A stretch of 64,000 nucleotides of DNA from a virus. The notes below the pieces were generated by a model. It had not been told where the DNA came from. It made no database searches and saw nothing but the letters and a program-made list of their open reading frames with translations. Of this stretch, positions 1 to 64,000 are shown one piece after another (position 1 is the first letter of the stretch; each line of letters opens with the position of its first letter). The position numbers were made by a program, and so were the translations under genes. The stretch is taken from positions 18,400 through 82,399 of the IMG/VR virus record IMGVR_UViG_3300021479_000013, one strand, 5' to 3'.

Positions 1-1192
1 CCTCGTTATCCTCTTCCGCGAAGATGTCGATATCCTCGTCGGACTTTGTGAAGTTCGTTTCCTTGTATCCTTGCTCTTTCAACACGAACGCGCGGAAGTA
101 AGGGTCGCTCCGGTCGTCGTGCGGGTATCGGACGCTAAACGTGTCCGGGTAGCTCTGAGACTTCCACGCGTTTACGATGCTGACGATCTGTCTTCCCGCG
201 ACCTTGCCAGCGTCTTCCGCCGATTCTACGGTGACGAATCCTGCGTTGAACTGCAGCCGCTGCTTCGTGACCACGCTCTCATCGCAAAAGGTTCCGTTCT
301 CGTTGAGCCAGACTTGCTTGCGTTCCTTTGCCACCTTGGTCTGCTCCGTCTTTCCGTTCTTCTGGCCCTGGACTCGCTCCATCTCTTCGACCAGGAAGTC
401 GTTCGCTAACAGCCAGATTCCGTCGTCCTCTACCATCGCGACCACGGCCTCCTGGCCAGCCTTCATGAATCCGGCGTCTTCGAGGAGGGTGACCGAGTAT
501 CCCTTTTGAATCGTCAGTCCCTTCTTAACGAACCAACACATCGCGACATCGCGAATTCCGCTGACCCACGAATACAGTCGTAGCTGTATATCGTACGCCG
601 CAATCCCGTACTGCTCCGGGAAGTCTGCTCCTGCTGTCTTGATGTCGACGATAATTGGTCGGAAGGCCCCGTACTCGGGCTTCCAGTCAAGCTTTGGCAG
701 CATGGGGTGCTGAGGCTCAACGAAGGCGACGACGTCGAGCCTTCCTTCGAATTCGATCTCTCCATAGTTGGCGTCTCCTGGGAATACTTCCTTCCCGTAG
801 ATTCTTTGGAACACCGACTGCCCGCCGAGCGGGATAGGAAGACTCGGCTGGCGAATCGCGTACAGCTTCAGCCAGTCGGTACCGATGCGTAGACACTGAG
901 CCCAATCTTTCTCCACGCGAGTATAGATGAGTTCTTTGTTTTCTCTGAATGCTCCCCACTGAGTTTCAAAATACTTCAACGAGCCTACGAGATCACCTCG
1001 ATTTTCGTGATAGTATTGAAAAGATGATTCAAATGCCTTTCCTAGCTCAAATCTAGCTAAGCAGTTCTTCTCACGCCATCCAAGGACTTTCTGAAGATAG
1101 TATTTATAATTACAGTGGTCCCACGTACTTCCCGCGCTGTAAGAGTGCTTACGATGTGGTTTTCCAGAGGTTCCGATATATAAAAAAGCCAT
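1..1192 (-). CDS. RecB/Cas4-like PD-(D/E)XK nuclease, 3' end off the window
   Basis: Open from an ATG at 1192 to the left edge, 397 codons seen, no stop. The reading shows a RecB/Cas4-type nuclease core: an N-terminal serine plus Cys-Asn-Tyr-Lys-Tyr patch near residue 27, E149-G-R-L-D153, then I-V-D183-I-K185-T and a Q203-x3-Y207 motif, the classic order of this superfamily. It probably trims DNA ends for recombination. The start follows GGAGAAA and lies 1 nt after the stop of the HNH gene, so it is part of the leftward unit helicase-HNH-nuclease. With the UvrD-like helicase and annealing candidate next door it looks like a phage recombination module. The C-terminal part and its partner are not visible. 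Confidence 0.85.
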   Translation of the reverse strand, partial: MAFLYIGTSGKPHRKHSYSAGSTWDHCNYKYYLQKVLGWREKNCLARFELGKAFESSFQYYHENRGDLVGSLKYFETQWGAFRENKELIYTRVEKDWAQCLRIGTDWLKLYAIRQPSLPIPLGGQSVFQRIYGKEVFPGDANYGEIEFEGRLDVVAFVEPQHPMLPKLDWKPEYGAFRPIIVDIKTAGADFPEQYGIAAYDIQLRLYSWVSGIRDVAMCWFVKKGLTIQKGYSVTLLEDAGFMKAGQEAVVAMVEDDGIWLLANDFLVEEMERVQGQKNGKTEQTKVAKERKQVWLNENGTFCDESVVTKQRLQFNAGFVTVESAEDAGKVAGRQIVSIVNAWKSQSYPDTFSVRYPHDDRSDPYFRAFVLKEQGYKETNFTKSDEDIDIFAEEDNE

Positions 1193-1193
1193 A

Positions 1194-1691
1194 TTATTTT
1201 TCTCCGAGAATAAATCTCATAAACTTTTTCTTTGCCTCTGGTGAAAGAGACTTCAAATGCCCCTCTGCTGCATTGCATGATGGGTGTAAAAAGCCAAACC
1301 CTTCTCCCGTTTCGTGGCTGTGGTGATAGTTTGCTTTTAAAAAATCAAGAAGACTGCCACACGCTGCGCACAAATTATTTTGTTTCTTCCATTGCTCGAT
1401 CATGCATTCTGGTGTTTCTCTTATAGGAGAGTGGTTAAATCTCTCACTATTATGCCTAGCGGAGGTAATCAATTTTCTCATTCTCCCGAGCATCCCTGAT
1501 TTTGACCCGTCTCCTGCTCCCCATACTTTGGTACGAGCATAGGCGTATTGTCTTGGTGCCCAGCTTTTTCGGTATTTATTCCAAACAACCAAGTCATTGG
1601 TAACACCATAATCAGGCAAAATGACCTCGATATTTGCGAACTTTTTGGATTTGAAAGTATACAACTCATTAGCTATCTGCAGTCGCTTCAT
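1194..1691 (-). CDS. HNH / endonuclease VII-type homing nuclease
   Basis: 165 aa. The C-terminal third has C-A-A-C, then H-H-S-H-E-T-G, then H-P-S-C-N-A-A-E-G, the zinc-bound beta-beta-alpha-metal pattern of recombination endonuclease VII/HNH enzymes, with LHPSCN in place of the usual LCxxCN. It sits between the helicase and nuclease genes; its ATG overlaps the helicase stop and its stop is 1 nt before the next ATG. It is more AT-rich than its neighbours, which fits a free-standing homing endonuclease that invaded the operon. Whether it is still active is unknown. Confidence 0.75.
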   Translation of the reverse strand: MKRLQIANELYTFKSKKFANIEVILPDYGVTNDLVVWNKYRKSWAPRQYAYARTKVWGAGDGSKSGMLGRMRKLITSARHNSERFNHSPIRETPECMIEQWKKQNNLCAACGSLLDFLKANYHHSHETGEGFGFLHPSCNAAEGHLKSLSPEAKKKFMRFILGEK

Positions 1692-3313
1692 TCAATTTCT
1701 CCAAAAATCTCGATATTGTCCAAAAATTCATTCAAAAATTGGCTGCGATTTTTCGAGAAGCTTATCTGTAGCTCATCAGCCGCTCTGCTCGCGGCCACGA
1801 AAAAGATGCGGCTCTCTTCCATCAGCTCGCCGTCTTTGTGTGGCATAGTTCCCTGGTTGCAGCCGACGATAAATACGTGCTTGAATTCCCTGCCCTTCGC
1901 CTGATGGACCGTACTGAGAGTAAGGATAGGCTCAGTCTTGCTGCGGCGCATGAAGGTGATCTTGCGGAGCCAGTCTAAGAACTGCGGGACGGTTAGCGGC
2001 AGGCCTGTTTCCTTGCTCTTCCTTCCACCCATCCGGACGATATCGTTCAAGTTTTCAACTGGGTCCTTGTCCATAGCTCCCTTGGTATTGGTGTAACGGT
2101 AGACCAGGTTGTGTTCCTTGATTAGAGCTGTCATTACCACGGCGGCTGGCCTCGGGTCGCCTGCCTTTTCCTTGGTCAGGTCGATCAGGTGCTTGACCTC
2201 GTTCTCCTGCCAGACGTTCTTCTTGCCGAGAATTTCGGCCTTGATGTTTCTAGACATCGCGCGCCGTTGGATGAGCTGCAGCTGGCGGTTGGTGCGGGCC
2301 AGGACGGCTGACTCGTCGGTAATTCCGCGCTCGTTTATCTCGCTTAATACCTCGTTGGCCTCTTCGTCCTCGGAGCCGTAGCTGATAAATCGTAGCTCGT
2401 CTCGGATGTCGGCGGCTGACGGGCGCATCGAGACCATGTGACTCGCTAGGCCGTTGTCGACCGGCAGAATCTTCTTCAAGAAGTCTACCAGTCTAATAGT
2501 TGAGCGATAATTTTGGCCAAGATAAAGCGTTCTTGCTCCCGGGAATGACTTTGCAAAGTTAGAGAGATTTCCAGACTGCGCTGATCGCCATTCGTAGATA
2601 AGCTGATTTTCATCTCCGACCACGAAGATGTTTCCTCCGTAGAGGAGATTGAGGAGCCGGAACTGGGTCGTATCAGTGTCTTGACACTCGTCGACGGCGA
2701 TATACTTCCTAGTGTTTCTTGATCGAACTGCATCGTTATCCTCCAAAAGTTTTACGGTCTCTTTAATAAGCGAATCGAAGTCGAGCCAGCCTTGGAGCCG
2801 ACTTTTAATTTCATAGTCTCGGTAGGCCAGCGCGTAAAAGTAAGTTATCCCGCCGCTGAATTCCTGTTCCATAGCCTGCTCCGGACTGACGTTCCCGGCC
2901 TTCCACTCGCTGATGCGGTCAGAGAGCGCGCGGTACGAGGTGATAGGAGGGTAGACCTTTAAAAGTTCCTTAATTAATAAAAAAGATTCGCCTCTAACAG
3001 GTATGATACTTTGGCAGGTTGAGAACGGAAGAAACTGCCTCTCTCTCTTGAGCAAATCTAAACAGAAACTGTGGAAAGTTCTAAAAACGTCGGCGGAATT
3101 AAAAAGACCTACCCTATCGATCATCTCTTTTGCGGCTCCGCTAGTAAAAGTTAAATTCAGTATATCCTTATCGGGTATACCCCGATCTCGCATCCTTCTA
3201 TACCGCTCTACCATGACACGCGTTTTTCCGCTCCCAGGCCCACTTATGACAACGAAGTCGCCGTCAATTGAGTCAACCGCTGTCCGTTGTTCTAAATTGA
3301 GAGTTAAGGTCAC
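1688..3313 (-). CDS. UvrD/PcrA-like superfamily 1 DNA helicase
   Basis: 541 aa, GTG start. Motifs in order: Q-motif LNLEQ (5-9), Walker A G25-P-G-S-G-K-T31, motif II V-D-E-C-Q-D near 205, motif III G-D-E-N-Q-L-I-Y-E-W-R near 232, motif V T-V-H-Q-A-K-G-R-E-F, and motif VI F-V-A-A-S-R-A. This is a 3'-5' ATP-dependent translocase of the UvrD/Rep family, shorter than bacterial UvrD (about 700 aa), so the 2B region is probably reduced. It lies with the annealing candidate and the RecB-like nuclease, suggesting a role in recombination or fork repair. Confidence 0.92.
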   Translation of the reverse strand: MTLTLNLEQRTAVDSIDGDFVVISGPGSGKTRVMVERYRRMRDRGIPDKDILNLTFTSGAAKEMIDRVGLFNSADVFRTFHSFCLDLLKRERQFLPFSTCQSIIPVRGESFLLIKELLKVYPPITSYRALSDRISEWKAGNVSPEQAMEQEFSGGITYFYALAYRDYEIKSRLQGWLDFDSLIKETVKLLEDNDAVRSRNTRKYIAVDECQDTDTTQFRLLNLLYGGNIFVVGDENQLIYEWRSAQSGNLSNFAKSFPGARTLYLGQNYRSTIRLVDFLKKILPVDNGLASHMVSMRPSAADIRDELRFISYGSEDEEANEVLSEINERGITDESAVLARTNRQLQLIQRRAMSRNIKAEILGKKNVWQENEVKHLIDLTKEKAGDPRPAAVVMTALIKEHNLVYRYTNTKGAMDKDPVENLNDIVRMGGRKSKETGLPLTVPQFLDWLRKITFMRRSKTEPILTLSTVHQAKGREFKHVFIVGCNQGTMPHKDGELMEESRIFFVAASRAADELQISFSKNRSQFLNEFLDNIEIFGEIE

Positions 3314-3320
3314 AGGTATT

Positions 3321-3569
3321 TTACATCCTCTCCCAGGCTAGCCTTCGGCTCGTCTGCGGGGTGAAGTTTTCCCGCCTCCCCGCCTCACGGTCTGTGTAGT
3401 AATCCGCGTCTTCCACAGCGGTGACGATGATCTCGTCGGTGCACGGGTACTTCGGATGCGCGATGTCGCGCTTCACTAGAGTGCACCGAGTGAACTCGCA
3501 TTCTTCCTTGCGGTCCAGCTTAGAAATTAGAGAGAGCAGATTGCGTCTGGTTAGGTATACGTGTTGCAT
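3321..3569 (-). CDS. hypothetical protein, 82 aa
   Basis: Basic N-terminus with a conserved-looking Y-L-T-R-R-N-L-L-S-L-I-S-K-L-D-R segment, ending in a basic tail. No domain recognised. It is kept because TAATG couples its start to the stop of the annealing-protein gene and the helicase starts 8 nt downstream, so it fills the operon exactly. Proteins with this start in other phages are usually uncharacterised accessory proteins; no function is assigned. Confidence 0.7.
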   Translation of the reverse strand: MQHVYLTRRNLLSLISKLDRKEECEFTRCTLVKRDIAHPKYPCTDEIIVTAVEDADYYTDREAGRRENFTPQTSRRLAWERM

Positions 3570-4831
3570 TACTTCACCCCCAGGCTGTCATTGATGTACT
3601 TGACCAGGCCCTTAACTGTGTTCTGACTTACGAATCCGTCGAACCAGGAGAGAGTATCTTCCCACTGGTCTGTGGACATGAACTGAGGCGCTATGCCAGA
3701 TGTCTTGGTGATGAACGCGCGCATCTTTTGAACGCTTCCAAGATTCTCGCTAGAAGGAAGCTGCGAGGTAAACACCGAAACCCGCTTCCGGTAATCGGCC
3801 ATCTGTGCGTCGGTAGGCTTTCCTGGGAACTCTGTACCCATTAAGGCCGCTGGGGTAGCTACTGGCGGCACAGGGGCGGGCTGAGGCGCGACATCTGGGG
3901 CTTGTGGCGGTGCAGCAACAACCGCTTGCGTTGGCACGGTAGGAAAGAGAAACTTGTTGACGGCACCTTGGCGGACCTCTTGCGGGTCGGGTGTCGAGAC
4001 AGTCTCGGGCTCCACGTCCATGCTCACGGTATTCTTTTGACGACGGGCGCGGCGGGGGCGCGTAGGTTCCTCTGGAGTGCTCTCAAATGCCTCTGGCTGC
4101 TCCACAGCGGCCTGTACAGCGCCTTCGTCCCTAGCGTTGAGGAAAGCGGCTGCATTCTTGCGAAGGGCCTCCTGCTGGGCTACAAATTCGTTCTGGGCGG
4201 CTTGTACAGACGTCACAGTCGCGAAATCTCTCAATTCTGGTGCGAACCTGTCCTCGTGCGTCACTTTGCCTGTCTCTACGAGTTTCCCCGGCGCATTATT
4301 TGCGACCGCAGGAGTCGGAGGGATGACCATCGGACTGCCAGAAAGTGTCGCCTGGGACGCGGGGTTCGAAAGGTCGCCCACTGTCGCGCGGACTTCGCTT
4401 TCATCCAAGATTCCGAGAGAGGTGAACTGCATGGTGAGTCGACGGGTCGACCGCGTGGAGGCAGTCATAATGCCGTCATCAAGTGATTTACCTGAAAGGT
4501 TATCGATGAACTTGGAGCCTGTCGCGATCTCCTGACGCCCTTCTTTATTCTTGCCTGTGGCGGTGAAGACGATACTGCCCTTGACCATCTTGTCTGTTAG
4601 GGAGTCGACGTTAATGCCCAAATTTTTTCGAAGGATTTCGGCGGTGCCACGGCGCGCGTAAATGACCAGCGACTTGCCGGGTCCGGATTCGTTGTCCATC
4701 CAGATTGTGTCCAGCGCCGACAAGTCTGGGTCTAGGCCGATGAACTCGCTGACGTCGCGGAGGTACTGCGTGAGCTGTTCCGCGCTCATCTTGGAAAGGT
4801 CGTGCTGAATGACAAGTTTCTGTTTGCTCAT
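3569..4831 (-). CDS. candidate RecT/Red-beta-like ssDNA-annealing protein
   Basis: 420 aa from the ATG at 4831, which has GAGGAAAAT before it; an in-frame upstream start at 4861 lacks a ribosome site and overlaps the promoter. The first 150 residues (a predicted alpha/beta block with F-I-G-L-D-P-D, S-L-V-I-Y-A-R-R and then T-R-S-T-R-R-L-T plus G-I-L-D-E-S-E-V) resemble a phage family in which K-A-x-T-K-A-x-R-R and G-L-G-x-L-D-E-x-E-V recur and which I associate with annealing proteins; this is recall, not a search. A Pro/Ala-rich linker (about 270-350) leads to a separate helical C-terminal domain. The neighbours (nuclease, helicase) fit. It could instead be another ssDNA-handling protein. 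Confidence 0.5.
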   Translation of the reverse strand: MSKQKLVIQHDLSKMSAEQLTQYLRDVSEFIGLDPDLSALDTIWMDNESGPGKSLVIYARRGTAEILRKNLGINVDSLTDKMVKGSIVFTATGKNKEGRQEIATGSKFIDNLSGKSLDDGIMTASTRSTRRLTMQFTSLGILDESEVRATVGDLSNPASQATLSGSPMVIPPTPAVANNAPGKLVETGKVTHEDRFAPELRDFATVTSVQAAQNEFVAQQEALRKNAAAFLNARDEGAVQAAVEQPEAFESTPEEPTRPRRARRQKNTVSMDVEPETVSTPDPQEVRQGAVNKFLFPTVPTQAVVAAPPQAPDVAPQPAPVPPVATPAALMGTEFPGKPTDAQMADYRKRVSVFTSQLPSSENLGSVQKMRAFITKTSGIAPQFMSTDQWEDTLSWFDGFVSQNTVKGLVKYINDSLGVK

Positions 4832-4849
4832 ATTTTCCTCACTTTCGAG

Positions 4850-4878
4850 ATAATAGCACAATAATTCTAAATTGTCAA
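4850..4878 (-). promoter_or_regulatory. sigma70-type promoter for the annealing-protein operon
   Basis: Reading the minus strand: TTGACA (4878-4873), 17 nt, TATTAT (4855-4850) with an upstream TG (TGTGC). One of the best consensus matches in the window. It lies inside the end of the preceding gene and starts a unit of annealing protein, 82-aa protein, helicase, HNH and nuclease. Confidence 0.85.
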
Positions 4879-5123
4879 GGTATTTGTAACGTGTCTTCCA
4901 CGATCTCTACCAGAAGCTGGTCCAGAGACTTCGAGGACATCCTAATGTTAAGCTTGGCGCTCGCTTGGACCCTTCCGCCGATCTTTTGAAGACACGCGAA
5001 TCCTGACCGGTAGGCGAATTCGAGCGCGTCCTCTATCGTTTCCGCTTCCGATAGGAAGGTGAACTCGGTCGTGTAAACCATATCCTTCTTGCGACTCCAA
5101 CACCTCAGCGTCCACCGTCTCAT
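4875..5123 (-). CDS. hypothetical protein, 82 aa
   Basis: The ATG overlaps the stop of the exported 101-aa protein (ATGA), so translation is probably coupled; an internal start (Met-Val-Tyr-Thr, residue 15) is possible. It contains E-T-I-E-D-A-L-E-F-A-Y-R-S-G-F-A-C and a basic middle. No family recognised and no signal peptide seen. It is the last gene of the lysis-type cluster. Confidence 0.65.
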   Translation of the reverse strand: MRRWTLRCWSRKKDMVYTTEFTFLSEAETIEDALEFAYRSGFACLQKIGGRVQASAKLNIRMSSKSLDQLLVEIVEDTLQIP

Positions 5124-5425
5124 TGCGGGGTGTCCAAGTGGTTGTGCGGCGCTGTGGTAACGCTGATATCTGAGTTATCGTTGCCGAGGCCGAGGAGGAT
5201 GAGCACACGTGCGTCCGGCGCGCGGACTACCTGCCAGTCGTGCGTTCCGGCGATGTCTCGAAGAATAGACTGCGTTTCCGCCCAAGTCTTACCTGGCTGG
5301 TAGCCGTGGGACAAAAGTGCGGATTGAATCTGCTTGACGCGTTTGGCGTCCGGCTGCGTTTGGGCCGCGTGTAACATGCCCGTGATAATTAACACGGCCA
5401 AGGTAGCTAAAATTGCTCGTCTCAT
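5120..5425 (-). CDS. exported small protein next to the lytic transglycosylase
   Basis: 101 aa. An N-terminal signal peptide is visible (Met-Arg-Arg, then about 14 hydrophobic residues ending A-A-Q). The mature part has Q-I-Q-S-A-L-L-S-H-G-Y-Q-P-G-K-T-W-A-E-T and D-A-R-V-L-I-L-L-G-L-G, a layout I recall in small secreted Acidobacteria proteins and which resembles a peptidoglycan-binding-like helical fold. Its start overlaps the transglycosylase stop. It probably acts in the periplasm with that enzyme. The exact role is unknown. Confidence 0.65.
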   Translation of the reverse strand: MRRAILATLAVLIITGMLHAAQTQPDAKRVKQIQSALLSHGYQPGKTWAETQSILRDIAGTHDWQVVRAPDARVLILLGLGNDNSDISVTTAPHNHLDTPQ

Positions 5426-5967
5426 TGGTACCTCGCTGCCGTCAGAACTTTAGTCGAGTACGTATTGGTGTGATCTCCGAAACCGTTGTACGCGTGAAGG
5501 CCTTCTTCCACGCCGTACCGCTTGATATAGCCTTTCAAGATTCCGCATCCGACCGCCAGGTTCACAGCCGGGTCTAGAAGCTGTCGTTTGGAGTACCGCT
5601 TGTAAAGCGGGTAGTGTACCTGCATCAGTCCGATATCCTTCGTGCTGGACTCCGCGTCCGGCTTGCAGGACGATTCCACGAAGATGAGTGCGGCGAGAAT
5701 CCTGGGAGAGATTCCCATCTCGACCGCAAACTTCCCCGTCAGAAGAGAGTAGTTGTCGCCGCACCCGTTGTAACGGTAGATGTCGCGCGCGATCACCGCC
5801 GCCCTGGCGTACCGCTTCTCTAACAGCTCTTGCTTAAAGGATTCCTTCGCCTGGTCAACCGTGAGCGGTCTTGCCAGGACAGGTTTAACGTCCGGAGTTC
5901 CGTACTTGTCGTAGAATAAACAACCGAACATGCCTGTTATAAACATCAGAGACAGTAGTTTGTTCAT
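5422..5967 (-). CDS. SLT-type lytic transglycosylase (peptidoglycan cleavage)
   Basis: 181 aa from ATG 5967; a TTG two codons upstream is less likely. A hydrophobic N-terminus (L-L-S-L-M-F-I-T-G-M-F-G-C) is a signal or lipoprotein-like sequence. The catalytic glutamate lies in F-V-E-S-S-C near residue 108, followed by G-L-M-Q-V-H and A-Y-N-G-F-G-D-H-T, the expected order of the Slt/goose-lysozyme fold. It would cut the glycan strand for release or for DNA entry. It is followed by two overlapping small genes. Confidence 0.85.
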   Translation of the reverse strand: MNKLLSLMFITGMFGCLFYDKYGTPDVKPVLARPLTVDQAKESFKQELLEKRYARAAVIARDIYRYNGCGDNYSLLTGKFAVEMGISPRILAALIFVESSCKPDAESSTKDIGLMQVHYPLYKRYSKRQLLDPAVNLAVGCGILKGYIKRYGVEEGLHAYNGFGDHTNTYSTKVLTAARYQ

Positions 5968-5973
5968 GGTCAA

Positions 5974-6003
5974 ATCGTATCACATCCCGTCTTTGTTTGT
6001 CAA
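5974..6003 (-). promoter_or_regulatory. sigma70-type promoter for the transglycosylase
   Basis: TTGACA (6003-5998), 18 nt, TACGAT (5979-5974), minus strand. The predicted transcription start falls on or next to the ATG at 5967, so the mRNA may have almost no 5' leader. Confidence 0.7.
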
Positions 6004-6177
6004 GTCCTTTTTACATCGGCATGTCTTGATAGGGACCCGGTCGCCCGCCTTTAAATTGCAGGGCATGCAGTCAGAAATACCGAAGGCGCTGTGCGTCAGT
6101 TTTTCTATTTCCCAGTTGTATTCTTTGCCGCATACGCAGACCCAGATGAACATCGGAACAAATTTAATTTCTTCCAT
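5980..6177 (-). CDS. Cys-rich zinc-ribbon-like small protein
   Basis: 65 aa. Three cysteine pairs (C-V-C, C-M-P-C, C-R-C) in a short beta-rich chain suggest one structural zinc site. The ATG at 6177 follows AGAGGA and its TAATG overlaps the preceding 26-aa gene. Its stop lies in the promoter of the transglycosylase. Function unknown. Confidence 0.75.
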   Translation of the reverse strand: MEEIKFVPMFIWVCVCGKEYNWEIEKLTHSAFGISDCMPCNLKAGDRVPIKTCRCKKDLTNKDGM

Positions 6178-6257
6178 TATGTCCTCTCAGATAAAAATAA
6201 GCCCTTCGTATCAGTTTTATAGAATCCTTCAACAAGCCCAACGTGTTCGCTAATCAT
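6177..6257 (-). CDS. tiny protein after the polymerase gene, 26 aa
   Basis: ATG at 6257 is preceded by TGAGGAAAA, which includes the polymerase stop, and its TAA overlaps the next ATG. The peptide is M-I-S-E-H-V-G-L-V-E-G-F-Y-K-T-D followed by nine more residues. The tight coupling on both sides argues for translation; no function can be read from it. Confidence 0.5.
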   Translation of the reverse strand: MISEHVGLVEGFYKTDTKGLFLSERT

Positions 6258-6263
6258 TTTTCC

Positions 6264-7409
6264 TCATTTGTGGTAATAGGGGTCGGAATAGCCATCTGCA
6301 CCCAGAAGAAGGCCATCTGCCCAAGATATTGGTTGACTCATTATAGAAATCATGGTCTCCACTGCCGGGCTTAGAATATCATTCTCAACTACACATATCT
6401 GCTCATCGTGGACATGACCTATCGTGCTACCCGGCTCAAGGGCCTCTATCTCGATTAATTTGCAGGCCAAAATATCTCTGGCGATTCCCTGGACCAAGTT
6501 CTCGAATAGTTTTCCGCCGTGTGTGCTTATGTGGGGGTGCCACTTCTTTGTCTTCTGATTCGTCCCCCCGTAGATTAGAGAGTCGCGATACACGTCAATC
6601 TCGTTACCGTCGTCGTCCTGAGTTTTCCACGGCATCAGCGTCGGCTCTAGTCTGGCGTCTAGATAGTGGAGCATCCGTCCGCTAGGAAGCCTCATACGCA
6701 TCATTGGCTCTCGTTCTTTATTGCCTTGTGCGTCTATGAAGTTCACGCGGTCGATTACGACGCACCCGTTCGGGCCTATCTTACGAATTGTGGCCGGGTG
6801 GTCTGGATGCATCACATCCGCTACCGCTAGCTCTAGCATCTTCCAGATACCATTTTTGGGGTCGCATATTTCTGGATAAGAGTTACGGAAGACATCGCTG
6901 GCTTCGCCTGCCTGCTCTTGGGACATCTCTACGTTCATCGCATCCCCGTATCCCCACAAACCGGTCTTGATGCGGTCGCGAATCTCTTCGCAGTGACAGT
7001 ACTTCTTACCGACCTTCTTTACCTTGCCGTTCTGCTGAGTGTAAGTGTCCTTTGCGTTGCAATCGTCCCCGTGGTTTTTGTATGAGTCTGGGGACTTTCC
7101 CCATCCGCCGCCTGCCATTCTATAAATAGAGGCCAGCACAGGAACCTTCGCAATTTGACGCCTACGCTTAGCTATGCCTTGGCGCTCTTTGCCGTTCTTG
7201 CCTTTATAGTCCGCGTAAATATTGTCGTATTCTAGGCCCCATATCTTGCATGAGAACGAGAGATACGGGCATCGTCCAACCGGATGATATTCTCCAAACT
7301 GATCTGTGTACGGTTCGAAGACTTTCATCAGGTCTACGCAGTTTGCTAGCCATGCTCCGACCCTGGTTTCGATGGCATTTAGGTCTACCACTTGAAGGCG
7401 CTGGCTCAT
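6264..7409 (-). CDS. family A DNA polymerase, palm/fingers half
   Basis: 381 aa. Motif A is V-V-D-L-N-A-I-E-T-R-V (7-17), motif B is R-R-R-Q-I-A-K with Y-R-M-A-G about 11 residues on (near 99-117), and motif C is G-H-V-H-D-E-Q near 336. These are the polymerase-site residues of PolA. The thumb and the exonuclease are missing here because they are in the upstream gene; the ATGA overlap (7406-7409) puts the break just before motif A with no obvious loss of sequence. It must join the other half to form a working enzyme, or a rare frameshift makes a fused protein. Confidence 0.92.
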   Translation of the reverse strand: MSQRLQVVDLNAIETRVGAWLANCVDLMKVFEPYTDQFGEYHPVGRCPYLSFSCKIWGLEYDNIYADYKGKNGKERQGIAKRRRQIAKVPVLASIYRMAGGGWGKSPDSYKNHGDDCNAKDTYTQQNGKVKKVGKKYCHCEEIRDRIKTGLWGYGDAMNVEMSQEQAGEASDVFRNSYPEICDPKNGIWKMLELAVADVMHPDHPATIRKIGPNGCVVIDRVNFIDAQGNKEREPMMRMRLPSGRMLHYLDARLEPTLMPWKTQDDDGNEIDVYRDSLIYGGTNQKTKKWHPHISTHGGKLFENLVQGIARDILACKLIEIEALEPGSTIGHVHDEQICVVENDILSPAVETMISIMSQPISWADGLLLGADGYSDPYYHK

Positions 7410-8602
7410 ATAGAGAACACCGTTCGAATCAGAGATTTTATCGTAAGCAAAACGCTTCCATACTTCGACTTGATTCCCTCGTAATCTTCCGCGTAAATCA
7501 TCGCACGAGCCTCTTTCACGGTGCTCTGATCTTCGAAGTCGAACCCGTTTAATTTATCTGGAGGCAGCGGCCTGGCCATATTTTGAAGCTGAACCGAGCT
7601 ACCGCTCCAACGACCACAGCGACTAGCTCCCATAAATATAAACTGACCGCGCAATCTTCCGTCAGGCGATACGCACTCGATAATCTTGCCCAGCTTCTGA
7701 TAGCTAGTGCTGGCTGCCTCTGCGCGCATCTTCAAAGCCGTCCTGCAAGCGTCGGTCAGCTTGATGTCTGGGTCCTTCAAGACCGATGTGACTGTGTCCT
7801 TACGCAAGGTGCCGTAAGGGTAGCCTTGGGTCTTGGCCCACTTCTTGACATGGTCCGGTGAGTTGGCGTTCAATACGCCTGTCATCTTCTCGAAGTTTAG
7901 CTTGGCCTCTTCCTTCGCGCGGACGGCCAGCTTGTACATCTTGCGTACGAATTCTACGTCGACGGGCATCCCTCTGTCGTTAATTTTCTGGTCCAGTATC
8001 CACAGCTTCTGCTCAAACTCTGGCAGCGGGAGGGCCTTCAAGATTCGTATCCGACGGAGTAGCTCGCCTTCAGCGACAACGTCTTGCCTGCCGTAAGCGA
8101 GGAATTCTTCCCACTCCTTCGGGTGTGAATTCCAGTCGTTGTAATATTCCTTCGCGGGATTTTTCTTGGTGGCCTTGGTGATGACCTTGTCGCAGAACAG
8201 CTTAATCAGCGCGTCGCCGCGCGGGTCCTTAGATAGGTGCGGGGGGACTCCCAGGACTTCGCACTGCACGTCCAAGCTGGCGGGTAGAGACAGATAACGC
8301 CCGCCGACCTGGGGGTCGATGAACCGGCTGGCGGGGATGTCGTATCCCAGCTTTTTAAGACCGTACCTCTCGAACGCGGAATTGAATGCCACTAAATACA
8401 CGTCCGGATGATTGATAGCTTGCCATAGTTCGTTGTGAATTTGCTCGCCTTCCCAGATGCGCCAGCATTTATATTCGCCGCTTCCGATCTTGAACCACAG
8501 GAATAAAAGCTCCGTGTCCGGGTGAAAGATGTAATTGTGTAGCCCTCGGTCACTGGGACCGAAGGTGCTGCGGCTCTCGAAGTCGATGTGAAGTTCGATC
8601 AC
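7406..8602 (-). CDS. family A DNA polymerase, 3'-5' exonuclease and thumb half
   Basis: 398 aa, GTG start with GGAGG nine bases upstream, overlapping the primase stop (GTGA). The exonuclease motifs are H-I-D-F-E-S-R-S (5-12), V-A-F-N-S-A-F-E-R-Y near 84, and Y-G-R-Q-D-V-V near 172, a DEDDy proofreading domain. Then comes a helical thumb and the G-R-W-S-G-S-S-V-Q-L-Q-N-M-A-R-P motif near 333. The chain stops at S-L-I-R-T-V-F-S-I where unsplit phage enzymes continue into motif A. It sits between the primase-helicase and the palm half. Confidence 0.92.
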   Translation of the reverse strand: MIELHIDFESRSTFGPSDRGLHNYIFHPDTELLFLWFKIGSGEYKCWRIWEGEQIHNELWQAINHPDVYLVAFNSAFERYGLKKLGYDIPASRFIDPQVGGRYLSLPASLDVQCEVLGVPPHLSKDPRGDALIKLFCDKVITKATKKNPAKEYYNDWNSHPKEWEEFLAYGRQDVVAEGELLRRIRILKALPLPEFEQKLWILDQKINDRGMPVDVEFVRKMYKLAVRAKEEAKLNFEKMTGVLNANSPDHVKKWAKTQGYPYGTLRKDTVTSVLKDPDIKLTDACRTALKMRAEAASTSYQKLGKIIECVSPDGRLRGQFIFMGASRCGRWSGSSVQLQNMARPLPPDKLNGFDFEDQSTVKEARAMIYAEDYEGIKSKYGSVLLTIKSLIRTVFSI

Positions 8603-10641
8603 TCATCACCTCCGAAGTTCATATCTCGGAGCATCCTAACCATCTTCGGGTCGCCCTTGCAGCCCCGGCCCTCTTCTACGATGTAGTGCTCTTGCACCAG
8701 TGAGTAAAAAGACTTCCGCCAAACCGTCAGACCGAATTTCCAGGCGTTCAGCGCGCGCTCCACGTCTCGTTTTTCCATCGTGCCGCCGTTCTTTCTGAGC
8801 AGCCGGATGACGCCTTGTTGAATAGCGGACTCGTCGTTCTTGGCCTCGAAGGTCATGAGGTAGTCTTTGACAGACTCCTCGTACTTGACCATCTCGATGC
8901 CGCGAGCTACACAGTCTTCGTCTATTTCTTCAAGACCCAAATCAATGCTAAAATACAAACTCCATTTTTCCGCTCGCGCTGCGGTACGGTTGCCGTAGAC
9001 TTCCAAGATACGTTGTAGCGGGGTCTTGTCGAAGAACTGGTACGTGCCCTTCGTAACCGCCGCGTCGATCACCTTGCGGGTCGCCAGAGCTGCCTCTTGG
9101 TAGTTTACAGCGTGCTCCAGCTTCAGCGGCGGAAGTGTCTTCGGTTCCAGAACCCAGGTGAATCGGTCGTTCAGTCCTGTGTCTTCCCCGGCCAGCTGAG
9201 ACCACAGTTCCGAAAACTTCTTATCAGTGGTCGCTGTAATGAGAGACGCGCAGTAAGTATTCGGGTCGATATTGAACGTGTCCTTCTTGCTCTTGATGGA
9301 GTTTGCGAAGTTGCCCGAGTCGTACAGCTTCAGCAACGCGCTGCTCATCCCGCTGCCCTCGATGCGGGCCTTCCCGACCAGGGATGACAGCTCATCGTAA
9401 AAGAGGACCGCGTTCTTGCAGTTGGTCCGCATCATGTCCGTACCCAAACCTTCCGGACTGCCCGCCTCCCACACGAGAGACTTACCGTCCGCGTTCTTAA
9501 TGTTCTTGGAGTACATCGAGAGCACGCTGGCGTAATCGAGAAACTTCATCGCGTCCTTGATCGAAGACGACTTGTTCGCGCGGCCCTTCTTGCCGATCAT
9601 TACCAGATAGAAGCTGGGCTTCCAAGACGCGTAAGGGACGTTGACCTTGGTAGCAAGGTAGTTCATCATCATCACCGCTGTCGGCATCCACATAAAGTAG
9701 TCGATGCGCGAGTTGCTCTCGCAGTAAGGCTTCACAAAACCCTCATATATGCTTGTTCCAAAAAGAACGTGACGAGGGAAAACTGGATATTCAATCGGGT
9801 CGAAGTTTAACGTCTCCTCGGGCTCTACTACTTCCAGCGGTGCTTGTTCCTGATTCAGCACAAGGCTCTTGTCTTCACCTGGGGGGAAGCTGGTGCAGAT
9901 AGACTTAGACATCTGAATAACTTTGCTGTCGTCAATCGGCTCTTCGCACTGCTCGTGAACTATGCGTAACAGCGCGACCTTGATCTCTTCTTGTGTTAAA
10001 CCTGCGTGCCGCAGCCGTCCGGCCTGGGATAGCATGAATCCGTGTATGCCGCCGTGCGCTACCTTGCCGCGCTCGTTGCGTGGTGCGTCTATTACCGTGG
10101 CCGTGCTCTGCTTTTGAATCTTCTGTGATATCAGCCACTGCACCAGCCACTCGGGGGCCTCAGCAATCGGCGTGTTCCAGTTCATCGCGGTGTAAGGCTG
10201 CCCGGTGTCCGGATGAATAGAGCCAGGGCCGACTACGTATTCTCTGTTTGTGCGGACAGACCAGTCCTGACCTATAACATACGTTTGAGAAAGATTGGGT
10301 AAATTCTTTGACGCATTGTTGTGTCTGAAATAATAATGACCCCGGCCAGGTCGGGAGCGCACACTGAAAGTTAGGGGCATTGTCTGCCCTGTATCTTTCT
10401 GCATTCGAGGGAGTACGTCCTTGGAGTCTGTTTCGAAGAACCAGATACCGTTCTCTTCTGCGCGCGCAACGCAAGCGACGTTGCAGTTGGGGTGTTGGTG
10501 GTCCCAGACGGCGATTTGATCTAAGTCGGTTGTTGCTGTGGTAGGAAAGTCTGGTAAGAATGCTGCCTTTGTTCCGGGGCGCACTGGTGTGACGGGTACA
10601 CCAAGCTTTGCAAGCGGTTCGGCTATCTCTCTAAAACCCAT
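8599..10641 (-). CDS. PrimPol primase fused to a hexameric-type helicase domain
   Basis: 680 aa. Residues 1-190 form a bifunctional primase/polymerase (AEP) domain: R-P-G-T-K-A near 21, W-F-F-E-T-D-S-K near 68, G-R-G-H-Y-Y-F near 100 and G-P-G-S-I-H-P-D-T-G near 138. The usual first Asp of the D-x-D pair reads Glu. Residues 300-560 form a DUF3987-like helicase core: M-I-G-K-K-G-R-A-N-K-S-S as a degenerate Walker A, V-L-F-Y-D-E-L-S Walker B, S-L-I-T-A-T-T, and L-N-D-R-F-T-W. It would prime and open the phage fork, and is co-transcribed with the split polymerase. Confidence 0.85.
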   Translation of the reverse strand: MGFREIAEPLAKLGVPVTPVRPGTKAAFLPDFPTTATTDLDQIAVWDHQHPNCNVACVARAEENGIWFFETDSKDVLPRMQKDTGQTMPLTFSVRSRPGRGHYYFRHNNASKNLPNLSQTYVIGQDWSVRTNREYVVGPGSIHPDTGQPYTAMNWNTPIAEAPEWLVQWLISQKIQKQSTATVIDAPRNERGKVAHGGIHGFMLSQAGRLRHAGLTQEEIKVALLRIVHEQCEEPIDDSKVIQMSKSICTSFPPGEDKSLVLNQEQAPLEVVEPEETLNFDPIEYPVFPRHVLFGTSIYEGFVKPYCESNSRIDYFMWMPTAVMMMNYLATKVNVPYASWKPSFYLVMIGKKGRANKSSSIKDAMKFLDYASVLSMYSKNIKNADGKSLVWEAGSPEGLGTDMMRTNCKNAVLFYDELSSLVGKARIEGSGMSSALLKLYDSGNFANSIKSKKDTFNIDPNTYCASLITATTDKKFSELWSQLAGEDTGLNDRFTWVLEPKTLPPLKLEHAVNYQEAALATRKVIDAAVTKGTYQFFDKTPLQRILEVYGNRTAARAEKWSLYFSIDLGLEEIDEDCVARGIEMVKYEESVKDYLMTFEAKNDESAIQQGVIRLLRKNGGTMEKRDVERALNAWKFGLTVWRKSFYSLVQEHYIVEEGRGCKGDPKMVRMLRDMNFGGDE

Positions 10642-10658
10642 GTGCCCTCGATTCGAAT

Positions 10659-10689
10659 ATTATACCACGCGCTCTGGCGTGGGCGTCAA
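10659..10689 (-). promoter_or_regulatory. promoter for the primase-polymerase operon
   Basis: A perfect TATAAT (10664-10659) with an extended -10 TGG. TTGACG is present at 10689-10684, with a long 19-nt spacer. The transcript would begin about 12 nt before the primase ATG at 10641. Confidence 0.7.
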
Positions 10690-10732
10690 GCCTTATTTTC
10701 GGTTGGCTTTCACCGTTTCGAGGAGGAAACTC

Positions 10733-11362
10733 TTAGAACGCTTCGTTAGAAGCGGGCGGCTGGTTGAAAGACACGGTATTCGGCTGTCCAGGCTGTTGCT
10801 GCTGCTGAGGCTGGAACTGTTGGGGCTGTTGGGGAATCGCGTACGTCTGTACGGGGCGGCCCTGGGGTCCAGCTTGGGTCTTTACTCGGTCCTTGGCGCG
10901 AACGAAGCCCTGAGGCGTTCCTGGCGCGATCTGGCCTGGTGCTAGCGGCATCAGCCCGACGACGTTAGAGAAGAAGTCGCCCGGTTTGGCTGGGTTCGGT
11001 TCTTTGGTGAGGAGCAGCCCGTTGGAGCGGCCCATCAGAAGCTTTTCCAAGTCCTGTGTGGACGAGATGAGCGGCGGTGCGCCGTTCAACACGCTGTATA
11101 CGATCTTGAACAGATTGCGAAAGAGAGGCTGAGAAGACTTCTCGCTCATCGATGCCGTCGGGAATACCGTGGCTTCGAGCTGCTTTCCTTCCGGGTCCAA
11201 CGCGGGCGCGCCGTTCGGGAGGTTGAGAGCCCAGACGATGCGAACCTTGTCCTTGGGACCGAATGAGGTTTGGACCTTCGGCATGTCAACGACGTCGATA
11301 ATCGTGCCGATGTACATACCCGGTTCCGGTTTGAAAAATACCCTGCCTTGCGTGATTTCCAT
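10733..11362 (-). CDS. candidate phage ssDNA-binding protein
   Basis: 209 aa. Residues 1-140 look like an OB-fold protein of the phage replication type: G-M-Y-I-G-T-I-I-D-V-V-D, then F-G-P-K-D-K-V-R-I-V-W and a G-R-S-N-G-L segment. The last 60 residues are Gln/Pro-rich and end in N-E-A-F, like the flexible tail and acidic-aromatic tip of SSB proteins. It lies between the exonuclease and the primase operon. The assignment rests on fold-like features and context, not on a diagnostic motif. Confidence 0.55.
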   Translation of the reverse strand: MEITQGRVFFKPEPGMYIGTIIDVVDMPKVQTSFGPKDKVRIVWALNLPNGAPALDPEGKQLEATVFPTASMSEKSSQPLFRNLFKIVYSVLNGAPPLISSTQDLEKLLMGRSNGLLLTKEPNPAKPGDFFSNVVGLMPLAPGQIAPGTPQGFVRAKDRVKTQAGPQGRPVQTYAIPQQPQQFQPQQQQQPGQPNTVSFNQPPASNEAF

Positions 11363-11393
11363 GTTCCATCCTTGTGCGCTGTGCGCGTCTATT

Positions 11394-12116
11394 TTACTGC
11401 TGGTCTTCCAGTTCCTCCGGTAGGAGGTCTAGAACTTGTAATGAAAACTCGTTGTTGACCTTGGTCGCCAGGTCGTTAAGGTCGATCTCTTTTACGGCCT
11501 TCCACCAGATGCGATGGTCGTTGTTCCAGCGAAACTTGTGCCTCTTAGCCGCCTTGTTATTGCTGAAGTCTTGTTTCGATTGTACAACAAGCATCGGGCT
11601 CTTCGCGCGCTCTAATACTACTTCGAAGGAAAACTTTGCCACCAGCCGAAGCATTGCGCCGACGTCCGCGCCTGCCTCGTGCGCGTCATAATAAATCCCG
11701 AGCTTTGCACACATCGTAATTAATTCTTGGCCTTTCATAGGCACGTCGGTGAAGGGATCGATAAGCAGCTTATCTGGAAAATCTTTCTTGACTCGTTTGG
11801 CCCAAGCCTGGCACATAGGCACGTCAAAACGGTGGCCGTTGAAGGCTACGATAGCCTCTGCCTTGTCCATGAAGTACATCATCTCGTCGAACGCTTCGCT
11901 GGGCTCGTATCCGAAGTTGTCGACCATGCTCTGGGTGATGCCTGTAATTTCTGTAATCTCATCTGTAACGGGGACGCCGTCGGACTTGATTAAGAGAGCG
12001 CGGGTATCTAGACTGCGGTTATATTTTGTCGTCCACAAGGCGATGCCGACTTCTATTGGGCGGTCTTGCACCTTGTCGAGTCCCGTGCTCTCTATGTCGA
12101 AACCTGCTAGAATCAT
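11394..12116 (-). CDS. DnaQ-like DEDDh 3'-5' exonuclease
   Basis: 240 aa. Exo I F-D-I-E-S-T-G-L (6-13), Exo II A-F-N-G-H-R-F-D-V-P near 94 and Exo III H-E-A-G-A-D-V-G-A near 146 form a complete DEDDh site. The C-terminal part (N-D-H-R-I-W-W-K-A-V-K) is an additional domain. It is a separate exonuclease, not the polymerase proofreader, which is already in the split PolA gene; it may process recombination or RNA intermediates. Confidence 0.88.
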   Translation of the reverse strand: MILAGFDIESTGLDKVQDRPIEVGIALWTTKYNRSLDTRALLIKSDGVPVTDEITEITGITQSMVDNFGYEPSEAFDEMMYFMDKAEAIVAFNGHRFDVPMCQAWAKRVKKDFPDKLLIDPFTDVPMKGQELITMCAKLGIYYDAHEAGADVGAMLRLVAKFSFEVVLERAKSPMLVVQSKQDFSNNKAAKRHKFRWNNDHRIWWKAVKEIDLNDLATKVNNEFSLQVLDLLPEELEDQQ

Positions 12117-12151
12117 TTTGTCCCTTTCATTGGCTCACCGAGCAGTGGCAT

Positions 12152-12502
12152 CTATTGTTTCACCGGCTCGTCGCCGTTTTCCAAGCGCTCGACGCCGTCT
12201 GTGTCGGGCATGGTCATCTCGCCTGTCATCGGAAAAATCGAGACGTCCATCTTGACAATCCACTTCATCGGAACGATCATGCGGTCGGCTGGCATCTTCA
12301 TTATATCGATCAAAGCGCCCTGGTCCCGCTGGCATATCATCGCCTGCATTCTCACGAACGCGCCAGCTTGGGCCTCGATAGCCTCGTCGTACATCTTGGC
12401 GTCGTAGCCTTTCATTAAGAGGAAGGCGTAAATCACCGGGGGCAGGCCGTTCGCCTGCCCGTCCGTTGATATGTGTCCGTTGAACCTGATTGCGTGGTCC
12501 AT
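12152..12502 (-). CDS. hypothetical protein, 116 aa
   Basis: A Met-rich alpha/beta protein with E-A-I-E-A-Q-A-G-A-F-V-R-M-Q and W-I-V-K-M-D-V-S-I-F-P. Its ATG overlaps the end of the zinc-site protein upstream (12502), so the two are made together. No domain recognised. It is followed after 36 nt by the exonuclease. Confidence 0.7.
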   Translation of the reverse strand: MDHAIRFNGHISTDGQANGLPPVIYAFLLMKGYDAKMYDEAIEAQAGAFVRMQAMICQRDQGALIDIMKMPADRMIVPMKWIVKMDVSIFPMTGEMTMPDTDGVERLENGDEPVKQ

Positions 12503-12852
12503 TAGCTCAGTTGGACTTTCGCGGGATGCCCGCTCTTGATTGCTTCGTTAGTCTGGCGCGCGTGCGCGGCTGCTTGTGCGGCCTGGGCGATAGCTGCCTG
12601 GTTGCCTGCTACGAGCTTGGGCTGTTCCAGAATGTTGTGAACGCCCGTGCTGATTGCCTTGACTTCGCATACGTCCGAGCAGTACACCAAATTTCGTCCG
12701 TCGGCAGTCTGTGTCACGCGGGTCGCGCGCAGCCAGACGTTCTCGGGTAGCTCAAACGTTTCCTTCTCTGCCTTACGGTCGTACATGATTCCTTTGGTGC
12801 ACTCGGGGCCGTCACAAGAGATTGCCCTGATCTGACTGTCTACGATTCCCAT
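12502..12852 (-). CDS. hypothetical protein with a four-Cys metal site
   Basis: 116 aa. C-D-G-P-E-C near residue 13 and Y-C-S-D-V-C near 57 would bind zinc; between them is a beta-rich core (W-L-R-A-T-R-V-T-Q-T). The C-terminal half is Ala/Gln-rich and probably helical (A-I-A-Q-A-A-Q-A-A-A). An SD sequence lies upstream of 12852. The role is unknown. Confidence 0.7.
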   Translation of the reverse strand: MGIVDSQIRAISCDGPECTKGIMYDRKAEKETFELPENVWLRATRVTQTADGRNLVYCSDVCEVKAISTGVHNILEQPKLVAGNQAAIAQAAQAAAHARQTNEAIKSGHPAKVQLS

Positions 12853-12865
12853 TTTTATTTCTCCT

Positions 12866-13417
12866 TTAAAGCTGCTGCCCGCCGTCGAAAAGTATGTCGT
12901 AGAATCTTTCTAGGAACAATTGCTTGTTCACCCGGAAGGATGTCTCCACGATATTTACGTCGGCTGCTAGCTTGTCCTTGCTCCACGAATTCTTCCACTC
13001 GGTCGTCGGCATGATCTGCGCTTTCTCAGCGTAAAGCATTTGATTGTCGATCTCGTGGATTATCTCCGGGTCCTTCTCGTCCAACCCGAATCTGTTATAA
13101 ATCATCCCTTGAATTGGGGCCTCGATCTTTCGGTACTCGACGCCTGCGGGGGTGAAGTGTTTCAAAGGCCTATTTACATCTCCTATGTATGTTTCGCTCG
13201 CGTCATGAAGGAGGAATCGGAGAGCGTACCACTTCGGCACGAGGTAGCTGCCGAGTCGGCTGTGCTGCGATACCGGGTACGGAAAGCGGCAGTGGCCTGT
13301 AAACCTGTTGCACTGGCTAGACGAGTGCGCGATATCCTCGATGCACACCATCTCCGGAGTCGGCTCCAGTATGTCGAAGTACAATCCGGTCGAGGTGACT
13401 ATCGTCGCTTGGCTCAA
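12866..13417 (-). CDS. HD-domain phosphohydrolase (YfbR-like nucleotidase)
   Basis: 183 aa, TTG start with GAGGACGG upstream. Histidines in S-Q-H-S-R-L-G near 51, the H-D pair in F-L-L-H-D-A-S near 70, and a distal Asp in G-D-V-N-R-P-L near 78 form a metal site; E-I-D-N-Q-M-L-Y-A-E follows near 124. This order fits HD-type dNMP 5'-nucleotidases such as YfbR, which feed dNTP synthesis. The first 73 residues are nearly identical to those of the gene at 13643-14236. Confidence 0.8.
   Translation of the reverse strand: MSQATIVTSTGLYFDILEPTPEMVCIEDIAHSSSQCNRFTGHCRFPYPVSQHSRLGSYLVPKWYALRFLLHDASETYIGDVNRPLKHFTPAGVEYRKIEAPIQGMIYNRFGLDEKDPEIIHEIDNQMLYAEKAQIMPTTEWKNSWSKDKLAADVNIVETSFRVNKQLFLERFYDILFDGGQQL
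13201..13417 (-). repeat. 217-bp direct repeat, copy A (HD-gene 5' end)
   Basis: Matches 14020-14236 in the same orientation with about 12 mismatches; the 110 or so bases next to the start codons are identical. It covers the start codon and the first 72 codons of the HD-domain gene. Confidence 0.95.
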
Positions 13418-13418
13418 C

Positions 13419-13631
13419 TTACCGTCCTCGTTCCTTTGCGTTTAATGGACGAAGTTCACCCGCGTAAAAGAACGGAGACAAAAACTCATCTCTCTTATTC
13501 TTGCCCGGCAAGTATCCGTCAGTGAAATAGTATTCTATGGTATGAATACGCCTTACGGCGCTGATGTACCGATAGTCTTTGTTGCCAGTTTTTCTAAGGG
13601 CTACAACTTGTCCTACCTTGAATGTCGTCAT
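13419..13631 (-). CDS. small SH3/KOW-like beta-barrel protein
   Basis: 70 aa: F-K-V-G-Q-V-V-A-L-R-K-T-G-N then Y-R-Y-I-S-A-V-R-R, a pattern like the small barrels at 18.7, 19.9 and 24.6 kb. Stop is 2 nt before the TTG of the HD gene. It sits between the two related HD genes, so the duplication spans it. Function unknown. Confidence 0.6.
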   Translation of the reverse strand: MTTFKVGQVVALRKTGNKDYRYISAVRRIHTIEYYFTDGYLPGKNKRDEFLSPFFYAGELRPLNAKERGR

Positions 13632-13642
13632 TATTTATCCTT

Positions 13643-14236
13643 TTAATTCTCTGAGTTTAACTTCCCTGCGTACTCCAAACTTACCAGGTCCCAGTAAAGA
13701 GATAGCGTTTTAATTTTCAATTGCTCCAAAGTTCCATTGTTGTCGATAACGTAGTTCGCCATCTCTTTCGTTACAGAGCATGACGTTGAAGGCTCCGGTG
13801 ATACGTGCTTGCTGCGGTCGACCCATATGCTGTAGTCGAATAGGCGCTCGTCGCGCACTGCGTTTAGTTCCACCTCGCTGCGCATGCCGACGTAGATGTC
13901 GTTATCCGCGTAAATCTCCCTGGCGAGCCGAGCCGCGTCCGGCGTATTGAAGGCCTTGATCTGCTCGTACCAGTCTTGACGGTGGTTAACACGGTCGGCG
14001 TAGCACTCGTCCAGGCTCGCGTCGTGCAGGAGGAAGCGGAGAGCGTACTTCATCGGCACGAGAAAGCTTCCGAGTCGGCTGTGCTGCGATACAGGGTACG
14101 GAAAGCGGCAGTGGCCCGTAAATCTGTTGCACTGGCTAGACGAGTGCGCGATATCCTCGATGCACACCATCTCCGGAGTCGGCTCCAGTATGTCGAAGTA
14201 CAATCCGGTCGAGGTGACTATCGTCGCTTGGCTCAC
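13643..14236 (-). CDS. chimeric protein: HD-domain N-terminus joined to a kinase-like C-terminus
   Basis: 197 aa, GTG start overlapping the kinase stop. Residues 1-73 repeat the HD protein (Tyr to Phe, and Lys-Trp to Met-Lys changes) and break off right after F-L-L-H-D-A-S. The rest (C-Y-A-D-R-V-N-H-R, D-I-Y-V-G-M-R-S, I-W-V-D-R-S, Y-V-I-D-N-N-G-T-L) matches a phage deoxynucleotide-kinase-like family as I recall it, with no P-loop. So the HD metal site lacks its distal Asp and the kinase lacks its ATP site: it is probably inactive in both roles, or has a new one. Confidence 0.75.
   Translation of the reverse strand: MSQATIVTSTGLYFDILEPTPEMVCIEDIAHSSSQCNRFTGHCRFPYPVSQHSRLGSFLVPMKYALRFLLHDASLDECYADRVNHRQDWYEQIKAFNTPDAARLAREIYADNDIYVGMRSEVELNAVRDERLFDYSIWVDRSKHVSPEPSTSCSVTKEMANYVIDNNGTLEQLKIKTLSLYWDLVSLEYAGKLNSEN
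14020..14236 (-). repeat. 217-bp direct repeat, copy B (chimera 5' end)
   Basis: Partner of 13201-13417. Copy B starts with GTG, copy A with TTG; the difference falls in the first base of the start codon, just outside the identical run. Confidence 0.95.
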
Positions 14237-14802
14237 TTGGTTCCCATAGTTTTCAGGTAGTGGACCAACGTAATCGCTTGCTCTTCGAAGAGCGCTACGT
14301 GCCCGTGCATGTTGCAGAGGATGGAGTCGAACGCGTAACTGTCTAGCTCGATCTCGCTTTGATGATTGCTAGGACGGTCTGACGCTATAAGCCGTCTGCC
14401 GAGTTCGTCGTATCTTTTAATGTCCACGATGTGCGCGCCTAGTTTCTTCAGTCCGTCAGCCTCGTTGAGGTAGCGAACGTCGGAGAATATTACAACGCCT
14501 GCAGTTGGGTCGATCTTTTTAATGCCCTGGTCGAACCAAAAGTTTTCGCCGTTCTGATACCGCTTGGTAGCGCCGACGTCCTGCAGAAGAGGCGCGTCCT
14601 TCCCTATCATGCCATATTCCTTCCTGCACACATCATACAGAGAGTCCGCGAAGCCTATGCCTTGCACTGTAGGCGAAGCGGTCTTGAGACCGTGTTTACG
14701 CTGCATCTCTCTCATCGCGTCGTAGTAGTTCTTAACCGCGTCGACGAACGTTCCCTTGCCCTGACGTGCCTTGTGGCCGAGTCCGATTATGATCTGTGTC
14801 AT
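14233..14802 (-). CDS. deoxynucleoside monophosphate kinase
   Basis: 189 aa. The P-loop is G-L-G-H-K-A-R-Q-G-K-G-T-F (7-19), longer than a standard Walker A but typical of T4-type dNMP kinases. V-V-I-F-S-D-V-R-Y near 104, a basic lid segment and S-N-H-Q-S-E-I-E-L follow. It would phosphorylate dNMPs, next to the HD nucleotidase. The stop overlaps the chimera start (GTGA), so expression is coupled. Confidence 0.85.
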   Translation of the reverse strand: MTQIIIGLGHKARQGKGTFVDAVKNYYDAMREMQRKHGLKTASPTVQGIGFADSLYDVCRKEYGMIGKDAPLLQDVGATKRYQNGENFWFDQGIKKIDPTAGVVIFSDVRYLNEADGLKKLGAHIVDIKRYDELGRRLIASDRPSNHQSEIELDSYAFDSILCNMHGHVALFEEQAITLVHYLKTMGTK

Positions 14803-14803
14803 G

Positions 14804-15061
14804 TTATTCTCCCGATTCCATTTCCTGCCGACGTTTCAGTCTGGCGTGGTAGAACAAGTCTAACATATGTGTGCCGACTTCGATAGCCTTATTTTCTTTC
14901 ATCTGGTGCTGCTTCGCTAGGTGCCCGATCAGCGAGAGCGCGAAGCCTGTGCCTAAATACTTGTGGCAGTCCTTGCAATCGATCACGCCGTACTCGGGCA
15001 GCTCGATCTGAATAGGCTGGACCTTGGGTCCGAATATCCAGCGGTGAACCATTGATAGCAT
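14804..15061 (-). CDS. C2H2-like zinc-finger small protein
   Basis: 85 aa. C-K-D-C near residue 29, then G-H-L-A-K-Q-H, a two-Cys two-His spacing. Ahead of it is a hydrophobic strand (I-E-L-P-E-Y-G-V-I). It starts where the 62-aa gene stops (15061). Function unknown. Confidence 0.7.
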   Translation of the reverse strand: MLSMVHRWIFGPKVQPIQIELPEYGVIDCKDCHKYLGTGFALSLIGHLAKQHQMKENKAIEVGTHMLDLFYHARLKRRQEMESGE

Positions 15062-15249
15062 TAAAGCGCCTCCACTGCCTGGTAGATTACAACGTACCGT
15101 TCCGATATCCAGTTGCCTTGTGCCATTACTGCCATCTGTACAGTCACATTTATTACTTCAAAATGCTGTTCGCTGCCGTGTTGATAAACAAACGCGTTCA
15201 CCTGCTCCGCGCTGTTAAAAACCTTGGCGTAAGTTGCTGGGTTCTTCAT
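15061..15249 (-). CDS. hypothetical protein, 62 aa
   Basis: The start is ATG 15249 after GAGGGGAG; a longer reading from 15366 would overlap the upstream gene by 120 nt. It overlaps that gene by ATGA. It has F-N-S-A-E-Q-V-N-A-F-V-Y-Q-H and a beta-rich C-terminus. No family recognised. Confidence 0.65.
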   Translation of the reverse strand: MKNPATYAKVFNSAEQVNAFVYQHGSEQHFEVINVTVQMAVMAQGNWISERYVVIYQAVEAL

Positions 15250-15434
15250 GCTCCCCTCTTTGTTGCTTCCCTGATATCGTTCGGCTCCGAGCAGATGGAG
15301 CACGGTACTACCTTGCGCTCCGGGTTCAGGTCTGTGACCATCCAGAAGCCTGAGCACCGTTGACATCCCAGCTTGCCGTTGAAGTAGATCACGTTCTTCG
15401 GCTTCATATCTCGTTTCGGTTTACGTTCTTCCAT
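15246..15434 (-). CDS. zinc-ribbon small protein, 62 aa
   Basis: C-Q-R-C and C-S-I-C pairs 21 residues apart around a W-M-V-T-D-L-N-P-E-R core; very basic N-terminus. It starts at the metallophosphatase stop and overlaps the next gene by four bases. A nucleic-acid or protein-binding adaptor is possible. Confidence 0.7.
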   Translation of the reverse strand: MEERKPKRDMKPKNVIYFNGKLGCQRCSGFWMVTDLNPERKVVPCSICSEPNDIREATKRGA

Positions 15435-16300
15435 TACAGCCTCTTTCCACGCGCGTGCACGTTGACATCAATACGCCCGTCTTCTTGCAAGATTGCTACG
15501 CTGATTCCACGGTTGCCTGGTCCCATGCGCATCTTCGCCGCGTATCCGCCGAAGTACCTCAAGTACGAGGGGCTGATAATGGCTACGGTGTTGCGCTCGT
15601 ATGCGGAGCCGTCCGGCGCATACTCGATCTGATAGATGATGTCGACCATAGGCTGGTGAAGGTGCCCGGTCCAGAGGAGGTCTGCGCGCGCCCAGGTCAG
15701 TTCTTTCCTGGCGCTGTTACGCTGCGCGCCCGGTGTCTGCGCGCCGCCTGCGCCGTGGTGCGCGACCAAGCGAAACCGATTGCCGCGCCACTTAAGCTGA
15801 GCGAAGCAGTAGTCGGAGAAGTACGGCACTTGCAGATTATCTGCTAGCCGGTGGCCGCTGGAAACGCCGCACGCCTTGCTGCTTCGGTCTTCGTGATTAC
15901 CCGGAAGGGAGAAAAGCATCTTGTGCTGGATTGGCGCGAGCATCTTCGTTGCGGAGAGAATCTGCTCCTCATTCGACATAGGCGTGTGGCCCATCTTCGG
16001 GTCTGTCACGTTCTCGATCATGTCGCCGCCGTTCCACGTTAGAACGTTCGGAGTCTTGGCAATCCAATCTCGGTGCTTCAAGAAGAGCTTCTCGTCGAAT
16101 TCCCTGCTACCGATATGGACGTCGTAGAGGGGCGCGAGCTGAACGCAGTCCCAGCTATCCGGGATGTTGACAACCAATTCGGGAAACTCGCTTTCCGGTC
16201 GGACGATTCGGAAGGGGCGCTTGCCGAAGGTCTCTTGAATCTCCTCAATCTCGGTGAGGTAGTCCTTCTCGATAATCTCAACTGTCTTGGTTGCCTTCAT
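15434..16300 (-). CDS. calcineurin-like metallophosphatase
   Basis: 288 aa. D-V-H-I-G near 58, G-G-D-M near 89, L-P-G-N-H-E-D near 139, V-A-H-H-G near 183 and G-H-L-H near 211 give the full two-metal site (D, H, D, N, H, H, H). The phage relatives are phosphoesterases whose substrate (DNA ends, cyclic or dinucleotides) is not known; the context is nucleotide metabolism. It is an SD-less start at the ATG 16300, with the Cys-rich gene 9 nt upstream. Confidence 0.85.
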   Translation of the reverse strand: MKATKTVEIIEKDYLTEIEEIQETFGKRPFRIVRPESEFPELVVNIPDSWDCVQLAPLYDVHIGSREFDEKLFLKHRDWIAKTPNVLTWNGGDMIENVTDPKMGHTPMSNEEQILSATKMLAPIQHKMLFSLPGNHEDRSSKACGVSSGHRLADNLQVPYFSDYCFAQLKWRGNRFRLVAHHGAGGAQTPGAQRNSARKELTWARADLLWTGHLHQPMVDIIYQIEYAPDGSAYERNTVAIISPSYLRYFGGYAAKMRMGPGNRGISVAILQEDGRIDVNVHARGKRL

Positions 16301-16308
16301 CTTTTCTC

Positions 16309-16725
16309 CTATCTGATTCCAAGTCTCATTCTTAAAATTTCTGAAATGCTCTTTCGTCGGGTCGGGTTCTTGGCGTAACGGGCCATTCTCTTCCTATCCC
16401 TGACTTTTTCTCCGTATTTATGATAACTTCTTCTGGTCGACGGACTTACGGCTCCATCGGACCTTCTATTACAGCAAGAAGAGCATTTCTTAGCGCCACC
16501 GTATACATAAGCGCTGCGGTTACACCGACGACCAGGGTGGAAAGTACAACAAATAATTTCTTTGTCCCATCTTAGTGATCTTCTCTTTTTTGATTTTGGG
16601 CCCTTGTGATACCCAGTACAACATGTGGAGCACATAGTTGTACGATTTCCTGCCCGCCACCTGCTTGGCACAATAGGCTTCCCGTGAATTCTGCAAGGCC
16701 TTTTTTCTGGTGGTGGAATATCCAT
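16309..16725 (-). CDS. Cys-rich, AT-rich insertion-type protein
   Basis: 138 aa from ATG 16725 after AAAGGAAG. Contains C-R-I-H-G-K-P, C-S-T-C-C-T-G-Y-H, C-C-T-F-H-P-G-R-R-C and C-S-S-C-C-N-R-R: several zinc-knuckle-like groups in a very basic chain. The C-H arrangement recalls the zinc part of phage mobile nucleases without a clear HNH. It has its own consensus promoter and a base composition unlike its neighbours, so it looks like a transferred unit. Not a known enzyme. Confidence 0.55.
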   Translation of the reverse strand: MDIPPPEKRPCRIHGKPIVPSRWRAGNRTTMCSTCCTGYHKGPKSKKRRSLRWDKEIICCTFHPGRRCNRSAYVYGGAKKCSSCCNRRSDGAVSPSTRRSYHKYGEKVRDRKRMARYAKNPTRRKSISEILRMRLGIR

Positions 16726-16751
16726 TAACTTCCTTTCCTGAATTCTTAAGA

Positions 16752-16780
16752 AGCCTACCATGTTCGCCTTGTTTTGTCAA
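16752..16780 (-). promoter_or_regulatory. promoter for the Cys-rich gene
   Basis: TTGACA (16780-16775), 17 nt, TAGGCT (16757-16752), minus strand, extended by TGG. It lies between two genes that run the same way. Confidence 0.75.
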
Positions 16781-16788
16781 GACTTATT

Positions 16789-17481
16789 TTACGGCTTCAA
16801 AAGTGTGCGACCGATAAACCCTACGACCACGCCCGCGCCAAACCATTTAAGCTTGCTCTTGCGGCACTCGTCCTTCGCTGCCTTCAGTACCTCGCCGTCT
16901 GTCTTGATTTGTCCCGCGAGTACGACCGCGTCTTGCTTAATGATTCCAGCCTGGTCCGCGATAGTTCCGGCCTGGTTCTTAATCACTCCAGCTTGCTGAA
17001 CAACCGTCTGCGAATCCGCGAGGCCTTGGTCCAATTTTGCAACGATCTCTTGCCCGAGCGGCAGAGGTACAATCAAATCCTGCGACGCGTCGAGGGTGAT
17101 AGCGCCTTGCTTGAATCCTGTCAGCGTCTCGATGCGGTGGCCCAGGTCAGGTGCTGGCAGAGCCTGGTCGTGGACGATCTGAACCTTAGTCTGTGATTGA
17201 ATCTGCGCGATGGACGCGAGGAATGTCGCGTTCTCTTTCTGGCGCTCGATCTCGTTTGCGGCATAAGCTGCTGCCAGCTGTGACGAGTGGTCTTTCTCGA
17301 CCGCGAGCGCTTGCTCAGCTGCCGTGGCCCGCGCCTCTTGGATAGACGCGACCTTTCCTTCGATCTCGTAGATACCGAAACCGAGAGCGCACGCCAGAGC
17401 TACGTAGAGCACGATATGATGTGCCGTCAAAAAGACAACCGCGTTAGACTCGAAAGATTTAATTTCACCTGGAACTGTCAT
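16789..17481 (-). CDS. membrane-anchored coiled-coil protein (spanin-like?)
   Basis: 230 aa. A transmembrane helix near residues 22-42 (V-L-Y-V-A-L-A-C-A-L-G-F-G-I-Y), a long helical middle with repeated Q-A-G-x-I units near 170-195 (V-I-K-N-Q-A-G-T-I-A-D-Q-A-G-I-I-K-Q), and a second hydrophobic stretch at the C-terminus. The layout is like an inner-membrane spanin or a rod that crosses the periplasm. It overlaps the HNH gene by 17 nt. No motif proves lysis. Confidence 0.6.
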   Translation of the reverse strand: MTVPGEIKSFESNAVVFLTAHHIVLYVALACALGFGIYEIEGKVASIQEARATAAEQALAVEKDHSSQLAAAYAANEIERQKENATFLASIAQIQSQTKVQIVHDQALPAPDLGHRIETLTGFKQGAITLDASQDLIVPLPLGQEIVAKLDQGLADSQTVVQQAGVIKNQAGTIADQAGIIKQDAVVLAGQIKTDGEVLKAAKDECRKSKLKWFGAGVVVGFIGRTLLKP

Positions 17482-17926
17482 TTTCCCTCGCTTCCTTCTT
17501 CAATCTCTTCCTGTGCGCCTTCGTTCCTGTCCTGCCTGGGTATCCGATGTGTGTGAAACCTAAGGCTAGCCAGGCTGGTGATAAATTCAAGTACTGCCCT
17601 ATTCTGCACACGAACTTCGCCACAGTCAGCGTTGTAACCTTGCCGAGCCCGTAACGCTTATACGCGTTCTCGATCTTCCCGAGTAACGGGTTGCAACGAC
17701 TGCACAGAAGGCCACGAATTTCTCCCGTGGTGTGGTCGTGGTCTACGGATAGCCGACGACCTTTCACAGGTTCTGGCTGACCGCACGCGTAACAAACGCC
17801 GTCTTGAAAAGCCCAGATAATGTCGTACATCTCGGGCGTCAGCTTGTAACAATCCATCAGCCGCTTGGCCCTAGCTTTCGCCTTTGTTTTATCTTCCACA
17901 AAGGCAATACCACGGGTGGCATCCAA
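17465..17926 (-). CDS. recombination endonuclease VII-type HNH nuclease
   Basis: 153 aa, TTG start. Classic site: C-Y-A-C-G near 45, V-D-H-D-H-T-T-G-E-I-R-G-L-L-C-S-R-C-N near 61-79. Endonuclease VII domains resolve branched DNA in T4; many copies in phages are free-standing homing nucleases. A C-terminal extension (L-N-L-S-P-A-W-L-A-L-G-F) and a basic tail follow. Its 3' end overlaps the membrane protein gene by 17 nt, as for an inserted mobile gene. Confidence 0.85.
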   Translation of the reverse strand: MDATRGIAFVEDKTKAKARAKRLMDCYKLTPEMYDIIWAFQDGVCYACGQPEPVKGRRLSVDHDHTTGEIRGLLCSRCNPLLGKIENAYKRYGLGKVTTLTVAKFVCRIGQYLNLSPAWLALGFTHIGYPGRTGTKAHRKRLKKEARENDSSR

Positions 17927-17981
17927 TTACCCAATACTCCCTCCCCCGATTGTCCTGCCTCGTTGAAAATTAGTAAAACTT

Positions 17982-18290
17982 TTACAAATCCTGTAAGATT
18001 TCCGGCCTGATCTCTGCGCCGGTGACGTCGCTGTAAAACTGGCTGACAGAACGGGTCGGGTCTTGCTCTACGAGTTTGGCAGAGCATTCCGCGCAATAAG
18101 GCGGGGTGTCAATCTGCAGCATGATTGCCTCGATATTCATGGACGGTACCAGCTCGTGGTACCAGCATTCTGGCGCGCGCGTCTCGCCTGTCGACGCTAC
18201 CGTGTAATCTTCTGTGCCTCCCGCGCCAGTGTGTCCGCATCCTGTGCATGTCAAAGTTAGGGCGGGGCCGACAATAAGTGTCATTTTCAC
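17982..18290 (-). CDS. zinc-ribbon hypothetical protein, 102 aa
   Basis: C-T-G-C-G-H-T-G near residue 15 and C-A-E-C near 67 make one split zinc site around an acidic insert. It ends 56 nt before the HNH start. Unknown role. Confidence 0.65.
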   Translation of the reverse strand: MKMTLIVGPALTLTCTGCGHTGAGGTEDYTVASTGETRAPECWYHELVPSMNIEAIMLQIDTPPYCAECSAKLVEQDPTRSVSQFYSDVTGAEIRPEILQDL

Positions 18291-18568
18291 AGTGCTGCCT
18301 CCGAGTACGCGTAATCTTCGTTATTTCCGAAGTCAATACGGTCCAGGGGGTCATCGTCTGTTCTCTCGTATGACAGAAGACAGATGGAGTGAAATACGGA
18401 AATAGTTCTAATTATGCCCGATTCGGGACCGTCGTCTGTCGGGTCGTAAAACGAGTTAGGGCGTTCGCAGTAGTCGAAGTGTACGCTTGTTCCCGTCTCA
18501 GCGGCATCAAGCTCGAGGTTGATCAGCGTAATGTACCTGTCCAAGTCTTGTCTCTGTCTAGCGTCCAC
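18287..18568 (-). CDS. hypothetical acidic protein, 93 aa
   Basis: GTG start after AGGAGG, overlapping the 46-aa gene by 11 nt; the stop overlaps the next start. Contains D-L-D-R-Y-I-T-L-I-N-L-E-L-D and a D/E-rich tail. No known fold. Confidence 0.65.
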   Translation of the reverse strand: MDARQRQDLDRYITLINLELDAAETGTSVHFDYCERPNSFYDPTDDGPESGIIRTISVFHSICLLSYERTDDDPLDRIDFGNNEDYAYSEAAL

Positions 18569-18698
18569 TTGTGGCCTCCTGGGGGGCTGTCAGGGCTTCG
18601 CGAATCTCGTGCTTAGCCTCGGACATCCGGATGCGGTTTAACGCGTCCTGGGGCGTCCTGTCTTCTCTCTTGGGCTGCTCTTTCCATGTCTTGCTCAT
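18558..18698 (-). CDS. small basic protein, 46 aa
   Basis: ATG at 18698 with GGGAGGA 10 nt upstream; starts inside the stop of the preceding gene (ATGA). The peptide starts M-S-K-T-W-K-E-Q-P-K-R and has D-A-L-N-R-I-R-M. No homolog recognised. Confidence 0.6.
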   Translation of the reverse strand: MSKTWKEQPKREDRTPQDALNRIRMSEAKHEIREALTAPQEATSGR

Positions 18699-18856
18699 GA
18701 TACGATATCCTCCCTGTTGATTACCATCTGCTGGCCGTCGATCTCGACTAAAACCTCTCCGTTGCCCAGGATGCCGAGCACGATAGCGTTAGCGTACGTG
18801 TTGCGCTCTCTTACAATTCGAATGACTTGATACTTTTTGAATTCGTCTCTAAACAT
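18695..18856 (-). CDS. small SH3-like barrel protein, 53 aa
   Basis: ATG at 18856, inside the tail of the zinc-ribbon gene (overlap 8 nt). Reads M-F-R-D-E-F-K-K-Y-Q-V-I-R-I-V, then G-E-V-L-V-E-I-D-G and I-N-R-E-D-I-V, like a small beta-barrel. Coupled to both neighbours. Confidence 0.55.
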   Translation of the reverse strand: MFRDEFKKYQVIRIVRERNTYANAIVLGILGNGEVLVEIDGQQMVINREDIVS

Positions 18857-19043
18857 CGGCTTCCTCTTTCTTGAAGACTACTTCCTTGGCACACTTCTCG
18901 CACGCGTCGAAAACTTGCCCTCGCTCGATGCGCCCGAATCCTGCAACATTGCGAGAGTCTTGTGTAGGGTGAGTCTTCTCACTCTTGCCGCAGAATCCGC
19001 ACTTATCGCGGTCGTACGGGCCGACAAACTGTAGTTCGCTCAT
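18849..19043 (-). CDS. zinc-ribbon small protein, 64 aa
   Basis: Start ATG 19043 (AGGAACG upstream); a longer reading from 19121 is out of step with the 29-aa gene. C-G-F-C-G-K-S and C-E-K-C-A-K form the metal site. Stop overlaps the next start. Unknown function. Confidence 0.65.
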   Translation of the reverse strand: MSELQFVGPYDRDKCGFCGKSEKTHPTQDSRNVAGFGRIERGQVFDACEKCAKEVVFKKEEADV

Positions 19044-19129
19044 TCGTTCCTGTCTCTCTTTCGGCCCATGTCGATCATGTTTATGGCTATAAGGCCGATG
19101 ATAATGTAAACTACAATCCAACCGCCCAT
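19040..19129 (-). CDS. tiny membrane protein, 29 aa
   Basis: ATG 19129 directly after AGGAGGATAC. One hydrophobic helix (W-I-V-V-Y-I-I-I-G-L-I-A-I) followed by a basic tail, ending in ATGA overlap with the zinc-ribbon gene. A short membrane toxin-like or lysis regulator is possible, but only the topology can be claimed. Confidence 0.65.
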   Translation of the reverse strand: MGGWIVVYIIIGLIAINMIDMGRKRDRNE

Positions 19130-19326
19130 GTATCCTCCTGATGTGCCTAGCAGAAGGGCCTTGGACCTTTGGCCGTTCCCGGGTGTAGCCTAGTTACGAT
19201 ACCCGTCTTGATGGGTCGGGGTGTCCCCTTACATCGACGGACGTAGCATTGGTCGTGCCCTTCTGCGAGAAACATCTAACCTGGGTGAGGCGGGTTTCTC
19301 AGGTCCGCCTCTCTCTCACTGAAAAC
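19130..19326 (-). ncRNA. structured untranslated leader / candidate small RNA
   Basis: About 200 nt without an ORF between promoter unit 1 and the 29-aa gene. On the minus strand it holds a perfect 10-bp helix (19266-19257 with 19159-19150) enclosing 97 nt, inside it a GGGG-ACA-CCCC hairpin and an ACCC/GGGT hairpin, and upstream a 7-bp GAGGCGG/CCGCCTC hairpin. It is transcribed from a GTAC-operator promoter like the other small-gene units. It may be a leader controlling the membrane protein, or a separate RNA. No known riboswitch signature was recognised. Confidence 0.5.
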
Positions 19327-19386
19327 ATCTTACCACCGATCCAGTTTTCTGTCCATAGTACGGAAGTACTTTTCTGACTAGTACTA
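19327..19386 (-). promoter_or_regulatory. GTAC-operator promoter, unit 1
   Basis: Minus strand: TGGACA (19355-19350), 17 nt, TAAGAT (19332-19327). The palindrome AGTAC-TTCC-GTACT (19370-19357) abuts the -35; a distal TAGTACTA (19386-19379) overlaps the preceding stop codon. It drives the structured leader. Confidence 0.8.
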
Positions 19387-19833
19387 CCGCGCGACCGAAG
19401 CGCCGTAACGTCCGACCTGGGCCCGCACGAAGTGCAAATGTTTGCAGTTCAGTTTCTTGGCGAACTTGCTGAGGAGGAAGTTTTCGCAGGAGCAAATCCA
19501 GCCGCGAAAGTTAGGACGGCGGAAGTACGCGAACTTGTAAACCTTTCCCGACTCGCCCAAGACTTCGCCGTACACCTTCAAACTCGTGTCGGCGTTCTTG
19601 GGACGGGTCACTTTCAAAATTTCCATCACGCTGTCGGTGACGGTGGAGTGTTGAACCTCGTCGAGGGTAAAAGCGCCTTGATGGCCTTTCGCAGCGCCTG
19701 TTAGCATTTTCACGCTTACGGCTTCTCCGAAGTTCTCGTCAGCTTCAAAAACTTGGTCAACTGTCCCAGTGCCAGTCCAGTAGCTATTCGCAGAAGCAGG
19801 GATAAAAACCTTCTCTCCAATTGTATATGCCAT
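19384..19833 (-). CDS. SWIM-type zinc-finger protein
   Basis: 149 aa. Near residue 114, C-S-C-E-N and, 14 residues on, C-K-H-L-H-F give the C-x-C-x(n)-C-x-H SWIM pattern, which binds DNA or proteins. An N-terminal beta barrel (I-G-E-K-V-F-I-P) and a K-V-T-R-P segment precede it. Its TAG lies in the distal half-operator of unit 1. Probably a host-interacting small early protein. Confidence 0.7.
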   Translation of the reverse strand: MAYTIGEKVFIPASANSYWTGTGTVDQVFEADENFGEAVSVKMLTGAAKGHQGAFTLDEVQHSTVTDSVMEILKVTRPKNADTSLKVYGEVLGESGKVYKFAYFRRPNFRGWICSCENFLLSKFAKKLNCKHLHFVRAQVGRYGASVAR

Positions 19834-19870
19834 ATTAACTTCCTCCTTCGACCTAGAGTCGAACTAGAGA

Positions 19871-19888
19871 GGCAAGCCCTCGCTTGCC
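19871..19888. other. perfect 7-bp hairpin between small genes
   Basis: GGCAAGC-CCTC-GCTTGCC. No T-run on either side, so not a clear terminator. It lies in the 76-nt gap before the SWIM gene and may slow or stabilise the leader of that gene. Confidence 0.5.
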
Positions 19889-19909
19889 CCCTTGATTCGC
19901 TTCTAAGAG

Positions 19910-20104
19910 TCACGATCTTGTAATTTCAAAATCTCGTACAAGATAAACACCATCAGGTGTAACAGTGGAATCGTCCAGGTGAACGGTGATAAGTAATTCG
20001 TTGCGGTCATCGTATGTAATGCTCCGAATGCATCCGATATAATTTCCGAGAATTATTCGAACACGATCTCCGACCACCCAAAATTTATCATCCCAGATTG
20101 ACAT
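19910..20104 (-). CDS. small SH3/KOW-like barrel protein, 64 aa
   Basis: F-W-V-V-G-D-R-V-R-I-I-L-G-N-Y-I-G-C-I is the strand-turn-strand of a KOW/SH3 barrel; the rest is beta. ATG after GAGGTAAC. Related in plan to 18.7 and 24.6 kb genes. Role unknown. Confidence 0.65.
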   Translation of the reverse strand: MSIWDDKFWVVGDRVRIILGNYIGCIRSITYDDRNELLITVHLDDSTVTPDGVYLVRDFEITRS

Positions 20105-20131
20105 GTTACCTCCTCTAGAAAGATTCTCGTC

Positions 20132-20410
20132 TTACTCGTAATACGTGCCGCCGAGAGCACCTTTAACTCGAACCAGCCCGCAGTCCAACATCATCCGGTG
20201 ACGTTCACGGCGTGATGAATTAACTTTTTCGAGTTTCTTAGCCTGGTAAAAAACGGAAACTGCGTTGTTGTAACCGACCGAATAAGGATTGCCCTCGGAA
20301 AAGTGTACAAAGTTTTCTCCAACGGGAACACCGTCGAAGGCGCACATCAGGGACCAAAGAAGCTTGACTTCCTTCCGGGCTGCTATAACTGCCTGCTGGC
20401 TCTTTGTCAT
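20132..20410 (-). CDS. hypothetical early protein, paralog A
   Basis: 92 aa from ATG 20410, which follows the conserved CAGTGGAGGAAACACC leader of promoter unit 2. Contains V-G-E-N-F-V-H-F-S-E-G-N-P-Y-S-V-G-Y-N-N-A. The same block occurs in the gene at 22455-22760. Very basic second half. Function unknown. Confidence 0.7.
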   Translation of the reverse strand: MTKSQQAVIAARKEVKLLWSLMCAFDGVPVGENFVHFSEGNPYSVGYNNAVSVFYQAKKLEKVNSSRRERHRMMLDCGLVRVKGALGGTYYE

Positions 20411-20432
20411 CGGTGTTTCCTCCACTGAATGA

Positions 20433-20476
20433 AGTGTCTCATACTTCTCGAAATACGTCAATGGTACCAAAGTACT
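20433..20476 (-). promoter_or_regulatory. GTAC-operator promoter, unit 2
   Basis: TTGACG (20461-20456), 17 nt, GACACT (20438-20433). Operator AGTAC-TTTG-GTACC (20476-20463) also carries the TAG of the next gene. Confidence 0.8.
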
Positions 20477-20687
20477 ACTTTAATCTGTTTCGATAGCGTC
20501 GCCTTAGACGAACTGGTAACACCGAAGTGGACTCTGAATTACCACCGATGCATTCTGCGATGGCATCTGCGATTGTTGAATCGTCGTCGAGAATTAGAGC
20601 GTGCCCAGATAGAGCATGCTGGTTGCCTTCGTTGTAAAAATTGTTGATCGCTTCCAGGATTTCAATCGCCCTTGCGAGTTTGCTCAT
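20475..20687 (-). CDS. hypothetical protein, 70 aa
   Basis: Helical N-terminal half (L-A-R-A-I-E-I-L-E-A-I) and a basic end (L-R-R-R-Y-R-N-R-L-K). Overlaps the Cys-rich gene upstream by 26 nt. Stop lies in the unit 2 operator. No family. Confidence 0.6.
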   Translation of the reverse strand: MSKLARAIEILEAINNFYNEGNQHALSGHALILDDDSTIADAIAECIGGNSESTSVLPVRLRRRYRNRLK

Positions 20688-20847
20688 TTTCTGCCTCCGT
20701 CTTCCTAATCTGTGTGTACGTGATATCGAGAATTCGTTTTAAGGTCCCGTTGCCGCGAGCGCGAGCCCGCCTGTCGGGCTTTGTAGAGCAGTGTCCAGTG
20801 CAATATTTCTGGCCGCACGGTAATCGTGGAGTGCAAAAGTCGCTCAT
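20662..20847 (-). CDS. Cys-rich small protein, 61 aa
   Basis: ATG 20847 after GGAGGAGACC; a longer reading is out of step. Four cysteines and a His (C-T-P-R-L-P-C-G-Q-K-Y-C-T-G-H-C) near the N-terminus suggest a zinc knuckle; the rest is basic helix. Starts in the ATGA stop of the upstream gene. Confidence 0.65.
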   Translation of the reverse strand: MSDFCTPRLPCGQKYCTGHCSTKPDRRARARGNGTLKRILDITYTQIRKTEAENEQTRKGD

Positions 20848-21068
20848 GGTCTCCTCCAGGTGTAAGTGTGTGATGGCAGAGAGAGCAACATACTGCCGAG
20901 ATAACTTTGCTTGCAGTATCCCCACAAAGTGACATGTCCTGTCCTGATGGCTTCTAGCGTTTGATATCTCCTGAGGCCGAGCCCGAATAGATACCACGCG
21001 TTGCCTGCAGCTTGCGTTGGGTTGGCGCTGGCAATCTCCCTGACTTCGAACGGCGCTTTAATTTTCAT
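20844..21068 (-). CDS. hypothetical protein, 74 aa
   Basis: ATG 21068 overlaps the stop of the membrane peptide (ATGA). P-F-E-V-R-E-I-A-S-A-N-P, W-Y-L-F-G-L-G-L-R-R, then a hydrophobic end. No domain recognised. Confidence 0.55.
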   Translation of the reverse strand: MKIKAPFEVREIASANPTQAAGNAWYLFGLGLRRYQTLEAIRTGHVTLWGYCKQSYLGSMLLSLPSHTYTWRRP

Positions 21069-21205
21069 TCTCTCCACCCGTGTTCTTTCATTCGCTCGAT
21101 ACACTGGTCGTATCTGGCCATCCTCGCGGCGTGCTTGCGGTCGGTGTGCTGTTGCCTTACGATGTAGGCCAGGAGGGCTACAATCGCGGTGAGTAAGTAT
21201 ATCAC
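21065..21205 (-). CDS. small single-pass membrane protein, 46 aa
   Basis: GTG 21205 overlapping the upstream stop. I-Y-L-L-T-A-I-V-A-L-L-A-Y-I-V is one transmembrane helix, followed by a charged cytosolic tail with H-A-A-R-M-A-R-Y-D. Translationally coupled both ways. Confidence 0.65.
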   Translation of the reverse strand: MIYLLTAIVALLAYIVRQQHTDRKHAARMARYDQCIERMKEHGWRE

Positions 21206-21387
21206 GACTGCCTCCTGGTTGCTTTCCAGGTGTAGAAAATTTTTGCGTGGGACTCGTATCCGTCCGGGTAGTTATCGGCGTACCAGACGGCGTACAACGT
21301 GGCGTTGCCTTCTGACAGCCCCTGCCTATCCACCGCGTATGCCGCCGCGTGCCGTAGAATAAATTCGCGAAGGTCTCTCTTACTCAC
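21202..21387 (-). CDS. hypothetical protein, 61 aa
   Basis: GTG 21387, overlapping the 55-aa gene. L-R-E-F-I-L-R-H-A-A-A-Y-A-V-D and Y-A-V-W-Y-A-D-N-Y-P-D-G. No family; the aromatic pattern suggests a compact fold. Confidence 0.6.
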   Translation of the reverse strand: MSKRDLREFILRHAAAYAVDRQGLSEGNATLYAVWYADNYPDGYESHAKIFYTWKATRRQS

Positions 21388-21551
21388 GACTTCTCCAATA
21401 TAGCGTTTGTGTTAATCGGCGTTGTGGGCGGCAAAAGAATAAGGCCTTTGTTTATAGAGAACGCGATAGCATAGCGCTGCTCTTGAGTTAATCCCGCATC
21501 CCCTAAGTTGAGAAGTTCGTCCAGGATTCTAATTGCTTTCTCTTTGTACAT
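21384..21551 (-). CDS. hypothetical protein, 55 aa
   Basis: ATG 21551, preceded by the conserved leader CAGTGGAGGAAGAC of promoter unit 3. A helical start (A-I-R-I-L-D-E-L-L-N-L-G) and a hydrophobic middle (L-I-L-L-P-P-T). Function unknown. Confidence 0.65.
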   Translation of the reverse strand: MYKEKAIRILDELLNLGDAGLTQEQRYAIAFSINKGLILLPPTTPINTNAILEKS

Positions 21552-21570
21552 GTCTTCCTCCACTGTTAGA

Positions 21571-21631
21571 AGTGTACCGCGAACCCGAGTTTAATGCAAT
21601 AGTACGGAAGTACCGATCTTTGATAGTACTA
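21571..21631 (-). promoter_or_regulatory. GTAC-operator promoter, unit 3
   Basis: TTGCAT (21599-21594), 17 nt, TACACT (21576-21571). Operator GGTAC-TTCC-GTACT (21614-21601) and distal TAGTACTA (21631-21624) over the upstream stop codon. Confidence 0.8.
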
Positions 21632-22177
21632 AAGCTGCGCCAGCTTGGCTGCGACCGCGCGCCTCTGGTATTCCTCCGCGTCAAACCTAGGACGGGTCTC
21701 GGCTGGCGCGACTACAGGTGTCCACACGTTGGGCGGCGGCATCAAGGACGCGGCTGGGACCTGTTTAGACGTCATCTTGACCTGGATAGCCACCCGCATC
21801 CTGGCGCGCGTCTTACTGCCTTGTACGTTGTCGTACACCACACCGTCAGTTAAGGCAAACGCGTGAGTCGTGCAGCAGAGGAAGAAACGGCCTTCCTTAG
21901 GTAGTCTATACATAAAGTGTTGGACCGTGGGACGCATATGCGAGTTTGTGAAAACCGATTTGTATTCTGAGACGATGCCCTCGGCCTTCAGGTCAGAGAG
22001 AACCTGGTCGATCAGGATTATCTTAGTACCCTTACGGGAACGACGGCCTTTCGCCTTAAGTCTGGAGTGAATGTCCGCATAAGGCAGGCCGGTGGTATTG
22101 GCCAGTGCGATGACCGCGCAGTCGTTCGTCTCGCCTAGTATGCGGTCCTTGGTGACGCCGAGAGATGTCTTGAACAC
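21629..22177 (-). CDS. papain-fold-like cysteine protein
   Basis: 182 aa, GTG 22177 after CAGTGGAGGAACACC (unit 4 leader). N-D-C-A-V-I-A-L-A near residue 17 gives the Cys, C-C-T-T-H-A-F-A-L near 100 the His, and V-Y-D-N next the Asp/Asn. Small phage and bacterial proteins with this order (Cys, Gly-Leu-Pro-Tyr, Gly-Thr, His-Ala, Asp) are papain-like; the substrate is not known. A basic C-terminal region may bind DNA. It may modify or cut a host protein. Confidence 0.6.
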   Translation of the reverse strand: MFKTSLGVTKDRILGETNDCAVIALANTTGLPYADIHSRLKAKGRRSRKGTKIILIDQVLSDLKAEGIVSEYKSVFTNSHMRPTVQHFMYRLPKEGRFFLCCTTHAFALTDGVVYDNVQGSKTRARMRVAIQVKMTSKQVPAASLMPPPNVWTPVVAPAETRPRFDAEEYQRRAVAAKLAQL

Positions 22178-22199
22178 TTGGTGTTCCTCCACTGGATAC

Positions 22200-22240
22200 A
22201 TGGTCTCATGGAACCGAAATTGGTGCAATGGTACTAGTAG
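22200..22240 (-). promoter_or_regulatory. GTAC-operator promoter, unit 4 (half operator)
   Basis: TTGCAC (22228-22223), 17 nt, GACCAT (22205-22200). Only one GTACC half-site plus a diverged TCTACTA partner next to the -35, so binding may be weaker. Confidence 0.7.
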
Positions 22241-22263
22241 ACAATTCTTTGGCGACCGAATTG

Positions 22264-22455
22264 CTAGCGCCCTCGTGCCAGTGTAATCAGTCCGGCCTGG
22301 TCTAACATCTTGGCCGCGAAGTGCGGGTTAGCGCCCTGGGGATTCTCGACGCCGTCTATCTCGCCGTTCTCGCACGCGTCTGAGAACCAGCCTAGAATAT
22401 TGTCGGCTGAGACCACGCGGTTATCGGGGTACAGGATGTGGAATGTCTCGGACAT
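22264..22455 (-). CDS. hypothetical protein, 63 aa
   Basis: ATG 22455 after GGAGGTCGGTA. H-I-L-Y-P-D-N-R-V-V-S and W-F-S-D-A-C-E-N-G-E. No fold recognised; stop 36 nt before the operator of unit 4. Confidence 0.6.
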   Translation of the reverse strand: MSETFHILYPDNRVVSADNILGWFSDACENGEIDGVENPQGANPHFAAKMLDQAGLITLARGR

Positions 22456-22760
22456 TACCGACCTCCTGCTAGCTTAGCCATCGCGTTGTTGTAGTCTACG
22501 GTCCAAGGATTCGAGTCGGAGAAGACCACGAAATTACTCCTGGGGTCTATCTTGTCGTGGGCGCACATCTTGTTCCAGAGATTCTTTACCACGAATTTCT
22601 GGGGGTTGGCCAATTCTGCCTTGCCAGTCTCAGGGTTAACGGGGAGAATTGATGTCTCGCCGTTTGACGCGCGCAAGACTCGAAACTCAACGCCCACGTA
22701 TGTCTTGGCCATATTGTTTAGGTGCCGCCTGATTACCTGCTGCGATGCTCGTGCTCCCAT
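22455..22760 (-). CDS. hypothetical early protein, paralog B
   Basis: 101 aa from ATG 22760 behind the unit 5 leader. S-N-F-V-V-F-S-D-S-N-P-W-T-V-D-Y-N-N-A corresponds to the block in the 20132 gene, with L-W-N-K-M-C-A-H-D before it (L-W-S-L-M-C-A-F-D there). So these two share an origin although the N-termini differ. Unknown role. Confidence 0.7.
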   Translation of the reverse strand: MGARASQQVIRRHLNNMAKTYVGVEFRVLRASNGETSILPVNPETGKAELANPQKFVVKNLWNKMCAHDKIDPRSNFVVFSDSNPWTVDYNNAMAKLAGGR

Positions 22761-22782
22761 TGTCGTTTCCTCCACTGGATGC

Positions 22783-22843
22783 ATTCTCTCACAACCCCGG
22801 AAAGCGTGCAATAGTACTTTGGTACCTATTTTCGGTAGTACTA
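22783..22843 (-). promoter_or_regulatory. GTAC-operator promoter, unit 5
   Basis: TTGCAC (22811-22806), 17 nt, GAGAAT (22788-22783) with TG before it. Operator GGTAC-CAAA-GTACT (22826-22813); distal TAGTACTA (22843-22836) over the stop of the upstream gene. Confidence 0.8.
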
Positions 22844-23011
22844 CTTGCGCTCTTCCTCGACCTGCATTATGCAGCAAGGTCCGTACGTGTATCTTGTGAC
22901 CGTGAAGACTTCCTGGCCTTCGATAGGCCTGGTGCAGCGAGCGCAACACTTCGCGAGGACACCTCTCAGGCCTTGGATGGTCTCGTGAACTAGCTTCGTT
23001 AGAGGTTTCAC
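22841..23011 (-). CDS. small Cys-rich protein, 56 aa
   Basis: GTG 23011 overlapping the stop of the 74-aa gene. C-C-A-R-C near residue 22 and P-C-C near 48 form a possible zinc site. TAG inside the distal operator of unit 5. Confidence 0.6.
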   Translation of the reverse strand: MKPLTKLVHETIQGLRGVLAKCCARCTRPIEGQEVFTVTRYTYGPCCIMQVEEERK

Positions 23012-23232
23012 AGTCCCAACCCCGCGTTCAAGATTACTATCTCGGGGTCTGATAGGACGCGCGATGTGGGGATGCGGTCGGTTAACTTTTTGATTGCTCG
23101 ACGTGTGCGAATGTCGTGGAACAGCATATTTGATTCTGTGCGCAGCTGGTCGTTCTCGTGCATCCTGCTGAATGCCGCGTGAATCAAATTAACTTCAGCT
23201 TGAGATAGTTCTACGATGAATACGTCATTCAT
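23008..23232 (-). CDS. hypothetical helical protein, 74 aa
   Basis: Alpha-helical and charged: E-L-S-Q-A-E-V-N-L-I-H-A-A-F-S-R-M-H-E-N and R-R-A-I-K-K-L-T-D. Starts 8 nt into the tail of the next gene. Unknown. Confidence 0.65.
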   Translation of the reverse strand: MNDVFIVELSQAEVNLIHAAFSRMHENDQLRTESNMLFHDIRTRRAIKKLTDRIPTSRVLSDPEIVILNAGLGL

Positions 23233-23434
23233 ATGTCACCGCCGACAGTTCAACATTGTACACCTTGCTGCCGTCGGACAGTGTCTCCTCTACAAGGTTA
23301 AGGCGGACGCTGTCAGAATTAATTGTGACGTAAGTCAAGTACTCGTTAACGGGGTGGTCCCGAAACTCTTTTAACATTCTGATAAGTTCATTAAGATTCA
23401 CAGCTGTTTCGGTATCGAGAATTTTCTTGCTCAT
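23225..23434 (-). CDS. hypothetical protein, 69 aa
   Basis: ATG 23434 after GAAAGGGATA; a reading from GTG 23491 is possible. E-L-I-R-M-L-K-E-F-R-D-H-P-V and a beta-rich end. Coupled to a 20-codon reading (23431-23493). Confidence 0.6.
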   Translation of the reverse strand: MSKKILDTETAVNLNELIRMLKEFRDHPVNEYLTYVTINSDSVRLNLVEETLSDGSKVYNVELSAVTYE

Positions 23435-23493
23435 CTGGTTATCCCTTTCCATATAACGATTGTCGCGAACTTGACCGCGAGTAATACGCACAC
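23431..23493 (-). CDS. possible 20-aa hydrophobic peptide
   Basis: GTG 23493 to TGA at 23431, in a second frame, hydrophobic (C-V-L-L-A-V-K-F-A-T-I-V-I-W) with an ATGA overlap with the next start. The SD is weak, so this is tentative. Confidence 0.25.
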   Translation of the reverse strand: MCVLLAVKFATIVIWKGITR

Positions 23494-23497
23494 CAGC

Positions 23498-23794
23498 TTA
23501 GCCGTTGACATAAGCCACCACTTCCCAGCGTCCGGACTCCATGCGGTAGAATGATGCGGACAGCCAGAGACCCTCGCCAATCTCCTCGTGCAGGCGAGAA
23601 GTGTGATAATCGACGTAGTGAGTAAAGTGATTCTCGCCGACCTCGAAGCCGTGGTCGTGTAAAATCAGTTCTATGGTGAGCATAGGAACTGCCTGGTGGT
23701 AGATGAGACCGAGCTTGTGCAGGTCGGCGTTGACCGCTTGCTTCCTGGCTCGCAGGCTTGGAATCTTTGACTGGCAGTTGGTGCAGAGTGTCAT
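23498..23794 (-). CDS. hypothetical protein with an N-terminal CxxC
   Basis: 98 aa from ATG 23794 behind the unit 6 leader (CAGTGAGGACACGAAC). C-T-N-C-Q-S-K near the start, then G-E-N-H-F-T-H-Y-V-D, reminiscent of V-G-E-N-F-V-H-F in paralogs A and B. Beta-rich C-terminus. Unknown. Confidence 0.65.
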   Translation of the reverse strand: MTLCTNCQSKIPSLRARKQAVNADLHKLGLIYHQAVPMLTIELILHDHGFEVGENHFTHYVDYHTSRLHEEIGEGLWLSASFYRMESGRWEVVAYVNG

Positions 23795-23816
23795 GTTCGT
23801 GTCCTCACTGTTTTGG

Positions 23817-23853
23817 ATTCTCTCACAACCTAGGAATATAGTCAATGGTACTT
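23817..23853 (-). promoter_or_regulatory. GTAC-operator promoter, unit 6 (half operator)
   Basis: TTGACT (23845-23840), 17 nt, GAGAAT (23822-23817) with TG before. A single AAAGTACC half-site at the -35. Confidence 0.7.
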
Positions 23854-23857
23854 TAGT

Positions 23858-24319
23858 TTAGCCCCACGCTATCGTCTTGTACCAGGCTGGTTCCGCTCCA
23901 GACTTGGTCAGGATGCTCTGGTATGAGAGAGCGATATCAAGGACGGAGCGCTTCACGTCTACCGTGTAAGCGAATCGTACCTGGGACCTGGAGTCCATTC
24001 CGGCGAAGGTGCACTTGTCTGTAATGACCTGGGTGCTGCCGTCTTCATTCACGTGGATCGATTGAACTTTGAGCCACGAGTATCCGAAGTTTCCGCCGTT
24101 TGTCATAAGCAGGTCTTTGAACTTGTCACCGACCGCCAGCTGGCTAACTGACTTGCTCAGAAGACGTGTGAATAAACTTTGTGCTGCGGTGCCTCGCTTG
24201 GTTAGCGTTTCCTTCTGGCCGCGACACCGGAAACAGGTAGTGCCGTAAGACTGGCAGTATGAGTACTGGCCGGAACCGTCGCAACGTGAGCAGGTCTCGG
24301 ATTCGAATAGCAGGGACAT
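23858..24319 (-). CDS. DnaJ-type zinc-finger protein
   Basis: 153 aa. C-S-R-C-D-G-S-G near residue 10 and C-F-R-C-R-G near 29 are two CxxCxGxG-like knots of the DnaJ Cys-rich domain, without a J domain. The rest is a beta-rich domain. May capture the host chaperone or a protein partner. TAATG overlap with the 70-aa gene. Confidence 0.65.
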   Translation of the reverse strand: MSLLFESETCSRCDGSGQYSYCQSYGTTCFRCRGQKETLTKRGTAAQSLFTRLLSKSVSQLAVGDKFKDLLMTNGGNFGYSWLKVQSIHVNEDGSTQVITDKCTFAGMDSRSQVRFAYTVDVKRSVLDIALSYQSILTKSGAEPAWYKTIAWG

Positions 24320-24531
24320 TACTTGCCTCCATATAAGGATACCAACCCGATTGCAACCATATCGCTGAATACCTGGGTCATCACGTTGACCTTAAGATCT
24401 TGGACGGCCAGGTCCAGCTGGCGCTGCATTTCGTGGATGGACGCGGGGTGGGCGAGGGTACGAATATCCTTCGCGAGTAACTCCGCGTAAAGTGCGACTC
24501 GGACGACGCTGCTGATCTTTGTGTTTTCCAT
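24319..24531 (-). CDS. hypothetical helical protein, 70 aa
   Basis: Mostly amphipathic helix (V-A-L-Y-A-E-L-L-A-K-D, L-D-L-A-V-Q-D-L-K). ATG preceded only by GGTGAGAGAATACAAAC, so its leader is very short after promoter unit 7. Unknown. Confidence 0.6.
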   Translation of the reverse strand: MENTKISSVVRVALYAELLAKDIRTLAHPASIHEMQRQLDLAVQDLKVNVMTQVFSDMVAIGLVSLYGGK

Positions 24532-24537
24532 GTTTGT

Positions 24538-24598
24538 ATTCTCTCACCGATCTAGATTTGTGTCCATAGTACTTCGGTACCGAATTTGTCTAGTACTT
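24538..24598 (-). promoter_or_regulatory. GTAC-operator promoter, unit 7
   Basis: TGGACA (24566-24561), 17 nt, GAGAAT (24543-24538) with TG. Operator GGTAC-CGAA-GTACT (24581-24568) and distal AAGTACTA (24598-24591) over the upstream stop. Confidence 0.8.
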
Positions 24599-24838
24599 CG
24601 TTGCCTTCATGAATTCCTCGGCTGAGAGCATCCACGCCTCGCTGCCTGTGTCGTACCGTACGCTGATCGCTGGGACTGTGAAACGGCCCGATGTGACCGT
24701 GCCGGTTTGAAAGCATACGCCTAGGTCTTGGGTGACACGGTGTCGGACGCGGTCGTTTACCTTAATCTTGGTCGAGAGCGTTTGGTTGAACTGCGCGCCC
24801 TGGTTTGGTTCACCGAATAAAAGTGTGAATAGACTCAT
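24590..24838 (-). CDS. small beta-barrel protein, 82 aa
   Basis: I-K-V-N-D-R-V-R-H-R-V-T-Q-D-L-G-V and G-T-V-T-S-G-R-F resemble an SH3/KOW barrel. Start overlaps the stop of the next gene. Role unknown. Confidence 0.65.
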   Translation of the reverse strand: MSLFTLLFGEPNQGAQFNQTLSTKIKVNDRVRHRVTQDLGVCFQTGTVTSGRFTVPAISVRYDTGSEAWMLSAEEFMKATKY

Positions 24839-25047
24839 GACTTCCTCGCTTTCATATCTTGTGCTATCTTGCCTTCGTCGAGTCGCTTGCTCACTTCGAG
24901 CCTTAATACCGTTGTGACCAGTTTGCCGTCTTGCCAGCTCTCCTCGAATTCGCGGCAGGTGCGGCCTTGTTTGATCGCGTGTGTGACCAGCTGGGCTCGC
25001 AGTTCGTGGCCTCTAGGGCTGTTGGGGAATGTGAATGAGTCTGTCAT
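24835..25047 (-). CDS. hypothetical protein, 70 aa
   Basis: Helical and charged (E-L-R-A-Q-L-V-T-H-A-I-K-Q-G, L-R-L-E-V-S-K-R-L-D). Overlaps both neighbours by ATGA. No family. Confidence 0.6.
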   Translation of the reverse strand: MTDSFTFPNSPRGHELRAQLVTHAIKQGRTCREFEESWQDGKLVTTVLRLEVSKRLDEGKIAQDMKARKS

Positions 25048-25259
25048 TCTATCTCTCCTAGATTTACTGGCGTAAAGCTCTTATCGACCTTATAAAATTT
25101 CTCTCCGTTGCAAACCATGTCACGACGGCCTAGAAAACCGAGGTGCTGCCATGTCTTGCGATCACAGCAGGAACATTCAAATAGGCCCTTATAGCTCTTT
25201 CCTACGTAATGGGTCATTCGAACGTTTCGATTGCAGACCGTTGGTTCATGTGGTGTCAT
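25044..25259 (-). CDS. small Cys-rich protein, 71 aa
   Basis: ATG 25259 behind the unit 8 leader (CAGTGAGGAACACC). C-N-R-N, C-S-C-C-D-R-K and V-C-N-G: four to five cysteines in a short beta fold, probably zinc. Unknown function. Confidence 0.65.
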   Translation of the reverse strand: MTPHEPTVCNRNVRMTHYVGKSYKGLFECSCCDRKTWQHLGFLGRRDMVCNGEKFYKVDKSFTPVNLGEIE

Positions 25260-25278
25260 GGTGTTCCTCACTGGTTGC

Positions 25279-25322
25279 ATCGTCTCATGCCTTGGGATTG
25301 GAGTCAATAGTACGAAAGTACT
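25279..25322 (-). promoter_or_regulatory. GTAC-operator promoter, unit 8, inside the RHH gene
   Basis: TTGACT (25307-25302), 17 nt, GACGAT (25284-25279). Operator AGTAC-TTTC-GTACT (25322-25309), perfect. All of it except the -10 is also the 3' end of the RHH coding sequence. Confidence 0.8.
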
Positions 25323-25431
25323 GTTCTATGATCGAGCGGACGATACAGGCAAGGGAGACCTGGCGCTGGGTTGCTAAGGACTGGAGTCTGACCAGCATGT
25401 CGGGCTTGAATTGGAGAAGGACTCGTTTCAT
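25285..25431 (-). CDS. ribbon-helix-helix DNA-binding regulator
   Basis: 48 aa from ATG 25431 (GAGGTGAGAAC upstream); a reading from 25473 would start inside the operator. The beta strand K-R-V-L-L-Q-F-K, then helix M-L-V-R-L-Q-S-L-A, turn Q-V-S, and helix L-A-C-I-V-R-S-I-I-E-Q-Y match a MetJ/Arc RHH dimer. It is first in the leftward block and faces palindromic sites, so it is the best candidate for the local repressor. Confidence 0.8.
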   Translation of the reverse strand: MKRVLLQFKPDMLVRLQSLATQRQVSLACIVRSIIEQYFRTIDSNPKA

Positions 25432-25451
25432 AGTTCTCACCTCGGGGAGGA

Positions 25452-25480
25452 GCTTAGCACAGAGTGATATCACTTGTCAA
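25452..25480 (-). promoter_or_regulatory. promoter of the RHH gene with an operator inside it
   Basis: TTGACA (25480-25475), 17 nt, CTAAGC (25457-25452). AGTGATATCACT (25474-25463) fills the spacer, so a bound repressor would cover the promoter. Confidence 0.7.
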
Positions 25481-25758
25481 GAGCTAATTTGAAGTGATAT
25501 CAGTCCGTTTGACCAAGTGATATCACTTGTCAGGCCAAGTACGCGATAGGATTGTGTCATAGGTGTCATAAAACAGCCTTTTTCCTCTTAACTTGTTTAC
25601 TATGAACATATTAGAAGCATTTTTAGGCTAAAATCGCAATGCCCTACCTCTGCATCGAGAAATTGAAGTGATATCACTCTCGTGTGGGTCAGGCTTCTAG
25701 TATCTTATTAGACACAAAAAATGGTTCATAGATAGATACAAGAGCAAGTGATATCACT
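25463..25758. promoter_or_regulatory. five AAGTGATATCACTT operators
   Basis: Copies at 25463-25474, 25492-25502 (partial), 25515-25528 (perfect 14-bp palindrome), 25666-25678 and 25746-25758. They share a GTGATATCAC core. Probably bound by the RHH protein or the main repressor. Confidence 0.8.
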
Positions 25759-26343
25759 CTGTTTTCGCGAGCCTGAGGCCGCCCCGCATTTTCGTATGAC
25801 ACCATTCTGTTAAGAGCTTTGTTATCTAAGGCCCCAAGCCAAAAAAAGGTGTCATACAGGTAAAATGACACCACCGCGTGACAGCGCTTCGACCAAAGTG
25901 TCCGAAATATACGACACTCTTCGGACATAGACAATAAGTGTCAACTCACTGATGTCCTCGGGCTCGCAATTAGGCCGATGCCACCGCTTGTACATCCAAT
26001 GACCCAAAGTTCGTGACCTCGCCTGGTGACAGTTCAATAAGAACTAACCCAAAACAAACGCCTGGCAGCACCTTCAAGGTCAACAAAGCAAATGATTTAC
26101 AAGCACTGCCAACATATGGGCAGTAAGCCGAGATTGTCAGAAAATTCCTTTAAGCTCGATTTTCGCGCGATAAGCGCAATGTTTTCAACGATTTTCAGGT
26201 TCGGCCACACAAAAGCTTGCCCCAGCAAGCAAATGGCCAACATAAAAGGCTGTATTATCAACGAGTTAGCGATTCAAGCGCCACAATAGCGGTTTGGCGG
26301 ATAATAAACTATTAATGGCCACGTTGCAACGAAAGGACTTACA
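25481..26343. other. 863-nt intergenic control region
   Basis: Divergent region between leftward and rightward genes, AT-rich. It holds the operators above, an inverted pair TGTCCGAA/TTCGGACA (25899-25906 and 25920-25927) and a GCTTGC-CCCA-GCAAGC hairpin near 26214. Short ORFs here lack ribosome sites and are not accepted. An origin is possible but not shown. Confidence 0.6.
25554..25872. repeat. GGTGTCATA-type repeats
   Basis: GTGTCATA occurs at 25554-25561 and 25563-25570, TATGACACC at 25794-25802, GGTGTCATA at 25848-25856 and TGACACC at 25865-25872. They lie between the other operators and could be a second binding site or origin iterons. Confidence 0.55.
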
Positions 26344-26616
26344 ATGTTCAAATGGTGGAATTTGTATTTCGTGCAGGAAGCCTCGACTGGCAACATAAAG
26401 ATCGGCATAGCGCGCAACCTGAAGCAACGATTGTACGAGCTTCAGACAGACAACTCTAACAAACTAAACCTGTTAGGGTCTGCAAGATTCAGCAGCGAGG
26501 TCGCCGTCCGCAAGACCGAGAAGCGATTGCACGCAACGTTTGCAACGCAACGAGTCAGAGGCGAATGGTTCAAGACCAGCGAGAGCCTGACGCTCATCGC
26601 GTGCTCAGCTTGCTAA
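26344..26616 (+). CDS. GIY-YIG nuclease-fold protein (T5orf172 type)
   Basis: 90 aa. L-Y-F-V-Q-E-A-S then K-I-G-I-A-R-N-L-K-Q-R-L, L-L-G, E-K-R-L-H-A-T-F and R-G-E-W-F-K match the T5orf172/Mug113 branch of GIY-YIG, in which the second motif is degenerate. AAAGGAC before the ATG. First gene of the rightward arm, alone before a promoter. Possibly a homing nuclease or a DNA-binding protein. Confidence 0.75.
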   Translation: MFKWWNLYFVQEASTGNIKIGIARNLKQRLYELQTDNSNKLNLLGSARFSSEVAVRKTEKRLHATFATQRVRGEWFKTSESLTLIACSAC

Positions 26617-26846
26617 CTCGAAGAAAATAAAAGACTTAGGTATTTTCTGTGTGCTGAGCATTTGTAGGACCCCCCGGGGACCTGGCATGCCGCAGTCGCC
26701 CCTAAGCCCCCTCGACTCACCGAATACGTATTCGTGGCAATACCCCGCGTACCATACGGATGTCACATGTTCTTTATACTCAATCACTTACGCCTACCGG
26801 GGGAGTCCGCCAGGGGGCTATCACCAGACCCACCCGTCGATTCTAC
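26617..26846. other. 230-nt intergenic region with a perfect palindrome
   Basis: No gene supported. CGAATACGTATTCG (26721-26734) is a perfect 14-bp palindrome. Nearby are CCCCCCGGGG and GGGGGAGTC runs. Confidence 0.6.
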
Positions 26847-26875
26847 TTGACATGTGACATGGTATGTGATATGAT
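26847..26875 (+). promoter_or_regulatory. strong rightward promoter
   Basis: TTGACA (26847-26852), 17 nt, TATGAT (26870-26875), with TG three bases before the -10. Probably drives the whole 27-30 kb unit. A pair of ATGTGA-like repeats lies in the spacer. Confidence 0.85.
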
Positions 26876-26928
26876 CTTTGAAGTTTCATAAGTCTAGGAA
26901 CACTCTGGCCTGATCTCCGGAGTGCGTT

Positions 26929-26951
26929 GGGCGGTACTCGTAATACCGCCC
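26929..26951 (+). other. 8-bp hairpin in the rightward leader
   Basis: GGGCGGTA-CTCGTAA-TACCGCCC ends 24 nt before the ATG at 26976; only TTTT follows at a distance. It may attenuate or mask the start rather than terminate. Confidence 0.55.
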
Positions 26952-26975
26952 GACCCCTTTTACGAGGAGGAAGTC

Positions 26976-27293
26976 ATGAGCATTCAAAAAGCAGGGGCCC
27001 CCGTCAATCCGTTCGACGTGCTGCTCCCAGGCGATATCGGTTACGTGGACCCCACAAAAAGCAGGGGCCCCCTAGTTGATGAAGAGGAGCCCGGCACTAA
27101 GGGGCCCCTTAGTCCAGAACACAAGCGGCGGCACAACGCCCGAGTCAAGATTGAACTAGGGGGCCCCCGTCGAGCCCGACTAGAGAAGCTGGCGAATTAC
27201 AAGGGATGCACCCTGACGGCGCTTATACGACTTTGCATCGACGAGCAGATTTCAGTAATGGAGTCTCTCTGGTTTAAAACACAATCCCCGTAG
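26976..27293 (+). CDS. RHH-like protein with repeated GGGGCCCC sites in its gene
   Basis: 105 aa, ATG 26976 after GAGGAGGAAGTC. The C-terminal half (R-V-K-I-E-L-G-G-P-R-R-A-R-L-E-K-L-A, T-L-T-A-L-I-R-L-C-I-D-E-Q) fits a ribbon-helix-helix unit. The N-terminal half is loose and Pro/Gly-rich because the DNA repeats GGGGCCCC force Gly-Pro codons. It may regulate its own operon. Confidence 0.65.
   Translation: MSIQKAGAPVNPFDVLLPGDIGYVDPTKSRGPLVDEEEPGTKGPLSPEHKRRHNARVKIELGGPRRARLEKLANYKGCTLTALIRLCIDEQISVMESLWFKTQSP
26994..27168. repeat. four GGGGCCCC palindromes in one gene
   Basis: At 26994-27001, 27064-27071, 27096-27113 (18-bp perfect palindrome) and 27159-27168 (10 bp). The first two lie in a longer AAAAAGCAGGGGCCCCC direct repeat. 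Confidence 0.85.
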
Positions 27294-27318
27294 AAAGTAC
27301 GGGACAAGGACACACCCA

Positions 27319-28032
27319 ATGGAAGTCAAACCACAATCGGTCGAGCAGTTCCTCGTCGAGCAGCTAGAGAAGGTCGCTCCGGGGAAGTATTCGTTCGCGA
27401 GCGCATTACAGTTTTTCAAGACTAGGCTCCGGTTTCCTTGTAACCACATCAAGGGCGGCGGTAGGCGCTCCTCCCTCATATCCGGAGGGAAAGACTACAA
27501 CATCAGCATCTTCACGTTCCCCACGGGCGTCACCGAGGTGAAGTGCCTTTACAACTGTGGTTTGAAGATTCGCACAGACGAGCCCTTGCTGGTCCACGCG
27601 TACAACGAGCTATACGACCTCCCGAGCACCAATAGCAAGGCGTCGGCAGAAGTAATTAAGCACACTAAGAACGGAAAAGTTATTCCTGTTGACCCAGGAC
27701 CAACGCCTGTGTACACAGATGAGTATCGTAAACGTATAAGGGAATCGAACGACCGTTTCTTAGATTACCTCGACCGAAGCAGACTGCGAGGGCGTATCAA
27801 GCCTGATGAAAAGATTCTCGGAGGAACATTTCCTCATCCGGACCCGGTTGAAGCACCTGACTCGATTATTAAACGAACCGTGCTTCAAGCGTTTAAGAAG
27901 GCGAAAAGAAATCCGCCGATACACACCGCTCTGGCCGTTTTCCAAGACAGCATCCCGGCGCTAGAGCCAGTTAAAGTGAAAACCAAGATTCGCAAGGCCC
28001 GTAAGACCCAATCCCGCAAACGCGGAAAGTAA
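27319..28032 (+). CDS. hypothetical basic protein with a Cys/His site
   Basis: 237 aa. F-P-C-N-H-I-K-G-G-G near 41 and C-L-Y-N-C-G-L-K-I near 76 form a C-H-C-C zinc site; the C-terminal 20 residues are highly basic (K-T-Q-S-R-K-R-G-K). A nucleic-acid-binding role is likely but no family was recognised. Confidence 0.65.
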   Translation: MEVKPQSVEQFLVEQLEKVAPGKYSFASALQFFKTRLRFPCNHIKGGGRRSSLISGGKDYNISIFTFPTGVTEVKCLYNCGLKIRTDEPLLVHAYNELYDLPSTNSKASAEVIKHTKNGKVIPVDPGPTPVYTDEYRKRIRESNDRFLDYLDRSRLRGRIKPDEKILGGTFPHPDPVEAPDSIIKRTVLQAFKKAKRNPPIHTALAVFQDSIPALEPVKVKTKIRKARKTQSRKRGK

Positions 28033-28043
28033 AGGACTACCCA

Positions 28044-28820
28044 ATGAAAACGAAAAAGCACACAGATAACATGCCAGGACTGACATCCTCCGAGCAGGCC
28101 GACTTGAACAGCGACCTCCTGCGCCGTACCGAGAAGTCCTTAGACCTCCTGGCGAATCTCCAAGACAGAATCAGCCTGGTCTCATCCGAAACAGCTGACC
28201 TCGTCGAGAACTCTCGCCTCGAAGCATACGCTAACGTCTCGAACCTCCAAGAGATGACGCAGCAAGCGTTCGCCGCCGTCTCGAAAGACGTCGACACCAT
28301 TTCAGAGCGTCTCACCGCATTAGAGAACGCGCCTGTCGCGACCAGCCCGGCCCCCGAGTTCGACCACACATGGGTCAACCGTAAGCTGTCCGGCGTCTAC
28401 GAGTACATCGAAGAGTTGGAAGAGAAGATCGCAAGGCTCACCGACCACGTTAACCGCGAAATCGGCGTGGCCCAAGAAGTTCCTTTGTGCCAACGCATAG
28501 ACTTCGATTACGGAATCCAAGACCCTAAGGTTGACAAGGAATTTAAATTTAAATTTCTGAGTGAGCCATCACGGCCTAAGAATCCGCCGACCACCAGCTA
28601 CATGGGATTCAACGTCCGCTTCAAAGACAACCGCCTGCTGCTAGAGAACGCTGACGAGTTCGAGTTCTTCGTGATCGGAGACCCTTATACCCGTATCACC
28701 GAGCTGGAGAACAAGTGCTTCGGCCTGGTGATATACACGGAAAACAAAGACCAGTACGTCTTGTGCGGCGGCCCCCAGCTTGTCACCATGTTCGTTCAGT
28801 TCTTGGGACCCTGCTCGTGA
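28044..28820 (+). CDS. hypothetical coiled-coil protein
   Basis: 258 aa. Two heptad regions (about 20-95 and 105-135) then a beta-rich domain with F-E-F-F-V-I-G-D-P-Y. GTGA overlap with the next gene. No enzyme motif. Confidence 0.65.
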   Translation: MKTKKHTDNMPGLTSSEQADLNSDLLRRTEKSLDLLANLQDRISLVSSETADLVENSRLEAYANVSNLQEMTQQAFAAVSKDVDTISERLTALENAPVATSPAPEFDHTWVNRKLSGVYEYIEELEEKIARLTDHVNREIGVAQEVPLCQRIDFDYGIQDPKVDKEFKFKFLSEPSRPKNPPTTSYMGFNVRFKDNRLLLENADEFEFFVIGDPYTRITELENKCFGLVIYTENKDQYVLCGGPQLVTMFVQFLGPCS

Positions 28821-29137
28821 GCCGCAAGTCCGTCACGATTCTCGGCGTCAAGATTCCTTTGGCCAATATCATCTCGACACCAAAGTTGACAGAAGCTTGG
28901 ATAGGGTCGCCCTTTCTTCGCCGTCGCAACGACTGGGTGGCGGTCGCCCCATCCACCCCTTCGAAAGAGTACGGGTCATCGTCTGGCACTTATCTAGGCG
29001 GCTATTATGATTATTGCACCTTCTCCACGTTCGCAGTCGATAACAAGTTCGACGACAGGATTTTAACGGCAGCAAAAGAACAAGCCGATGAATACGTTCG
29101 ACGACTCAACAAGTTAGTTCAGGGCGAGTATGTCTAA
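28817..29137 (+). CDS. hypothetical protein, 106 aa
   Basis: GTG 28817 overlaps the stop of the coiled-coil gene; the longer reading from 28715 is not preferred. Mid-region has G-S-P-F-L-R-R-R-N-D-W and a Gly/Tyr turn (L-G-G-Y-Y-D-Y). Unknown. Confidence 0.65.
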   Translation: MSRKSVTILGVKIPLANIISTPKLTEAWIGSPFLRRRNDWVAVAPSTPSKEYGSSSGTYLGGYYDYCTFSTFAVDNKFDDRILTAAKEQADEYVRRLNKLVQGEYV

Positions 29138-29312
29138 GAAAAATATTACGTCGAAAGAGAAAATCGATAACAACACGATTCACGTGACATTCGAGAACCC
29201 AGACGGCACACGCAAGTATGAATTTCGTGGAGCCTCAATGCGCGCCATCCAGCGCGGCAAAGACCCGGCCACTCTAAGTGGTGGTAGATTAGTGGAGCAC
29301 AAAAAGTCATGA
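29130..29312 (+). CDS. hypothetical protein, 60 aa
   Basis: Beta-type (T-I-H-V-T-F-E-N-P-D-G-T-R-K-Y-E-F). Overlaps both neighbours by 4-8 nt. Not assigned. Confidence 0.65.
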   Translation: MSKKNITSKEKIDNNTIHVTFENPDGTRKYEFRGASMRAIQRGKDPATLSGGRLVEHKKS

Positions 29313-29665
29313 GCAAAAGCATAGCCCCAGGCGGCAGCGACACGTTCGAGCACGGTGCGGACGGAGACCCGGAAGACTACACCCCCACGTATTACGGCAA
29401 AAAGAAACTGGAGAAGCACAGCCCCTCGTACTCGGTTTATTACAAGCCAGCGACAGAGGCCGCAGCAGGCGGCTCCGGTGAGAACCAGAACGAAGTAGGC
29501 GGACAGAGCTACCCCGGGCGCAAGACCCCTCAGGCCCAAGCGGTTACTACGGCCACAGAACAGTCCGGCTCCACGGTGCGCCAAGGCCAGAAACAGACCG
29601 GCCTGAACCGTTACCCGATAAACGAACACGAAGAGAAAGCGAAACACACAGGTCCGAACAACTAG
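29309..29665 (+). CDS. low-complexity charged protein, 118 aa
   Basis: Disordered, with S-Y-P-G-R-K-T-P-Q-A and a Gly/Glu-rich middle. The Y-P-G-R-x-T-P block occurs also in the 29884 gene, so the pair may be related structural proteins. Confidence 0.6.
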   Translation: MSKSIAPGGSDTFEHGADGDPEDYTPTYYGKKKLEKHSPSYSVYYKPATEAAAGGSGENQNEVGGQSYPGRKTPQAQAVTTATEQSGSTVRQGQKQTGLNRYPINEHEEKAKHTGPNN

Positions 29666-29680
29666 TTCAAAGGAATAACA

Positions 29681-29866
29681 ATGTTCACATTCTCCGCAAT
29701 CACAATCGTAGTCTCCGCTCTGCTAGGCTTTGCAGGCGGGCGAGTTCATCACCCAGCAAATTTGAAGGTCGCGGCCATCAAGGCCGAGATCGCAAAGATC
29801 GAAACAGAAGTTAAGGCATACGTGATCGCCAGCGCGATTGTCGTTCGCCTTAAAAAACTCCTTTAA
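29681..29866 (+). CDS. single-pass membrane protein, 61 aa
   Basis: N-terminal helix I-T-I-V-V-S-A-L-L-G-F-A-G-G then a charged amphipathic helix with K-A-E-I-A-K-I-E. Possible holin-like or spanin-like accessory, not proven. Confidence 0.6.
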   Translation: MFTFSAITIVVSALLGFAGGRVHHPANLKVAAIKAEIAKIETEVKAYVIASAIVVRLKKLL

Positions 29867-29883
29867 TTCACGAGGTAACTTTC

Positions 29884-30171
29884 ATGTCGTCAGCAAACAC
29901 CACAGCAGCATCTAGCGCGCACGCGCCAGAGAAGTGCATGTCCAGCGAACAGCCGCACGCCCACAAGTACCCGGGCCGCGCGACACCGAAGGCCGAGAAG
30001 GTCACCGACGCGTCTCACGACGCAGCGGCGCTTAAGACAGGTCGGTCCTTATCGATGGGCGTCTCGGCAGACGGCTCACACAAGGGCATCCCGACGAGCA
30101 TGGAAGAGGTTGGCCGTCACACGACGCAGCCCGCCACGCCCAAGTTCGCGCACAAGTACCCCGGAGTCTAG
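29884..30171 (+). CDS. low-complexity protein, 95 aa
   Basis: Repeats H-A-H-K-Y-P-G-R-A-T-P and F-A-H-K-Y-P-G-V at its middle and end. Shares Y-P-G with the 29309 gene. Probably disordered virion or accessory protein. Confidence 0.6.
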   Translation: MSSANTTAASSAHAPEKCMSSEQPHAHKYPGRATPKAEKVTDASHDAAALKTGRSLSMGVSADGSHKGIPTSMEEVGRHTTQPATPKFAHKYPGV

Positions 30172-30197
30172 GGCTTAAAAGAGTTTAAAGATTTCCC

Positions 30198-30226
30198 TTG
30201 ACAACAAGGGGAAACTGTGGTAGGAT
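30198..30226 (+). promoter_or_regulatory. rightward promoter upstream of the zinc-ribbon gene
   Basis: TTGACA (30198-30203), 17 nt, TAGGAT (30221-30226), extended by TGTGG. Start of transcription would be about 3 nt before the ATG at 30236. Confidence 0.8.
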
Positions 30227-30235
30227 GGTATCACG

Positions 30236-30421
30236 ATGAAGACATACGAAAGAGAGATGTGGATTCCGTCTAAAAACGGCGTCGGTATCCCTCCGAAGTT
30301 TTTATCATGTCCAGAGTGCGGGGGCACTATGCGACCACGCCCAGGCCACAGATATGTTTGCCAAGAATGTGAAACAGAAACAACGTTAGACATGACACCG
30401 CTCGATCACAAAAAGAGGTGA
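30236..30421 (+). CDS. zinc-ribbon small protein, 61 aa
   Basis: C-P-E-C-G-G and C-Q-E-C-E at 25 and 42 form a classic four-Cys ribbon. The mRNA may be nearly leaderless; otherwise no SD is close. Function unknown. Confidence 0.7.
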   Translation: MKTYEREMWIPSKNGVGIPPKFLSCPECGGTMRPRPGHRYVCQECETETTLDMTPLDHKKR

Positions 30422-30423
30422 CT

Positions 30424-30798
30424 ATGACCACGTATCAGCAATCTAACTTGCCTTTTGTCGGTAACGCAGCACAGAGATACCCCATTAAAGACCTCTCGCA
30501 GTTCGTTTGCAGGGGGCTGTACTTCAACGATGACAACATCGAGTTCTTCATGCAAGGCGCTGGCAAGGTTCTGTTTTCACAAAGCACCCCGGCGCTGGTA
30601 GCTCCCGGAACACTGACTGTCACAGGCTTCACCCTGCCACAGCAGTCGACTCCCGGAACGTTCGCGTTCGACTGGTCTGTTAAGGACTCAGACGGCGTAG
30701 TGCTGGCCACCGGTTCGTGTGCAGGCACCTGGATGCAGTTCGCCTTCGGCGGATACTATCATCCTAAGCTGTTGACGAACTCTTTGACCGTCAACTAA
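30424..30798 (+). CDS. beta-rich hypothetical virion-type protein, 124 aa
   Basis: ATG 30424 after AGAGGTGACT. T-L-T-V-T-G-F-T-L-P and F-A-F-D-W-S-V-K-D-S-D-G-V-V give a beta-sandwich look, like the decoration proteins at 33-34 kb. Unknown. Confidence 0.6.
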   Translation: MTTYQQSNLPFVGNAAQRYPIKDLSQFVCRGLYFNDDNIEFFMQGAGKVLFSQSTPALVAPGTLTVTGFTLPQQSTPGTFAFDWSVKDSDGVVLATGSCAGTWMQFAFGGYYHPKLLTNSLTVN

Positions 30799-31039
30799 AT
30801 CAATCCCGCCTGTCAGGGCAGTCGTCTAGGACGCAGTACTGACCATCTGCCCCGTATGGCCGTGAGGCGACGGGCGCAAATTTACAGGGCGGCAGGAGCA
30901 TCACTGTGCCGTCCTCAATTTTCTAACCGAGCCGACTTGTCTGTCGGATAAGACACTCGGGGCAGAGCACCCACGGGCCTAGTCGCCGCAAGGCGGGTAA
31001 AGGTTGCTCTTCGAAAGGCCCAAACTTTCTGCCCATCGC

Positions 31040-31124
31040 TGGGCTGTGGCTCAACTGGTACAGCAGGTGACTGTTAATCACCCAGTGCGAAAGCACATTA
31101 CAGGTTCGAATCCTGTTGGCCCAG
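31040..31124 (+). tRNA. tRNA-Asn(GUU) with a long variable arm
   Basis: Acceptor TGGGCTG/TGGCCCA with G discriminator, anticodon arm GGTGA-CTGTTAA-TCACC (anticodon GTT at 31073-31075) and T-arm ACAGG-TTCGAAT-CCTGT. The variable loop is 17 nt and holds GTGC-GAAA-GCAC, instead of the usual 5 nt for tRNA-Asn. A CA follows rather than full CCA. It sits within the large RNA region. Confidence 0.85.
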
Positions 31125-31474
31125 CAATGAGCAGAACAATTTTAGAGACTGGTGCTGCCGGACTAGAAGGACGTTATCCGGGCGAGTCTCTGAAGGCGTT
31201 GTACAACAGAGAGAACAAAAAATCCCAGGGTAGCTCCCGTGGGCCTGTATCCTCGCTAGGATAAGTTCTCTCGCTCATCAAAAATGAGCCAAGCGCGTAG
31301 GGACCGCGCGCTGATTAAATAGTCCCTCAATTTTGTAGTTTGGGAAGTAGGCGTCAGGTATAAAGGCATAACCCGAGCGCCCTCGACAACCCAAACGTGT
31401 CTACGATTTCGGGGCCAGTGTGCAGCGTAAGCTGGCAGCGTGAGCCGATTAGCGACTCGTAGCCCCGACCTCTT

Positions 31475-31521
31475 TACCCTTATAGTACCCGTTAACCAGC
31501 TTAACGACCACTATAAGGGTA
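31475..31521 (+). other. 12-bp hairpin before the 28-aa gene
   Basis: TACCCTTATAGT pairs with ACTATAAGGGTA; inside, GTTAA-CCAGC-TTAAC. It ends 19 nt before the ATG and has no T-run. Confidence 0.85.
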
Positions 31522-31540
31522 CATAAGTTCAGGAGCAACG

Positions 31541-31627
31541 ATGTCAATCATATTTGAATTGATCGGAGGCGTGCTGTTTTTTATCTTGCTCGCCTCGTGG
31601 CTCTTCAAGTCGCCTAAGGGCGAATAA
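31541..31627 (+). CDS. tiny membrane protein, 28 aa
   Basis: AGGAGCAACG before ATG 31541. M-S-I-I-F-E-L-I-G-G-V-L-F-F-I-L-L-A-S-W-L-F is one membrane helix, then K-S-P-K-G-E. A 12-bp hairpin (31475-31486/31510-31521) lies just upstream and may control it. Confidence 0.65.
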   Translation: MSIIFELIGGVLFFILLASWLFKSPKGE

Positions 31628-31630
31628 ATT

Positions 31631-31800
31631 TTTCACTCCCGGTAAATCTATAAGTCGGAACTGAGAAGCCGAGCCGGGACAATTTTTACCGTTCTCTGGA
31701 TAGTCCCGACTTCACAGTCTGCTGGAATACCAGTCATGAGGGAGAACAATTGAACACCCACGGCGGGTCTAGAAAACCTGTTTAACGTGGTGGAGTTCTT
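31631..31800 (+). ncRNA. second structured noncoding segment
   Basis: No gene seen in 170 nt. CGGTAAA (31640-31646) pairs with TTTACCG (31685-31691), AAGTCGG (31651-31657) with CCGACTT (31706-31712) in a crossing (pseudoknot) way, and a CTGG-AATA-CCAG hairpin follows. It precedes tRNA-Ala. Confidence 0.4.
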
Positions 31801-31810
31801 TAAAATTTCT

Positions 31811-31884
31811 GGGCTGTTAGTTAAGCGGGATAACGGTTGCCTTGCACGCATCAGTCAGGAGTTCGATTCTCCTACGGTCCACCA
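31811..31884 (+). tRNA. tRNA-Ala(UGC), CCA encoded
   Basis: Acceptor GGGCTGT/ACGGTCC with the G3-U70 wobble that alanyl-tRNA synthetase reads, D-arm GTTA/TAAC, anticodon TGC (31843-31845), T-arm AGGAG-TTCGATT-CTCCT, A discriminator and CCA in the genome. One T-T mismatch in the anticodon stem. Confidence 0.9.
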
Positions 31885-31901
31885 ATTTGACTCGGTGACA
31901 T

Positions 31902-32144
31902 ATGACGATATCAGACGCAGCCTCAATCGCAGCACTGGTAGTCGATCTAGTCGCCTTGTATTTTCTAATCGGCATTTGGAAGGACGACAGGGCTATGCGG
32001 GTCGCAGCAGAGGAATCCCTGCAAGTACAAAAAGATTATCTAGGAATGCGGCGTAAGTGGTATGAAGGCCGCACAAAGAAAAAGGACGAAAAGAATGTCG
32101 CTCAGCTTAGACCAACGGATGGCGTTGACGCGGACAATCTGTAA
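31902..32144 (+). CDS. single-pass membrane protein, 80 aa
   Basis: Helix near residues 8-26 (I-A-A-L-V-V-D-L-V-A-L-Y-F-L-I-G-I-W), then a charged coiled coil and basic K-K-K-D-E-K. A second small membrane gene starts inside it in another frame. A lysis-type gene pair is possible, without proof. Confidence 0.65.
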   Translation: MTISDAASIAALVVDLVALYFLIGIWKDDRAMRVAAEESLQVQKDYLGMRRKWYEGRTKKKDEKNVAQLRPTDGVDADNL

Positions 32145-32199
32145 TATCGTCGGGGTCATCATCTCAATCGTGTACGTGATATGGGTGATGAGCAAGTAA
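32095..32199 (+). CDS. nested membrane peptide, 34 aa
   Basis: ATG 32095 after AAAGGACGAAAAGA, in a different frame from the 80-aa gene and extending past its stop. I-V-G-V-I-I-S-I-V-Y-V-I-W-V-M is a membrane helix. Nested genes of this sort are known for Rz/Rz1, but there is no lipobox here. Confidence 0.5.
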   Translation: MSLSLDQRMALTRTICNIVGVIISIVYVIWVMSK

Positions 32200-32234
32200 A
32201 ATTTAAACGACTTTAAACGAGTTTAGGAGAACAA

Positions 32235-32582
32235 ATGTTTACACCTCCAGCAGGCACATGGACCACGGGACAGACGGCTATCCTGGCAGCACTAGTTCTC
32301 ACCACGCTCGTAGCAGTGTTAGGCGACGCGTATACCACGATGGCAGGATTGGCTAAAGGCCTCGCGGAAGGTAACCCGGTCATGAAGTTTTTCTTCTCTA
32401 AGATCGGTCAGTCGCTGACGGCATTCCTCTCAGCGGTCGCGGTACTGGCATTCGGAACTGTCGTCGCGGCGCACAGCCTCGGCGCGGCTTACGTGTTCTT
32501 CGGCGGCGTCACAATCGCAGAAGGCATCGTAACCCTTCGCAACTATTTGAAGCTGAAGGCAGCAAAGATTTCTTTGAAATAA
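32235..32582 (+). CDS. multi-pass membrane protein, holin/DUF5658-like
   Basis: 115 aa with three hydrophobic segments (16-34, 55-80, 86-102). The L-G-D-A-Y-T-T-M and E-G-N-P-V-M-K-F pieces occur in DUF5658 proteins as I recall. It lies in the tRNA region next to other membrane genes. Could be a holin. Confidence 0.55.
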   Translation: MFTPPAGTWTTGQTAILAALVLTTLVAVLGDAYTTMAGLAKGLAEGNPVMKFFFSKIGQSLTAFLSAVAVLAFGTVVAAHSLGAAYVFFGGVTIAEGIVTLRNYLKLKAAKISLK

Positions 32583-32592
32583 ATTTTCTAAG

Positions 32593-32667
32593 CCTTGATG
32601 ATCTAGCGGTCATGATGTCGCACTTGTAATGCGAACGCCGAGGTTCGACTCCTCGTCGAGGCCCCAA
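32593..32667 (+). tRNA. tRNA-Thr(UGU), CCA encoded
   Basis: Acceptor GCCTTGA/TCGAGGC, D-arm ATC/GAT, anticodon arm TCGCA-CTTGTAA-TGCGA (anticodon TGT at 32626-32628), T-arm CGAGG-TTCGACT-CCTCG, discriminator C then CCA. The C discriminator is unusual for tRNA-Thr. Confidence 0.9.
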
Positions 32668-32700
32668 ATATTATACGCACCTTAGATTCACGGAGATTTC

Positions 32701-33096
32701 ATGTCAGCACCAACACCTACAGCAATGTATTCGACGAACAGTTCGCAGTCCGGTCTAACCGTCGCGGCTGCGTTCCCCCAGAACACGACACAAGGCGTCG
32801 GCGGGCAGAACCTCGACCTCATCCAGATCGTCGGCCTCGGCGGCAGCATCCTCTTGAACGTAGACTTCAACGGCACCGTGCACAACCCGGCTGTCGCAGC
32901 TACCACTTCTGCAGGCGGAATCGGCCAGACGCGCGTCGGGCAGTTCCAGACCAATCTTTCCAGCACCGCGACGACAGCTCAGCTGTTCGCGAGCGCCTTT
33001 GCTAACCCGTCATTGCTTGACGTACTCCAGATCGTCAATGAAGGTGGTAATATACATTACAACCTGAATTACCTCGGAGTCGCGTCCGGGTCCTAA
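32701..33096 (+). CDS. virion decoration-type protein, 131 aa
   Basis: Gly/Ala/Thr-rich beta protein (N-L-D-L-I-Q-I-V-G-L-G-G-S-I-L-L-N-V-D-F). No signal peptide. Adjacent to similar beta proteins, so probably a capsid decoration or base protein. Confidence 0.6.
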   Translation: MSAPTPTAMYSTNSSQSGLTVAAAFPQNTTQGVGGQNLDLIQIVGLGGSILLNVDFNGTVHNPAVAATTSAGGIGQTRVGQFQTNLSSTATTAQLFASAFANPSLLDVLQIVNEGGNIHYNLNYLGVASGS

Positions 33097-33113
33097 TTTT
33101 TATCGGAGGCTTC

Positions 33114-33239
33114 ATGTGGCAGCGTCTATGTTTTGGATGCCGCCGACTTCTTGAAAAGAAGAAGCCAGACGACATCGTAGTTTGCACCTGTGGTTGGATT
33201 TGGCATCTAGGAGATAGTATATGGCAGGTTCTACCATAA
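33114..33239 (+). CDS. zinc-ribbon micro-protein, 41 aa
   Basis: ATG 33114 after CGGAGGCTTC. C-F-G-C-R-R and C-T-C-G-W. Overlaps the next gene by 19 nt. The short distance suggests coupling. Function unknown. Confidence 0.5.
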   Translation: MWQRLCFGCRRLLEKKKPDDIVVCTCGWIWHLGDSIWQVLP

Positions 33240-33517
33240 ATGGGAATGTTGGGGGAGCAGCAGCATCAGGTGCGCAAGTACAGTGCCTGAACATCCTGAC
33301 CAACGTAACCGTATTCGGCGCTGGCGACGGCTCCGGTAACTACACGATTCCCAGTCTCGCTGCGGGCACTTACGTCATCCGCGCGTTCCTCAATGCCAAC
33401 GTTTACTACCACCCGGTCCAAGTGATCGTCGACGGCGCGGCAACATTCGCGGCTATCAACTTGAATCCTGTAGCGTTGACCGCATCGAACGTTCCCGCGT
33501 GGACTAGCAACTTCTAA
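33221..33517 (+). CDS. carboxypeptidase-regulatory-like beta-sandwich, 98 aa
   Basis: G-N-V-G-G-A-A-A-S-G-A-Q-V-Q near residue 8, D-G-S-G-N-Y-T-I-P and A-G-T-Y-V-I-R-A near 50, the strand order of a CarboxypepD_reg-like domain. Such domains decorate phage heads and tails and may bind sugars. SD AGGAGATAGT. Confidence 0.65.
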   Translation: MAGSTINGNVGGAAASGAQVQCLNILTNVTVFGAGDGSGNYTIPSLAAGTYVIRAFLNANVYYHPVQVIVDGAATFAAINLNPVALTASNVPAWTSNF

Positions 33518-33559
33518 ATTTAACAACATCCCGAGGCTTAGCGGCCTCGGTCTAGACTG

Positions 33560-33581
33560 GGGAAGAGCCGATACTCTTCCC
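33560..33581 (+). other. leader hairpin of the HNH gene at 33607
   Basis: GGGAAGAG-CCGATA-CTCTTCCC. It ends 25 nt before the ATG, next to the SD GGAGGATAAG, and mirrors the hairpin before the HNH gene at 45157. Confidence 0.7.
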
Positions 33582-33606
33582 TGGTCGATCTTTATCGGAG
33601 GATAAG

Positions 33607-34215
33607 ATGGCAAACGGAAAGTGCAAGTGCGGTGTCGACTATACGTTAGAGAATTCGACTTCAACTGTTTTCAAAAGACAGCAAGGATTCTGTCGCTCGT
33701 GTGACGAGACCTATCAGAAGCAGTATTATTTAGACAGGTCTGAAAGAATTAAAGAAAGGTCTTGCAAATGGGCACGAAAGAATAAAAAGAAGCGACTAGT
33801 GATTGCCATGAAATACTGGGACACTCAGTCAGTTGAGACGCGGGCATCACACAACAAAAAGGTCGTTGCTCAGTATCGCTTAAAGAAATTTGGTATCTCT
33901 CAAGAAGAGTTTGATGCCAAGTTTGAAAGTCAGAAAGGTCTTTGTAGCATATGTGAACAACCTATGCTAGCTGGCGTTCGTAAAAAGATTCCGTGCCAAG
34001 ACCACAATCATGACACTGGTGAACTTCGAGATTTGTTATGCAGCAGTTGTAACCTATTGATAGGTAATTGCTGTGAAGATGAAAAAATTTTGGTAGGTGC
34101 TATTAAGTACTTACGAAAGCACAAAAGCGGTAGTTCGATCAAAACTGCTCTGTGCGGATTGACAGAACTTAATTCTGTACTCTCCGAAAGCGTTTTGTCA
34201 GCGGCTTCCCGTTGA
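33607..34215 (+). CDS. HNH/EndoVII homing endonuclease
   Basis: 202 aa. Two CxxC-type pairs at the start (K-C-G-V and C-R-S-C), then C-S-I-C-E-Q-P near 115 and Q-D-H-N-H-D-T-G-E-L-R near 132 with L-L-C-S-S-C-N, a full EndoVII zinc/HNH site. Base composition is clearly AT-richer than neighbours. It splits two decoration genes. Confidence 0.88.
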   Translation: MANGKCKCGVDYTLENSTSTVFKRQQGFCRSCDETYQKQYYLDRSERIKERSCKWARKNKKKRLVIAMKYWDTQSVETRASHNKKVVAQYRLKKFGISQEEFDAKFESQKGLCSICEQPMLAGVRKKIPCQDHNHDTGELRDLLCSSCNLLIGNCCEDEKILVGAIKYLRKHKSGSSIKTALCGLTELNSVLSESVLSAASR

Positions 34216-34243
34216 TAAGGCGTATATTAAGAGGTATAATTCC

Positions 34244-34849
34244 TTGAGCAATGTCTTAGACTTTCAAGTTTCAGGCGCGTTTCCGTCTAAAGTTGGCGGA
34301 ACGGGCACCCTTGTCAAGTACTTTCCCCGTCCTATCGGCCCGTCAATCGGCGTAGCACCATCCACGCCGTCTTCGACGAGCGCAGTGGGCGCACTATTCC
34401 TCCCCGCTCAGAACACTCTGAACGGCCAACAGATTTCTGTTCTCGCAACCGGCTCTTTCGGTTCAGACACAGGCGACCCGTCAGGAACAGTAACCGTGAA
34501 ATTGTACGCGGTAACTGGTACCTTGGTTGCTCCGATTTACACCGCACTGGCTTCCACGACCGCATTCGCGCCGACGTTCAACGCTGCTGAGTCTTGGGCT
34601 CTCGCGGGTAACTTCTACGGAGACACCAACTCTGGTGTGTTCGGCGGCGAGTATTCCGCTTATATCCAGGGCGCACTGAACAACACCACCCCGAAGACCT
34701 CGGATAACATCATCTCCGGTTTGAACTTCAACACCGGCAACCCGGCTTTGTCACAGGGCGCAGTTCTGGGCCTCGTGGTCGGCGTGACGTTCGGAACGAG
34801 CGATTCGAGCAACACCGCATCCATGTTCCAATTCACAATCGAAAGCTAG
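34244..34849 (+). CDS. beta-rich virion protein, 201 aa
   Basis: TTG start (34244) after AAGAGGTATAA. Gly/Thr/Ser-rich, with A-G-N-F-Y-G-D-T-N-S-G-V-F and V-G-V-T-F-G-T. Similar in plan to the 48129 gene; probably a decoration protein. Confidence 0.65.
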   Translation: MSNVLDFQVSGAFPSKVGGTGTLVKYFPRPIGPSIGVAPSTPSSTSAVGALFLPAQNTLNGQQISVLATGSFGSDTGDPSGTVTVKLYAVTGTLVAPIYTALASTTAFAPTFNAAESWALAGNFYGDTNSGVFGGEYSAYIQGALNNTTPKTSDNIISGLNFNTGNPALSQGAVLGLVVGVTFGTSDSSNTASMFQFTIES

Positions 34850-34856
34850 AAACATC

Positions 34857-34884
34857 GGGGCGACTAAATATCGCCCCACTTTTT
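34857..34884 (+). terminator. intrinsic terminator
   Basis: GGGGCGA-CTAAATA-TCGCCCC followed by ACTTTTT, seven pairs. It closes the 32.7-34.8 kb unit. Confidence 0.9.
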
Positions 34885-35047
34885 CCCTGTTGGCTGGGAC
34901 GCAAACAAAAGAGCGACCACCACGGGCAATGTGTGGAAATCACGGCACAGGTAGTATAGCCTACCTTTATTTCTTGATATACGAGTAATGTTTGATTGCG
35001 ACCCCCAGCTTCCCCTCCCGTATATCAGATGTTTCCAAAGGTGAAAC

Positions 35048-35314
35048 ATGTTTGACCCAGCGAGTTTAACACTGGGACAGATTTCTTCTGTCGCCAGAGA
35101 TTTTACGATTGTCGGAGTACTTCTCACGAGCGCTTGGAAAATTAGAGGCGTGTATGAGAACGTCAAGAGTTTCTTTTCAAGATTGACGGCCCACATGGAT
35201 ATTATGGAAAATGGGATGAGGACGTTGCTCTCTAATCACCTCCATCATATTGAGAAAGACCTGAAGATACTTTCAGGCCGCAGAGATAACGACGAAACAA
35301 ACTCCACAGAATAA
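35048..35314 (+). CDS. hypothetical membrane-associated protein, 88 aa
   Basis: Moderately hydrophobic segment (F-T-I-V-G-V-L-L-T-S-A-W) followed by a helical, charged half. First gene after the terminator. Unknown. Confidence 0.6.
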   Translation: MFDPASLTLGQISSVARDFTIVGVLLTSAWKIRGVYENVKSFFSRLTAHMDIMENGMRTLLSNHLHHIEKDLKILSGRRDNDETNSTE

Positions 35315-35334
35315 GAAGGTGTATCATTTCAGCT

Positions 35335-35511
35335 GTGTCGAAAGCGCAAAGAATTGCTATGGCAATCGCTGAGCATCATCCTGAGGACCTGAACAAGAAG
35401 AACAAAGGCCTGGCTGATATGACGCACAAGCAACTGCACGAGTTCGCTTCGACTCCTGAGAAAGGCCTACCCTCATATAAGCACGCTCGTAAGGCGCGCA
35501 GAGATGAGTAA
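35335..35511 (+). CDS. small DUF3008-like protein, 58 aa
   Basis: GTG 35335. M-T-H-K-Q-L-H-E-F-A-S-T-P-E-K-G-L-P resembles the DUF3008 signature (S-E-K-Q-L-E-E-F-A-S-T-K-x-K-G-L-P) as I recall. A start at the ATG eight codons on is also possible. Overlaps the phosphatase gene. Confidence 0.6.
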   Translation: MSKAQRIAMAIAEHHPEDLNKKNKGLADMTHKQLHEFASTPEKGLPSYKHARKARRDE

Positions 35512-36409
35512 GAACTGGCCCGTAATCATAGATGGACTCAACAGCCTAATCTCCCGGGTCGGCCCTATCTGGCCCAAGAGCACCAAGCTGGCCGGGTTCG
35601 CTTCCGACGGCCCGTATCACTGTGCGGACTGTGAGTATCTGAATGAAGCTGGCAATAGGTGCAAACAAGAAGTTATGATGGCCGACCCCGAAGTCCAGCA
35701 CGATGAGAAAGGCCTGGCAATCATCACCGACGCGGCACACCAGTGCTGTGAGTTCGTAGAGCCCGAAGGCGAGACGGAGCATGAACCGCAGGGCGACAAG
35801 CTGGTCGCGATGTTCATGCGCCACGGTCAAACAGAGTTCAACAAAGAGAAGAGATTTCGCGGGCAGATGGAAATTCCCCTTGACCGCACAGGCGTGCAGC
35901 AGGCATTAGACGCGCGCCGATTCCTGGCAGGCTTCTTAGGCGACAAGCCGTTAGGCAAGTCATACCGAAGCAGCAAGGACCGCACCAGGCAAACCGCCGA
36001 GCTAGTCTTAGGCGACCATACTCAGGTCATTAAAAATTTTGACGCGCTTAACGTCGGCAAGTTCTCAGGTCAGTTGAAGAACGACGAGAACATGAAAGAG
36101 ATCATGCACTACCAGAAGTACCCCGACCAGAAGATTCCAGGTGGGGAGCGCATCAATGACTTTCGCTCCCGAGTGAATCCGGAACTCAAAAAAGTTATCG
36201 AGGAAGGCGAGAAGTCGGGCCATCCCACAATTTCATTTGTTCACAGCTCTACAATTCATCAACTGAGTCACTTGCTCCACGGAGACCATAACTTAATTAA
36301 GGTCCAACCGGGCGGCATCGTCGGGGTGTACAAGCGTCCTAGCGGAAGCTATTACGTGAGGCCACTTCTCAGCGAGAGCACAGGCAAGCAAGACAATTTG
36401 ATGAGTTAA
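35504..36409 (+). CDS. histidine phosphatase (phosphoglycerate-mutase-like)
   Basis: 301 aa. F-M-R-H-G-Q-T-E-F-N near 105 is the catalytic RHG loop, Arg in Y-R-S-S-K-D-R-T near 152, and V-H-S-S-T near 246 the second His. The first 90 residues add a C-A-D-C and a C-C-E-F metal-like site. It is an enzyme set between structural genes, so it is a moron that may act on the host or on a phosphorylated partner. Confidence 0.85.
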   Translation: MSKNWPVIIDGLNSLISRVGPIWPKSTKLAGFASDGPYHCADCEYLNEAGNRCKQEVMMADPEVQHDEKGLAIITDAAHQCCEFVEPEGETEHEPQGDKLVAMFMRHGQTEFNKEKRFRGQMEIPLDRTGVQQALDARRFLAGFLGDKPLGKSYRSSKDRTRQTAELVLGDHTQVIKNFDALNVGKFSGQLKNDENMKEIMHYQKYPDQKIPGGERINDFRSRVNPELKKVIEEGEKSGHPTISFVHSSTIHQLSHLLHGDHNLIKVQPGGIVGVYKRPSGSYYVRPLLSESTGKQDNLMS

Positions 36410-36418
36410 GGATTAGTC

Positions 36419-36682
36419 ATGAAAAAACATCACAAATTTACCCATACCCACGTTGAGCACCACGCAGACGGTTCTCACACAGTTCATCACGTTCACGTCG
36501 AAGGCCCGCACAAAGATGTTAAAGGTGCGACAGCCGATCACGACGGCATGATGGACCACATGATGGACCACACATCTGCCCCCAATCCAGGAGAAGGCAT
36601 GGATGAAGCCAACGCTCCGATGGCAGCACCAGCAGGCGCAGCAGCACCGGGAATCCCGGGCGGCGCACCTCAGGCGGCTTAA
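36419..36682 (+). CDS. histidine-rich protein, 87 aa
   Basis: K-K-H-H-K-F-T-H-T-H-V-E-H-H and M-M-D-H-M-M-D-H give 18 or so His; metal binding is plausible. The C-terminus is Ala/Gly/Pro-rich. Next to the phosphatase. Unknown role. Confidence 0.6.
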   Translation: MKKHHKFTHTHVEHHADGSHTVHHVHVEGPHKDVKGATADHDGMMDHMMDHTSAPNPGEGMDEANAPMAAPAGAAAPGIPGGAPQAA

Positions 36683-36683
36683 G

Positions 36684-36869
36684 ATGGCGGCCAAGACTTC
36701 ATTCTATCGCTCGATGCACAAACTCAGAAAGGGTGGCCTGCACGAGGCATTGAACATTCCTAAGGACCAAAAAATTCCAGCAGACCGTCTAGCGGCTGCT
36801 AAGAACTCTCCCAACGCTCATGTGAAGAAGATGGCCGTGATGGCTGATAACATGAAGCACTGGGGCTAA
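36684..36869 (+). CDS. small helical protein, 61 aa
   Basis: ATG 36684. K-L-R-K-G-G-L-H-E-A-L-N-I-P-K-D-Q-K-I-P, then K-N-S-P-N-A-H-V-K-K-M-A. A short conserved phage protein as I recall, function not known. Overlap-free, tightly packed. Confidence 0.65.
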   Translation: MAAKTSFYRSMHKLRKGGLHEALNIPKDQKIPADRLAAAKNSPNAHVKKMAVMADNMKHWG

Positions 36870-36870
36870 G

Positions 36871-37149
36871 ATGAACTTTCGTCCAGCCCTCGGTTATCTC
36901 AAGGCCGCTTTCAGTGACAACGGCACGCCAAGTTCGTCTCGGTTGTTGACGCTGCTTCACAGCAGTGTCGCCACGGGCGTACTGATTTTCTACGTCGCGA
37001 AGACTCACCTGATTCCTGACGGGACAGTACTCGCAGGCCTCGGGGCATTCACGACCGCTCACTATCTCGTCAACCGCGCCACCACAGCGTTCGGTAAAGA
37101 CCAGACCACACCAGCACCGGACCCTGCAGTACCAGACGCAAAAATTTAG
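36871..37149 (+). CDS. holin-like membrane protein, 92 aa
   Basis: Two hydrophobic segments (A-T-G-V-L-I-F-Y-V-A and V-L-A-G-L-G-A-F), a Pro/Ala-rich tail. A pore-forming role would fit position and size but is not proved. Confidence 0.55.
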   Translation: MNFRPALGYLKAAFSDNGTPSSSRLLTLLHSSVATGVLIFYVAKTHLIPDGTVLAGLGAFTTAHYLVNRATTAFGKDQTTPAPDPAVPDAKI

Positions 37150-37210
37150 TAGTCGGCAACAGGGGACAAACAAGGCTCCATTCCTCTCGCCGGATTCCCA
37201 GGTAGCACCC

Positions 37211-37621
37211 ATGAAAATTCTCCAAAAGCTCCCGTACTGGTATCTTCTCGTCGTACCCGTCCTGCTGTTCTGCTTGGGCGTCGTATCAAACCAGGCCGTC
37301 TTGATCGCCAACCACGGGAAGTTCCCCGTGATGTTGAATGCGATTCAGTACGAAAGACACTGCTCCTTGCAGGGGCTAGAGCCAGATGATATCGCTCTTA
37401 TGCCAGCTGACGCGTGTGCGAAGGGCGGTCAGATGATAGACCCAGTTCACAGCGTCATGGGGCCTAATTCGAACCTGAAACTTCTCTCGGACATCTTCCC
37501 AATCGGGCGCAATATTTATAGCCTCGGAGACGGTCTCCTTTATCTGGGTGATTGGCTGCTCTCTTTCACTCCGTACATGTGGCTGGCACTGGTTATCAGA
37601 AAATTATACGCAACCGAATAA
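37211..37621 (+). CDS. DUF5317-like membrane protein, 136 aa
   Basis: N-terminal helix (L-L-V-V-P-V-L-L-F-C-L-G-V-V), G-K-F-P-V-M-L-N near 37, Y-S-L-G-D-G and G-D-W-L-L-S-F near 105-120. The N-G-x-x-P-V and S-x-G-D pieces recall DUF5317. Inner-membrane role unknown. Confidence 0.55.
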   Translation: MKILQKLPYWYLLVVPVLLFCLGVVSNQAVLIANHGKFPVMLNAIQYERHCSLQGLEPDDIALMPADACAKGGQMIDPVHSVMGPNSNLKLLSDIFPIGRNIYSLGDGLLYLGDWLLSFTPYMWLALVIRKLYATE

Positions 37622-37628
37622 GGACAAT

Positions 37629-37916
37629 ATGGCAACGACACCTAACGGAATCACGATGGCAAACGACGCGCTCGCTAGCGCGAAGAAGGCTCTGGCAGAC
37701 GCAGGCAGTTCGAGCGTCGGAACGAGGTCGGGACACTCCGGTCTTACACCGTCGAAGCCCGCGACACCCGCAGCATCACCCAGCGATTACTCTCACGCGA
37801 GAGAAGCTAGAAAGTCAGACGACCGCGAGTTCATGGGCGTCAAGGCCGACTCTGGCGCAGAACTAAAGGCAGCTCAAGAGAACCGGGAAGCAGCCAAAAA
37901 AGTACTCAACCAATAA
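37629..37916 (+). CDS. hypothetical disordered protein, 95 aa
   Basis: ATG 37629. Ala/Ser/Lys-rich. It ends 23 nt before the terminase start. Possibly a small terminase accessory, since no clear TerS is seen; not proven. Confidence 0.55.
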   Translation: MATTPNGITMANDALASAKKALADAGSSSVGTRSGHSGLTPSKPATPAASPSDYSHAREARKSDDREFMGVKADSGAELKAAQENREAAKKVLNQ

Positions 37917-37939
37917 AAACAAAATTTTCGGAGCACCCA

Positions 37940-40165
37940 ATGTCAGAGGAATTTGAACTAGATAAAAAGCCGAAGTCCACCAGCACCGAACGAATGAGAG
38001 CCTTACGCGCCCGCGAAAAGGCGGCAAAGGTCTCAGAGATCGACAAGGCTGATAGGGAGTCGGCGGTCCAAAGGCTCCTCGACGAAGTTGCATCCCTCGA
38101 CAAAGAGGGCAAGAGATTCAAAAGCGAGGCCCGCAGCTACACTCAACTTGTGCGTCTGTATTTCGGCCAGCCCGAAACAGGAGACGCAGATGATGAGGCA
38201 GGCGAGAGCACGGACAAAAAGGGTAAGAAGGACAAACGTCCCAACCCTTCCGAAACTAGGATTCGCATACAGGATTCCAACGTTGACCCCACTAACCGTG
38301 GCAAGGGAAGACGCCGTCGTTCAATCGAAGATATAACCTTCGAGGTCGATGACGTTGTCAGCTTCTGGCGTTGGCTAGACCTCCGAGATCGGTCTCGTAA
38401 AGATTTGTTCTGGCTAGGTCGACTGCTTGGCAAGGGACTATATCGCTCCGTCCACCAGATTACCTGCGACCAGTTCGTAACGAAAAATTTCGGTGGACCG
38501 TGGCTTAACTTAGACGGCACCGTTGACAAGTCTCGTGAGCCTATCGAGTCGATGTATTTTGACGGGTATACACTCGATGACTTTCATGACATGATCGAAG
38601 ACCATCACGCTCACAGAGATCGCGAGATGATGCTTCTTGATAGTCGTGGATTCTACAAGTCAACGATTGACGGGATTGATTCGGTGCAGTGGATGCTCAA
38701 CTGCCCCGACGTTCGCATCCTCATTATCACGGGTGAGTACAAACTCGCCGTAGCGTTCGCACTAGAAATTAAAGGCTACTTCAACCTTTCAGAAGGCCAG
38801 GAGCCAACCGCTTTTCATTTACTGTTTCCAGAATACGTCCTCAGAGGCGTAGACGGAACCTCAAAGGAACCTCTGTTCTGTCCCGCCCGACTTCTAGATC
38901 AGAAGGAGGGTTCGGTCTGGGTTAACTCGATTGTCGCTAACCTCTCAGGTTGGCACTGCGATGTCAAGAAGGGTGATGATATCGTCACCGACGAGAACTC
39001 GAACAGCGAAGAGGCCCGCGAAAAGATTAAGGTCAAGTACGACGGTACCGATGACCTGTTAGACCCTCACGGGTTTATGGACCACATCGGCACCCGGTAC
39101 TTCACAGACGATTGGTATGGCACCCGGCTAGCTCCTAACGCGGAGACAGGCGAGGTTGCACCGATAAAGTATCACAAGCGCGGTTGCTGGACTGTTAAGC
39201 CAGAATATGCCGAGGTACCCATCCTCCTATTGAAGGAAGAGATGGTCACCCTGAATTTCCCCCAACGTTGGGGATTCAATAAACTACGCTCACTGCTTCT
39301 CAAAAAGGGCGAACGATTTTTCCGAAACCAGCAGCTCAACGAGCCATCCGATGCCGCAGAAGACAGCGGCTTCAAGATCAGCTTCACCGAGGCCGACCTT
39401 CGCGCGCACATGTACCAGCGCGAGGCAGCGCCAAAGTCAGGCGACATCTATATCGTTTGGGACTGGGCTCTTTCGGACAAGAAGACATCAGACTATTCAG
39501 TAGGAGTAGTAGCACGACTTTACAAGAACGACGCGAACGAGTGGGCCTTCGTTATCCTAGAGATCGTCTACGATAAGTGGAAGTACACAGAACTCGCATT
39601 TCAAATCGTCGCACTATCAAAGCGTTACGGCCCGAAAGTTACGATGATCGAGGCATCAAACGCATACGACCAACTAAGAGATGAGATCACCCGAGTCGGT
39701 CAACGACAGGGCTATCAACCTTACATCTACTGGAAACAGCCGTCGCGAGAAGAGAACGCGAAGCGCAACCGAATCAAGAGCATTGAAATTCTGCTGGCAC
39801 AACACCGCTTGCACTTTATACTTGGCTCTTGGATAGACGAAACCTTTAAGCAGTTCACGCAGTACACAGGCGAGAAAAAGAACAAAGGCCGAAAGGATGA
39901 TATCCCTGACAGCATTTCTTACCTACTGTACATCCTTCCTTCAGAGGCACGACCGCTAATCGATAAGGTCGACCCAGAAGAAGAAAAGAGATTGGCAGAA
40001 GAGCAGCTGAAACATCAGCGCAAGTCGCAGCAATACGACAGATACTTCGGCCAGCAACTACAGACAAAGACAGAAGCGGGACCGACTATAGTTGAGGTCG
40101 CTCCTCCCAAGCCGCAAGACCCGAGGATGCGAATCTTCGGCAATAAGGGACCGTGGAGATTATGA
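37940..40165 (+). CDS. terminase large subunit
   Basis: 741 aa. Walker A-like L-D-S-R-G-F-Y-K-S-T near 231, V-R-I-L-I-I-T-G strand, and a C-terminal RNase H-fold nuclease with V-W-D-W-A-L near 511, T-M-I-E-A-S near 570 and D-D-I-P-D near 654. It packages DNA at the portal. The N-terminal 130 residues are charged and may replace a separate small subunit. The stop overlaps the portal start. Confidence 0.85.
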   Translation: MSEEFELDKKPKSTSTERMRALRAREKAAKVSEIDKADRESAVQRLLDEVASLDKEGKRFKSEARSYTQLVRLYFGQPETGDADDEAGESTDKKGKKDKRPNPSETRIRIQDSNVDPTNRGKGRRRRSIEDITFEVDDVVSFWRWLDLRDRSRKDLFWLGRLLGKGLYRSVHQITCDQFVTKNFGGPWLNLDGTVDKSREPIESMYFDGYTLDDFHDMIEDHHAHRDREMMLLDSRGFYKSTIDGIDSVQWMLNCPDVRILIITGEYKLAVAFALEIKGYFNLSEGQEPTAFHLLFPEYVLRGVDGTSKEPLFCPARLLDQKEGSVWVNSIVANLSGWHCDVKKGDDIVTDENSNSEEAREKIKVKYDGTDDLLDPHGFMDHIGTRYFTDDWYGTRLAPNAETGEVAPIKYHKRGCWTVKPEYAEVPILLLKEEMVTLNFPQRWGFNKLRSLLLKKGERFFRNQQLNEPSDAAEDSGFKISFTEADLRAHMYQREAAPKSGDIYIVWDWALSDKKTSDYSVGVVARLYKNDANEWAFVILEIVYDKWKYTELAFQIVALSKRYGPKVTMIEASNAYDQLRDEITRVGQRQGYQPYIYWKQPSREENAKRNRIKSIEILLAQHRLHFILGSWIDETFKQFTQYTGEKKNKGRKDDIPDSISYLLYILPSEARPLIDKVDPEEEKRLAEEQLKHQRKSQQYDRYFGQQLQTKTEAGPTIVEVAPPKPQDPRMRIFGNKGPWRL

Positions 40166-42267
40166 GCGATATCGATCAGCAGATAGCGGGATTAGAAACG
40201 GAAAAGGCCAACGAGATCACTACGGAAAATACGTACATCGACTCGCAGACTGGGACCGTTCAGTTTAACGACACTGCTGCGATTAACCTCGTTCTCAGTA
40301 ATACGGAACTGGCAGACAATTTCATCAACATCAACCAGTGGGCGAGCGGTTGGACCATGTCCGACCTGTTGTATCAATCGCCCATCTCGACCAGCAACTA
40401 CGACACCGGAACCGACGTAGCAAATTCGGCGGTACCGAAGTTCATGGTCTCAAATCACATCAGCTCCATCGTCCCGAAGCTGATGGGCGGAATCTTCTAC
40501 GAAGACCCGTGCTTCCTCCTTCGCGGAAGTCCAGGCACCACGCCTGAGGTCATCCAAGCTAAGACCGCGATGTTCACGTTCCAACTCAAGGCCATGCGCT
40601 TCGAGGAAGAGATCGAACGCGGGCTAGAGCAGATGGCCCTCCTCGGAACGGCTATCTGGAAGTGGGGATACACCGAGTACAATACGAAAGAAAAGAAGTA
40701 CAAGCGTTACGCGCCGAAGGTACCAGCACCGGACGGAATCGAGACGACCCCGATTGACACGCCGGACTCAGACGACTTCGAGATCGAGTTCTACCCCAAG
40801 ACCGTATCACACCCTTGGATTAAGTTTTGCGATATCCGCACGGTCCTTGTGGACCCAGGCTGTCGCTTCGGAGACATCCGTACAGCGAAGTGGGTTGTCT
40901 ATCGCGACTACGCGACCTACCAAGATTTGAACCGTCTTCGAGGCATCGAAGGCTACAACATCCCGAGCGAAGAAGTCCTCCGCAGGATGTTCGAGAAGGC
41001 AACGTCACCAGGGCCTGACAACATTTCTATGACCATCCCGGAAGGGATGATGGGCTACCTGCAGCACGCGAAGCCCCGTAGCTACAAGACTTCGGCGGAC
41101 CCGAACAGGGCACCCCTGGAACTCTTGGAGCATTGGGATGACGAGAAGGTTATCGTTGTCCTGATTTACAACGGCCACAACATTCTAATTCGCAACGAAG
41201 CCAACCCTTACTCGAAGATTCCTTTCTACTCGGCTAACTGGCGCAATATCCCTGACAGCTTTTACGGACAGGGCCTCGGCATGCTAATCGGCAGCGAGCA
41301 AATCGTGGAGCAGGGTGTAACCAACCTCGCGCTAGATTTGCTGGCTTACTGCTTGCAACCAGTGGCACTACGCAAGAAGGGCTTCAACGCGCTCACACAA
41401 AATACGCGGTGGGAACAAGGCGGCATCATCGACGTCGAAGAAGACGTTGATAAGGCCTTCAAGTTCCTCCAGATGCCTCCAGTTCCAGCGGAAGCGTTCT
41501 CGTTCATCCAGCAGTCACAGTCCGCTGGCGCGGCAACATCAGGCGCTAACGAGCAGGTGGTTCAGGGCGCGGGTCACGCGGGCATCAGCACAACGGGCAT
41601 GAGATCGGGCACGGGCGCGGCGGCGGTTGTCCAAGCCAACGCGAGCCGTCTCGACGGACCAACCGGAAGATTCGTACGCCAAGTATTCGAACCCTGGATG
41701 CACCAGATGGACGAACTCGACAACGATTTGTTGCCGACGTCGGTCATCAAGGAAGTCCTGGGCGAGAAGATCGGCAACGACTTCAAGATGGACCACATCC
41801 TTTACCGCAACGCGAAGATGGAGTACGAAGTTCTCGCGGGAGCAAATCTAGGCGCTAAGAAAGAAATGGCCCAGGCCCTCCCAATCATGATTCAACTTTT
41901 GAACAACCCCACGTTCGTGGCAAACGCCAACGACGCGGGATATCAGTTCGACGCCGTTGCTATCTTCCAAGCGTTCACCGACGCGGCAGGCTGGAAATTC
42001 TCCCAAGCCTTCCTCCGTATTATGACGCCGGAACAGAAACAGAAGCACGACGCGAACAGCCCTGCAGCAATGCAAGCAGCGCAGCAGAAGAACGCGACTG
42101 TAATGCAGCAGCAGAAGTTCGAACAAGAACAGACGATGGAAAACCAGAAGCAACTCGGCAAGGCTGGCAATGAGGCCTTCCGTTCGTCCATAGAAAAATC
42201 AACATCGCCTGAACTATCAGGCGGGCCCGAACAGACACAAGGTTTCGGAGCCACAACCGCATTATAA
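40162..42267 (+). CDS. portal protein
   Basis: 701 aa from ATG 40162 (ATGA overlap; an upstream start at 40153 is weaker). Long N-terminal wing, W-K-W-G-Y-T-E-Y near 170, G-Q-G-L-G-M-L-I near 370, then helices and an acidic/Gln-rich tail that could be the barrel. This size fits podovirus-type portals. It forms the dodecameric gate next to the terminase. Confidence 0.8.
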   Translation: MSDIDQQIAGLETEKANEITTENTYIDSQTGTVQFNDTAAINLVLSNTELADNFININQWASGWTMSDLLYQSPISTSNYDTGTDVANSAVPKFMVSNHISSIVPKLMGGIFYEDPCFLLRGSPGTTPEVIQAKTAMFTFQLKAMRFEEEIERGLEQMALLGTAIWKWGYTEYNTKEKKYKRYAPKVPAPDGIETTPIDTPDSDDFEIEFYPKTVSHPWIKFCDIRTVLVDPGCRFGDIRTAKWVVYRDYATYQDLNRLRGIEGYNIPSEEVLRRMFEKATSPGPDNISMTIPEGMMGYLQHAKPRSYKTSADPNRAPLELLEHWDDEKVIVVLIYNGHNILIRNEANPYSKIPFYSANWRNIPDSFYGQGLGMLIGSEQIVEQGVTNLALDLLAYCLQPVALRKKGFNALTQNTRWEQGGIIDVEEDVDKAFKFLQMPPVPAEAFSFIQQSQSAGAATSGANEQVVQGAGHAGISTTGMRSGTGAAAVVQANASRLDGPTGRFVRQVFEPWMHQMDELDNDLLPTSVIKEVLGEKIGNDFKMDHILYRNAKMEYEVLAGANLGAKKEMAQALPIMIQLLNNPTFVANANDAGYQFDAVAIFQAFTDAAGWKFSQAFLRIMTPEQKQKHDANSPAAMQAAQQKNATVMQQQKFEQEQTMENQKQLGKAGNEAFRSSIEKSTSPELSGGPEQTQGFGATTAL

Positions 42268-42311
42268 CAATACGGGGCCGGGGAAACTCGGCCACCGACT
42301 AGGATGGCCCA

Positions 42312-42677
42312 ATGTCAGAAGAATCTAGGAAAGTGTTAGGGGAAACCCTGACGTTCGAAGAGCGCTTGTCGCTCGCGCAGCTCGTGAATCAACCCGGATG
42401 GAAAATCTTGGTACGTCTGATGGCAGAGTCTTGTCGAAAGGCGACCGAGGAAGTCATCAGGTTGAACCCGAGCGTTGAACGCTACCCGGAACAACTAGCC
42501 GGGCTGCAGACAACGGCGCGCGCTATGAACAAGTTCTCCGCAGAGGTGCTTGACTCGGTCAAGCTACACCAGCGCACGGCAGTAGCAGAAGCACAGCAAA
42601 GAGAGACGCCGGAACTGTCTATACAGCAGAAGCCGCGATTTCAAATGCCGAAATCTCCCGTAGAGGGAACGAAGTAA
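42312..42677 (+). CDS. hypothetical head-region protein, 121 aa
   Basis: Helical; F-E-E-R-L-S-L-A-Q-L-V-N near 15. Precedes the scaffold. A GGCCG/CGGCC hairpin lies before it. No function. Confidence 0.6.
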   Translation: MSEESRKVLGETLTFEERLSLAQLVNQPGWKILVRLMAESCRKATEEVIRLNPSVERYPEQLAGLQTTARAMNKFSAEVLDSVKLHQRTAVAEAQQRETPELSIQQKPRFQMPKSPVEGTK

Positions 42678-42698
42678 AATCAATATAAGGAACTCCCA

Positions 42699-43994
42699 AT
42701 GAGTCTTACTAAAGAACAAGTCCTTCTAATGGACTGGAAGTCCGTTCAGGTCGCAGTGAAAGACCCCGCAACCAAAGCAGAGATGCAGCATCTTCTCAGA
42801 GATCGTCAGGTAGTATCGTACGTCTCTAAACTGATGTTGGAAGCTCAAGAGCGAGAGGTCGCGGTCGACGCGCAGTTGAGCGTTACCGTTCCTCCATCTA
42901 CGGAGCAACTCGCAGCAGAAGCTACCGCGATGGCAGCAGAAGTGCCCGTGGTGCCAGACGTGGTTGTGGCCGAAGTTCCTGTCGTAACAGCACCAGTTAT
43001 CTCCCCCTTCGAAGCAGATGACGCGGCGTGGAAGGCAGCAGGCGTGACAGTTGTTCGCGATGCGAACGGCAAAGCAACACGCTACATCGAAGAGTATCAG
43101 GTCAGCAACGAAGACGGAACGACTATCGGTCGCCCGACTCACTTGGAAGCCAGCACGCTACAAGAACTCACCGCCAAGAAGCGGGAAGTTCACACCCAAG
43201 CAACCAGAGCATTTCACCGTTTGAAACAGCAGAAGCTGACGTTCAAAAACGAAAGAACAATCTTATCTCCAGAGGCAATCGCGGAAGCCGCGCGCCAGGC
43301 CCTGGAGTCTAAGGACTCAGCCAAGATCACGGACGTGATCGAAGAAGTTATCGAGTCCAAGTACCAGAAGCGCGAAAATGATTTGAAGCAGAAGGAAGCC
43401 TACGAAGCGGGCCGCTCGATCTCAAATGAGTTCATGCGCCGCCACCTCCACGACTACAACCCGTGCGAGGCCAACCAGAAAGCAATAGGCGAATACTTCT
43501 CGCAACACAAACTTGAATTTACCCTGGACAACCTCGAAGTCGCTTTTCAAGACCTCTTGGAACAGGGTGACAAAATTGCCAAGGTAGAAACCTCGGCAAC
43601 AAGACAAGCCGCTGTAGTCGCTAATCCGACGCCAGAGGCTACTGTGGTAACGCCCGCTCCCCCGGCAATCCCGGTCGCGGAAACGCCAGCCGCAGTAACC
43701 GTACCAGTAGCAGTAGCCCAACCCGTGTCTAGTCAGCCCGCGGTTGAAGCAACGGTAACGATGCCTGCCGCCGCACCCAATGTGCAACCAGCGGCCCGTC
43801 GTCCGGGAGTGAATGGAGGCTTGCCTCCGGGTTCGTTGAGCGCACAACGTCCTGGAACGCCAGACCCAGCACTCGCGAGGAAGGAATTCCTATTGACTGT
43901 GAAGAACATGAAGCCGGAAGTAATGAAGAACAAGTTGAAAACCGACCCTCAGTTCGTTAAGCAGCTTGAGTCTTACGGTATTCGCGTTCGATAA
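42699..43994 (+). CDS. scaffolding/capsid assembly protein
   Basis: 431 aa, helical, acidic, with Val/Pro/Ala linkers (residues 60-100 and 300-390) and a basic C-terminal helix (N-M-K-P-E-V-M-K-N-K-L-K). Position between portal and capsid and its composition make a scaffold the best fit. No protease motif seen. Confidence 0.65.
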   Translation: MSLTKEQVLLMDWKSVQVAVKDPATKAEMQHLLRDRQVVSYVSKLMLEAQEREVAVDAQLSVTVPPSTEQLAAEATAMAAEVPVVPDVVVAEVPVVTAPVISPFEADDAAWKAAGVTVVRDANGKATRYIEEYQVSNEDGTTIGRPTHLEASTLQELTAKKREVHTQATRAFHRLKQQKLTFKNERTILSPEAIAEAARQALESKDSAKITDVIEEVIESKYQKRENDLKQKEAYEAGRSISNEFMRRHLHDYNPCEANQKAIGEYFSQHKLEFTLDNLEVAFQDLLEQGDKIAKVETSATRQAAVVANPTPEATVVTPAPPAIPVAETPAAVTVPVAVAQPVSSQPAVEATVTMPAAAPNVQPAARRPGVNGGLPPGSLSAQRPGTPDPALARKEFLLTVKNMKPEVMKNKLKTDPQFVKQLESYGIRVR

Positions 43995-44034
43995 CGGTCA
44001 CCCCGTTTACGGGAGTCCAGACCAGAAGTGATAT

Positions 44035-45060
44035 ATGAGTGGACCAAACCCCTCAGCATCAAACGTAGCAAACGTCCTGACGGCACAAGCGATCATTTTC
44101 GATAAGGAACTGATTCCTAACCTCAAGGGCAACACCAATGCATTCGTCGGCGCAGCAGAACGGCGCGTGCAGGGTCTTCACATGGGCGTCAACCGTACGT
44201 TTTTCCAGTACAACACGCTCAGCGGCGACATCGTCCAAAATTCGGACGGCACCGTTGGAAACCCGGAAGTCATCAGCCAGTTGTCCTCACCCGCACAAAT
44301 CGGGGAATGGAACAACTACAGCAACTTCTCTTCGTTCGCCATCGCGGCAGCGATTGATGAGTTGGTTGGCAACTCCGCAGTCGAACTCGGCTATCAAGCC
44401 GGGCAGTCGATCAGCGAACTGTATTCCGCAGTGGCAGACAGCGCAAACGGCGTTGACTCTAACGTCAACCAGTCGGCGTTGCTTGCTTCGCCCTACACCC
44501 TCGACCTCGGCACAATCCGTGAACTGAAACAGCAGCTTGTTTCGAAGAACGTGTTGCCTTGCAAGCGCGGGATGTTCCTCGGCGCAATCAGCCCCAACGT
44601 GTTGGGCGACATCTACAACGCAACGACGGTCAACAACTCCATCGCTGACTTGTGGAAGTACGAGAACATGGACAAGTTCGACGCTATGGCAGGCTCCGAC
44701 CAGAACAAGGTCATCGTCCTCCCCGGCACGAACATTGGTTTCATGCAGACTCCGTTCGTCACCACCACCGCGAACTACAACGCATCCGGCAAAATCGGAT
44801 ACAGAACGTACGTGTTCGGTAACTACGCAATGATCGGCGTTTGGCTCCAAGTTCCTGGAGACACAGACCTCGACGACGGCGATTGGAAGACGATTGACTG
44901 CCGCGTTGTGACTGACGCCCCGGCATCGAGCTTCGATCCAGTTTCGACAATCGGTGGATGGTGCTCTTACAAATTCCACCAGACTGTGACCCTTCCGCCA
45001 GCCACGGGTTTGAATACCCAGCGTGTGCGGTTCATCGACAGCGTCCCGGCAATTCAGTAG
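44035..45060 (+). CDS. major capsid protein, HK97/N4-gp56-like
   Basis: 341 aa. N-V-L-T-A-Q-A-I-I-F, T-F-F-Q-Y-N, A-I-D-E-L-V near 113 and Y-V-F-G-N-Y-A-M near 262 are the spine helix and P-domain pieces. It lies right after the scaffold. The N4-gp56 relation is by pattern only; I have no alignment. Confidence 0.8.
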   Translation: MSGPNPSASNVANVLTAQAIIFDKELIPNLKGNTNAFVGAAERRVQGLHMGVNRTFFQYNTLSGDIVQNSDGTVGNPEVISQLSSPAQIGEWNNYSNFSSFAIAAAIDELVGNSAVELGYQAGQSISELYSAVADSANGVDSNVNQSALLASPYTLDLGTIRELKQQLVSKNVLPCKRGMFLGAISPNVLGDIYNATTVNNSIADLWKYENMDKFDAMAGSDQNKVIVLPGTNIGFMQTPFVTTTANYNASGKIGYRTYVFGNYAMIGVWLQVPGDTDLDDGDWKTIDCRVVTDAPASSFDPVSTIGGWCSYKFHQTVTLPPATGLNTQRVRFIDSVPAIQ

Positions 45061-45096
45061 AATTGTTAAACAATATTCCCACGGACTAATTACCTG

Positions 45097-45105
45097 TGGT
45101 ATACT
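45097..45105 (+). promoter_or_regulatory. extended -10 promoter before the HNH gene
   Basis: TGG-TATACT; no -35 with good spacing. Confidence 0.45.
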
Positions 45106-45110
45106 AATCA

Positions 45111-45133
45111 GGGGAGTGCCAAGAACATTCCCC
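45111..45133 (+). other. leader hairpin of the HNH gene at 45157
   Basis: GGGGAGTG-CCAAGAA-CATTCCCC (one G-U pair), followed by ATTATCTTTCTTGGAG and ATG. The same order of parts as before the HNH gene at 33607. Confidence 0.7.
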
Positions 45134-45156
45134 AGATTATCTTTCTTGGAGATTAC

Positions 45157-45552
45157 ATGACACAGGCAGAAAGCAACAAAAAGTACTACGATACCAACAG
45201 ATTGAAACTTCTAGAAGAGTTGAAAAAGAAAAGAGCAACCTTCAGCAAAAAGAAGTGGGCGCGCATAAAAGAATTGGGGCGCTTAGCAAATAGAAAAAGG
45301 CTCTATAATTTGAGTGAAGAGCAGTATCAAAAGAAGCTGTCTAATCAGGGAAACAAGTGTGCCATCTGCAGAATTAAGATGAGCAAACCAGGGGTTGACC
45401 ACAACCGAGCTTGTTGCAATAGGGAAGGAAGTTGTGGCAAATGTGTACGCGGCATTCTTTGCTCGAACTGCAATTCAATTCTAGGTTTTGCCAAAGACAG
45501 TATTAAAAATCTTCGTAATGCAATCGAATATCTCAAAGGATACAAACAATGA
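45157..45552 (+). CDS. HNH/EndoVII homing endonuclease, compact
   Basis: 131 aa. C-A-I-C-R-I near 68, V-D-H-N-R-A-C-C near 79, C-G-K-C-V-R-G-I-L-C-S-N-C-N near 91. An extra C-C/C-G-K-C insertion replaces the usual H-x-T-G turn. AT-rich, between capsid and the next head gene, overlapping the latter by 4 nt. Confidence 0.82.
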   Translation: MTQAESNKKYYDTNRLKLLEELKKKRATFSKKKWARIKELGRLANRKRLYNLSEEQYQKKLSNQGNKCAICRIKMSKPGVDHNRACCNREGSCGKCVRGILCSNCNSILGFAKDSIKNLRNAIEYLKGYKQ

Positions 45553-46223
45553 GCATCATCACACAGCCAGACCAGCCCTTCATCAAGGGGCCAGACGTTG
45601 AGAACCCTTTCAACGAGCACCACGACGTCAACGCCACGCACGAAGCCATCCAGACGATGCTCGCGGGCGGGACGCCGAATTGGGTAAAGTTCCCCAACGA
45701 CTATAAGCAGTACGCTAAGGAAGGCTACTTGGCCGAGAAAGAAATCTCGAATAAGATGGCGTCGGCTTACAAGTGGGACGACCAGGAAGACCTGACCAAC
45801 GAGCTGGCCCGCAAGGTCAACAAGATCACCACCCGCGAATTTATGAAGAAGTTGAGCGACAACGATATCAAGGCCGTCGTCATGGACAACGGCATGAAGG
45901 GCACGGTCGGGCTGTGGGCAACGCCTCCGAACCGCACCAACAAGCTTCGTTACGTCTGCTTCCTGCAGGTCCCAGCGATGTACGAGTGGAGCGTCCTCAG
46001 ACTAGACGACCACGGCATCCCGAGCGGCGAGTCCTTCAGAGGATGGCGCACGGTAGCAATCCAGCTGGTAGAGAAAGAGATTATCACAGAAGCGCAGTGC
46101 CACAAAATTTTCGGGGTACCGTCCCCGAACGCGATCTCCGCAAGATACTTCCGCAGTCTTTGGGAAAAGCGTAACGGCAAACGTTACAGCGATATCGAAG
46201 ACCAGGAAGCACTCGGACAGTAG
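45549..46223 (+). CDS. hypothetical head protein, 224 aa
   Basis: Charged alpha/beta protein with K-V-N-K-I-T-T-R-E-F-M-K and W-S-V-L-R-L-D-D-H-G. Follows the capsid. Possibly head completion; no domain. Confidence 0.6.
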   Translation: MSIITQPDQPFIKGPDVENPFNEHHDVNATHEAIQTMLAGGTPNWVKFPNDYKQYAKEGYLAEKEISNKMASAYKWDDQEDLTNELARKVNKITTREFMKKLSDNDIKAVVMDNGMKGTVGLWATPPNRTNKLRYVCFLQVPAMYEWSVLRLDDHGIPSGESFRGWRTVAIQLVEKEIITEAQCHKIFGVPSPNAISARYFRSLWEKRNGKRYSDIEDQEALGQ

Positions 46224-46253
46224 TTAGTAACAAACGCAGTTCAATCAGGCCTG

Positions 46254-46270
46254 ACCCTTAGCCAATAAGG
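46254..46270 (+). other. hairpin between head genes
   Basis: CCCTTA-GCCAA-TAAGGG; the TTTTT that follows is 12 nt away. Confidence 0.4.
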
Positions 46271-46305
46271 GCGGTTGAAGATTTTTAGCCAACCTCAAGG
46301 AAGTT

Positions 46306-46863
46306 ATGACGAAACCAACAGAAGTTGACGTTAAGGCAGTCCTCGACGAGGCCCAGAAGACGGGGAACTTGTCGGAAGCAAAGTTCATGGCGCTACTCAG
46401 CATCATGATGGCGAAAGAAGCCAGAATCGCAGAGAAGGAAGCCGCCTTAGAAGTGGCGCTCCAGGCTCGTGATTTACAGCGCAGGAAAGAGTCAGAGAAC
46501 TACACAGTCGCAAAGATCGAGAGCCAAAAGAATTGCAAGCATCTGAAGGGCGGCAAGGGACGCACCCGTGGTCAGCAGCGCGACCCGTCGGTTTTCCCCC
46601 ACACCTTTACGGACGGCGCGATAGTCATCAAGTGCCAACTGTGCTCAGCACGCTGGCTTCCAGGCGACACAGACGAGTACCTCACCCGCAACGGCTCCAA
46701 GATTCCGAACTGGACAGGCATCGGCTGGCGACGGGCGCAAGAGATGGCAGAAGACTCCTCCAACAAGGCGTCATCTTCCGAGCGCTTCGGCGGTCAACAG
46801 ATTTCGTCCTCCAGCACAGCAGCTGGCAAGGCCCTGACGTTAACACCTAACCTTCAACTGTAA
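46306..46863 (+). CDS. hypothetical protein with a zinc-like site, 185 aa
   Basis: Coiled coil in residues 40-75, then N-C-K-H-L-K-G near 76 and C-Q-L-C near 111. Ser-rich end. Unknown. Confidence 0.6.
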   Translation: MTKPTEVDVKAVLDEAQKTGNLSEAKFMALLSIMMAKEARIAEKEAALEVALQARDLQRRKESENYTVAKIESQKNCKHLKGGKGRTRGQQRDPSVFPHTFTDGAIVIKCQLCSARWLPGDTDEYLTRNGSKIPNWTGIGWRRAQEMAEDSSNKASSSERFGGQQISSSSTAAGKALTLTPNLQL

Positions 46864-46930
46864 TCGATACACAGTCACCGGCATTACAACCCGAGGGGCG
46901 GCGGACCCGCCCCGATTTCTCCAAGGAAAA

Positions 46931-47002
46931 ATGACACTCACCTCGATTCAATCCCCGACAAACTCCCTCCGTACAGCGCAACCACTTGCGCGAGGACTAT
47001 AA
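46931..47002 (+). CDS. possible 23-aa peptide
   Basis: ATG 46931 after CCAAGGAAAA; basic. Stop is 1 nt before the ATG of the next gene. It may be a leader only. Confidence 0.35.
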   Translation: MTLTSIQSPTNSLRTAQPLARGL

Positions 47003-47003
47003 T

Positions 47004-47225
47004 ATGGCACTACCTTACAGCGTTCCCGACGACCGCGTATCGCCCGAGATTCCTAACACCTCTCGCACAGTCCAAGGCACACAAATTTTTGACGTTGAAA
47101 CCAGCAGCAACGCGGCCGTCCCAGCGGTAGACTCGCGCGCAACAGGCGCACCCGTCGACAGCCGAGTTGCGGCGATCATCCCGCAAAATTCTCGGACCCC
47201 TGGAACATTTGGACCGGGCGAGTAA
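47004..47225 (+). CDS. hypothetical protein, 73 aa
   Basis: ATG 47004; Pro/Val/Ser-rich, starting M-A-L-P-Y-S-V-P-D-D-R. Probably disordered virion protein. Confidence 0.6.
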   Translation: MALPYSVPDDRVSPEIPNTSRTVQGTQIFDVETSSNAAVPAVDSRATGAPVDSRVAAIIPQNSRTPGTFGPGE

Positions 47226-47228
47226 ACT

Positions 47229-48116
47229 ATGACGCCTCCCAAGAGCGGTCCCAACAGCGCAGCGCCGACGACAGCAGAGGTCGTAGGCGGCGTATACAAC
47301 GCTGCGGGAGAAACGCTCGTAGACGGACAGGCTACCCCCCTTCAAACAGATATCCACGGAAATCTTCTCGTCAGCGTCTCTAGCGGCGGCGGTGGATTAA
47401 CCAACGTAAACATCGCGGACGTAAACGGCAATCCACCGGCACTGGCCAACCCGCTCCCGGTTGAGCTATCAGACGGCACGAACGCGGTCGGCACGGCAGG
47501 CAATCCTTTATCGGTTAACGTAATCTCAGGCGGCGGTTCGAACGCGTCGGTCGGGCTCACGGGCACGACAGCGCCGACGTCAGCCACCGAAATTGGTATC
47601 ATCGTCTCGGGTAATCTTCAAGGCGTATCGGCGGCAAACCCGCTACCGGTTAGCGGAACGGTCACTTCGGATATCGTAGGACACGCGGGCGCGATCTTAG
47701 ACGGCACCGCAGGCGTTCCCTCCGTCGGAGTCGTAACGGTTCAAGGCGTCAGTGGCGGCACCGCTATACCTGTTTCAGGAACGGTCACGGTTATAGACCC
47801 AGCTGTCGGACTGAATAATACGACGGCCCCAACATCTTCCATAGAGATTGGCAGCATAGACGTCACAGGGAAGCTACAGGGCGCGTCGTCATCCAATCCT
47901 ATCCCTGTTACAATCGCGGGCGCATCTGGCTCTGGCGGAAATGTCCTCACGCAGGACAACACGCCGGGAACGATGTTCGTTTTTCAAGAAATTTTGATGG
48001 AACTTAGGGCTATCAGAAAGACATTAATGGCTGTTTACGAGGAATCGGGGCAAGGGAATTTGGCTCCGGACCTAGTAGATGACGTGAATAGACCTTCTTC
48101 GGTGGACTACAATTAA
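47229..48116 (+). CDS. repeat-containing virion protein, 295 aa
   Basis: Two copies of a unit with N-x-T-A-P-T-S-x-x-E-I-G-x-I and G-x-L-Q-G-x-S-x-x-N-P-x-P-V (about 110-150 and 195-230), plus A-N-P-L-P-V-E at 75. Gly-rich beta protein with a helical end. A spike or decoration protein. Confidence 0.7.
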   Translation: MTPPKSGPNSAAPTTAEVVGGVYNAAGETLVDGQATPLQTDIHGNLLVSVSSGGGGLTNVNIADVNGNPPALANPLPVELSDGTNAVGTAGNPLSVNVISGGGSNASVGLTGTTAPTSATEIGIIVSGNLQGVSAANPLPVSGTVTSDIVGHAGAILDGTAGVPSVGVVTVQGVSGGTAIPVSGTVTVIDPAVGLNNTTAPTSSIEIGSIDVTGKLQGASSSNPIPVTIAGASGSGGNVLTQDNTPGTMFVFQEILMELRAIRKTLMAVYEESGQGNLAPDLVDDVNRPSSVDYN

Positions 48117-48128
48117 GGAGATTTAAAT

Positions 48129-48803
48129 ATGTTGTTTCAAACTTTAACGGGTCCGTCGAAGAACTCGAACGGCACCTTGGCAGGAAGTCGCGGTGGGAAC
48201 TCGGGCGACGTAGTGGTCTCGGAACTGCACGGTCGCTTTTACGAGCAGAACTTCCAAGGCAACGTGTATTCGAACGGCAGCACGGTCACGGCTCTAACGG
48301 CCAACACCATCTCGCTGACTGCGACCACCACGCCGATTCTAGGAATTTGGAATCCTGCAACATCCACTGTGAACGCGGTTATTTCTCAAGCAGCTCTCAC
48401 CGTGGTCGCGAACAACCTGACGTCAGGCGCGGGACCGGGTGTATTCGTCTGGGCCGTATCCATCGGCAACGCAGCTATTTCGACAGGCAGCGCACCGTGG
48501 AACAGAAAGTCCTTGGCGCAAAACGGCTCTCAGGTTAAGGGCATGTCTTTCGTCGCCCTCACCGGCTTGACAAACAACCTCGTGATTATGGAAGGCTCCG
48601 AATTTGCAACGCCTGCCGGACTCACCTACACGACTCTCGCCAGCACTCAGCTGATGCCAGAATTTTCTAACACACAGAACTTCGACGGCAGCTTGATCGT
48701 TCCCCCGGGCGGCGTCCTAGCGCTCCTGAACACCACCTCCTCGACCACGTTCTCTGTTTCCGGTCGTCTGTTGTGGGAAGAAGTCGGCGTAGCTGGATTC
48801 TAA
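48129..48803 (+). CDS. beta-rich virion protein, 224 aa
   Basis: Starts M-L-F-Q-T-L-T-G-P-S-K-N-S-N-G-T-L-A-G; Thr/Ser/Asn-rich. Similar order to the 34244 gene. Decoration or base protein. Confidence 0.65.
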   Translation: MLFQTLTGPSKNSNGTLAGSRGGNSGDVVVSELHGRFYEQNFQGNVYSNGSTVTALTANTISLTATTTPILGIWNPATSTVNAVISQAALTVVANNLTSGAGPGVFVWAVSIGNAAISTGSAPWNRKSLAQNGSQVKGMSFVALTGLTNNLVIMEGSEFATPAGLTYTTLASTQLMPEFSNTQNFDGSLIVPPGGVLALLNTTSSTTFSVSGRLLWEEVGVAGF

Positions 48804-48841
48804 GCTATACGCTATTTGTAGTGATAGTTCTGGAGCTTTGA

Positions 48842-50638
48842 ATGCCGTTTTCAATGGTTGACAATATCATGCAGTGGGCGGGGTCCCTTTTAAGCCCCGC
48901 CTCCTCCTCTGCGGGTGACGGCACACAGGTTGGGCCTACAGTTAGACCGATTCAAAGAAAGTACGCGTCTGTTTTTACGAACACGCCCTTGCTAGCTAAC
49001 GTCACGTATCTCTCTTCTTGGATAGACACGCAAGGTACGGGTGGCGTTTTTCTTTTTGGTCAAGTTCTGTCCAACCAAGCCAGCGCTGCGATAGGATTTA
49101 TTATACAAGGCTCCAATGATATATCAAATCCAGGACTTACAGCGCAAATCGGAACTACTGCAGCAGGGCTATTTGTGTCGGCTAACGTTATTGGAAACGT
49201 CGTAGCTTTCTGTCCCTACAGATATTGGCGCGTGCAATATACTAATGGGGCATCCACGCAGGGAACCTTTGAGATAGTCGTAACTGAGAGCAACATACCC
49301 CCTGGAATAACAATGGGAGGTACCAATTTCGTTAACGGCTGGCCCACAGCTTGGAACATTCCGTACGTAGGTGGAACAGGCGGCACTTCCCCTAATAACG
49401 TCAGCATCGGCCCGATAGCAACTCTGTCTACGAACGGTACCGGAGGTTCTACATTTGACAACGGAACCACGTTTGAGGCACTAACAAGTCAACAAGGTGC
49501 TAACATATCAATCGGCGTTACCCCCCTTCTTCAGACAAGCGCCCTGGTTACCAACGGCGCTGTAGCCCAACGCACCCCGAACGTGTTTCGTGGTTCTCAG
49601 TTCAGCGGCACAGGCGCGAACAATATTTGGATGCCCCCCAGCACCAAGAAAGCCCGCCTGATGAAGTACAAGATTGAAGTTTCTGCGGACGCTACTATTG
49701 CTGGCGGCGCGGCTCCGATCAATTTGCAATTTGCCCAACAGGTAGCTACCGTATTTAGCGGAGACCCACTTCCTCTTGGCACCTTGATACCATACACTCA
49801 TCGTTTAGTTATACCTGGCTCAACGGCGAGTTCTTTCCTTGGTTACGACTCAGGCTGGATTGACTTAGGCAACGGAGTTCTCGGACCTACCGCAGGAAAA
49901 GCACTTCAGATGGGAATACAGGTCCCTCAGACGACCGCTGCGATCAGCAGCCCGACGTGGACCATAGCTTCAAACCAGTGGGAAGCAGCGACGGTAGGCT
50001 TCAAAACCAACAGCAACACCGGAGCCTTTAAGTTGGTTCAGCAGGCGTCTGGGACAGGATTAGCAGCATCTTCCATAACGGTGTCCTTGACTACTTTAAC
50101 CGGAAACTCTTACTTTATATTTTTTAGAACGACAAATCCAGCAGGAGGAGCGCCCACAGTTGTGGTTACAGATACTGCGCTCAACGCTTATACCACAGGA
50201 ACTTTGGTAACGAATGCGTCAGATGGAACGAATGGCAGTTCTATGGGCGTGGCCTATATTATAAATGCCGTAGGTCTTGCGGCTAACGTCATAACTCTAA
50301 CAACCTCCGTAAATCTAGCAGCTGCAATCGAGGTAGTTGTTATGGAGTATGCAGGAATAAACTCAGGCGGCGGCATTGACGCAACCCAAGTAAGTGCAAC
50401 TGGCAATAGCGCGTCACCCGCTTCTGGTGCTTATACCCCGTCCACAGTCGGTGACTTGGTTTTCACTTTCATGGCAACTGCAGCTGTTCTGGCAGCCGTG
50501 CCAACCACCCCGGCAGCTTTTGTACTCAAGGGAATATCTGGGTCCGCAAACGGGACATTAGCCGTAGCAGACAATTTCGGCAACGGCACTCTAGCCACAG
50601 GCCAGATCAACGTCATAGCGATTGGCACGGAAGAGTGA
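48842..50638 (+). CDS. large beta-rich virion protein, 598 aa
   Basis: Thr/Ala/Gly-rich with a domain around 250-380 (M-K-Y-K-I-E-V-S-A-D, G-W-I-D-L-G-N-G) that also makes up the gene at 50673. The C-terminal half is a separate beta domain. Probably a spike/decoration protein. Confidence 0.65.
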   Translation: MPFSMVDNIMQWAGSLLSPASSSAGDGTQVGPTVRPIQRKYASVFTNTPLLANVTYLSSWIDTQGTGGVFLFGQVLSNQASAAIGFIIQGSNDISNPGLTAQIGTTAAGLFVSANVIGNVVAFCPYRYWRVQYTNGASTQGTFEIVVTESNIPPGITMGGTNFVNGWPTAWNIPYVGGTGGTSPNNVSIGPIATLSTNGTGGSTFDNGTTFEALTSQQGANISIGVTPLLQTSALVTNGAVAQRTPNVFRGSQFSGTGANNIWMPPSTKKARLMKYKIEVSADATIAGGAAPINLQFAQQVATVFSGDPLPLGTLIPYTHRLVIPGSTASSFLGYDSGWIDLGNGVLGPTAGKALQMGIQVPQTTAAISSPTWTIASNQWEAATVGFKTNSNTGAFKLVQQASGTGLAASSITVSLTTLTGNSYFIFFRTTNPAGGAPTVVVTDTALNAYTTGTLVTNASDGTNGSSMGVAYIINAVGLAANVITLTTSVNLAAAIEVVVMEYAGINSGGGIDATQVSATGNSASPASGAYTPSTVGDLVFTFMATAAVLAAVPTTPAAFVLKGISGSANGTLAVADNFGNGTLATGQINVIAIGTEE

Positions 50639-50672
50639 TGAGAGATAGATATCTTCAAGGGACGAAATAACA

Positions 50673-51062
50673 ATGTACATTATATCGCCGGACACATTCA
50701 AAACGGTTCAAGTTACTGCGACAGGCAACACCGCTCTCTGGACCCCGACATCGGGTAAGAAATTCCGCCTGATGAGATACAACATCCAGCTGACAGCTAA
50801 CGCCACCTTGGCGGCAGCGGGCACTTTAACGGTAACGTTCCAAGACGCGGCGGTAGGCATCCCGGTCTCACAAGACTTCTTCATAGGACAGGTAGCCTTG
50901 ACGGCAGCGACAGCGCTCTTCACGGCGGGCGAAGAGACGGGCTGGATCGACTTAGGCAACGGAATTCTTTCGTCCACAGTCAACAACGTTTTAAACGTAA
51001 ACCTTTCGGCAACACTGGCTTCAGGAAACATCCGTTGCACAGCAATAGGCACAGAAGAATAG
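50673..51062 (+). CDS. single-domain virion protein, paralog of 48842 middle
   Basis: 129 aa: R-L-M-R-Y-N-I-Q-L-T-A-N and G-W-I-D-L-G-N-G match the 48842 protein domain (R-L-M-K-Y-K-I-E-V-S-A-D). A duplicated beta domain. Confidence 0.7.
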   Translation: MYIISPDTFKTVQVTATGNTALWTPTSGKKFRLMRYNIQLTANATLAAAGTLTVTFQDAAVGIPVSQDFFIGQVALTAATALFTAGEETGWIDLGNGILSSTVNNVLNVNLSATLASGNIRCTAIGTEE

Positions 51063-51129
51063 AATCGGAACGGGAGAGTAAAATCTCCGGGTACCAACGC
51101 TAATGGGGCACCAGCGAATCCTCGACCCT

Positions 51130-51151
51130 CTGGCCAGTCAAGGCTGGCCAG
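51130..51151 (+). other. 8-bp hairpin before the 51172 gene
   Basis: CTGGCCAG-TCAAGG-CTGGCCAG, no T-run. May protect the leader. Confidence 0.5.
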
Positions 51152-51171
51152 TACTCTGCAAGGAAAATTAA

Positions 51172-51972
51172 ATGGCTAATACAATTGTCAGCGCACTCCC
51201 TTACCTAATTCAAGGTGATGGCGTATCAACGACGGTAGCGATTCAGCTGGGATACACGCCGACCTCCGTAAGCTTCGTGAACGCGTTCAACAACAATACC
51301 GGAGCAAACGTGTCGTCAAACGTCGCATCTGTTACCGCGAGCGCTTCGATAATGACGATAAATTTCAACGCCGCATTCTCTTACTTGGTGTCGGTTTTCG
51401 TGAACGTGCTGCCTGCTCTTCCCGTTCTTACCGCAGGCACCACTTCAGTCGTGGACGGCATCAAGTTCACGTATCGTACCGCGTCCGGAACTGTTGCCTC
51501 GAACATCGTCACCCCAGCGTTCACGCCGTTCGTAGGGCAGATTTTTCAATTGAAGGGAAGCGCGTCCAAGGTAGTCAGGGTCATAAATTTCGAAATAGCA
51601 GGACGGTGCACTACGGCGGGGCAGGTGGATTTTACCGTCGCCCGTCGCTCAACAGCCGCAACAGGCGGAACAGCTGTTACGCCTAATATAGATTCAGCCG
51701 ACCCGGTTGACCCGGCAGCAACGAGTGTCGCGACCTACTGGACAGCCGCACCGACCGTGGGCACGATTATCGGAGGCCCGTTTCAGTCCGTGACGATCAG
51801 CTTACCGGACGGCAAGACAGCAGTGCCGCCGTACATACTTGACTTCGGAGACGAGCCGGGTTCTAAGGCGTTCGTACTTCGAGGCGTGAACGATTACTTT
51901 ACGGTGAGCATCGCGACGATCACGGCAGCCGCGCCCCTTATCAGCTTTTGGTGCGAGTTCACCGAAGAATAG
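51172..51972 (+). CDS. beta-rich virion protein, 266 aa
   Basis: Val/Thr/Ser-rich; S-V-S-F-V-N-A-F, D-Y-F-T-V-S-I-A-T. No recognised family. Probably part of the tail or head decoration. Confidence 0.65.
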   Translation: MANTIVSALPYLIQGDGVSTTVAIQLGYTPTSVSFVNAFNNNTGANVSSNVASVTASASIMTINFNAAFSYLVSVFVNVLPALPVLTAGTTSVVDGIKFTYRTASGTVASNIVTPAFTPFVGQIFQLKGSASKVVRVINFEIAGRCTTAGQVDFTVARRSTAATGGTAVTPNIDSADPVDPAATSVATYWTAAPTVGTIIGGPFQSVTISLPDGKTAVPPYILDFGDEPGSKAFVLRGVNDYFTVSIATITAAAPLISFWCEFTEE

Positions 51973-51985
51973 GAAGGATAAAATC

Positions 51986-52243
51986 TTGGCACACACTTAC
52001 GTCGTAACATCCAACAGCTTTGTTCCCGGACCAGCTGACCCCCAAGTTACAATCGTGGGCACCGTGGACGGAATTGCTGTCACAATCACCATGTGGAAGA
52101 GCGCATACGACCAGCACAGGGCTATCAGCTTGGCCTCTCTGGAAGCGGTCGTGGCTCAGCTGATGCTAACCGCAGCTAACGCGGTCGCACCCCCGGCAGC
52201 CGTAGCTCCCGTGAACCAGATAACAGGAACGTTCAGCCTTTAA
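51986..52243 (+). CDS. hypothetical protein, 85 aa
   Basis: TTG start after AGGAAGGATA. Beta N-terminus, helical C-terminus. Unknown. Confidence 0.6.
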   Translation: MAHTYVVTSNSFVPGPADPQVTIVGTVDGIAVTITMWKSAYDQHRAISLASLEAVVAQLMLTAANAVAPPAAVAPVNQITGTFSL

Positions 52244-52256
52244 TTTAAGGAATAAT

Positions 52257-52943
52257 ATGGCAACCTTGGAACAGCTTCAATCAGAAATTCAAGCGCTCAC
52301 TCTGCGCATCAGCCAGTTTGAAAAAGAGCACGCGGAGCACCGCAGCGTTCACGTCTCCAGACGCGGAACGGAAGGTCCTCGCGGAGCAACAGGCACATCG
52401 GGACGCGACGGGCAAAATGGCACTAACGGAAAAGATGGGTTGCCTGGTAGGGACGGGGTTTCTAATATCCCTGGACCTGCGGGGCGAGACGGAAAGAACG
52501 GCGTGGACGGGCAATCAATTATTGGTCCGGCTGGAAAAGACGGGCGAAACGGGATTGATGGAAAGAATGGAGTATCTGGAAAGAACGGCATAGACGGCCA
52601 ATCAATCGTTGGACCGTCCGGAAAAGATGGAATCAACGGAGTCGACGGTAAAGATGGCGCGGCTGGAAAAGACGGCAAAGACGGGCAGTCAGTTGTCGGC
52701 TCAGCTGGAAAAGACGGGCGAAACGGCGTCGACGGTGTGAACGGCCATAACGGCGGTGATGGAAAATCAGTCACAGGTCCCCAAGGTATCCAAGGACCAG
52801 CCGGACCCGCAGGACAAAACGGGGCCGACTCAGTGGTTACTCAGTCCGACATCGCACACATGGAAGTACGTTTTAGGAATCTATGGAAGAGCGACATGCA
52901 AATCGCGCTAGGTACACACTTCCGAGAGAGCCACAAAAACTAA
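52257..52943 (+). CDS. collagen-like fibre protein
   Basis: 228 aa. Coiled coil 1-28, about 45 Gly-X-Y triplets between 40 and 180 (many G-K-D-G and G-R-D-G), then a helical tip. Phage collagen triplets form trimeric rods in fibres. Its stop overlaps the end of the VRR-NUC gene on the other strand. Confidence 0.85.
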   Translation: MATLEQLQSEIQALTLRISQFEKEHAEHRSVHVSRRGTEGPRGATGTSGRDGQNGTNGKDGLPGRDGVSNIPGPAGRDGKNGVDGQSIIGPAGKDGRNGIDGKNGVSGKNGIDGQSIVGPSGKDGINGVDGKDGAAGKDGKDGQSVVGSAGKDGRNGVDGVNGHNGGDGKSVTGPQGIQGPAGPAGQNGADSVVTQSDIAHMEVRFRNLWKSDMQIALGTHFRESHKN

Positions 52944-53389
52944 AGCCAAGAGAACTTGACTTCTACTCCCATTAATTTCATTTTCTCAGCAAAGAGGTAT
53001 TGCTCCTTTCTAATACCGTCTCCTGGTCCCTTGACTTCTTCAAGAACAAGTTCAAGATTTCCTTGCTCATTCTTTCTAATCAAAATCAAGTCAGGTGCCC
53101 CAGCACGGTAGTTTGGTATTACGGTCCAGCCCTCTCTTTCTCGAACAGCCATCTGTACGTCGGCGGCGTTTTTAATAATGCTTTTTACAGGCGCTTCAAA
53201 TTCGCCTGACCGAATATTTTTAAGCTGATTCAATTCGTCTTCGGTGATTGAGTAGAATAGTTTGGTTACGTTTCCGATTGTGAGCATCCGCCTCTTTGGC
53301 ACGATTCCTCGCAGTCGAATGTTTCGAGCCGCGTGGTGGGCCTTGTACCCAACGGCTAATGCTGCCTCTCTTACTGGTATAAATTTCAT
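52940..53389 (-). CDS. VRR-NUC-like nuclease on the opposite strand
   Basis: 149 aa. N-terminal HTH-like part (V-R-E-A-A-L-A-V-G-Y, R-N-I-R-L-R-G). C-terminal A-P-D-L-I-L-I, E-E-V-K-G-P-G-D and a following Q match the VRR-NUC/PD-(D/E)XK site (D, E-x-K, Q). Its own promoter, AT-rich DNA and reversed direction inside the tail block mark an inserted unit, possibly a homing nuclease. Confidence 0.8.
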   Translation of the reverse strand: MKFIPVREAALAVGYKAHHAARNIRLRGIVPKRRMLTIGNVTKLFYSITEDELNQLKNIRSGEFEAPVKSIIKNAADVQMAVREREGWTVIPNYRAGAPDLILIRKNEQGNLELVLEEVKGPGDGIRKEQYLFAEKMKLMGVEVKFSWL

Positions 53390-53409
53390 GGAAATCCTCC
53401 CAACTTAAG

Positions 53410-53438
53410 AGGATACCACATCCCGAGTTATTTGTCAA
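53410..53438 (-). promoter_or_regulatory. promoter of the VRR-NUC gene
   Basis: TTGACA (53438-53433), 17 nt, TATCCT (53415-53410), extended by TGTGG. Only 12 nt before the ATG of the tail gene on the other strand. Confidence 0.85.
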
Positions 53439-53450
53439 GGACTATTTTTC

Positions 53451-55028
53451 ATGGCATTCGGATACTTCACAAGTCTTTCGAGCGTCCCGCTTCAGCAGAT
53501 TGTCGACATTGCCGAGACCTACGGTAACCTCGAACCTGTTTTGAACGTGGGCGGTTTCACACAAACGATTGCGCTCTCTATCGCCAACACGGTGATGAAC
53601 GCGATCTGTTCGGTGGCGTTCCCACACAAGTGGAACGAGTTCAACATCCCGCCGATTTATTCTAACAGCAACCAGCAAGACTACGCGGTCGTTAACGCTC
53701 CCGGGGCAACCGGCAACTTGACACTGACTGCGGTCAACCAAGTCTCGGCCTCCCAAGGCACCACGTCATACGTGGGCAATATGCCCGACGGCGCGTTCGG
53801 CGGATACGTCGGCGTGCCCTTCGTAATCACCGGCTTCACTAACGCGGGCAACAACGGAACATTTATGTGCGTCGCGTCTTCTGCGGCGACTCTCGTCCTA
53901 CAGAACTCTGGCGGCGTACTAGAGACTCACGCTGCAAACGCGATCTCGGCAGCTGGCCCGCTTCTCAATATGTCGTGGCTGGAACGCGGCGTCGCGTTCG
54001 ACATCAACAACTCTGCAATTCCGAAACCGTTCGTCCGCATCGAGTGCGGGCGTCAACTTCCCCAAGTCACCGCGTCTTACACGGGCGCGGCAGGACTTGG
54101 CGACCCAGGATTTTATGCGTGCTGGTTTCCTAACCGCACGTTGTATTATGGAACGTGGGGACAGCCCAACGTCGGTACAGCAACTCTCGGCGGCAACCCA
54201 GGACCGCTTTCTGTTTACCTAGCGCCTCTCGGTTCTTCGGTGACTGCGGCGTCGTGGACACTCGGTCAAGCGACGTTCACTCTGACCAGCCTTCTGCCGA
54301 CCGTTACCGTCGGAAATACTCTCAACATCACGGGCGCGTTTCCCGCAGCGTATAACGGCAACTGGACTATCGTCAGCATCAACACCACCGTTTTATCTGC
54401 ACCGACCGTAACCGTCACGATGGCCGTTAATCCCGGAACGTTCGCGGCAGGCGGCGACGTGGATAACTCAAACGCCACAAGCCAGCCGAACAATCCTATC
54501 ACCCAGATTGTCGACGCAAACGGCAACTTTCTATTACTCACCACGTACGGCACCGAGGGCATCACGCCTCCCACAGCCGTACGCAACGCGGTCCCTGGCG
54601 TACTAGTGTCTGGCAGCGGCGCAACATCGCAGTGGACCGTGCTAGACCCGAACGGCTGGGGCTTCCGATTCACGCCCGTGCCGACTTCGACAGGAACAGA
54701 GTGGCAGTTTAACCTGACAGCGCAGATGAAGCCTGTACGATTCGTCAGCCTGGCGCAGACACTCGGCCCGCTGCCCGATGAGTTCGAGACATTCTTCCGC
54801 GAAGGCTTTATCGCGCAGTGCTACCGCCGCTCACCAGAAAAGACCGTCTACGCAAAGTTCCCAGCGGAGTGGGCGATCTGGAAGCAGACCCTTACAGAAC
54901 TGCGTGTGAAAGAAGATCGTGAACTAGAAGAGAATAAGTTCATCCCGTCGCGCACCGTATTCGGCGCAGCACGCAGCAGAAACAACTTCCAGGGTGCCGC
55001 CTGGCCATATAATTACCCTCGCCCTTAA
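53451..55028 (+). CDS. tail protein with inserted NAGNNG beta domains
   Basis: 525 aa. N-terminal conserved helical part, two inserted beta domains (about 85-160 and 265-345) and a C-terminal part with R-S-P-E-K-T-V-Y-A-K-F-P. First big gene after the VRR-NUC insert. Likely a tail adaptor, by place and size. Confidence 0.65.
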   Translation: MAFGYFTSLSSVPLQQIVDIAETYGNLEPVLNVGGFTQTIALSIANTVMNAICSVAFPHKWNEFNIPPIYSNSNQQDYAVVNAPGATGNLTLTAVNQVSASQGTTSYVGNMPDGAFGGYVGVPFVITGFTNAGNNGTFMCVASSAATLVLQNSGGVLETHAANAISAAGPLLNMSWLERGVAFDINNSAIPKPFVRIECGRQLPQVTASYTGAAGLGDPGFYACWFPNRTLYYGTWGQPNVGTATLGGNPGPLSVYLAPLGSSVTAASWTLGQATFTLTSLLPTVTVGNTLNITGAFPAAYNGNWTIVSINTTVLSAPTVTVTMAVNPGTFAAGGDVDNSNATSQPNNPITQIVDANGNFLLLTTYGTEGITPPTAVRNAVPGVLVSGSGATSQWTVLDPNGWGFRFTPVPTSTGTEWQFNLTAQMKPVRFVSLAQTLGPLPDEFETFFREGFIAQCYRRSPEKTVYAKFPAEWAIWKQTLTELRVKEDRELEENKFIPSRTVFGAARSRNNFQGAAWPYNYPRP

Positions 55029-55072
55029 TTGGTTAAGTAGTAAACTTTTAAAATTATTTCAAGGACAAAATA

Positions 55073-56008
55073 GTGTCGCTTAACCTACAAAATACCCTCA
55101 ATTGGACCGCCCCTTATATCCAGTACAGTCCACTAACTGCGGGTCTGGGTTTAGAACCCGCCGTATCGATTGCCTCGATGATTCGCAATTCTATTTTGAA
55201 CCCGCCTCTAACGTGGTACTTCAACCGCGCGGAGACAACGTTCACAACCGTTGTCGGCCAACAAGATTACACCGAAGCAATCCCAGACCTAGCGTTTATG
55301 GAAAAGGCTGCGCTCACAGACGACCAGGGTAATACGGTAGAAATCGATGACGTGTATAACAACGCGGCGTTATCCATCTCTGCGTTCCAACAGCGTCCCA
55401 CAGCCGTATCTGTCGAGAGTTCTTCCATCATCGCGGGCGCGTTGAACTTCAAGTTCAGATTCCTCGGCGTCCCCGACAAGATTTACCTGGTCACCATCGT
55501 GTACCAGAAGATGGCAAACCAGTTCGGCCCCTTCTTCATATCCTCTGCGGCTAACGCCAGCGCGGGAAATACGACATACACCGGAACCTTCGACGCCAAC
55601 TCGTTCCCCGCTGGCTCGATTGCTATCGTCACAGGCTTCGTTGCGCACACCGTGAACAACGGCTCGTTCGCGGTAGTCAGCGCTACCTCGACGTCTCTTG
55701 TCCTCGCTAACGCGGCGGGCGTTGCGGAAACGATTCCCGCTTACGTGAGCAACTTCAGCTGGGACCCGATTCCGGACCAGTACTCAGACATTTACAACAA
55801 CCTATTCTTATCGGAAGCTCTCGCGATGGTAGATGACCCTCGCGCGCAAACTTATCGCCAGCGCGGCGTGGCCGCATTCTTATCCAAGGCCAGCGGTCTT
55901 ACTGAGATGCAGAAGAACGCGTTCGCCCAACAGTGGATAGCACGTGATATCCAACGCCAGTCGGCAACAGGAATGGTACAGCTAGGTCACACTGGTCGAG
56001 GAGTATAA
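55073..56008 (+). CDS. tail tubular-type protein
   Basis: 311 aa, GTG start. N-P-P-L-T-W-Y-F-N-R-A and D-Y-T-E-A-I-P-D-L near the start, one inserted beta domain (165-225) and W-D-P-I-P-D-Q-Y-S-D-I-Y-N. The stop overlaps the next ATG. Probably the adaptor ring below the portal. Confidence 0.65.
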   Translation: MSLNLQNTLNWTAPYIQYSPLTAGLGLEPAVSIASMIRNSILNPPLTWYFNRAETTFTTVVGQQDYTEAIPDLAFMEKAALTDDQGNTVEIDDVYNNAALSISAFQQRPTAVSVESSSIIAGALNFKFRFLGVPDKIYLVTIVYQKMANQFGPFFISSAANASAGNTTYTGTFDANSFPAGSIAIVTGFVAHTVNNGSFAVVSATSTSLVLANAAGVAETIPAYVSNFSWDPIPDQYSDIYNNLFLSEALAMVDDPRAQTYRQRGVAAFLSKASGLTEMQKNAFAQQWIARDIQRQSATGMVQLGHTGRGV

Positions 56009-59000
56009 TGCCCGGTTCATTCGAGTTAAGCGGCGTACAGTCTAAAAAGCCGAGCGCTTGGGGCTCTCTATTCGTAGAGACCTTCTTCGAAGGCTTGAAC
56101 ACGAACCGTGCGCAGTTTCACCCGGGCGGAACGCAGGTGGAGAATAAATTCTACGGCGGAAGACCCGGACAGTTACTCGGCGGCAAGAACGTCGAGCTAA
56201 CAAACTTTCTCTCCCTCCAACGCCGTTTCGGACTCACTGCATTTTCAACCGCGACTTATCCGACGCCCCCTCTTTATGCGTTCGCCTTCCCTCAGCTCGA
56301 CGGCAGCATCCGCGACATCATCGACACAGGTTCTTCTGGAACTTTAGCTGTAGCCTCGGCTGCGGCAGCTAGCGGCTCTCCCGCTACCACCGTTTACACG
56401 GGAACGTTTCCTCTCGGCGCGTCCAACGCTTACGTTGGGATGATATTTACAATATCAGGTTTCGCGAACGCGGGCAATAACGGCTCCTTCGTCGTCACCG
56501 CCAGCACCACAACCACTCTCACTTTACTAAACCCGAACGGCATCGCGGAGACACTCTCTGCGTCGGCTATTACTGCGGGCGCTGTCTGGTGGGACGAGCA
56601 GAACGGCGTCAAATTTTTCTTATTCGCTAAGACCGCTGGCGCAGGACAGACCAGCTTCGTGGCCGTCGCGGGAATACTTTACGCGGGCGACGGGGTAGAT
56701 ACGTGGATTTGGAACCCGGCCAACACAGGAGCTAACGGGCAGGTTTTTGGTTTCGGCATCCCAACACCCACAGTAGCGCCTACGGTTATTATCACAGAGA
56801 GCGGCGTCGCGTCCGTAGCCTGGACCGCGTCGACAGAATTCTCTACTATGGGATTGATCTTTGATTCCGGCACCGGAGATATGTGGCAGCTTCAGTCGGT
56901 CAACGCGTCGACCGCCAACACCACCCAATTTGGAACATCGGGCAGCGGACAGCCAGCGTGGAACCAGAGTCCTGGCGGAACGACCTCAGATACAACAGGC
57001 GGCGGCTCGATCACCTGGACCAACAAAGGCCCTATCGTTCCTTGGACAGCTAACAGCGTATTCAACAACGGCACAGTCGGCGGAACGCTGGCCCAGCCGT
57101 GCGTCGTATACGACCCGCTCACGAAAGCGGTTTATATTCAGTCATCGTCAGCAGGCAGCGGAACAAGCGGACACACGGTCCCTGCATTCAAGAAGGCCCT
57201 CGGTCAACATACCAACGACGGAAGCTGCGTCTGGATTTGGATCGGTCCCGGCATCGCGAACGCGGGGCTGGCCCCTTGGGTTGCGAGCACGACGTACCCC
57301 GCAATAGGCACGGTCACCAACAACGACGCGGCGACGGCCATCGTAGAATTATCAGGATTACAAAACGGATTACCGCCCGCTCCACAGCTTCTGTACCTAC
57401 AAGCATCTGGCGGCGGAACGTCCGGCTCCGGTTATACCCCGTTCGGCACCACCCCTGTAGTTGCGGGAAACTTGGTCGACGACGGCGATCTAATCTGGAT
57501 GAGCCTCGGTCTTTATACGTGGGCCGCGACGACTCAGTACAACGCGTGGTCTGCAAACAATACGGTATTCTCCGCGATCTACGACGCTCTCACGCACGCG
57601 TTTTACGTCTGCACCGTGAGCGGAATTTCTAACGGCTCTGTTCCCGTGTTCAATCCTGGGTACGGGGTAACGACCGTCGAGACCAGCGGTCTGACTTGGA
57701 CCAACGTGGGCGACGGCGTAACGTGGGCAACCGCGACGAAGTGGTACCTTCCCGTGCAGGGATTCTTCCCGCCCAGCGGTTCAACGCCTTACGGCGGCGC
57801 TAGCATTATCGATACCAACCTCGTACCGGACGTAGAGTTCGTTGTTAACAGCGGACTGAGCGGAACGGTTCAACCGACGTGGCCCGCAGTAGGAAAGTAT
57901 ACCGACGACAACGGCACGTCGTTCACGCTGAGCCAGGTGGCTGTTGTTGGTCCGACCACAACTTACACCGGCACCGGACTGAGCACTCTAGCAGGCCAGC
58001 AGCTTATCATCACAGGATTCACGAACGCCGGGAACAACGGCTACGTGGTAGCGCTGACAGCGAACAGCACAACGTTCACTGTTAAGACCACGTCACAGGT
58101 AAACGAGACCCACGCGGCTGCGGCTGCGAACGGGCTGATATGGTTCAACGAAGAGCCCTTCAGTACTCAGTCCCTTGCCTTCACGAAGGGATACGCTTAC
58201 GCGTACTCTTACAAGTCGCGCTCGCTCACTGACTTTTATACGGTAGATGTCCCGGGCACGTCTCTGCCTCCGATTCCTCCCGGACTATCTGCACCTCTTC
58301 CGTTCCCGACAGGAAGCTTGACGGGCGACGTATCAAGCGCGTCCCCCGCAACGACAACGCCGACGGGTGTAAACCCCGGTGCGGTTCTTACGATCTCGGG
58401 TCCTATATCGACGAATCCGGCAGTAGACACAATCGTCATCTGGCGTTCCGCTGACGGCGGCGGAAGCGGGGAGATGTTTGAGCTAACAGAAATCCCTAAC
58501 CTCCCCAACGGCGGAAACGGCCAGTGGTCTTTTAGAGACTTCCTCCCAGACATCCCTTCGACAATCGCGGGCGTGACATATCCGGGACTCAACATCCTGG
58601 AGCCTGCGCCTATAGACGGCGTCAATAATCCCGCGCCTTCAAACTTCCGCCCCCAAGAGTATAACTTTGATCGCATCTGGGGCATCAGCGGAAACGAGGT
58701 CGTATTCAGCGGCGGTCCAGACACCCGCGTGGGGAATCCTAACACGGCGTTCAACGCTGCGGACGAGTTCACCTTCCTAGCGAACCCGGTTCGCGCGGTC
58801 AAGGTCGGCTCGATACTTGTCGTCTTTACTCCGTCGGCCATCGAAGTTATTGCGGGAGGTCCGTCAACCGGCTCCTTCTTCACTTACACTCTGGTGCGCG
58901 GCGTGGGCATGCTCAGCTGGAACGCTCTAGACGTCTTCGCTGGAGAGATATTCTTCTTCGGCTCCGACAACGTTCTCCGTGTTCTGTCTCCTAACTTAAC

Positions 59001-59733
59001 GCTCACGAACGCGGGCTTCCCAATCGAAGACGAGTTATCGAACGCTGCCATCTCGGGCGTTCAAGACGCCTCGTGGAATCCGTCGCTCGTTTACCTTTCC
59101 GTGCTTCAAAGCGGAAACGATAACATGATCGCTTTAGCAGACGGCTCGACCGGGTGGTATCGGTTGAATCCTCGCCAGCAGAACGGCTCCGTCAACGGGA
59201 CCGAACCGATCTGGTCCCCGTTCACAGCTATCACCAACGGCTGCAGGATGGTTACGACCGTTGAAACGTCGCCCGGTATCAAGAAGCTTCTGGTAGGCGC
59301 GACGACAGGCGGGCACACGATCTCGAAGCGAGACACGTCTGTCTACACAGACAACGGAACGTCGTTCGACGCGAACTTCATCCAAGGCACACTGGCTCTC
59401 GCGCGACGAGGCGAGCTTGCAATCCTCCGATTCTTGGAAGCAGACTTCTCCGGAGTCAACTATCAGCCTACGGTCTCGTACCTTATTAATGAGGCCTTTA
59501 ACTCGACCAGCGTATTCACGCCGTTCACCTTGGCACCGCAGTTCGACCCGCCGAGTCTATACGGGGCAACGTTGTCACCTGTTTCATATTCACCCAACCG
59601 GTATTATTTTGCTGGCGTGGGTTCCCTGGCTCGATGCATATTCATAACGCTCAAGGTGGATTTTGGCGTAACCTCGAATAGTGATACGATATACAATTTG
59701 ACAATTAACGGATCAGTACTCAAAGGTCAGTAA
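56008..59733 (+). CDS. large tail nozzle/hub protein
   Basis: 1241 aa. N-terminal G-S-L-F-V-E-T-F-F-E-G-L-N-T-N-R, several beta repeats, two NAGNNG domains (near 140 and 660) and a C-terminal part with V-F-S-G-G-P-D, E-V-I-A-G-G and G-W-Y-R-L-N-P that looks like a beta propeller. It resembles tail tubular B/nozzle proteins enlarged by repeats. Confidence 0.7.
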   Translation: MPGSFELSGVQSKKPSAWGSLFVETFFEGLNTNRAQFHPGGTQVENKFYGGRPGQLLGGKNVELTNFLSLQRRFGLTAFSTATYPTPPLYAFAFPQLDGSIRDIIDTGSSGTLAVASAAAASGSPATTVYTGTFPLGASNAYVGMIFTISGFANAGNNGSFVVTASTTTTLTLLNPNGIAETLSASAITAGAVWWDEQNGVKFFLFAKTAGAGQTSFVAVAGILYAGDGVDTWIWNPANTGANGQVFGFGIPTPTVAPTVIITESGVASVAWTASTEFSTMGLIFDSGTGDMWQLQSVNASTANTTQFGTSGSGQPAWNQSPGGTTSDTTGGGSITWTNKGPIVPWTANSVFNNGTVGGTLAQPCVVYDPLTKAVYIQSSSAGSGTSGHTVPAFKKALGQHTNDGSCVWIWIGPGIANAGLAPWVASTTYPAIGTVTNNDAATAIVELSGLQNGLPPAPQLLYLQASGGGTSGSGYTPFGTTPVVAGNLVDDGDLIWMSLGLYTWAATTQYNAWSANNTVFSAIYDALTHAFYVCTVSGISNGSVPVFNPGYGVTTVETSGLTWTNVGDGVTWATATKWYLPVQGFFPPSGSTPYGGASIIDTNLVPDVEFVVNSGLSGTVQPTWPAVGKYTDDNGTSFTLSQVAVVGPTTTYTGTGLSTLAGQQLIITGFTNAGNNGYVVALTANSTTFTVKTTSQVNETHAAAAANGLIWFNEEPFSTQSLAFTKGYAYAYSYKSRSLTDFYTVDVPGTSLPPIPPGLSAPLPFPTGSLTGDVSSASPATTTPTGVNPGAVLTISGPISTNPAVDTIVIWRSADGGGSGEMFELTEIPNLPNGGNGQWSFRDFLPDIPSTIAGVTYPGLNILEPAPIDGVNNPAPSNFRPQEYNFDRIWGISGNEVVFSGGPDTRVGNPNTAFNAADEFTFLANPVRAVKVGSILVVFTPSAIEVIAGGPSTGSFFTYTLVRGVGMLSWNALDVFAGEIFFFGSDNVLRVLSPNLTLTNAGFPIEDELSNAAISGVQDASWNPSLVYLSVLQSGNDNMIALADGSTGWYRLNPRQQNGSVNGTEPIWSPFTAITNGCRMVTTVETSPGIKKLLVGATTGGHTISKRDTSVYTDNGTSFDANFIQGTLALARRGELAILRFLEADFSGVNYQPTVSYLINEAFNSTSVFTPFTLAPQFDPPSLYGATLSPVSYSPNRYYFAGVGSLARCIFITLKVDFGVTSNSDTIYNLTINGSVLKGQ

Positions 59734-61496
59734 TGCCCAATAGTGACTTCATAACAAACGAGAAAGATTTTACTATCCCGGAAGGGTGGTCTGAGGTAGG
59801 CGTTCGTCCGGAAACTGCGGGCGGCGGGGCTCCTGTCCCGCAAGTTCCTGTAGACCGGTTCGCGTCAGGCGCTATCAGCACGATGACGCTGGGTCTTCAC
59901 ACAGACATCCAGGCCTCCGCTACGTCAGGAAATTGCCCGTCGTTTCGAATTCAACCTCCGCAGCCGTCCGCTATCGCTGCGATAAACTCTGCAACCCAGA
60001 GCATAATTACGGAGACCGTAGCCACCGCAGTCGCCGCAATCGTTCCACCCGATGCCGATGTCCCGGTCATCAACGAGAACGTTCAAAGCGGGACGGCTTA
60101 CACGGTTGTTTTAACAGACCGAGATACCCTGGTCTCGATGACCAATAGTTCCGGAGGCACTGTTACGCTCCCCGGGACGGCACAGGCGTTCGGGTTCGTT
60201 CAGACGGCCCAAGGCGGCAGCGGCACTACCACGAACTGCACGGTCTCTTTAACGAACCGTCTCGGTAACGGGATGATCGCTACTTATTTTGGTAACAACG
60301 GTGCGGGTGGTCCTCTCGCCATCAGCGACACTAACGGGAACATCTGGACCGTTGTAAGCCTTCACTCAACTTCTGGCGCTCAACGTGTTGGAGTCTGGTA
60401 CTCGACAAATGTAAAAGCCGGATTTAATACGGTCGGTGTCACCGGTTTTACAGGCGGCACATTTTGCAATTTAATCGTAGAGGAATTCTCTGGCATGGTT
60501 GTTGGTGGACTAGACCAGCATAGCACAGGCTTAGCAAGCGCTACGATTACTCCTTCTGTTGCAAACACGTTTGCCTTTACTGCCGGCAGATTAACACAAG
60601 GCAGCGCAGGTCAGTCTGACACGGCCTTGGCTGGCTGGACCAATATACCTTGGACAACTTTTCCTGCCACCTCTATCAGTCAGTTTATAGCTGGAGTAGA
60701 TGAGTACATACTTAATCCGCCTCCCGCAGTGATCTTATCTGGTGCGACTTCGGGGCCTGCTTCCTCTAGCATGGACATTACCATTGCTAACTTCAAGACC
60801 TTCTCTGCGGCAAGCACTATCATGCCAGCTGGCTGGTACTGTTACATCGAGAATACGGGAACTGGTACGTTCACTGTCCAGTCAATCGCAAACATAGACG
60901 GCGCGTCTTCGACTATCACACTGCTCCCAAACACAGGAGTCTTGGTGGTCTCGGACGGCACCCAGTACTGGAGTGAGCGCGGGGTTGCACCTAGTATCAC
61001 ATTTGAAACAGGCGGCGTGCCCAATCACTCTCAGAATATTTTAAACCTAGTTGCTGGGACTAACATATCTCTCACCAACACCACCTTCGGCAACGTCCAG
61101 ATAAACGCGACAGGCGGCGGCGCACTGCCTTACGTTATGGGCGGTTTTATTGCTGGCACTTACGTATCTTCTCAAGACCTGATGGCAATTCCTGTTGATC
61201 GCACGGTTAATTTTGTGGCGAACTTCGGAGTGAACACAGACGGCAGCACTTCGGAAGCCACGTTGCAGGTCGCGGCTACGGCGTCGACGGTCTTTATCAT
61301 CAACCAGATTGTATCAGGCACCCCGACACAAATCGGAACGATCACGTTCGCTGCGGCAGGTACCGTGGGCACATTTGCTTCGACCGGTGGTCTAGGTCAC
61401 GCATTTAACGCGGGCGACGTGATGCAAGTCCTTGCCCCGTCTTCACCGGACGCTACCGCAGCATATCTAGGATTCACCTTGTCGGGTACAAGGTAA
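59733..61496 (+). CDS. tail fibre-like protein, 587 aa
   Basis: Thr/Ser/Gly-rich, with N-S-S-G-G-T-V-T-L-P and G-T-N-I-S-L-T-N-T pieces seen in fibres. The start overlaps the stop of the nozzle gene. Receptor-binding role likely. Confidence 0.7.
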   Translation: MPNSDFITNEKDFTIPEGWSEVGVRPETAGGGAPVPQVPVDRFASGAISTMTLGLHTDIQASATSGNCPSFRIQPPQPSAIAAINSATQSIITETVATAVAAIVPPDADVPVINENVQSGTAYTVVLTDRDTLVSMTNSSGGTVTLPGTAQAFGFVQTAQGGSGTTTNCTVSLTNRLGNGMIATYFGNNGAGGPLAISDTNGNIWTVVSLHSTSGAQRVGVWYSTNVKAGFNTVGVTGFTGGTFCNLIVEEFSGMVVGGLDQHSTGLASATITPSVANTFAFTAGRLTQGSAGQSDTALAGWTNIPWTTFPATSISQFIAGVDEYILNPPPAVILSGATSGPASSSMDITIANFKTFSAASTIMPAGWYCYIENTGTGTFTVQSIANIDGASSTITLLPNTGVLVVSDGTQYWSERGVAPSITFETGGVPNHSQNILNLVAGTNISLTNTTFGNVQINATGGGALPYVMGGFIAGTYVSSQDLMAIPVDRTVNFVANFGVNTDGSTSEATLQVAATASTVFIINQIVSGTPTQIGTITFAAAGTVGTFASTGGLGHAFNAGDVMQVLAPSSPDATAAYLGFTLSGTR

Positions 61497-62050
61497 TGGC
61501 AACAGATTCATTCACACGGCCCGATGGAGCGCTGGGAGCTAACTGGACCGTCGAAGCAGGGTCCGTCGTTATAGCCTCGCACGCCGCGACGTCAGGAACT
61601 CTCAACGTCTCGTGCCAGGCTATCTGGACCGCGAACTCTTTCACAAACGACCAGTCTTCTGAAGTAACGTTCGTGTCTATAGGTTCCGGATCATTTGCTG
61701 GACCTCTTATTCGATACACAACAGGGGGCGGGGGAAATTTCTACTTCGTCTCTTACGGGCAGGGCGCGGGAAACCTCAACTTATTTAAGGTCATCGCGGG
61801 CTCACAGTCAGCACTTGCCACAACGGCCTTCACCGTGAACAACGGCGATAAACTTGGAATCGAGGCCACGGGAACTACGATTACCGTAAAAGTTAACGGA
61901 GTTGTTAAACAGTCGGTTTCAGATTCTTCTCTGGCAACTGGCTCTCCCGGAATGATCTTCTTTGACCCGAGCGTGCACACGTCTATCTCACCTTGGACGG
62001 GCACTAGCTTATCGGTATCGACGAAAGCCAGTTTCTTCATAATGACATAG
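61496..62050 (+). CDS. LamG/concanavalin-like virion protein, 184 aa
   Basis: D-S-F-T-R-P-D-G-A-L-G-A-N-W, then L-I-R-Y-T-T-G-G-G and V-K-V-N-G-V-V-K-Q: a jelly-roll lectin plan used to bind sugars. Follows the fibre gene directly. Confidence 0.7.
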   Translation: MATDSFTRPDGALGANWTVEAGSVVIASHAATSGTLNVSCQAIWTANSFTNDQSSEVTFVSIGSGSFAGPLIRYTTGGGGNFYFVSYGQGAGNLNLFKVIAGSQSALATTAFTVNNGDKLGIEATGTTITVKVNGVVKQSVSDSSLATGSPGMIFFDPSVHTSISPWTGTSLSVSTKASFFIMT

Positions 62051-62056
62051 GATAAA

Positions 62057-62515
62057 ATGCTCACTCCTTCAACCGAACAAGACTTGGAACAGCTCAACGA
62101 GTGGATACTCCACGACCCGTATCACTTCCACCAGGGGCAACCCGAGTGGTGGCTTACGGGGAACGATAACCTTCTCGCGTTCTGTTTGTCCGATGACACA
62201 GGGCCGCTTTGTTACGTCCGCCTTGATTCAGAAGACGGATACGTTCGCATCCACACCCAGTTCGCTCCCGAGTCAGTCGTCTCGAAGAAGCGGCTCGTGG
62301 TCGGGATGATCGGGTGCATGAGTAAGCTGATCGAGTTTTACAAAGAGAGCGCGAAGGGAATGATCTTCAATTCCGTCAGCCCCAGCCTTGTTGCCTTTAT
62401 GGACACACGGTTTGGTTTTAAGGCTTGCGGAAATGATGATTACGTGATACAGTTTGAAGCAGGAGAACTACGTTCAAATGATAGGACATCTGTATCGCTA
62501 TCCGCATCCGAATGA
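62057..62515 (+). CDS. GNAT acetyltransferase-like protein
   Basis: 152 aa. Beta-bulge and G-M-I-G-C-M-S-K near 94, F-M-D-T-R-F-G-F near 115, the order of a small GNAT fold. The C-terminal 15 residues overlap the GIY-YIG gene and may be changed by its insertion. May act on the tail region as in other phages. Confidence 0.6.
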   Translation: MLTPSTEQDLEQLNEWILHDPYHFHQGQPEWWLTGNDNLLAFCLSDDTGPLCYVRLDSEDGYVRIHTQFAPESVVSKKRLVVGMIGCMSKLIEFYKESAKGMIFNSVSPSLVAFMDTRFGFKACGNDDYVIQFEAGELRSNDRTSVSLSASE

Positions 62516-63257
62516 CCTGACAAAATTCATTTACGTTGGGCAGGGACTAAAAAGAGACAGATCACATAGAATTGGTCAAGGCTCGTTCGGTAGAAGATTC
62601 AGAGATAAGTTTCCTGGCGTCGAACTCCCGCAGCCCGTTAGAGAGATCGTTGAAGTTGAAAATAGGCTCGAATTAAACGGGCTTGAAACTATTCACATGT
62701 TTCAATATCGCACCTGGCACGGATACGAAGGTGGTATGAACTACTCCCTTCCTGGCTCGATAGATTACGGAAATTTCTCAACCGCTCATAGAGAATCTCT
62801 TCGAGCGAGAATGAAGAAGCAGAGGAAAGACCCAATATTCGAAGCCAAACTTAAGGCTAGCTATAATGAGCCCAGTGTTCGGGCTAATAGGTCAAAAATA
62901 ACCAAGAAAAGGTTCCTAGATAACCCTGCTTACAAAGCCAAGTGGATAGCAGCTATAAGAGCAGGAGCAGAAAAACCTGAAAGTAAAAAAGCTGTCATCG
63001 ATGCTCTTCGAAGACGAAACGCTATTATGAATCACACCCCAGAACACTCAGAACGGGGTAAGGTAGCTATGTCAAAGCTACGAGAAAAGCCAGAATTTTT
63101 AAAGTGGGTAGAATCCCACGCTCCAAAACTTACGCATATTCGTTGGCACGAGAATCGCGGAATCACAAAACCAAGTTGTAGATTCTGCATACCGAGGAAG
63201 CATGAAGATTATCACAAAAGCAGTCCTAGACATGGAGACAATGCTGTGGGTCTCTGA
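62478..63257 (+). CDS. GIY-YIG homing endonuclease with NUMOD-type repeats
   Basis: 259 aa from ATG 62478. G-H-L-Y-R-Y and I-Y-V-G-Q-G-L near 16 are the GIY-YIG core, followed by R-R-F-R-D-K-F and later H-R-E-S-L-R-A-R-M-K-K-Q repeats that bind DNA. AT-rich, ends overlap both neighbours (38 and 56 nt). Confidence 0.8.
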   Translation: MIGHLYRYPHPNDLTKFIYVGQGLKRDRSHRIGQGSFGRRFRDKFPGVELPQPVREIVEVENRLELNGLETIHMFQYRTWHGYEGGMNYSLPGSIDYGNFSTAHRESLRARMKKQRKDPIFEAKLKASYNEPSVRANRSKITKKRFLDNPAYKAKWIAAIRAGAEKPESKKAVIDALRRRNAIMNHTPEHSERGKVAMSKLREKPEFLKWVESHAPKLTHIRWHENRGITKPSCRFCIPRKHEDYHKSSPRHGDNAVGL

Positions 63258-64000
63258 AGAGTCTTATGATTATCAGGGTCCGGTTGAGAAATGCTGCGGG
63301 CCTACTTCCCAAGAAAAACAGCTTCAAGGCCAGAGTCAAAGCTTCGCTACAATGCTGCAGGGAAACTACGGGACATTATTCGGACAGCAGCAAGGCGTCT
63401 TGAATTCTATCAACCGTTCTTTGTCTCCAATCCTCTCGGCTGGACCTAGCCAACAGGGATTCTCGGCCCCGGAACGCGCGGCCTTGAATACCCAGGCCAT
63501 CAACAACGCAGGCGCGGCTAGCAGGAACGCCCAGCAGGCGGCGGCTAACTTCGGTGCGGGGCAGGGTTCTGGTGGAAGTAGCGGAATCACCAGCGGCGTG
63601 CAGCAGCAGATTCAAGGCTCGATTGCGTCATCGTCGGCCAACCAGCTAGCAGGCGCGCAGAATCAAATCACACAAGCCGATTACGCGCAAGGCAATCAGA
63701 ATTATTGGAAAGCCTCGGAAGGTATGAGACAACTAGCCCAAGGCTATAGCCCCAACGAAGCGGCAAGCGGCACGATAGGCGAGAACCAGAACTCGTTCGG
63801 CCAAGCGAAGGACATCCAGGCACAGCAGCAACAAGAGGACCAAGCTATCGCGGGCGGCATCGCAGGCCTAGCTATGGATGTGGCTTTGCCTGGCATTGGC
63901 GGCGCTATTACGGGCGGCAGCATGGGCGGCGGATTTCTAGGCGGTCTACAAGGTGCCGCACAATCTATCTCAGGTACCACCCCCAAGAGCCAGGGATATT
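63202..64000 (+). CDS. tail-tip or internal virion protein, 3' end off the window
   Basis: ATG 63202 after CGAGGAAGC; open to the end (266 codons). M-K-I-I-T-K-A-V-L-D-M-E-T, C-C-G-P-T-S-Q-E-K-Q, then Gln/Ala/Asn-rich helices and a Gly-rich hydrophobic stretch (A-G-G-I-A-G-L-A-M). Such proteins follow tail genes in many phages and may be injected. Confidence 0.7.
   Translation, partial: MKIITKAVLDMETMLWVSEESYDYQGPVEKCCGPTSQEKQLQGQSQSFATMLQGNYGTLFGQQQGVLNSINRSLSPILSAGPSQQGFSAPERAALNTQAINNAGAASRNAQQAAANFGAGQGSGGSSGITSGVQQQIQGSIASSSANQLAGAQNQITQADYAQGNQNYWKASEGMRQLAQGYSPNEAASGTIGENQNSFGQAKDIQAQQQQEDQAIAGGIAGLAMDVALPGIGGAITGGSMGGGFLGGLQGAAQSISGTTPKSQGY

Follow-up and report, generated by a model that had tools for sequence, protein, structure and literature searches.

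Genomic setting

The window, by which we mean the whole stretch of 64,000 nucleotides analysed here, corresponds to positions 18,400–82,399 of an 82,399-base IMG/VR virus record. It carries tailed-phage genes, including those for the terminase large subunit (37940–40165), the portal (40153–42267) and endonuclease VII (33607–34215), as well as three tRNAs at 31040, 31811 and 32592. The source is a soil phage, and the RNA described below is carried by a group of soil tailed phages. No close annotated phage was found, megablast of the surrounding 25 kb against annotated phages giving no match, and a blastn search of 50,697 phage records with the region returned tRNA matches only. The terminase matched named phages weakly, with 22–27% identity for the best matches among the records listed.

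Fifty relatives were collected from IMG/VR via the terminase. The closest homologue (L028, hereafter G015) is a 75-kb phage that carries the same RNA and whose terminase protein is 40% identical to that of the window's phage (G000). Both phages have three tRNAs, compared with 20–33 tRNA genes in arrays of relatives (e.g. L203:3798–9050). Judged from these genomes, the translation set has been gained or lost on a large scale inside one phage lineage.

A non-coding region built from separate modules

The initial annotation had described 30800–31530 as a gene-free region with one large candidate RNA of about 730 nt and an embedded tRNA, possibly a divergent member of the GOLLD or ROOL families or a new class. 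The following features were assigned in and near this region:

30198–30226, plus strand: candidate sigma-70-like promoter, TTGACA-17-TAGGAT with TG before the second hexamer (10/12 in a consensus scan)
30805–30882, plus strand: 5'-most module, a possible pseudoknot weakly indicated by the sequence (GUCAG 30812–30816 / CUGAC 30840–30844 crossed by GGGCAG 30817–30822 / CUGCCC 30848–30853)
30886–30917, plus strand: hairpin GGGCGGCA/UGCCGUCC, 97% identical to G015 (L028:3564–3597), fold z −2.9
30925–31026, plus strand: 5' domain with two interlocked pseudoknots, whose helices G015, G028 and G008 preserve through compensatory changes
31027–31136, plus strand: tRNA leader and trailer with a possible acceptor-stem extension (UUCUGC 31027–31032 / GCAGAA 31131–31136), an inverted repeat unchanged in G015
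31040–31125, plus strand: tRNA-Asn(GUU), its variable arm (GUGC-GAAA-GCAC) unusually long (ARAGORN; Rfam RF00005, 51.7 bits)
31146–31193, plus strand: small inserted hairpin around the motif GGACUAGAAGGACGUUA, dispensable and missing from G015
31198–31327, plus strand: 3' core, the family-defining domain (covariance model R1, covariation, palindromes)
31328–31470, plus strand: candidate 3' extension of two helical modules (31337–31406 and 31409–31468; fold z −1.7 and −1.0), of uncertain membership
31474–31525, no strand assigned: near-perfect 52-nt hairpin with no T run, ahead of the next small ORF, fold z −7.1

In agreement with the description as gene-free, the region is non-coding. Its sole overlapping ORF (31004–31264, 86 aa, TTG start) spans the tRNA and is disrupted, in the comparison with G015, by indels of ~43 nt and 1 nt, so that a protein-coding reading was rejected. 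The 731 nt fold more stably than dinucleotide shuffles (z −4.4, with 0/20 shuffles as good); however, the reverse strand reaches z −6.9, which is partly owed to the long hairpin at 31474–31525 (z −7.1). Hence folding energy alone is no proof of a plus-strand RNA, and the case for such an RNA, made by sequence comparison, rests on the homologues instead.

The promoter candidate is weak when taken alone, since the consensus scan found 3 sites where 2.2 are expected by chance. A TTGACA..TGTGGTAGSATGG block is also present upstream of the tRNA arrays of relatives, and we infer that 30198–30226 is the likely transcript start.

The minor modules vary between phages. The module at 30805–30882 is missing from G015, while a diverged similar element (GUCA/UGAC, UGGC/GCCA), judged by eye, lies 5' of tRNA-Pro in L136. 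G015 lacks the hairpin at 31146–31193 and bears a different insert elsewhere, which suggests that hairpins are gained and lost at fixed points. The near-invariant GGACUAGAAGGACGUUA is found with unrelated outer stems in the window (31146–31193), L006:4040–4075, L010:17089–17121 and also L011; this hairpin looks mobile, occupying differing locations in three phages, once between late genes. Downstream of the core, the ~200 nt at 31328–31530 have no alignable homologue, and 31328–31470 could not be aligned to G015. The complementary stretches UCGGGGC (31409–31415) and GCCCCGA (31462–31468), in a part where crossing helices had been proposed, do exist there, likewise with no alignable homologue. 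The hairpin at 31474–31525 is possibly the 3' boundary of the RNA or a DNA-level inverted repeat.

The 3' core defines an RNA family

The core consists of four helices, H1 (31209–31216/31265–31272), H2 (31224–31230/31236–31243), H3 (31249–31253/31258–31262) and H4 (31273–31278/31284–31289), followed by an H-type pseudoknot at 31293–31326, in which GCGCG (31293–31297) / CGCGC (31305–31309) is crossed by GGGAC (31300–31304) / GUCCC (31322–31326). A covariance model, R1, was built from eight tRNA-rich relatives, with neither the window nor G015 among them. Its match in the window lies at 31200–31334 with 73.6 bits (E=5.3e-18), and it detects 14 distinct phages in all, the window's and 13 others. 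In a 14-row alignment, which was fitted to the model structure and is therefore biased towards it, the six helices (both pseudoknot stems included) are 98.0% paired, compared with 75.0±1.4% in shuffles, and in 22 of the 29 pairs both partners have changed. The alignment has a covariation score of 0.584, compared with 0.157 for shuffled alignments (0/500), and the score drops to 0.03–0.08 when the partner strand is slid. The second pseudoknot stem, which was absent from the R1 structure, is 98.6% paired.

Compensation is also seen directly between the window and G015, where GCGCG/CGCGC becomes GCGCC/GGCGC and GGGAC/GUCCC becomes CCCGG/CCGGG. The H-type pseudoknot that had been proposed at 31292–31327 is exact in the sequence and kept by compensatory changes in homologues. 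The window is assigned to the family by the core structure, H1–H4 with the H-type pseudoknot, found there with compensatory changes.

The window shares with G015 96/102 aligned bases of the 5' domain and 97/98 of the core as far as the pseudoknot, compared with 70/86 in the tRNA-Asn and 138/185 in a neighbouring ORF. As the two RNA parts are nearly identical while the terminases share 40% of residues, strong selection on the RNA is indicated.

In the tRNA-rich relatives (at least 10 tRNAs) the core lies upstream of tRNA-Leu(UAG), which, where present, is the next downstream tRNA. Just 3' of the core, an element with a T arm followed by a D arm, resembling a permuted tRNA, was observed at L139:2706–2806 and L185:1381–1480 (minus strand). 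Its matches to the Y-RNA-like family YrlA (E 7e-4 and 0.24) are both far below the cut-off; a similar order of arms is visible in L136.

The family seems confined to one phage lineage in the collections searched. Pattern scans of viral contigs gave the two closest phages and several chance matches, among which the L054 match was rejected as protein-coding, and a further such scan contributed nothing beyond a near copy of a member already known. The 41 stretches found in a scan of genome contigs were taken as chance, because the 16-base pattern is short. R1 was also run on 297 whole genomes from the bacterial phylum to which an Acidobacteriota MAG belongs, and gave no match. The Tunturiibacter phage Tunturi_3, the top-listed named phage by terminase (27% identity), had no R1 match and no meaningful match to R2, the model of the 5' domain described below. 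The same phage (PP885686.1) shows a match to the permuted tmRNA family RF04321 at L198:39673–39897 (minus strand; 63 bits, cut-off 47), which is missing from the feature table of the record.

A 5' domain with two pseudoknots and an intervening tRNA

The 5' domain of about 105 nt is closed by an outer helix, CCGAG (30927–30931) / CUCGG (30956–30960). This encloses a first pseudoknot, PK1, in which CCGAC (30932–30936) / GUCGG (30943–30947) is crossed by UGUCU (30938–30942) / AGACA (30951–30955). In the second pseudoknot, AGAGCA (30964–30969) / UGCUCU (31005–31010) is crossed by GGGCC (30975–30979) / GGCCC (31017–31021). A hairpin at 30984–30995 is capped by the GCAA tetraloop, located at 30988–30991, that had been listed for the region.

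The model R2, which covers 30923–31035 and was built from three phages with G008 left out, finds this fourth phage at E=1.7e-7, in the same place, immediately 5' of tRNA-Asn. All six helices are kept in the four phages with compensatory changes, the outer helix, both PK1 stems, the second helix and its crossing helix included. Examples are AGAGCA/UGCUCU against GUCAACA/UGUUGAC and GGGCC/GGCCC against GGGCU/AGCCC, and in PK1 CCGAC/GUCGG of the window is CCGCU/GGCGG in G015. The helices were compared segment by segment, as the MAFFT alignment A5 misplaces G008 there. The H-type pseudoknot predicted at 30932–30955 is also exact and accompanied by compensatory change, and the covariation in homologues that had been suggested as a check is strong. 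Taken together, comparison of the sequences shows a conserved RNA structure with a 3' core in at least 14 phages and a two-pseudoknot 5' domain in four.

The embedded tRNA was confirmed as tRNA-Asn(GUU) by both ARAGORN and Rfam, and it is 82–90% identical to the tRNA-Asn genes of relatives. Its long, GNRA-capped variable arm is kept in several relatives (86–88 nt), and others have the normal 75-nt form; in bacteria, long variable arms are normally found in Leu, Ser and Tyr tRNAs.

The order 5' domain, tRNA-Asn, core is common to G000, G015 and G008, and the core is present downstream in all four phages bearing the 5' domain. Generally, zero to several array tRNAs, and even ORFs, separate the two parts in relatives; L136, for example, has other tRNAs and an insert containing an ORF there. 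As 10 of the 14 core-bearing phages have no detectable 5' domain and L136 carries these inserts, the tRNA-Asn is one of the usual tRNAs of the phage array, with an RNA module on either side, and there is no firm case for one molecule of 730 nt. Of the initial description, the ornate, folded, gene-free region around a tRNA holds, while its extent as one RNA is doubtful: the modules (~105 and ~130 nt) are separate, array tRNAs lie between them, and 31328–31530 is the part with no alignable homologue.

Palindromes in the core

In all 14 cores a palindrome of 8–10 nt ends right before a conserved AG, with which H1 starts. This 5' tract has four sequence forms, GUUGCAAC, GUUGUACAAC, GUCGCGAC and GUUCUAGAAC; the window carries GUUGUACAAC at 31198–31207. 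A second palindrome, of 6–8 nt, directly precedes the UGGU loop on H3 in all 12 cores having this loop, in five forms (GUCGAC, GUGCAC, GCUAGC, GCAUGC and CUCAUGAG). The window and G015 keep the first palindrome, whereas the second, present in the other 12 of the 14 phages, is replaced together with the UGGU loop by a 4-nt CGCU loop. Hence these two compact genomes retain one of the two proposed contacts at the most. The palindrome background in these loci is 0.28% per position for 8 nt and 1.1% for 6 nt. The chance of the distinct palindrome forms is ~1e-10 each if they are independent, an estimate inflated by kinship, as all belong to one phage lineage.

Because an 8-nt palindrome cannot fold stably on itself, its halves should pair between molecules. 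By its sequence, the RNA is probably able to pair with itself, forming a homodimer via the palindromes.

Searches for known RNAs

At gathering scores, Rfam identified only tRNAs in the window, and at E<=10 it gave nothing relevant in 30750–31900, with no GOLLD, ROOL or RNase P match. The proposed membership of GOLLD or ROOL was not borne out: neither RF02032 nor RF03087 matched at E<=10. For GOLLD, this holds for 16 phages (the window's and 15 relatives) as well as for 30750–31900. ROOL likewise gave no match at E<=10 in the 16 phages; the control genomes were equally silent, so the negative result for ROOL rests on the search of 30750–31900 and on structure. The option of a new class is supported, as no Rfam 15 family fits. 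Identity with RNase P RNA was rejected on the basis that the region of the window and G000 have no RF00010 match, and a tmRNA was rejected as neither Rfam nor ARAGORN called one in the region. The literature searched holds no description of this RNA, and one elsewhere is conceivable.

Several relatives carry an RNase P RNA of their own (RF00010) in the array, for instance at L139:3929–4218, L137:2418–2683, L143:409–722 (minus strand) and L142:2629–2955. It was found in 13 of 15 phages at 66–102 bits, one only passing the 100-bit cut-off, and in several it lies between tRNA-Cys and tRNA-Lys, its specificity domain largely missing or replaced. No report of RNase P RNA in such phage tRNA arrays was found in the literature searched.

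Alternative explanations

The structures could act in cis within the array, serving as folded spacers or as processing elements by insulating neighbouring tRNAs, directing RNase cleavage or shielding the polycistronic precursor, with no function once processed. Their packing fits such a role: in relatives the core lies just 5' of tRNA-Leu(UAG), in several phages with ~8–9 nt between pseudoknot and tRNA, its 5' side abuts tRNA-Pro in L137 and L138, and A/U-rich linkers are common to modules and tRNAs. However, the window's phage and G015, which have lost tRNA-Leu and retain just three tRNAs, still carry the RNA, and it is better conserved than the tRNA it encloses. This retention weakens the spacer explanation, loop sequences and palindromes are maintained to a degree that a spacer would not require, and we regard a cis-acting role as unlikely. 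Somewhat more weight, though still short of an even chance, is given to the view that the 5' domain and the core are two or more small RNAs in their own right, tRNA-sized, separately processed and functionally unrelated, mere neighbours in the array. The many cores with no detectable 5' domain (10/14) and the separation of the domains in relatives by one to four tRNAs or ORFs point this way; the presence of the core downstream in all four phages with a 5' domain, and the order with tRNA-Asn in between that G000, G015 and G008 have kept, argue against it.

Two relationships to known RNAs appear far less probable. The core could supply tRNA-elbow recognition in trans to an RNase P RNA whose specificity domain is reduced, as a part or relative of a phage RNase P system. 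The RF00010 matches in 13/15 phages tested do largely miss model positions ~113–200, and the core has ACAG/GGUAA stretches; the resemblance of its ACAGAGAG and GGUAAGG stretches to the conserved regions CR-II and CR-III of RNase P is a lead only. Yet the bases after the core ACAG pair in H1 and change freely with compensation, whereas CR-II is conserved and unpaired, no RNase P RNA match was obtained in the window's phage or G015, although both have the RNA, and such a match is absent from 30750–31900. A role of this kind is thus very unlikely. Even less credence is given to a highly divergent GOLLD or ROOL RNA. It would account for the phage origin, the tRNA array, the tRNA that separates a variable 5' part from a conserved 3' one, the pseudoknots and the predicted self-association (PMC12286853), but neither model found a match at E<=10 in the 16 phages or in 30750–31900, and the entire conserved core of ~130 nt compares with model lengths of 416 and 574.

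Proposed role

The RNA is best read, from its comparative sequence evidence, as a new family of structured non-coding RNA in phage tRNA arrays. We consider it rather probable that this tRNA-array RNA acts in trans as a stable, self-associating RNA, working like GOLLD and ROOL but outside both families. It would be co-transcribed with the tRNAs from the upstream candidate promoter and could be released by the same tRNA-processing enzymes, as suggested by the A/U-rich linkers that often flank the modules like those flanking tRNAs. The freed, stable RNA would then act in trans, two copies pairing into a kissing-loop homodimer by the palindrome with which the core begins and, in the majority of phages, by the palindromic hairpin loop. 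By analogy with GOLLD and ROOL, one may speculate that a self-assembling RNA scaffold or container is made during infection. A bolder version, to which we assign a low probability, is a protein-free homo-oligomer built as a tRNA-array module from two symmetric palindromic contacts, which in two compact genomes is joined, around a tRNA, to a second pseudoknot domain, and which in assembled form would transport or protect the phage's tRNAs while the host is taken over.

To our knowledge, only a handful of large ornate phage RNAs such as GOLLD and ROOL have been described, and their purpose is open. If self-association of the present RNA is true, a further, sequence-unrelated family would make homo-oligomeric RNAs a recurring phage solution instead of two oddities. 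With a core of only ~130 nt and natural, compensated palindrome variants, dimerisation could be tested with short transcripts and with swaps between phages.

Comparison with known systems

The palindromic loop resembles the retroviral dimer-initiation (DIS) kissing loop in being a hairpin loop with a covarying 6-nt G-N4-C palindrome, and GUGCAC occurs in both; the likeness of mechanism is by analogy only and implies no relatedness. Bacterial RNase P RNA class A (RF00010) lies in the same tRNA arrays in 13/15 relatives, where it is a separate gene. GOLLD forms a 14-mer cage and ROOL an octameric nanocage. GOLLD is found near phage tRNA islands, has a conserved 3' and a variable 5' region, sometimes with tRNAs in the linker, and is a homo-oligomer with conserved intermolecular contacts (PMC12286853). 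ROOL is a large ornate, self-assembling RNA with several pseudoknots, found in phages and prophages near tRNA islands (PMC12286853). The new family is similar to GOLLD in being phage-borne and near or containing tRNAs, here with tRNA-Asn between the domains and tRNA arrays in the relatives. It differs from GOLLD in its core of ~130 nt with an H-type pseudoknot and four helices, its palindromic dimer tracts, its constant location in tRNA arrays and its occurrence in one phage lineage, and from ROOL in its helices and length.

Follow-up and report, generated by a model that had tools for sequence, protein, structure and literature searches.

A candidate free-standing homing endonuclease gene of the VRR-Nuc type in the tail gene block of a phage

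Results

An isolated minus-strand gene among tail genes

The stretch of DNA analysed here (the window, 64,000 nucleotides) comprises positions 18400-82399 of an 82.4-kb virus record. Early-type genes, mostly on the minus strand, fill its left 25 kb. On the plus strand, terminase, portal and head genes are found at 37.9-45 kb, and tail and decoration genes continue up to 63 kb. Among the latter lies a minus-strand gene encoding a 149-aa protein with a VRR-Nuc domain (Table 1). It overlaps the collagen-like gene on its left by 3 nt at the two stop codons, and its start is 61 nt away from that of a conserved 525-aa tail gene on its right. Its GC content is 44.5% (GC3 43.6%) against 52.8% for the window, in agreement with an earlier note on this DNA that had described an AT-rich minus-strand gene within a plus-strand tail block. 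By itself the low GC content is not decisive, because AT-richness is common to most, though not all, nuclease-type genes of this phage group. The value resembles that of cassettes in related phages (43-48%), which counts in favour of homing. We looked for transposon ends at the cassette and found neither terminal inverted repeats nor flanking duplications. A search with Rfam found no intron within the window, and the gene stands directly before the 525-aa gene with no splicing element.

Table 1. Positions in the window of the VRR-Nuc gene, its parts and signals, its neighbours and two other nuclease-type genes.
Feature	Position	Strand	Basis or remark
VRR-Nuc gene, 149 aa	52940..53389	minus	ATG at 53389, stop 52942-52940
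Predicted winged-helix/MerR-like DNA-binding domain, residues 1-59	53213..53389	minus	model, weak Foldseek match
C-terminal VRR-Nuc / PD-(D/E)XK core, residues 75-149	52943..53167	minus	Pfam, L051 alignment, model, Foldseek
Promoter TTGACA, 17-nt spacer ending TGG, TATCCT, extended -10	53410..53438	minus	consensus
Shine-Dalgarno GGGAGGA, 5 nt before the VRR-Nuc ATG	53395..53401	minus	sequence
Terminator-like hairpin with T-rich tail, 3' end of the VRR-Nuc gene, overlapping its stop	52942..52963	minus	
AAGGA, complement of the promoter's -35 flank, 9 nt before the ATG of the 525-aa gene	53437..53441	plus	sequence
Left neighbour, collagen-like tail/decoration gene, variable module	52257..52943	plus	
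Right neighbour, conserved 525-aa tail/structural gene	53451..55028	plus	probe for relatives
Endo VII-type nuclease gene directly after the major head gene	45157..45552	plus	GC 39.9%
GIY-YIG-like gene, second homing-like gene	62480..63257	plus	motif reading

A predicted DNA-binding domain joined to a VRR-Nuc core

Pfam VRR_NUC (PF08774) matched residues 88-144 of the protein with 27.5 bits, above the curated cut-off of 23.8 (E 3.5e-6). The published VRR-Nuc motif consists of E-PD-ExK and a conserved Gln (PMC4103454). Residues P99 D100, E118 x K120 and Q130 are present, with the first Glu not clearly placed, and are kept in a relative from another phage (L051). This relative is 34% identical across both domains, matches Pfam VRR_NUC with 37.8 bits and is encoded next to a collagen-like gene. 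A tRNA-like sequence, recognised by eye, lies immediately 3' of it (L051 2175-2260).

A structure model built on these two sequences had a mean pLDDT of 72 and a pTM of 0.56. The modelled N-terminus (pLDDT 76-86) is winged-helix-like, with elements H6-13, H17-26, E32-38, E41-49 and H50-59, and gave a weak local Foldseek match to the MerR-like RacA in complex with DNA (5i44; prob 0.89, E 0.38). In the C-terminal core, the order alpha-beta-beta-beta-alpha-beta fits PD-(D/E)XK, at a pLDDT of only 62-80. Foldseek matched this core in the PDB to FAN1 and to VRR-Nuc entries 4qbo and 4qbn with weak E-values (0.06-0.1 for FAN1 and 4qbo), and phage VRR-Nuc proteins in BFVD matched the model with a best E of 3e-4. 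A two-sequence profile compared with the PDB gave FAN1 at E 0.06. The protein is predicted to combine a nuclease domain with a DNA-binding domain, in line with the earlier note's proposal of an HTH-like part fused to a VRR-NUC core.

Like stNUC, psNUC and saNUC (PMC4103454; 4qbo, 4qbn), the window protein has a predicted VRR-Nuc core with PD...ExK and Gln; unlike these single-domain proteins, it has an added N-terminal domain and is the product of a sporadic, isolated gene. FAN1 is the nearest solved sequence relative of the core (EVKGP.D...Q), but it is a large multidomain repair enzyme and the likeness is limited to about 55 residues. Searching viral and genome contigs with peptide patterns confirmed no close relative of the window protein, and tblastn with the protein gave nothing in phages and one chance-level match in plasmids. 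A DNA pattern for EVKGPGD returned 24 loci, among which L051 was the sole clear relative; weak VRR-like matches (L052, L055, L046 and L049) were left out. A profile of the N-terminal domain found no further proteins across the fetched loci.

The gene carries its own expression signals

The promoter in front of the VRR-Nuc gene scores 10 of 12 consensus matches (TTGACA-N17-TATCCT) and has in addition an extended -10, with TG one base before the -10 element, so that the earlier note's consensus promoter stands. Six other extended -10 sites of this promoter type were found in the window (4878-, 6003-, 16780-, 25480-, 26847+ and 30198+), most of them preceding early-block genes. Exact AGTsCTTGACA sites in relatives also stand before ordinary genes, for example an integrase-like gene. 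A private cassette signature was ruled out by this use of the same promoter type in front of ordinary phage genes. This promoter type belongs to the phage group itself and is therefore no mark of foreign origin for the VRR-Nuc gene. Its type suggests early-type expression inside a late operon. The terminator-like hairpin at the 3' end of the gene has a predicted energy of -10.9 kcal/mol (z -2.35). A hairpin masking the Shine-Dalgarno sequence, as in T4 I-TevI, was also considered and rejected as not significant (z -0.75).

The flank of the -35 element reads AAGGA on the plus strand, where it may act as the Shine-Dalgarno sequence of the 525-aa tail gene; at this position the relatives carry an AAGG or GGAG of their own. 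The overlap is a possible retention device for the cassette. It would also suit a degraded or inactive passenger, once a homing or repair nuclease, that is kept since its promoter region gives the tail gene its ribosome-binding site, and in T4 embedded control signals do favour the retention of homing genes (PMC2988022). Against a passenger, the frame is intact and the consensus promoter, the Shine-Dalgarno sequence and PD...ExK...Q are all in place, and we regard this explanation as highly improbable.

The gene is missing from all comparison phages

To define relatives, the 525-aa tail gene was used as a probe. Fourteen IMG/VR loci match it (L015, with a short repeat only, was not counted), and its sole annotated relative is Tunturiibacter phage Tunturi 3, a podovirus of Acidobacteriota. 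The comparison set had 15 records: L002-L014, L022, which was added through a 311-aa gene, and L016 (Tunturi 3). Neither the VRR-Nuc protein nor the VRR_NUC profile found a match in any of the 15. The earlier note had named a comparison of empty sites as the check on its idea, to be refuted if relatives all kept the gene at this place with phage-like composition; what we found instead is its absence throughout the set. Presence in some phages with absence from the same site in relatives is a criterion for free-standing homing genes, and the VRR-Nuc gene has such a distribution in these comparisons. A near-identical empty-site phage for the window was sought and none was found, the relatives being about 65-75% identical in flanking DNA.

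We distinguished three sites: the gap before the 525-aa gene (site 1), the gap between the 525- and 311-aa genes (site 2), and the position after the 311-aa gene (site 3). Occupancy was read from ORF lists and gene boundaries, and for L016 from the annotation. Sites 1 and 2 are both empty in ten of the 15 records (L002, L005, L006, L009, L010, L012, L013, L014, L022 and L016). A 1241-aa gene begins directly at site 3 in seven of these (L002, L006, L010, L012, L013, L014 and L022), no ORF of at least 100 aa was found there in L005 and L009, and the downstream gene order differs in Tunturi 3. The other five records have insertions, at site 1 in L011, at site 2 in L003 and L008, and at site 3 in L007 and L004. 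Site 1 is empty in L003, L004, L007 and L008, although in L008 most of the module to its left is missing. The gene upstream of site 1 differs among relatives (collagen-like, SGNH-like or PKD-like), and site 1 is therefore the edge of a variable decoration module.

An unrelated gene occupies the same gap in a relative

Exactly in the VRR-Nuc gap, L011 has a different minus-strand gene of 196 aa. Its promoter (AAAATAGTGCTTGACA...TGAGATGAT, of the AAAATAGTsCTTGACA type) and leader (GGAGGATTT) are very like those of the window gene. The C-terminal half of its product aligns with a phage protein in L069 over FPD...(I/V)EFEF...CDxIVCW, a shared pattern that by motif reading would be PD-(D/E)XK-like. 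A pattern search for the L011 protein gave L011 itself, L069 and L071, and the alignment was drawn from L069. None of the profile libraries recognised the L011 protein, and its model, made without an alignment, was too poor to use (pLDDT 31). The L069 relative of the L011 protein (1094-1786) carries in addition a fused winged helix of the response-regulator type (Trans_reg_C, E 1.7e-9). Two occupants at the same site could also mark a general cargo slot.

The absence of the VRR-Nuc gene from relatives and the second occupant both bear on whether the protein serves recombination. As an accessory VRR-Nuc Holliday-junction resolvase, it would trim intermediates of replication or packaging, and its N-terminal domain would raise the affinity for DNA. 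The characterised standalone VRR-Nuc proteins of phages are indeed dimers whose activity is four-way-junction resolution and not sequence-specific cutting (PMC4103454), which counts against a homing role, and PHROG 'Holliday junction resolvase' matches the window protein weakly (E 0.026). However, a gene lacking in 15 of 15 comparison phages is no conserved DNA-metabolism gene of the group, and a fused DNA-binding domain, antisense isolation and an own promoter are not expected of a core resolvase, nor is the presence in L011 of an unrelated gene where the window has the VRR-Nuc gene. Moreover, the early block already has an Endo VII gene (17465-17926) that is conserved in five relatives at 69-82% identity, so that the VRR protein is not needed as a resident resolvase. 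We consider such a resolvase improbable.

Nuclease genes in late blocks share the promoter type

Late blocks in the loci of 13 relatives were scanned for the TTGACA/TG-extended -10 promoter upstream of ORFs of at least 100 aa. The pattern was taken from the window's promoter after it had been seen, so the resulting tally is descriptive rather than blind, and it leaves out the Tunturi 3 site and shorter ORFs. Nine distinct ORFs stand behind this promoter type. One is a structural gene, found in L002 and L006, and the other eight encode nucleases or nuclease-like proteins: LAGLIDADG in L003 and L012, Endo VII in L005, L008 and L009, GIY-YIG-like in L003 and L007, and the product of the L011 gene.

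The insertions at site 2 are GIY-YIG-like genes, with the promoter in L003 and without it in L008, and another GIY-YIG-like gene occupies site 3 in L007. The second homing-like gene of the window (62480..63257) encodes a protein with 64% identity over 102 aa to that of the L007 site-3 gene, and hence the same kind of gene occurs at two different sites. The label GIY-YIG-like for the L003, L007, L008 and window 62480 proteins denotes a motif reading and mutual similarity; Pfam and PHROGs did not recognise GIY-YIG in these four. The major head gene has a LAGLIDADG gene within it or just after it in L003 and L012, and many relatives have Endo VII genes there; relatives of the Endo VII gene at this place in the window occupy the same place in several genomes. 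At least one Endo VII-type match was found in 14 of 17 records, with ten in G007, six in G010 (the records of L008 and L011, respectively), five in G004 and four in the window's record.

The late block also accepts non-nuclease cargo: in L004 (10513-11298), a glycosyltransferase-like gene of 261 aa occupies site 3, between the 311- and 1241-aa genes. This insertion into the tail block, and the position of the VRR-Nuc gene as an independent transcription unit within a late operon, which is the classical moron layout, would suit moron-type cargo in which an early nuclease protects the phage or lysogen from competing phages, satellites or plasmids with no homing involved; T-even phages are documented to exclude co-infecting relatives by means of nucleases (PMC2988022). 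On the other side, a PADLOC search gave no match at E 1, the cassette has no partner immunity or modification gene, and several nuclease families in neighbouring gaps suit homing better than a single defence role. We judge cargo of this type unlikely.

Several observations concern other parts of these genomes. A LAGLIDADG gene with its own promoter splits the major head gene after codon 94 in L003 (1714-2653) and L012 (813-1742). An intein was excluded there by stop codons at the junction, and the L003 insert matched an Rfam group I intron below the gathering score (25.7 bits, E 3.4e-4). Near codon 310, inserts of 180-245 bp break the major head gene in L007 (240-417), L008 (5477-5721) and L010 (3252-3460). 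These share a group-I-intron-like ACGACTAAG...GATAGTCTG and contain no ORF; Rfam found no match in those of L008 and L010. In the early block of the window, two minus-strand neighbours (12866-13417 and 13643-14236) have a near-identical N-terminal stretch of about 55 residues (MSQATIVTSTGLYFDILEPTPEMVC...), and the sequences identify them as a tandem duplication.

Signs of movement in a closely related pair

L008 and L011 are about 97-98% identical outside exchanged parts. A GIY-YIG-like gene stands between the 525- and 311-aa genes in L008 and is missing from L011. Over 1584 positions, the 525-aa genes of the two differ by 90 mismatches; the first 80 positions, adjoining the L011 insertion, contain ten of these and the last 80, adjoining the L008 insertion, contain 12. 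This excess at the ends relative to the middle gave Fisher p values of about 0.007 and 0.0007, respectively. The clusters are suggestive of flank conversion in a gene whose middle is itself uneven. The pair also differs in that L008 (7867-7956) is without about 5.7 kb of decoration genes present in L011 (2219-7956), between a GG-rich tail gene and the collagen-like gene's 3' end, which may reflect deletion, module loss or an assembly fault.

Discussion

We propose, with a probability of roughly 0.7, that the VRR-Nuc gene codes for a free-standing homing endonuclease, of the PD-(D/E)XK/VRR-Nuc type. As read from the sequences, this proposal is well supported by context: in relatives, this gap or those next to it are occupied by other nuclease families that have the same type of promoter. 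The gene would be transcribed from its own promoter, probably early, antisense to the late operon, and the transcript would be ended by the gene's own hairpin. The target of the N-terminal winged helix would be a long stretch of DNA in or close to the place where the collagen-like gene meets the 525-aa tail gene. Acting probably as a dimer, the VRR-Nuc domain would cut the genomes of co-infecting relatives with an empty site, and repair from the occupied genome would copy the cassette of about 500 bp together with some flank.

The earlier note had left open a homing nuclease or an anti-phage weapon. Our results favour the first, given the nuclease families in nearby gaps, and lend nothing to the second, for which PADLOC gave no match; the two are compatible, as in a mixed infection a homing enzyme can also serve as a weapon of interference. 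It had also spoken of a new kind of homing nuclease. What is new is the VRR-Nuc catalytic domain, whereas free-standing homing genes of phages are well known. That a winged helix joined to VRR-Nuc makes a new homing type, one that is free-standing, antisense, driven by an early-type promoter and placed at a site that an unrelated PD-(D/E)XK-like homing gene takes in a relative (L011), has in our estimation an even chance of being right. We found nothing linking VRR-Nuc to homing in the openly licensed literature at the level of titles and abstracts, and an earlier report elsewhere is possible.

The predicted PD-(D/E)XK active-site class of the window protein is one that I-Ssp6803I uses for homing. 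I-Ssp6803I is encoded in a bacterial tRNA-gene intron and lies outside the VRR-Nuc family, a description that sets it apart from the window protein. PD-(D/E)XK homing enzymes are a listed family, in which I-Ssp6803I is named (PMC3943268). A dozen free-standing homing genes lie between other genes in T4, segD among them, antisense and flanked by capsid genes (PMC2988022). The window gene resembles these seg and mob genes, and segD especially, in that they are intergenic, some of them antisense between structural genes, and able to alter the expression signals of their neighbours. It differs from them in having a VRR-Nuc domain instead of GIY-YIG or HNH domains and a sigma70-like early-type promoter instead of a middle or late one. 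Promoters of T4 homing genes are never early (PMC2988022), which counts against homing for a gene with an early-type promoter. Clustering of homing genes close to structural and tail genes is described for many phages in an account without mention of VRR (PMC10448857).

The closest parallel in design is F-CphI of cyanophage S-PM2, in which an Endo VII / DHHRN motif serves a homing endonuclease (PMC6083498). Both proteins join a resolvase-type catalytic domain to an added N-terminal region and are encoded by separate phage genes, and F-CphI is used for homing; F-CphI has the Endo VII fold, in contrast to the predicted PD-(D/E)XK fold of the window protein. If our proposal is true, VRR-Nuc would be the second Holliday-junction-resolvase fold turned homing enzyme, after Endo VII in F-CphI, and more catalytic types would be known to move as free-standing genes. 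This group of Acidobacteriota phages appears rich in such genes (Endo VII-type, LAGLIDADG and GIY-YIG-like), and its occupied and empty sites, side by side, would offer a natural system for studying unrelated nucleases that share insertion sites and promoters. It would also mean that phage VRR-Nuc genes should not be labelled resolvases by default.
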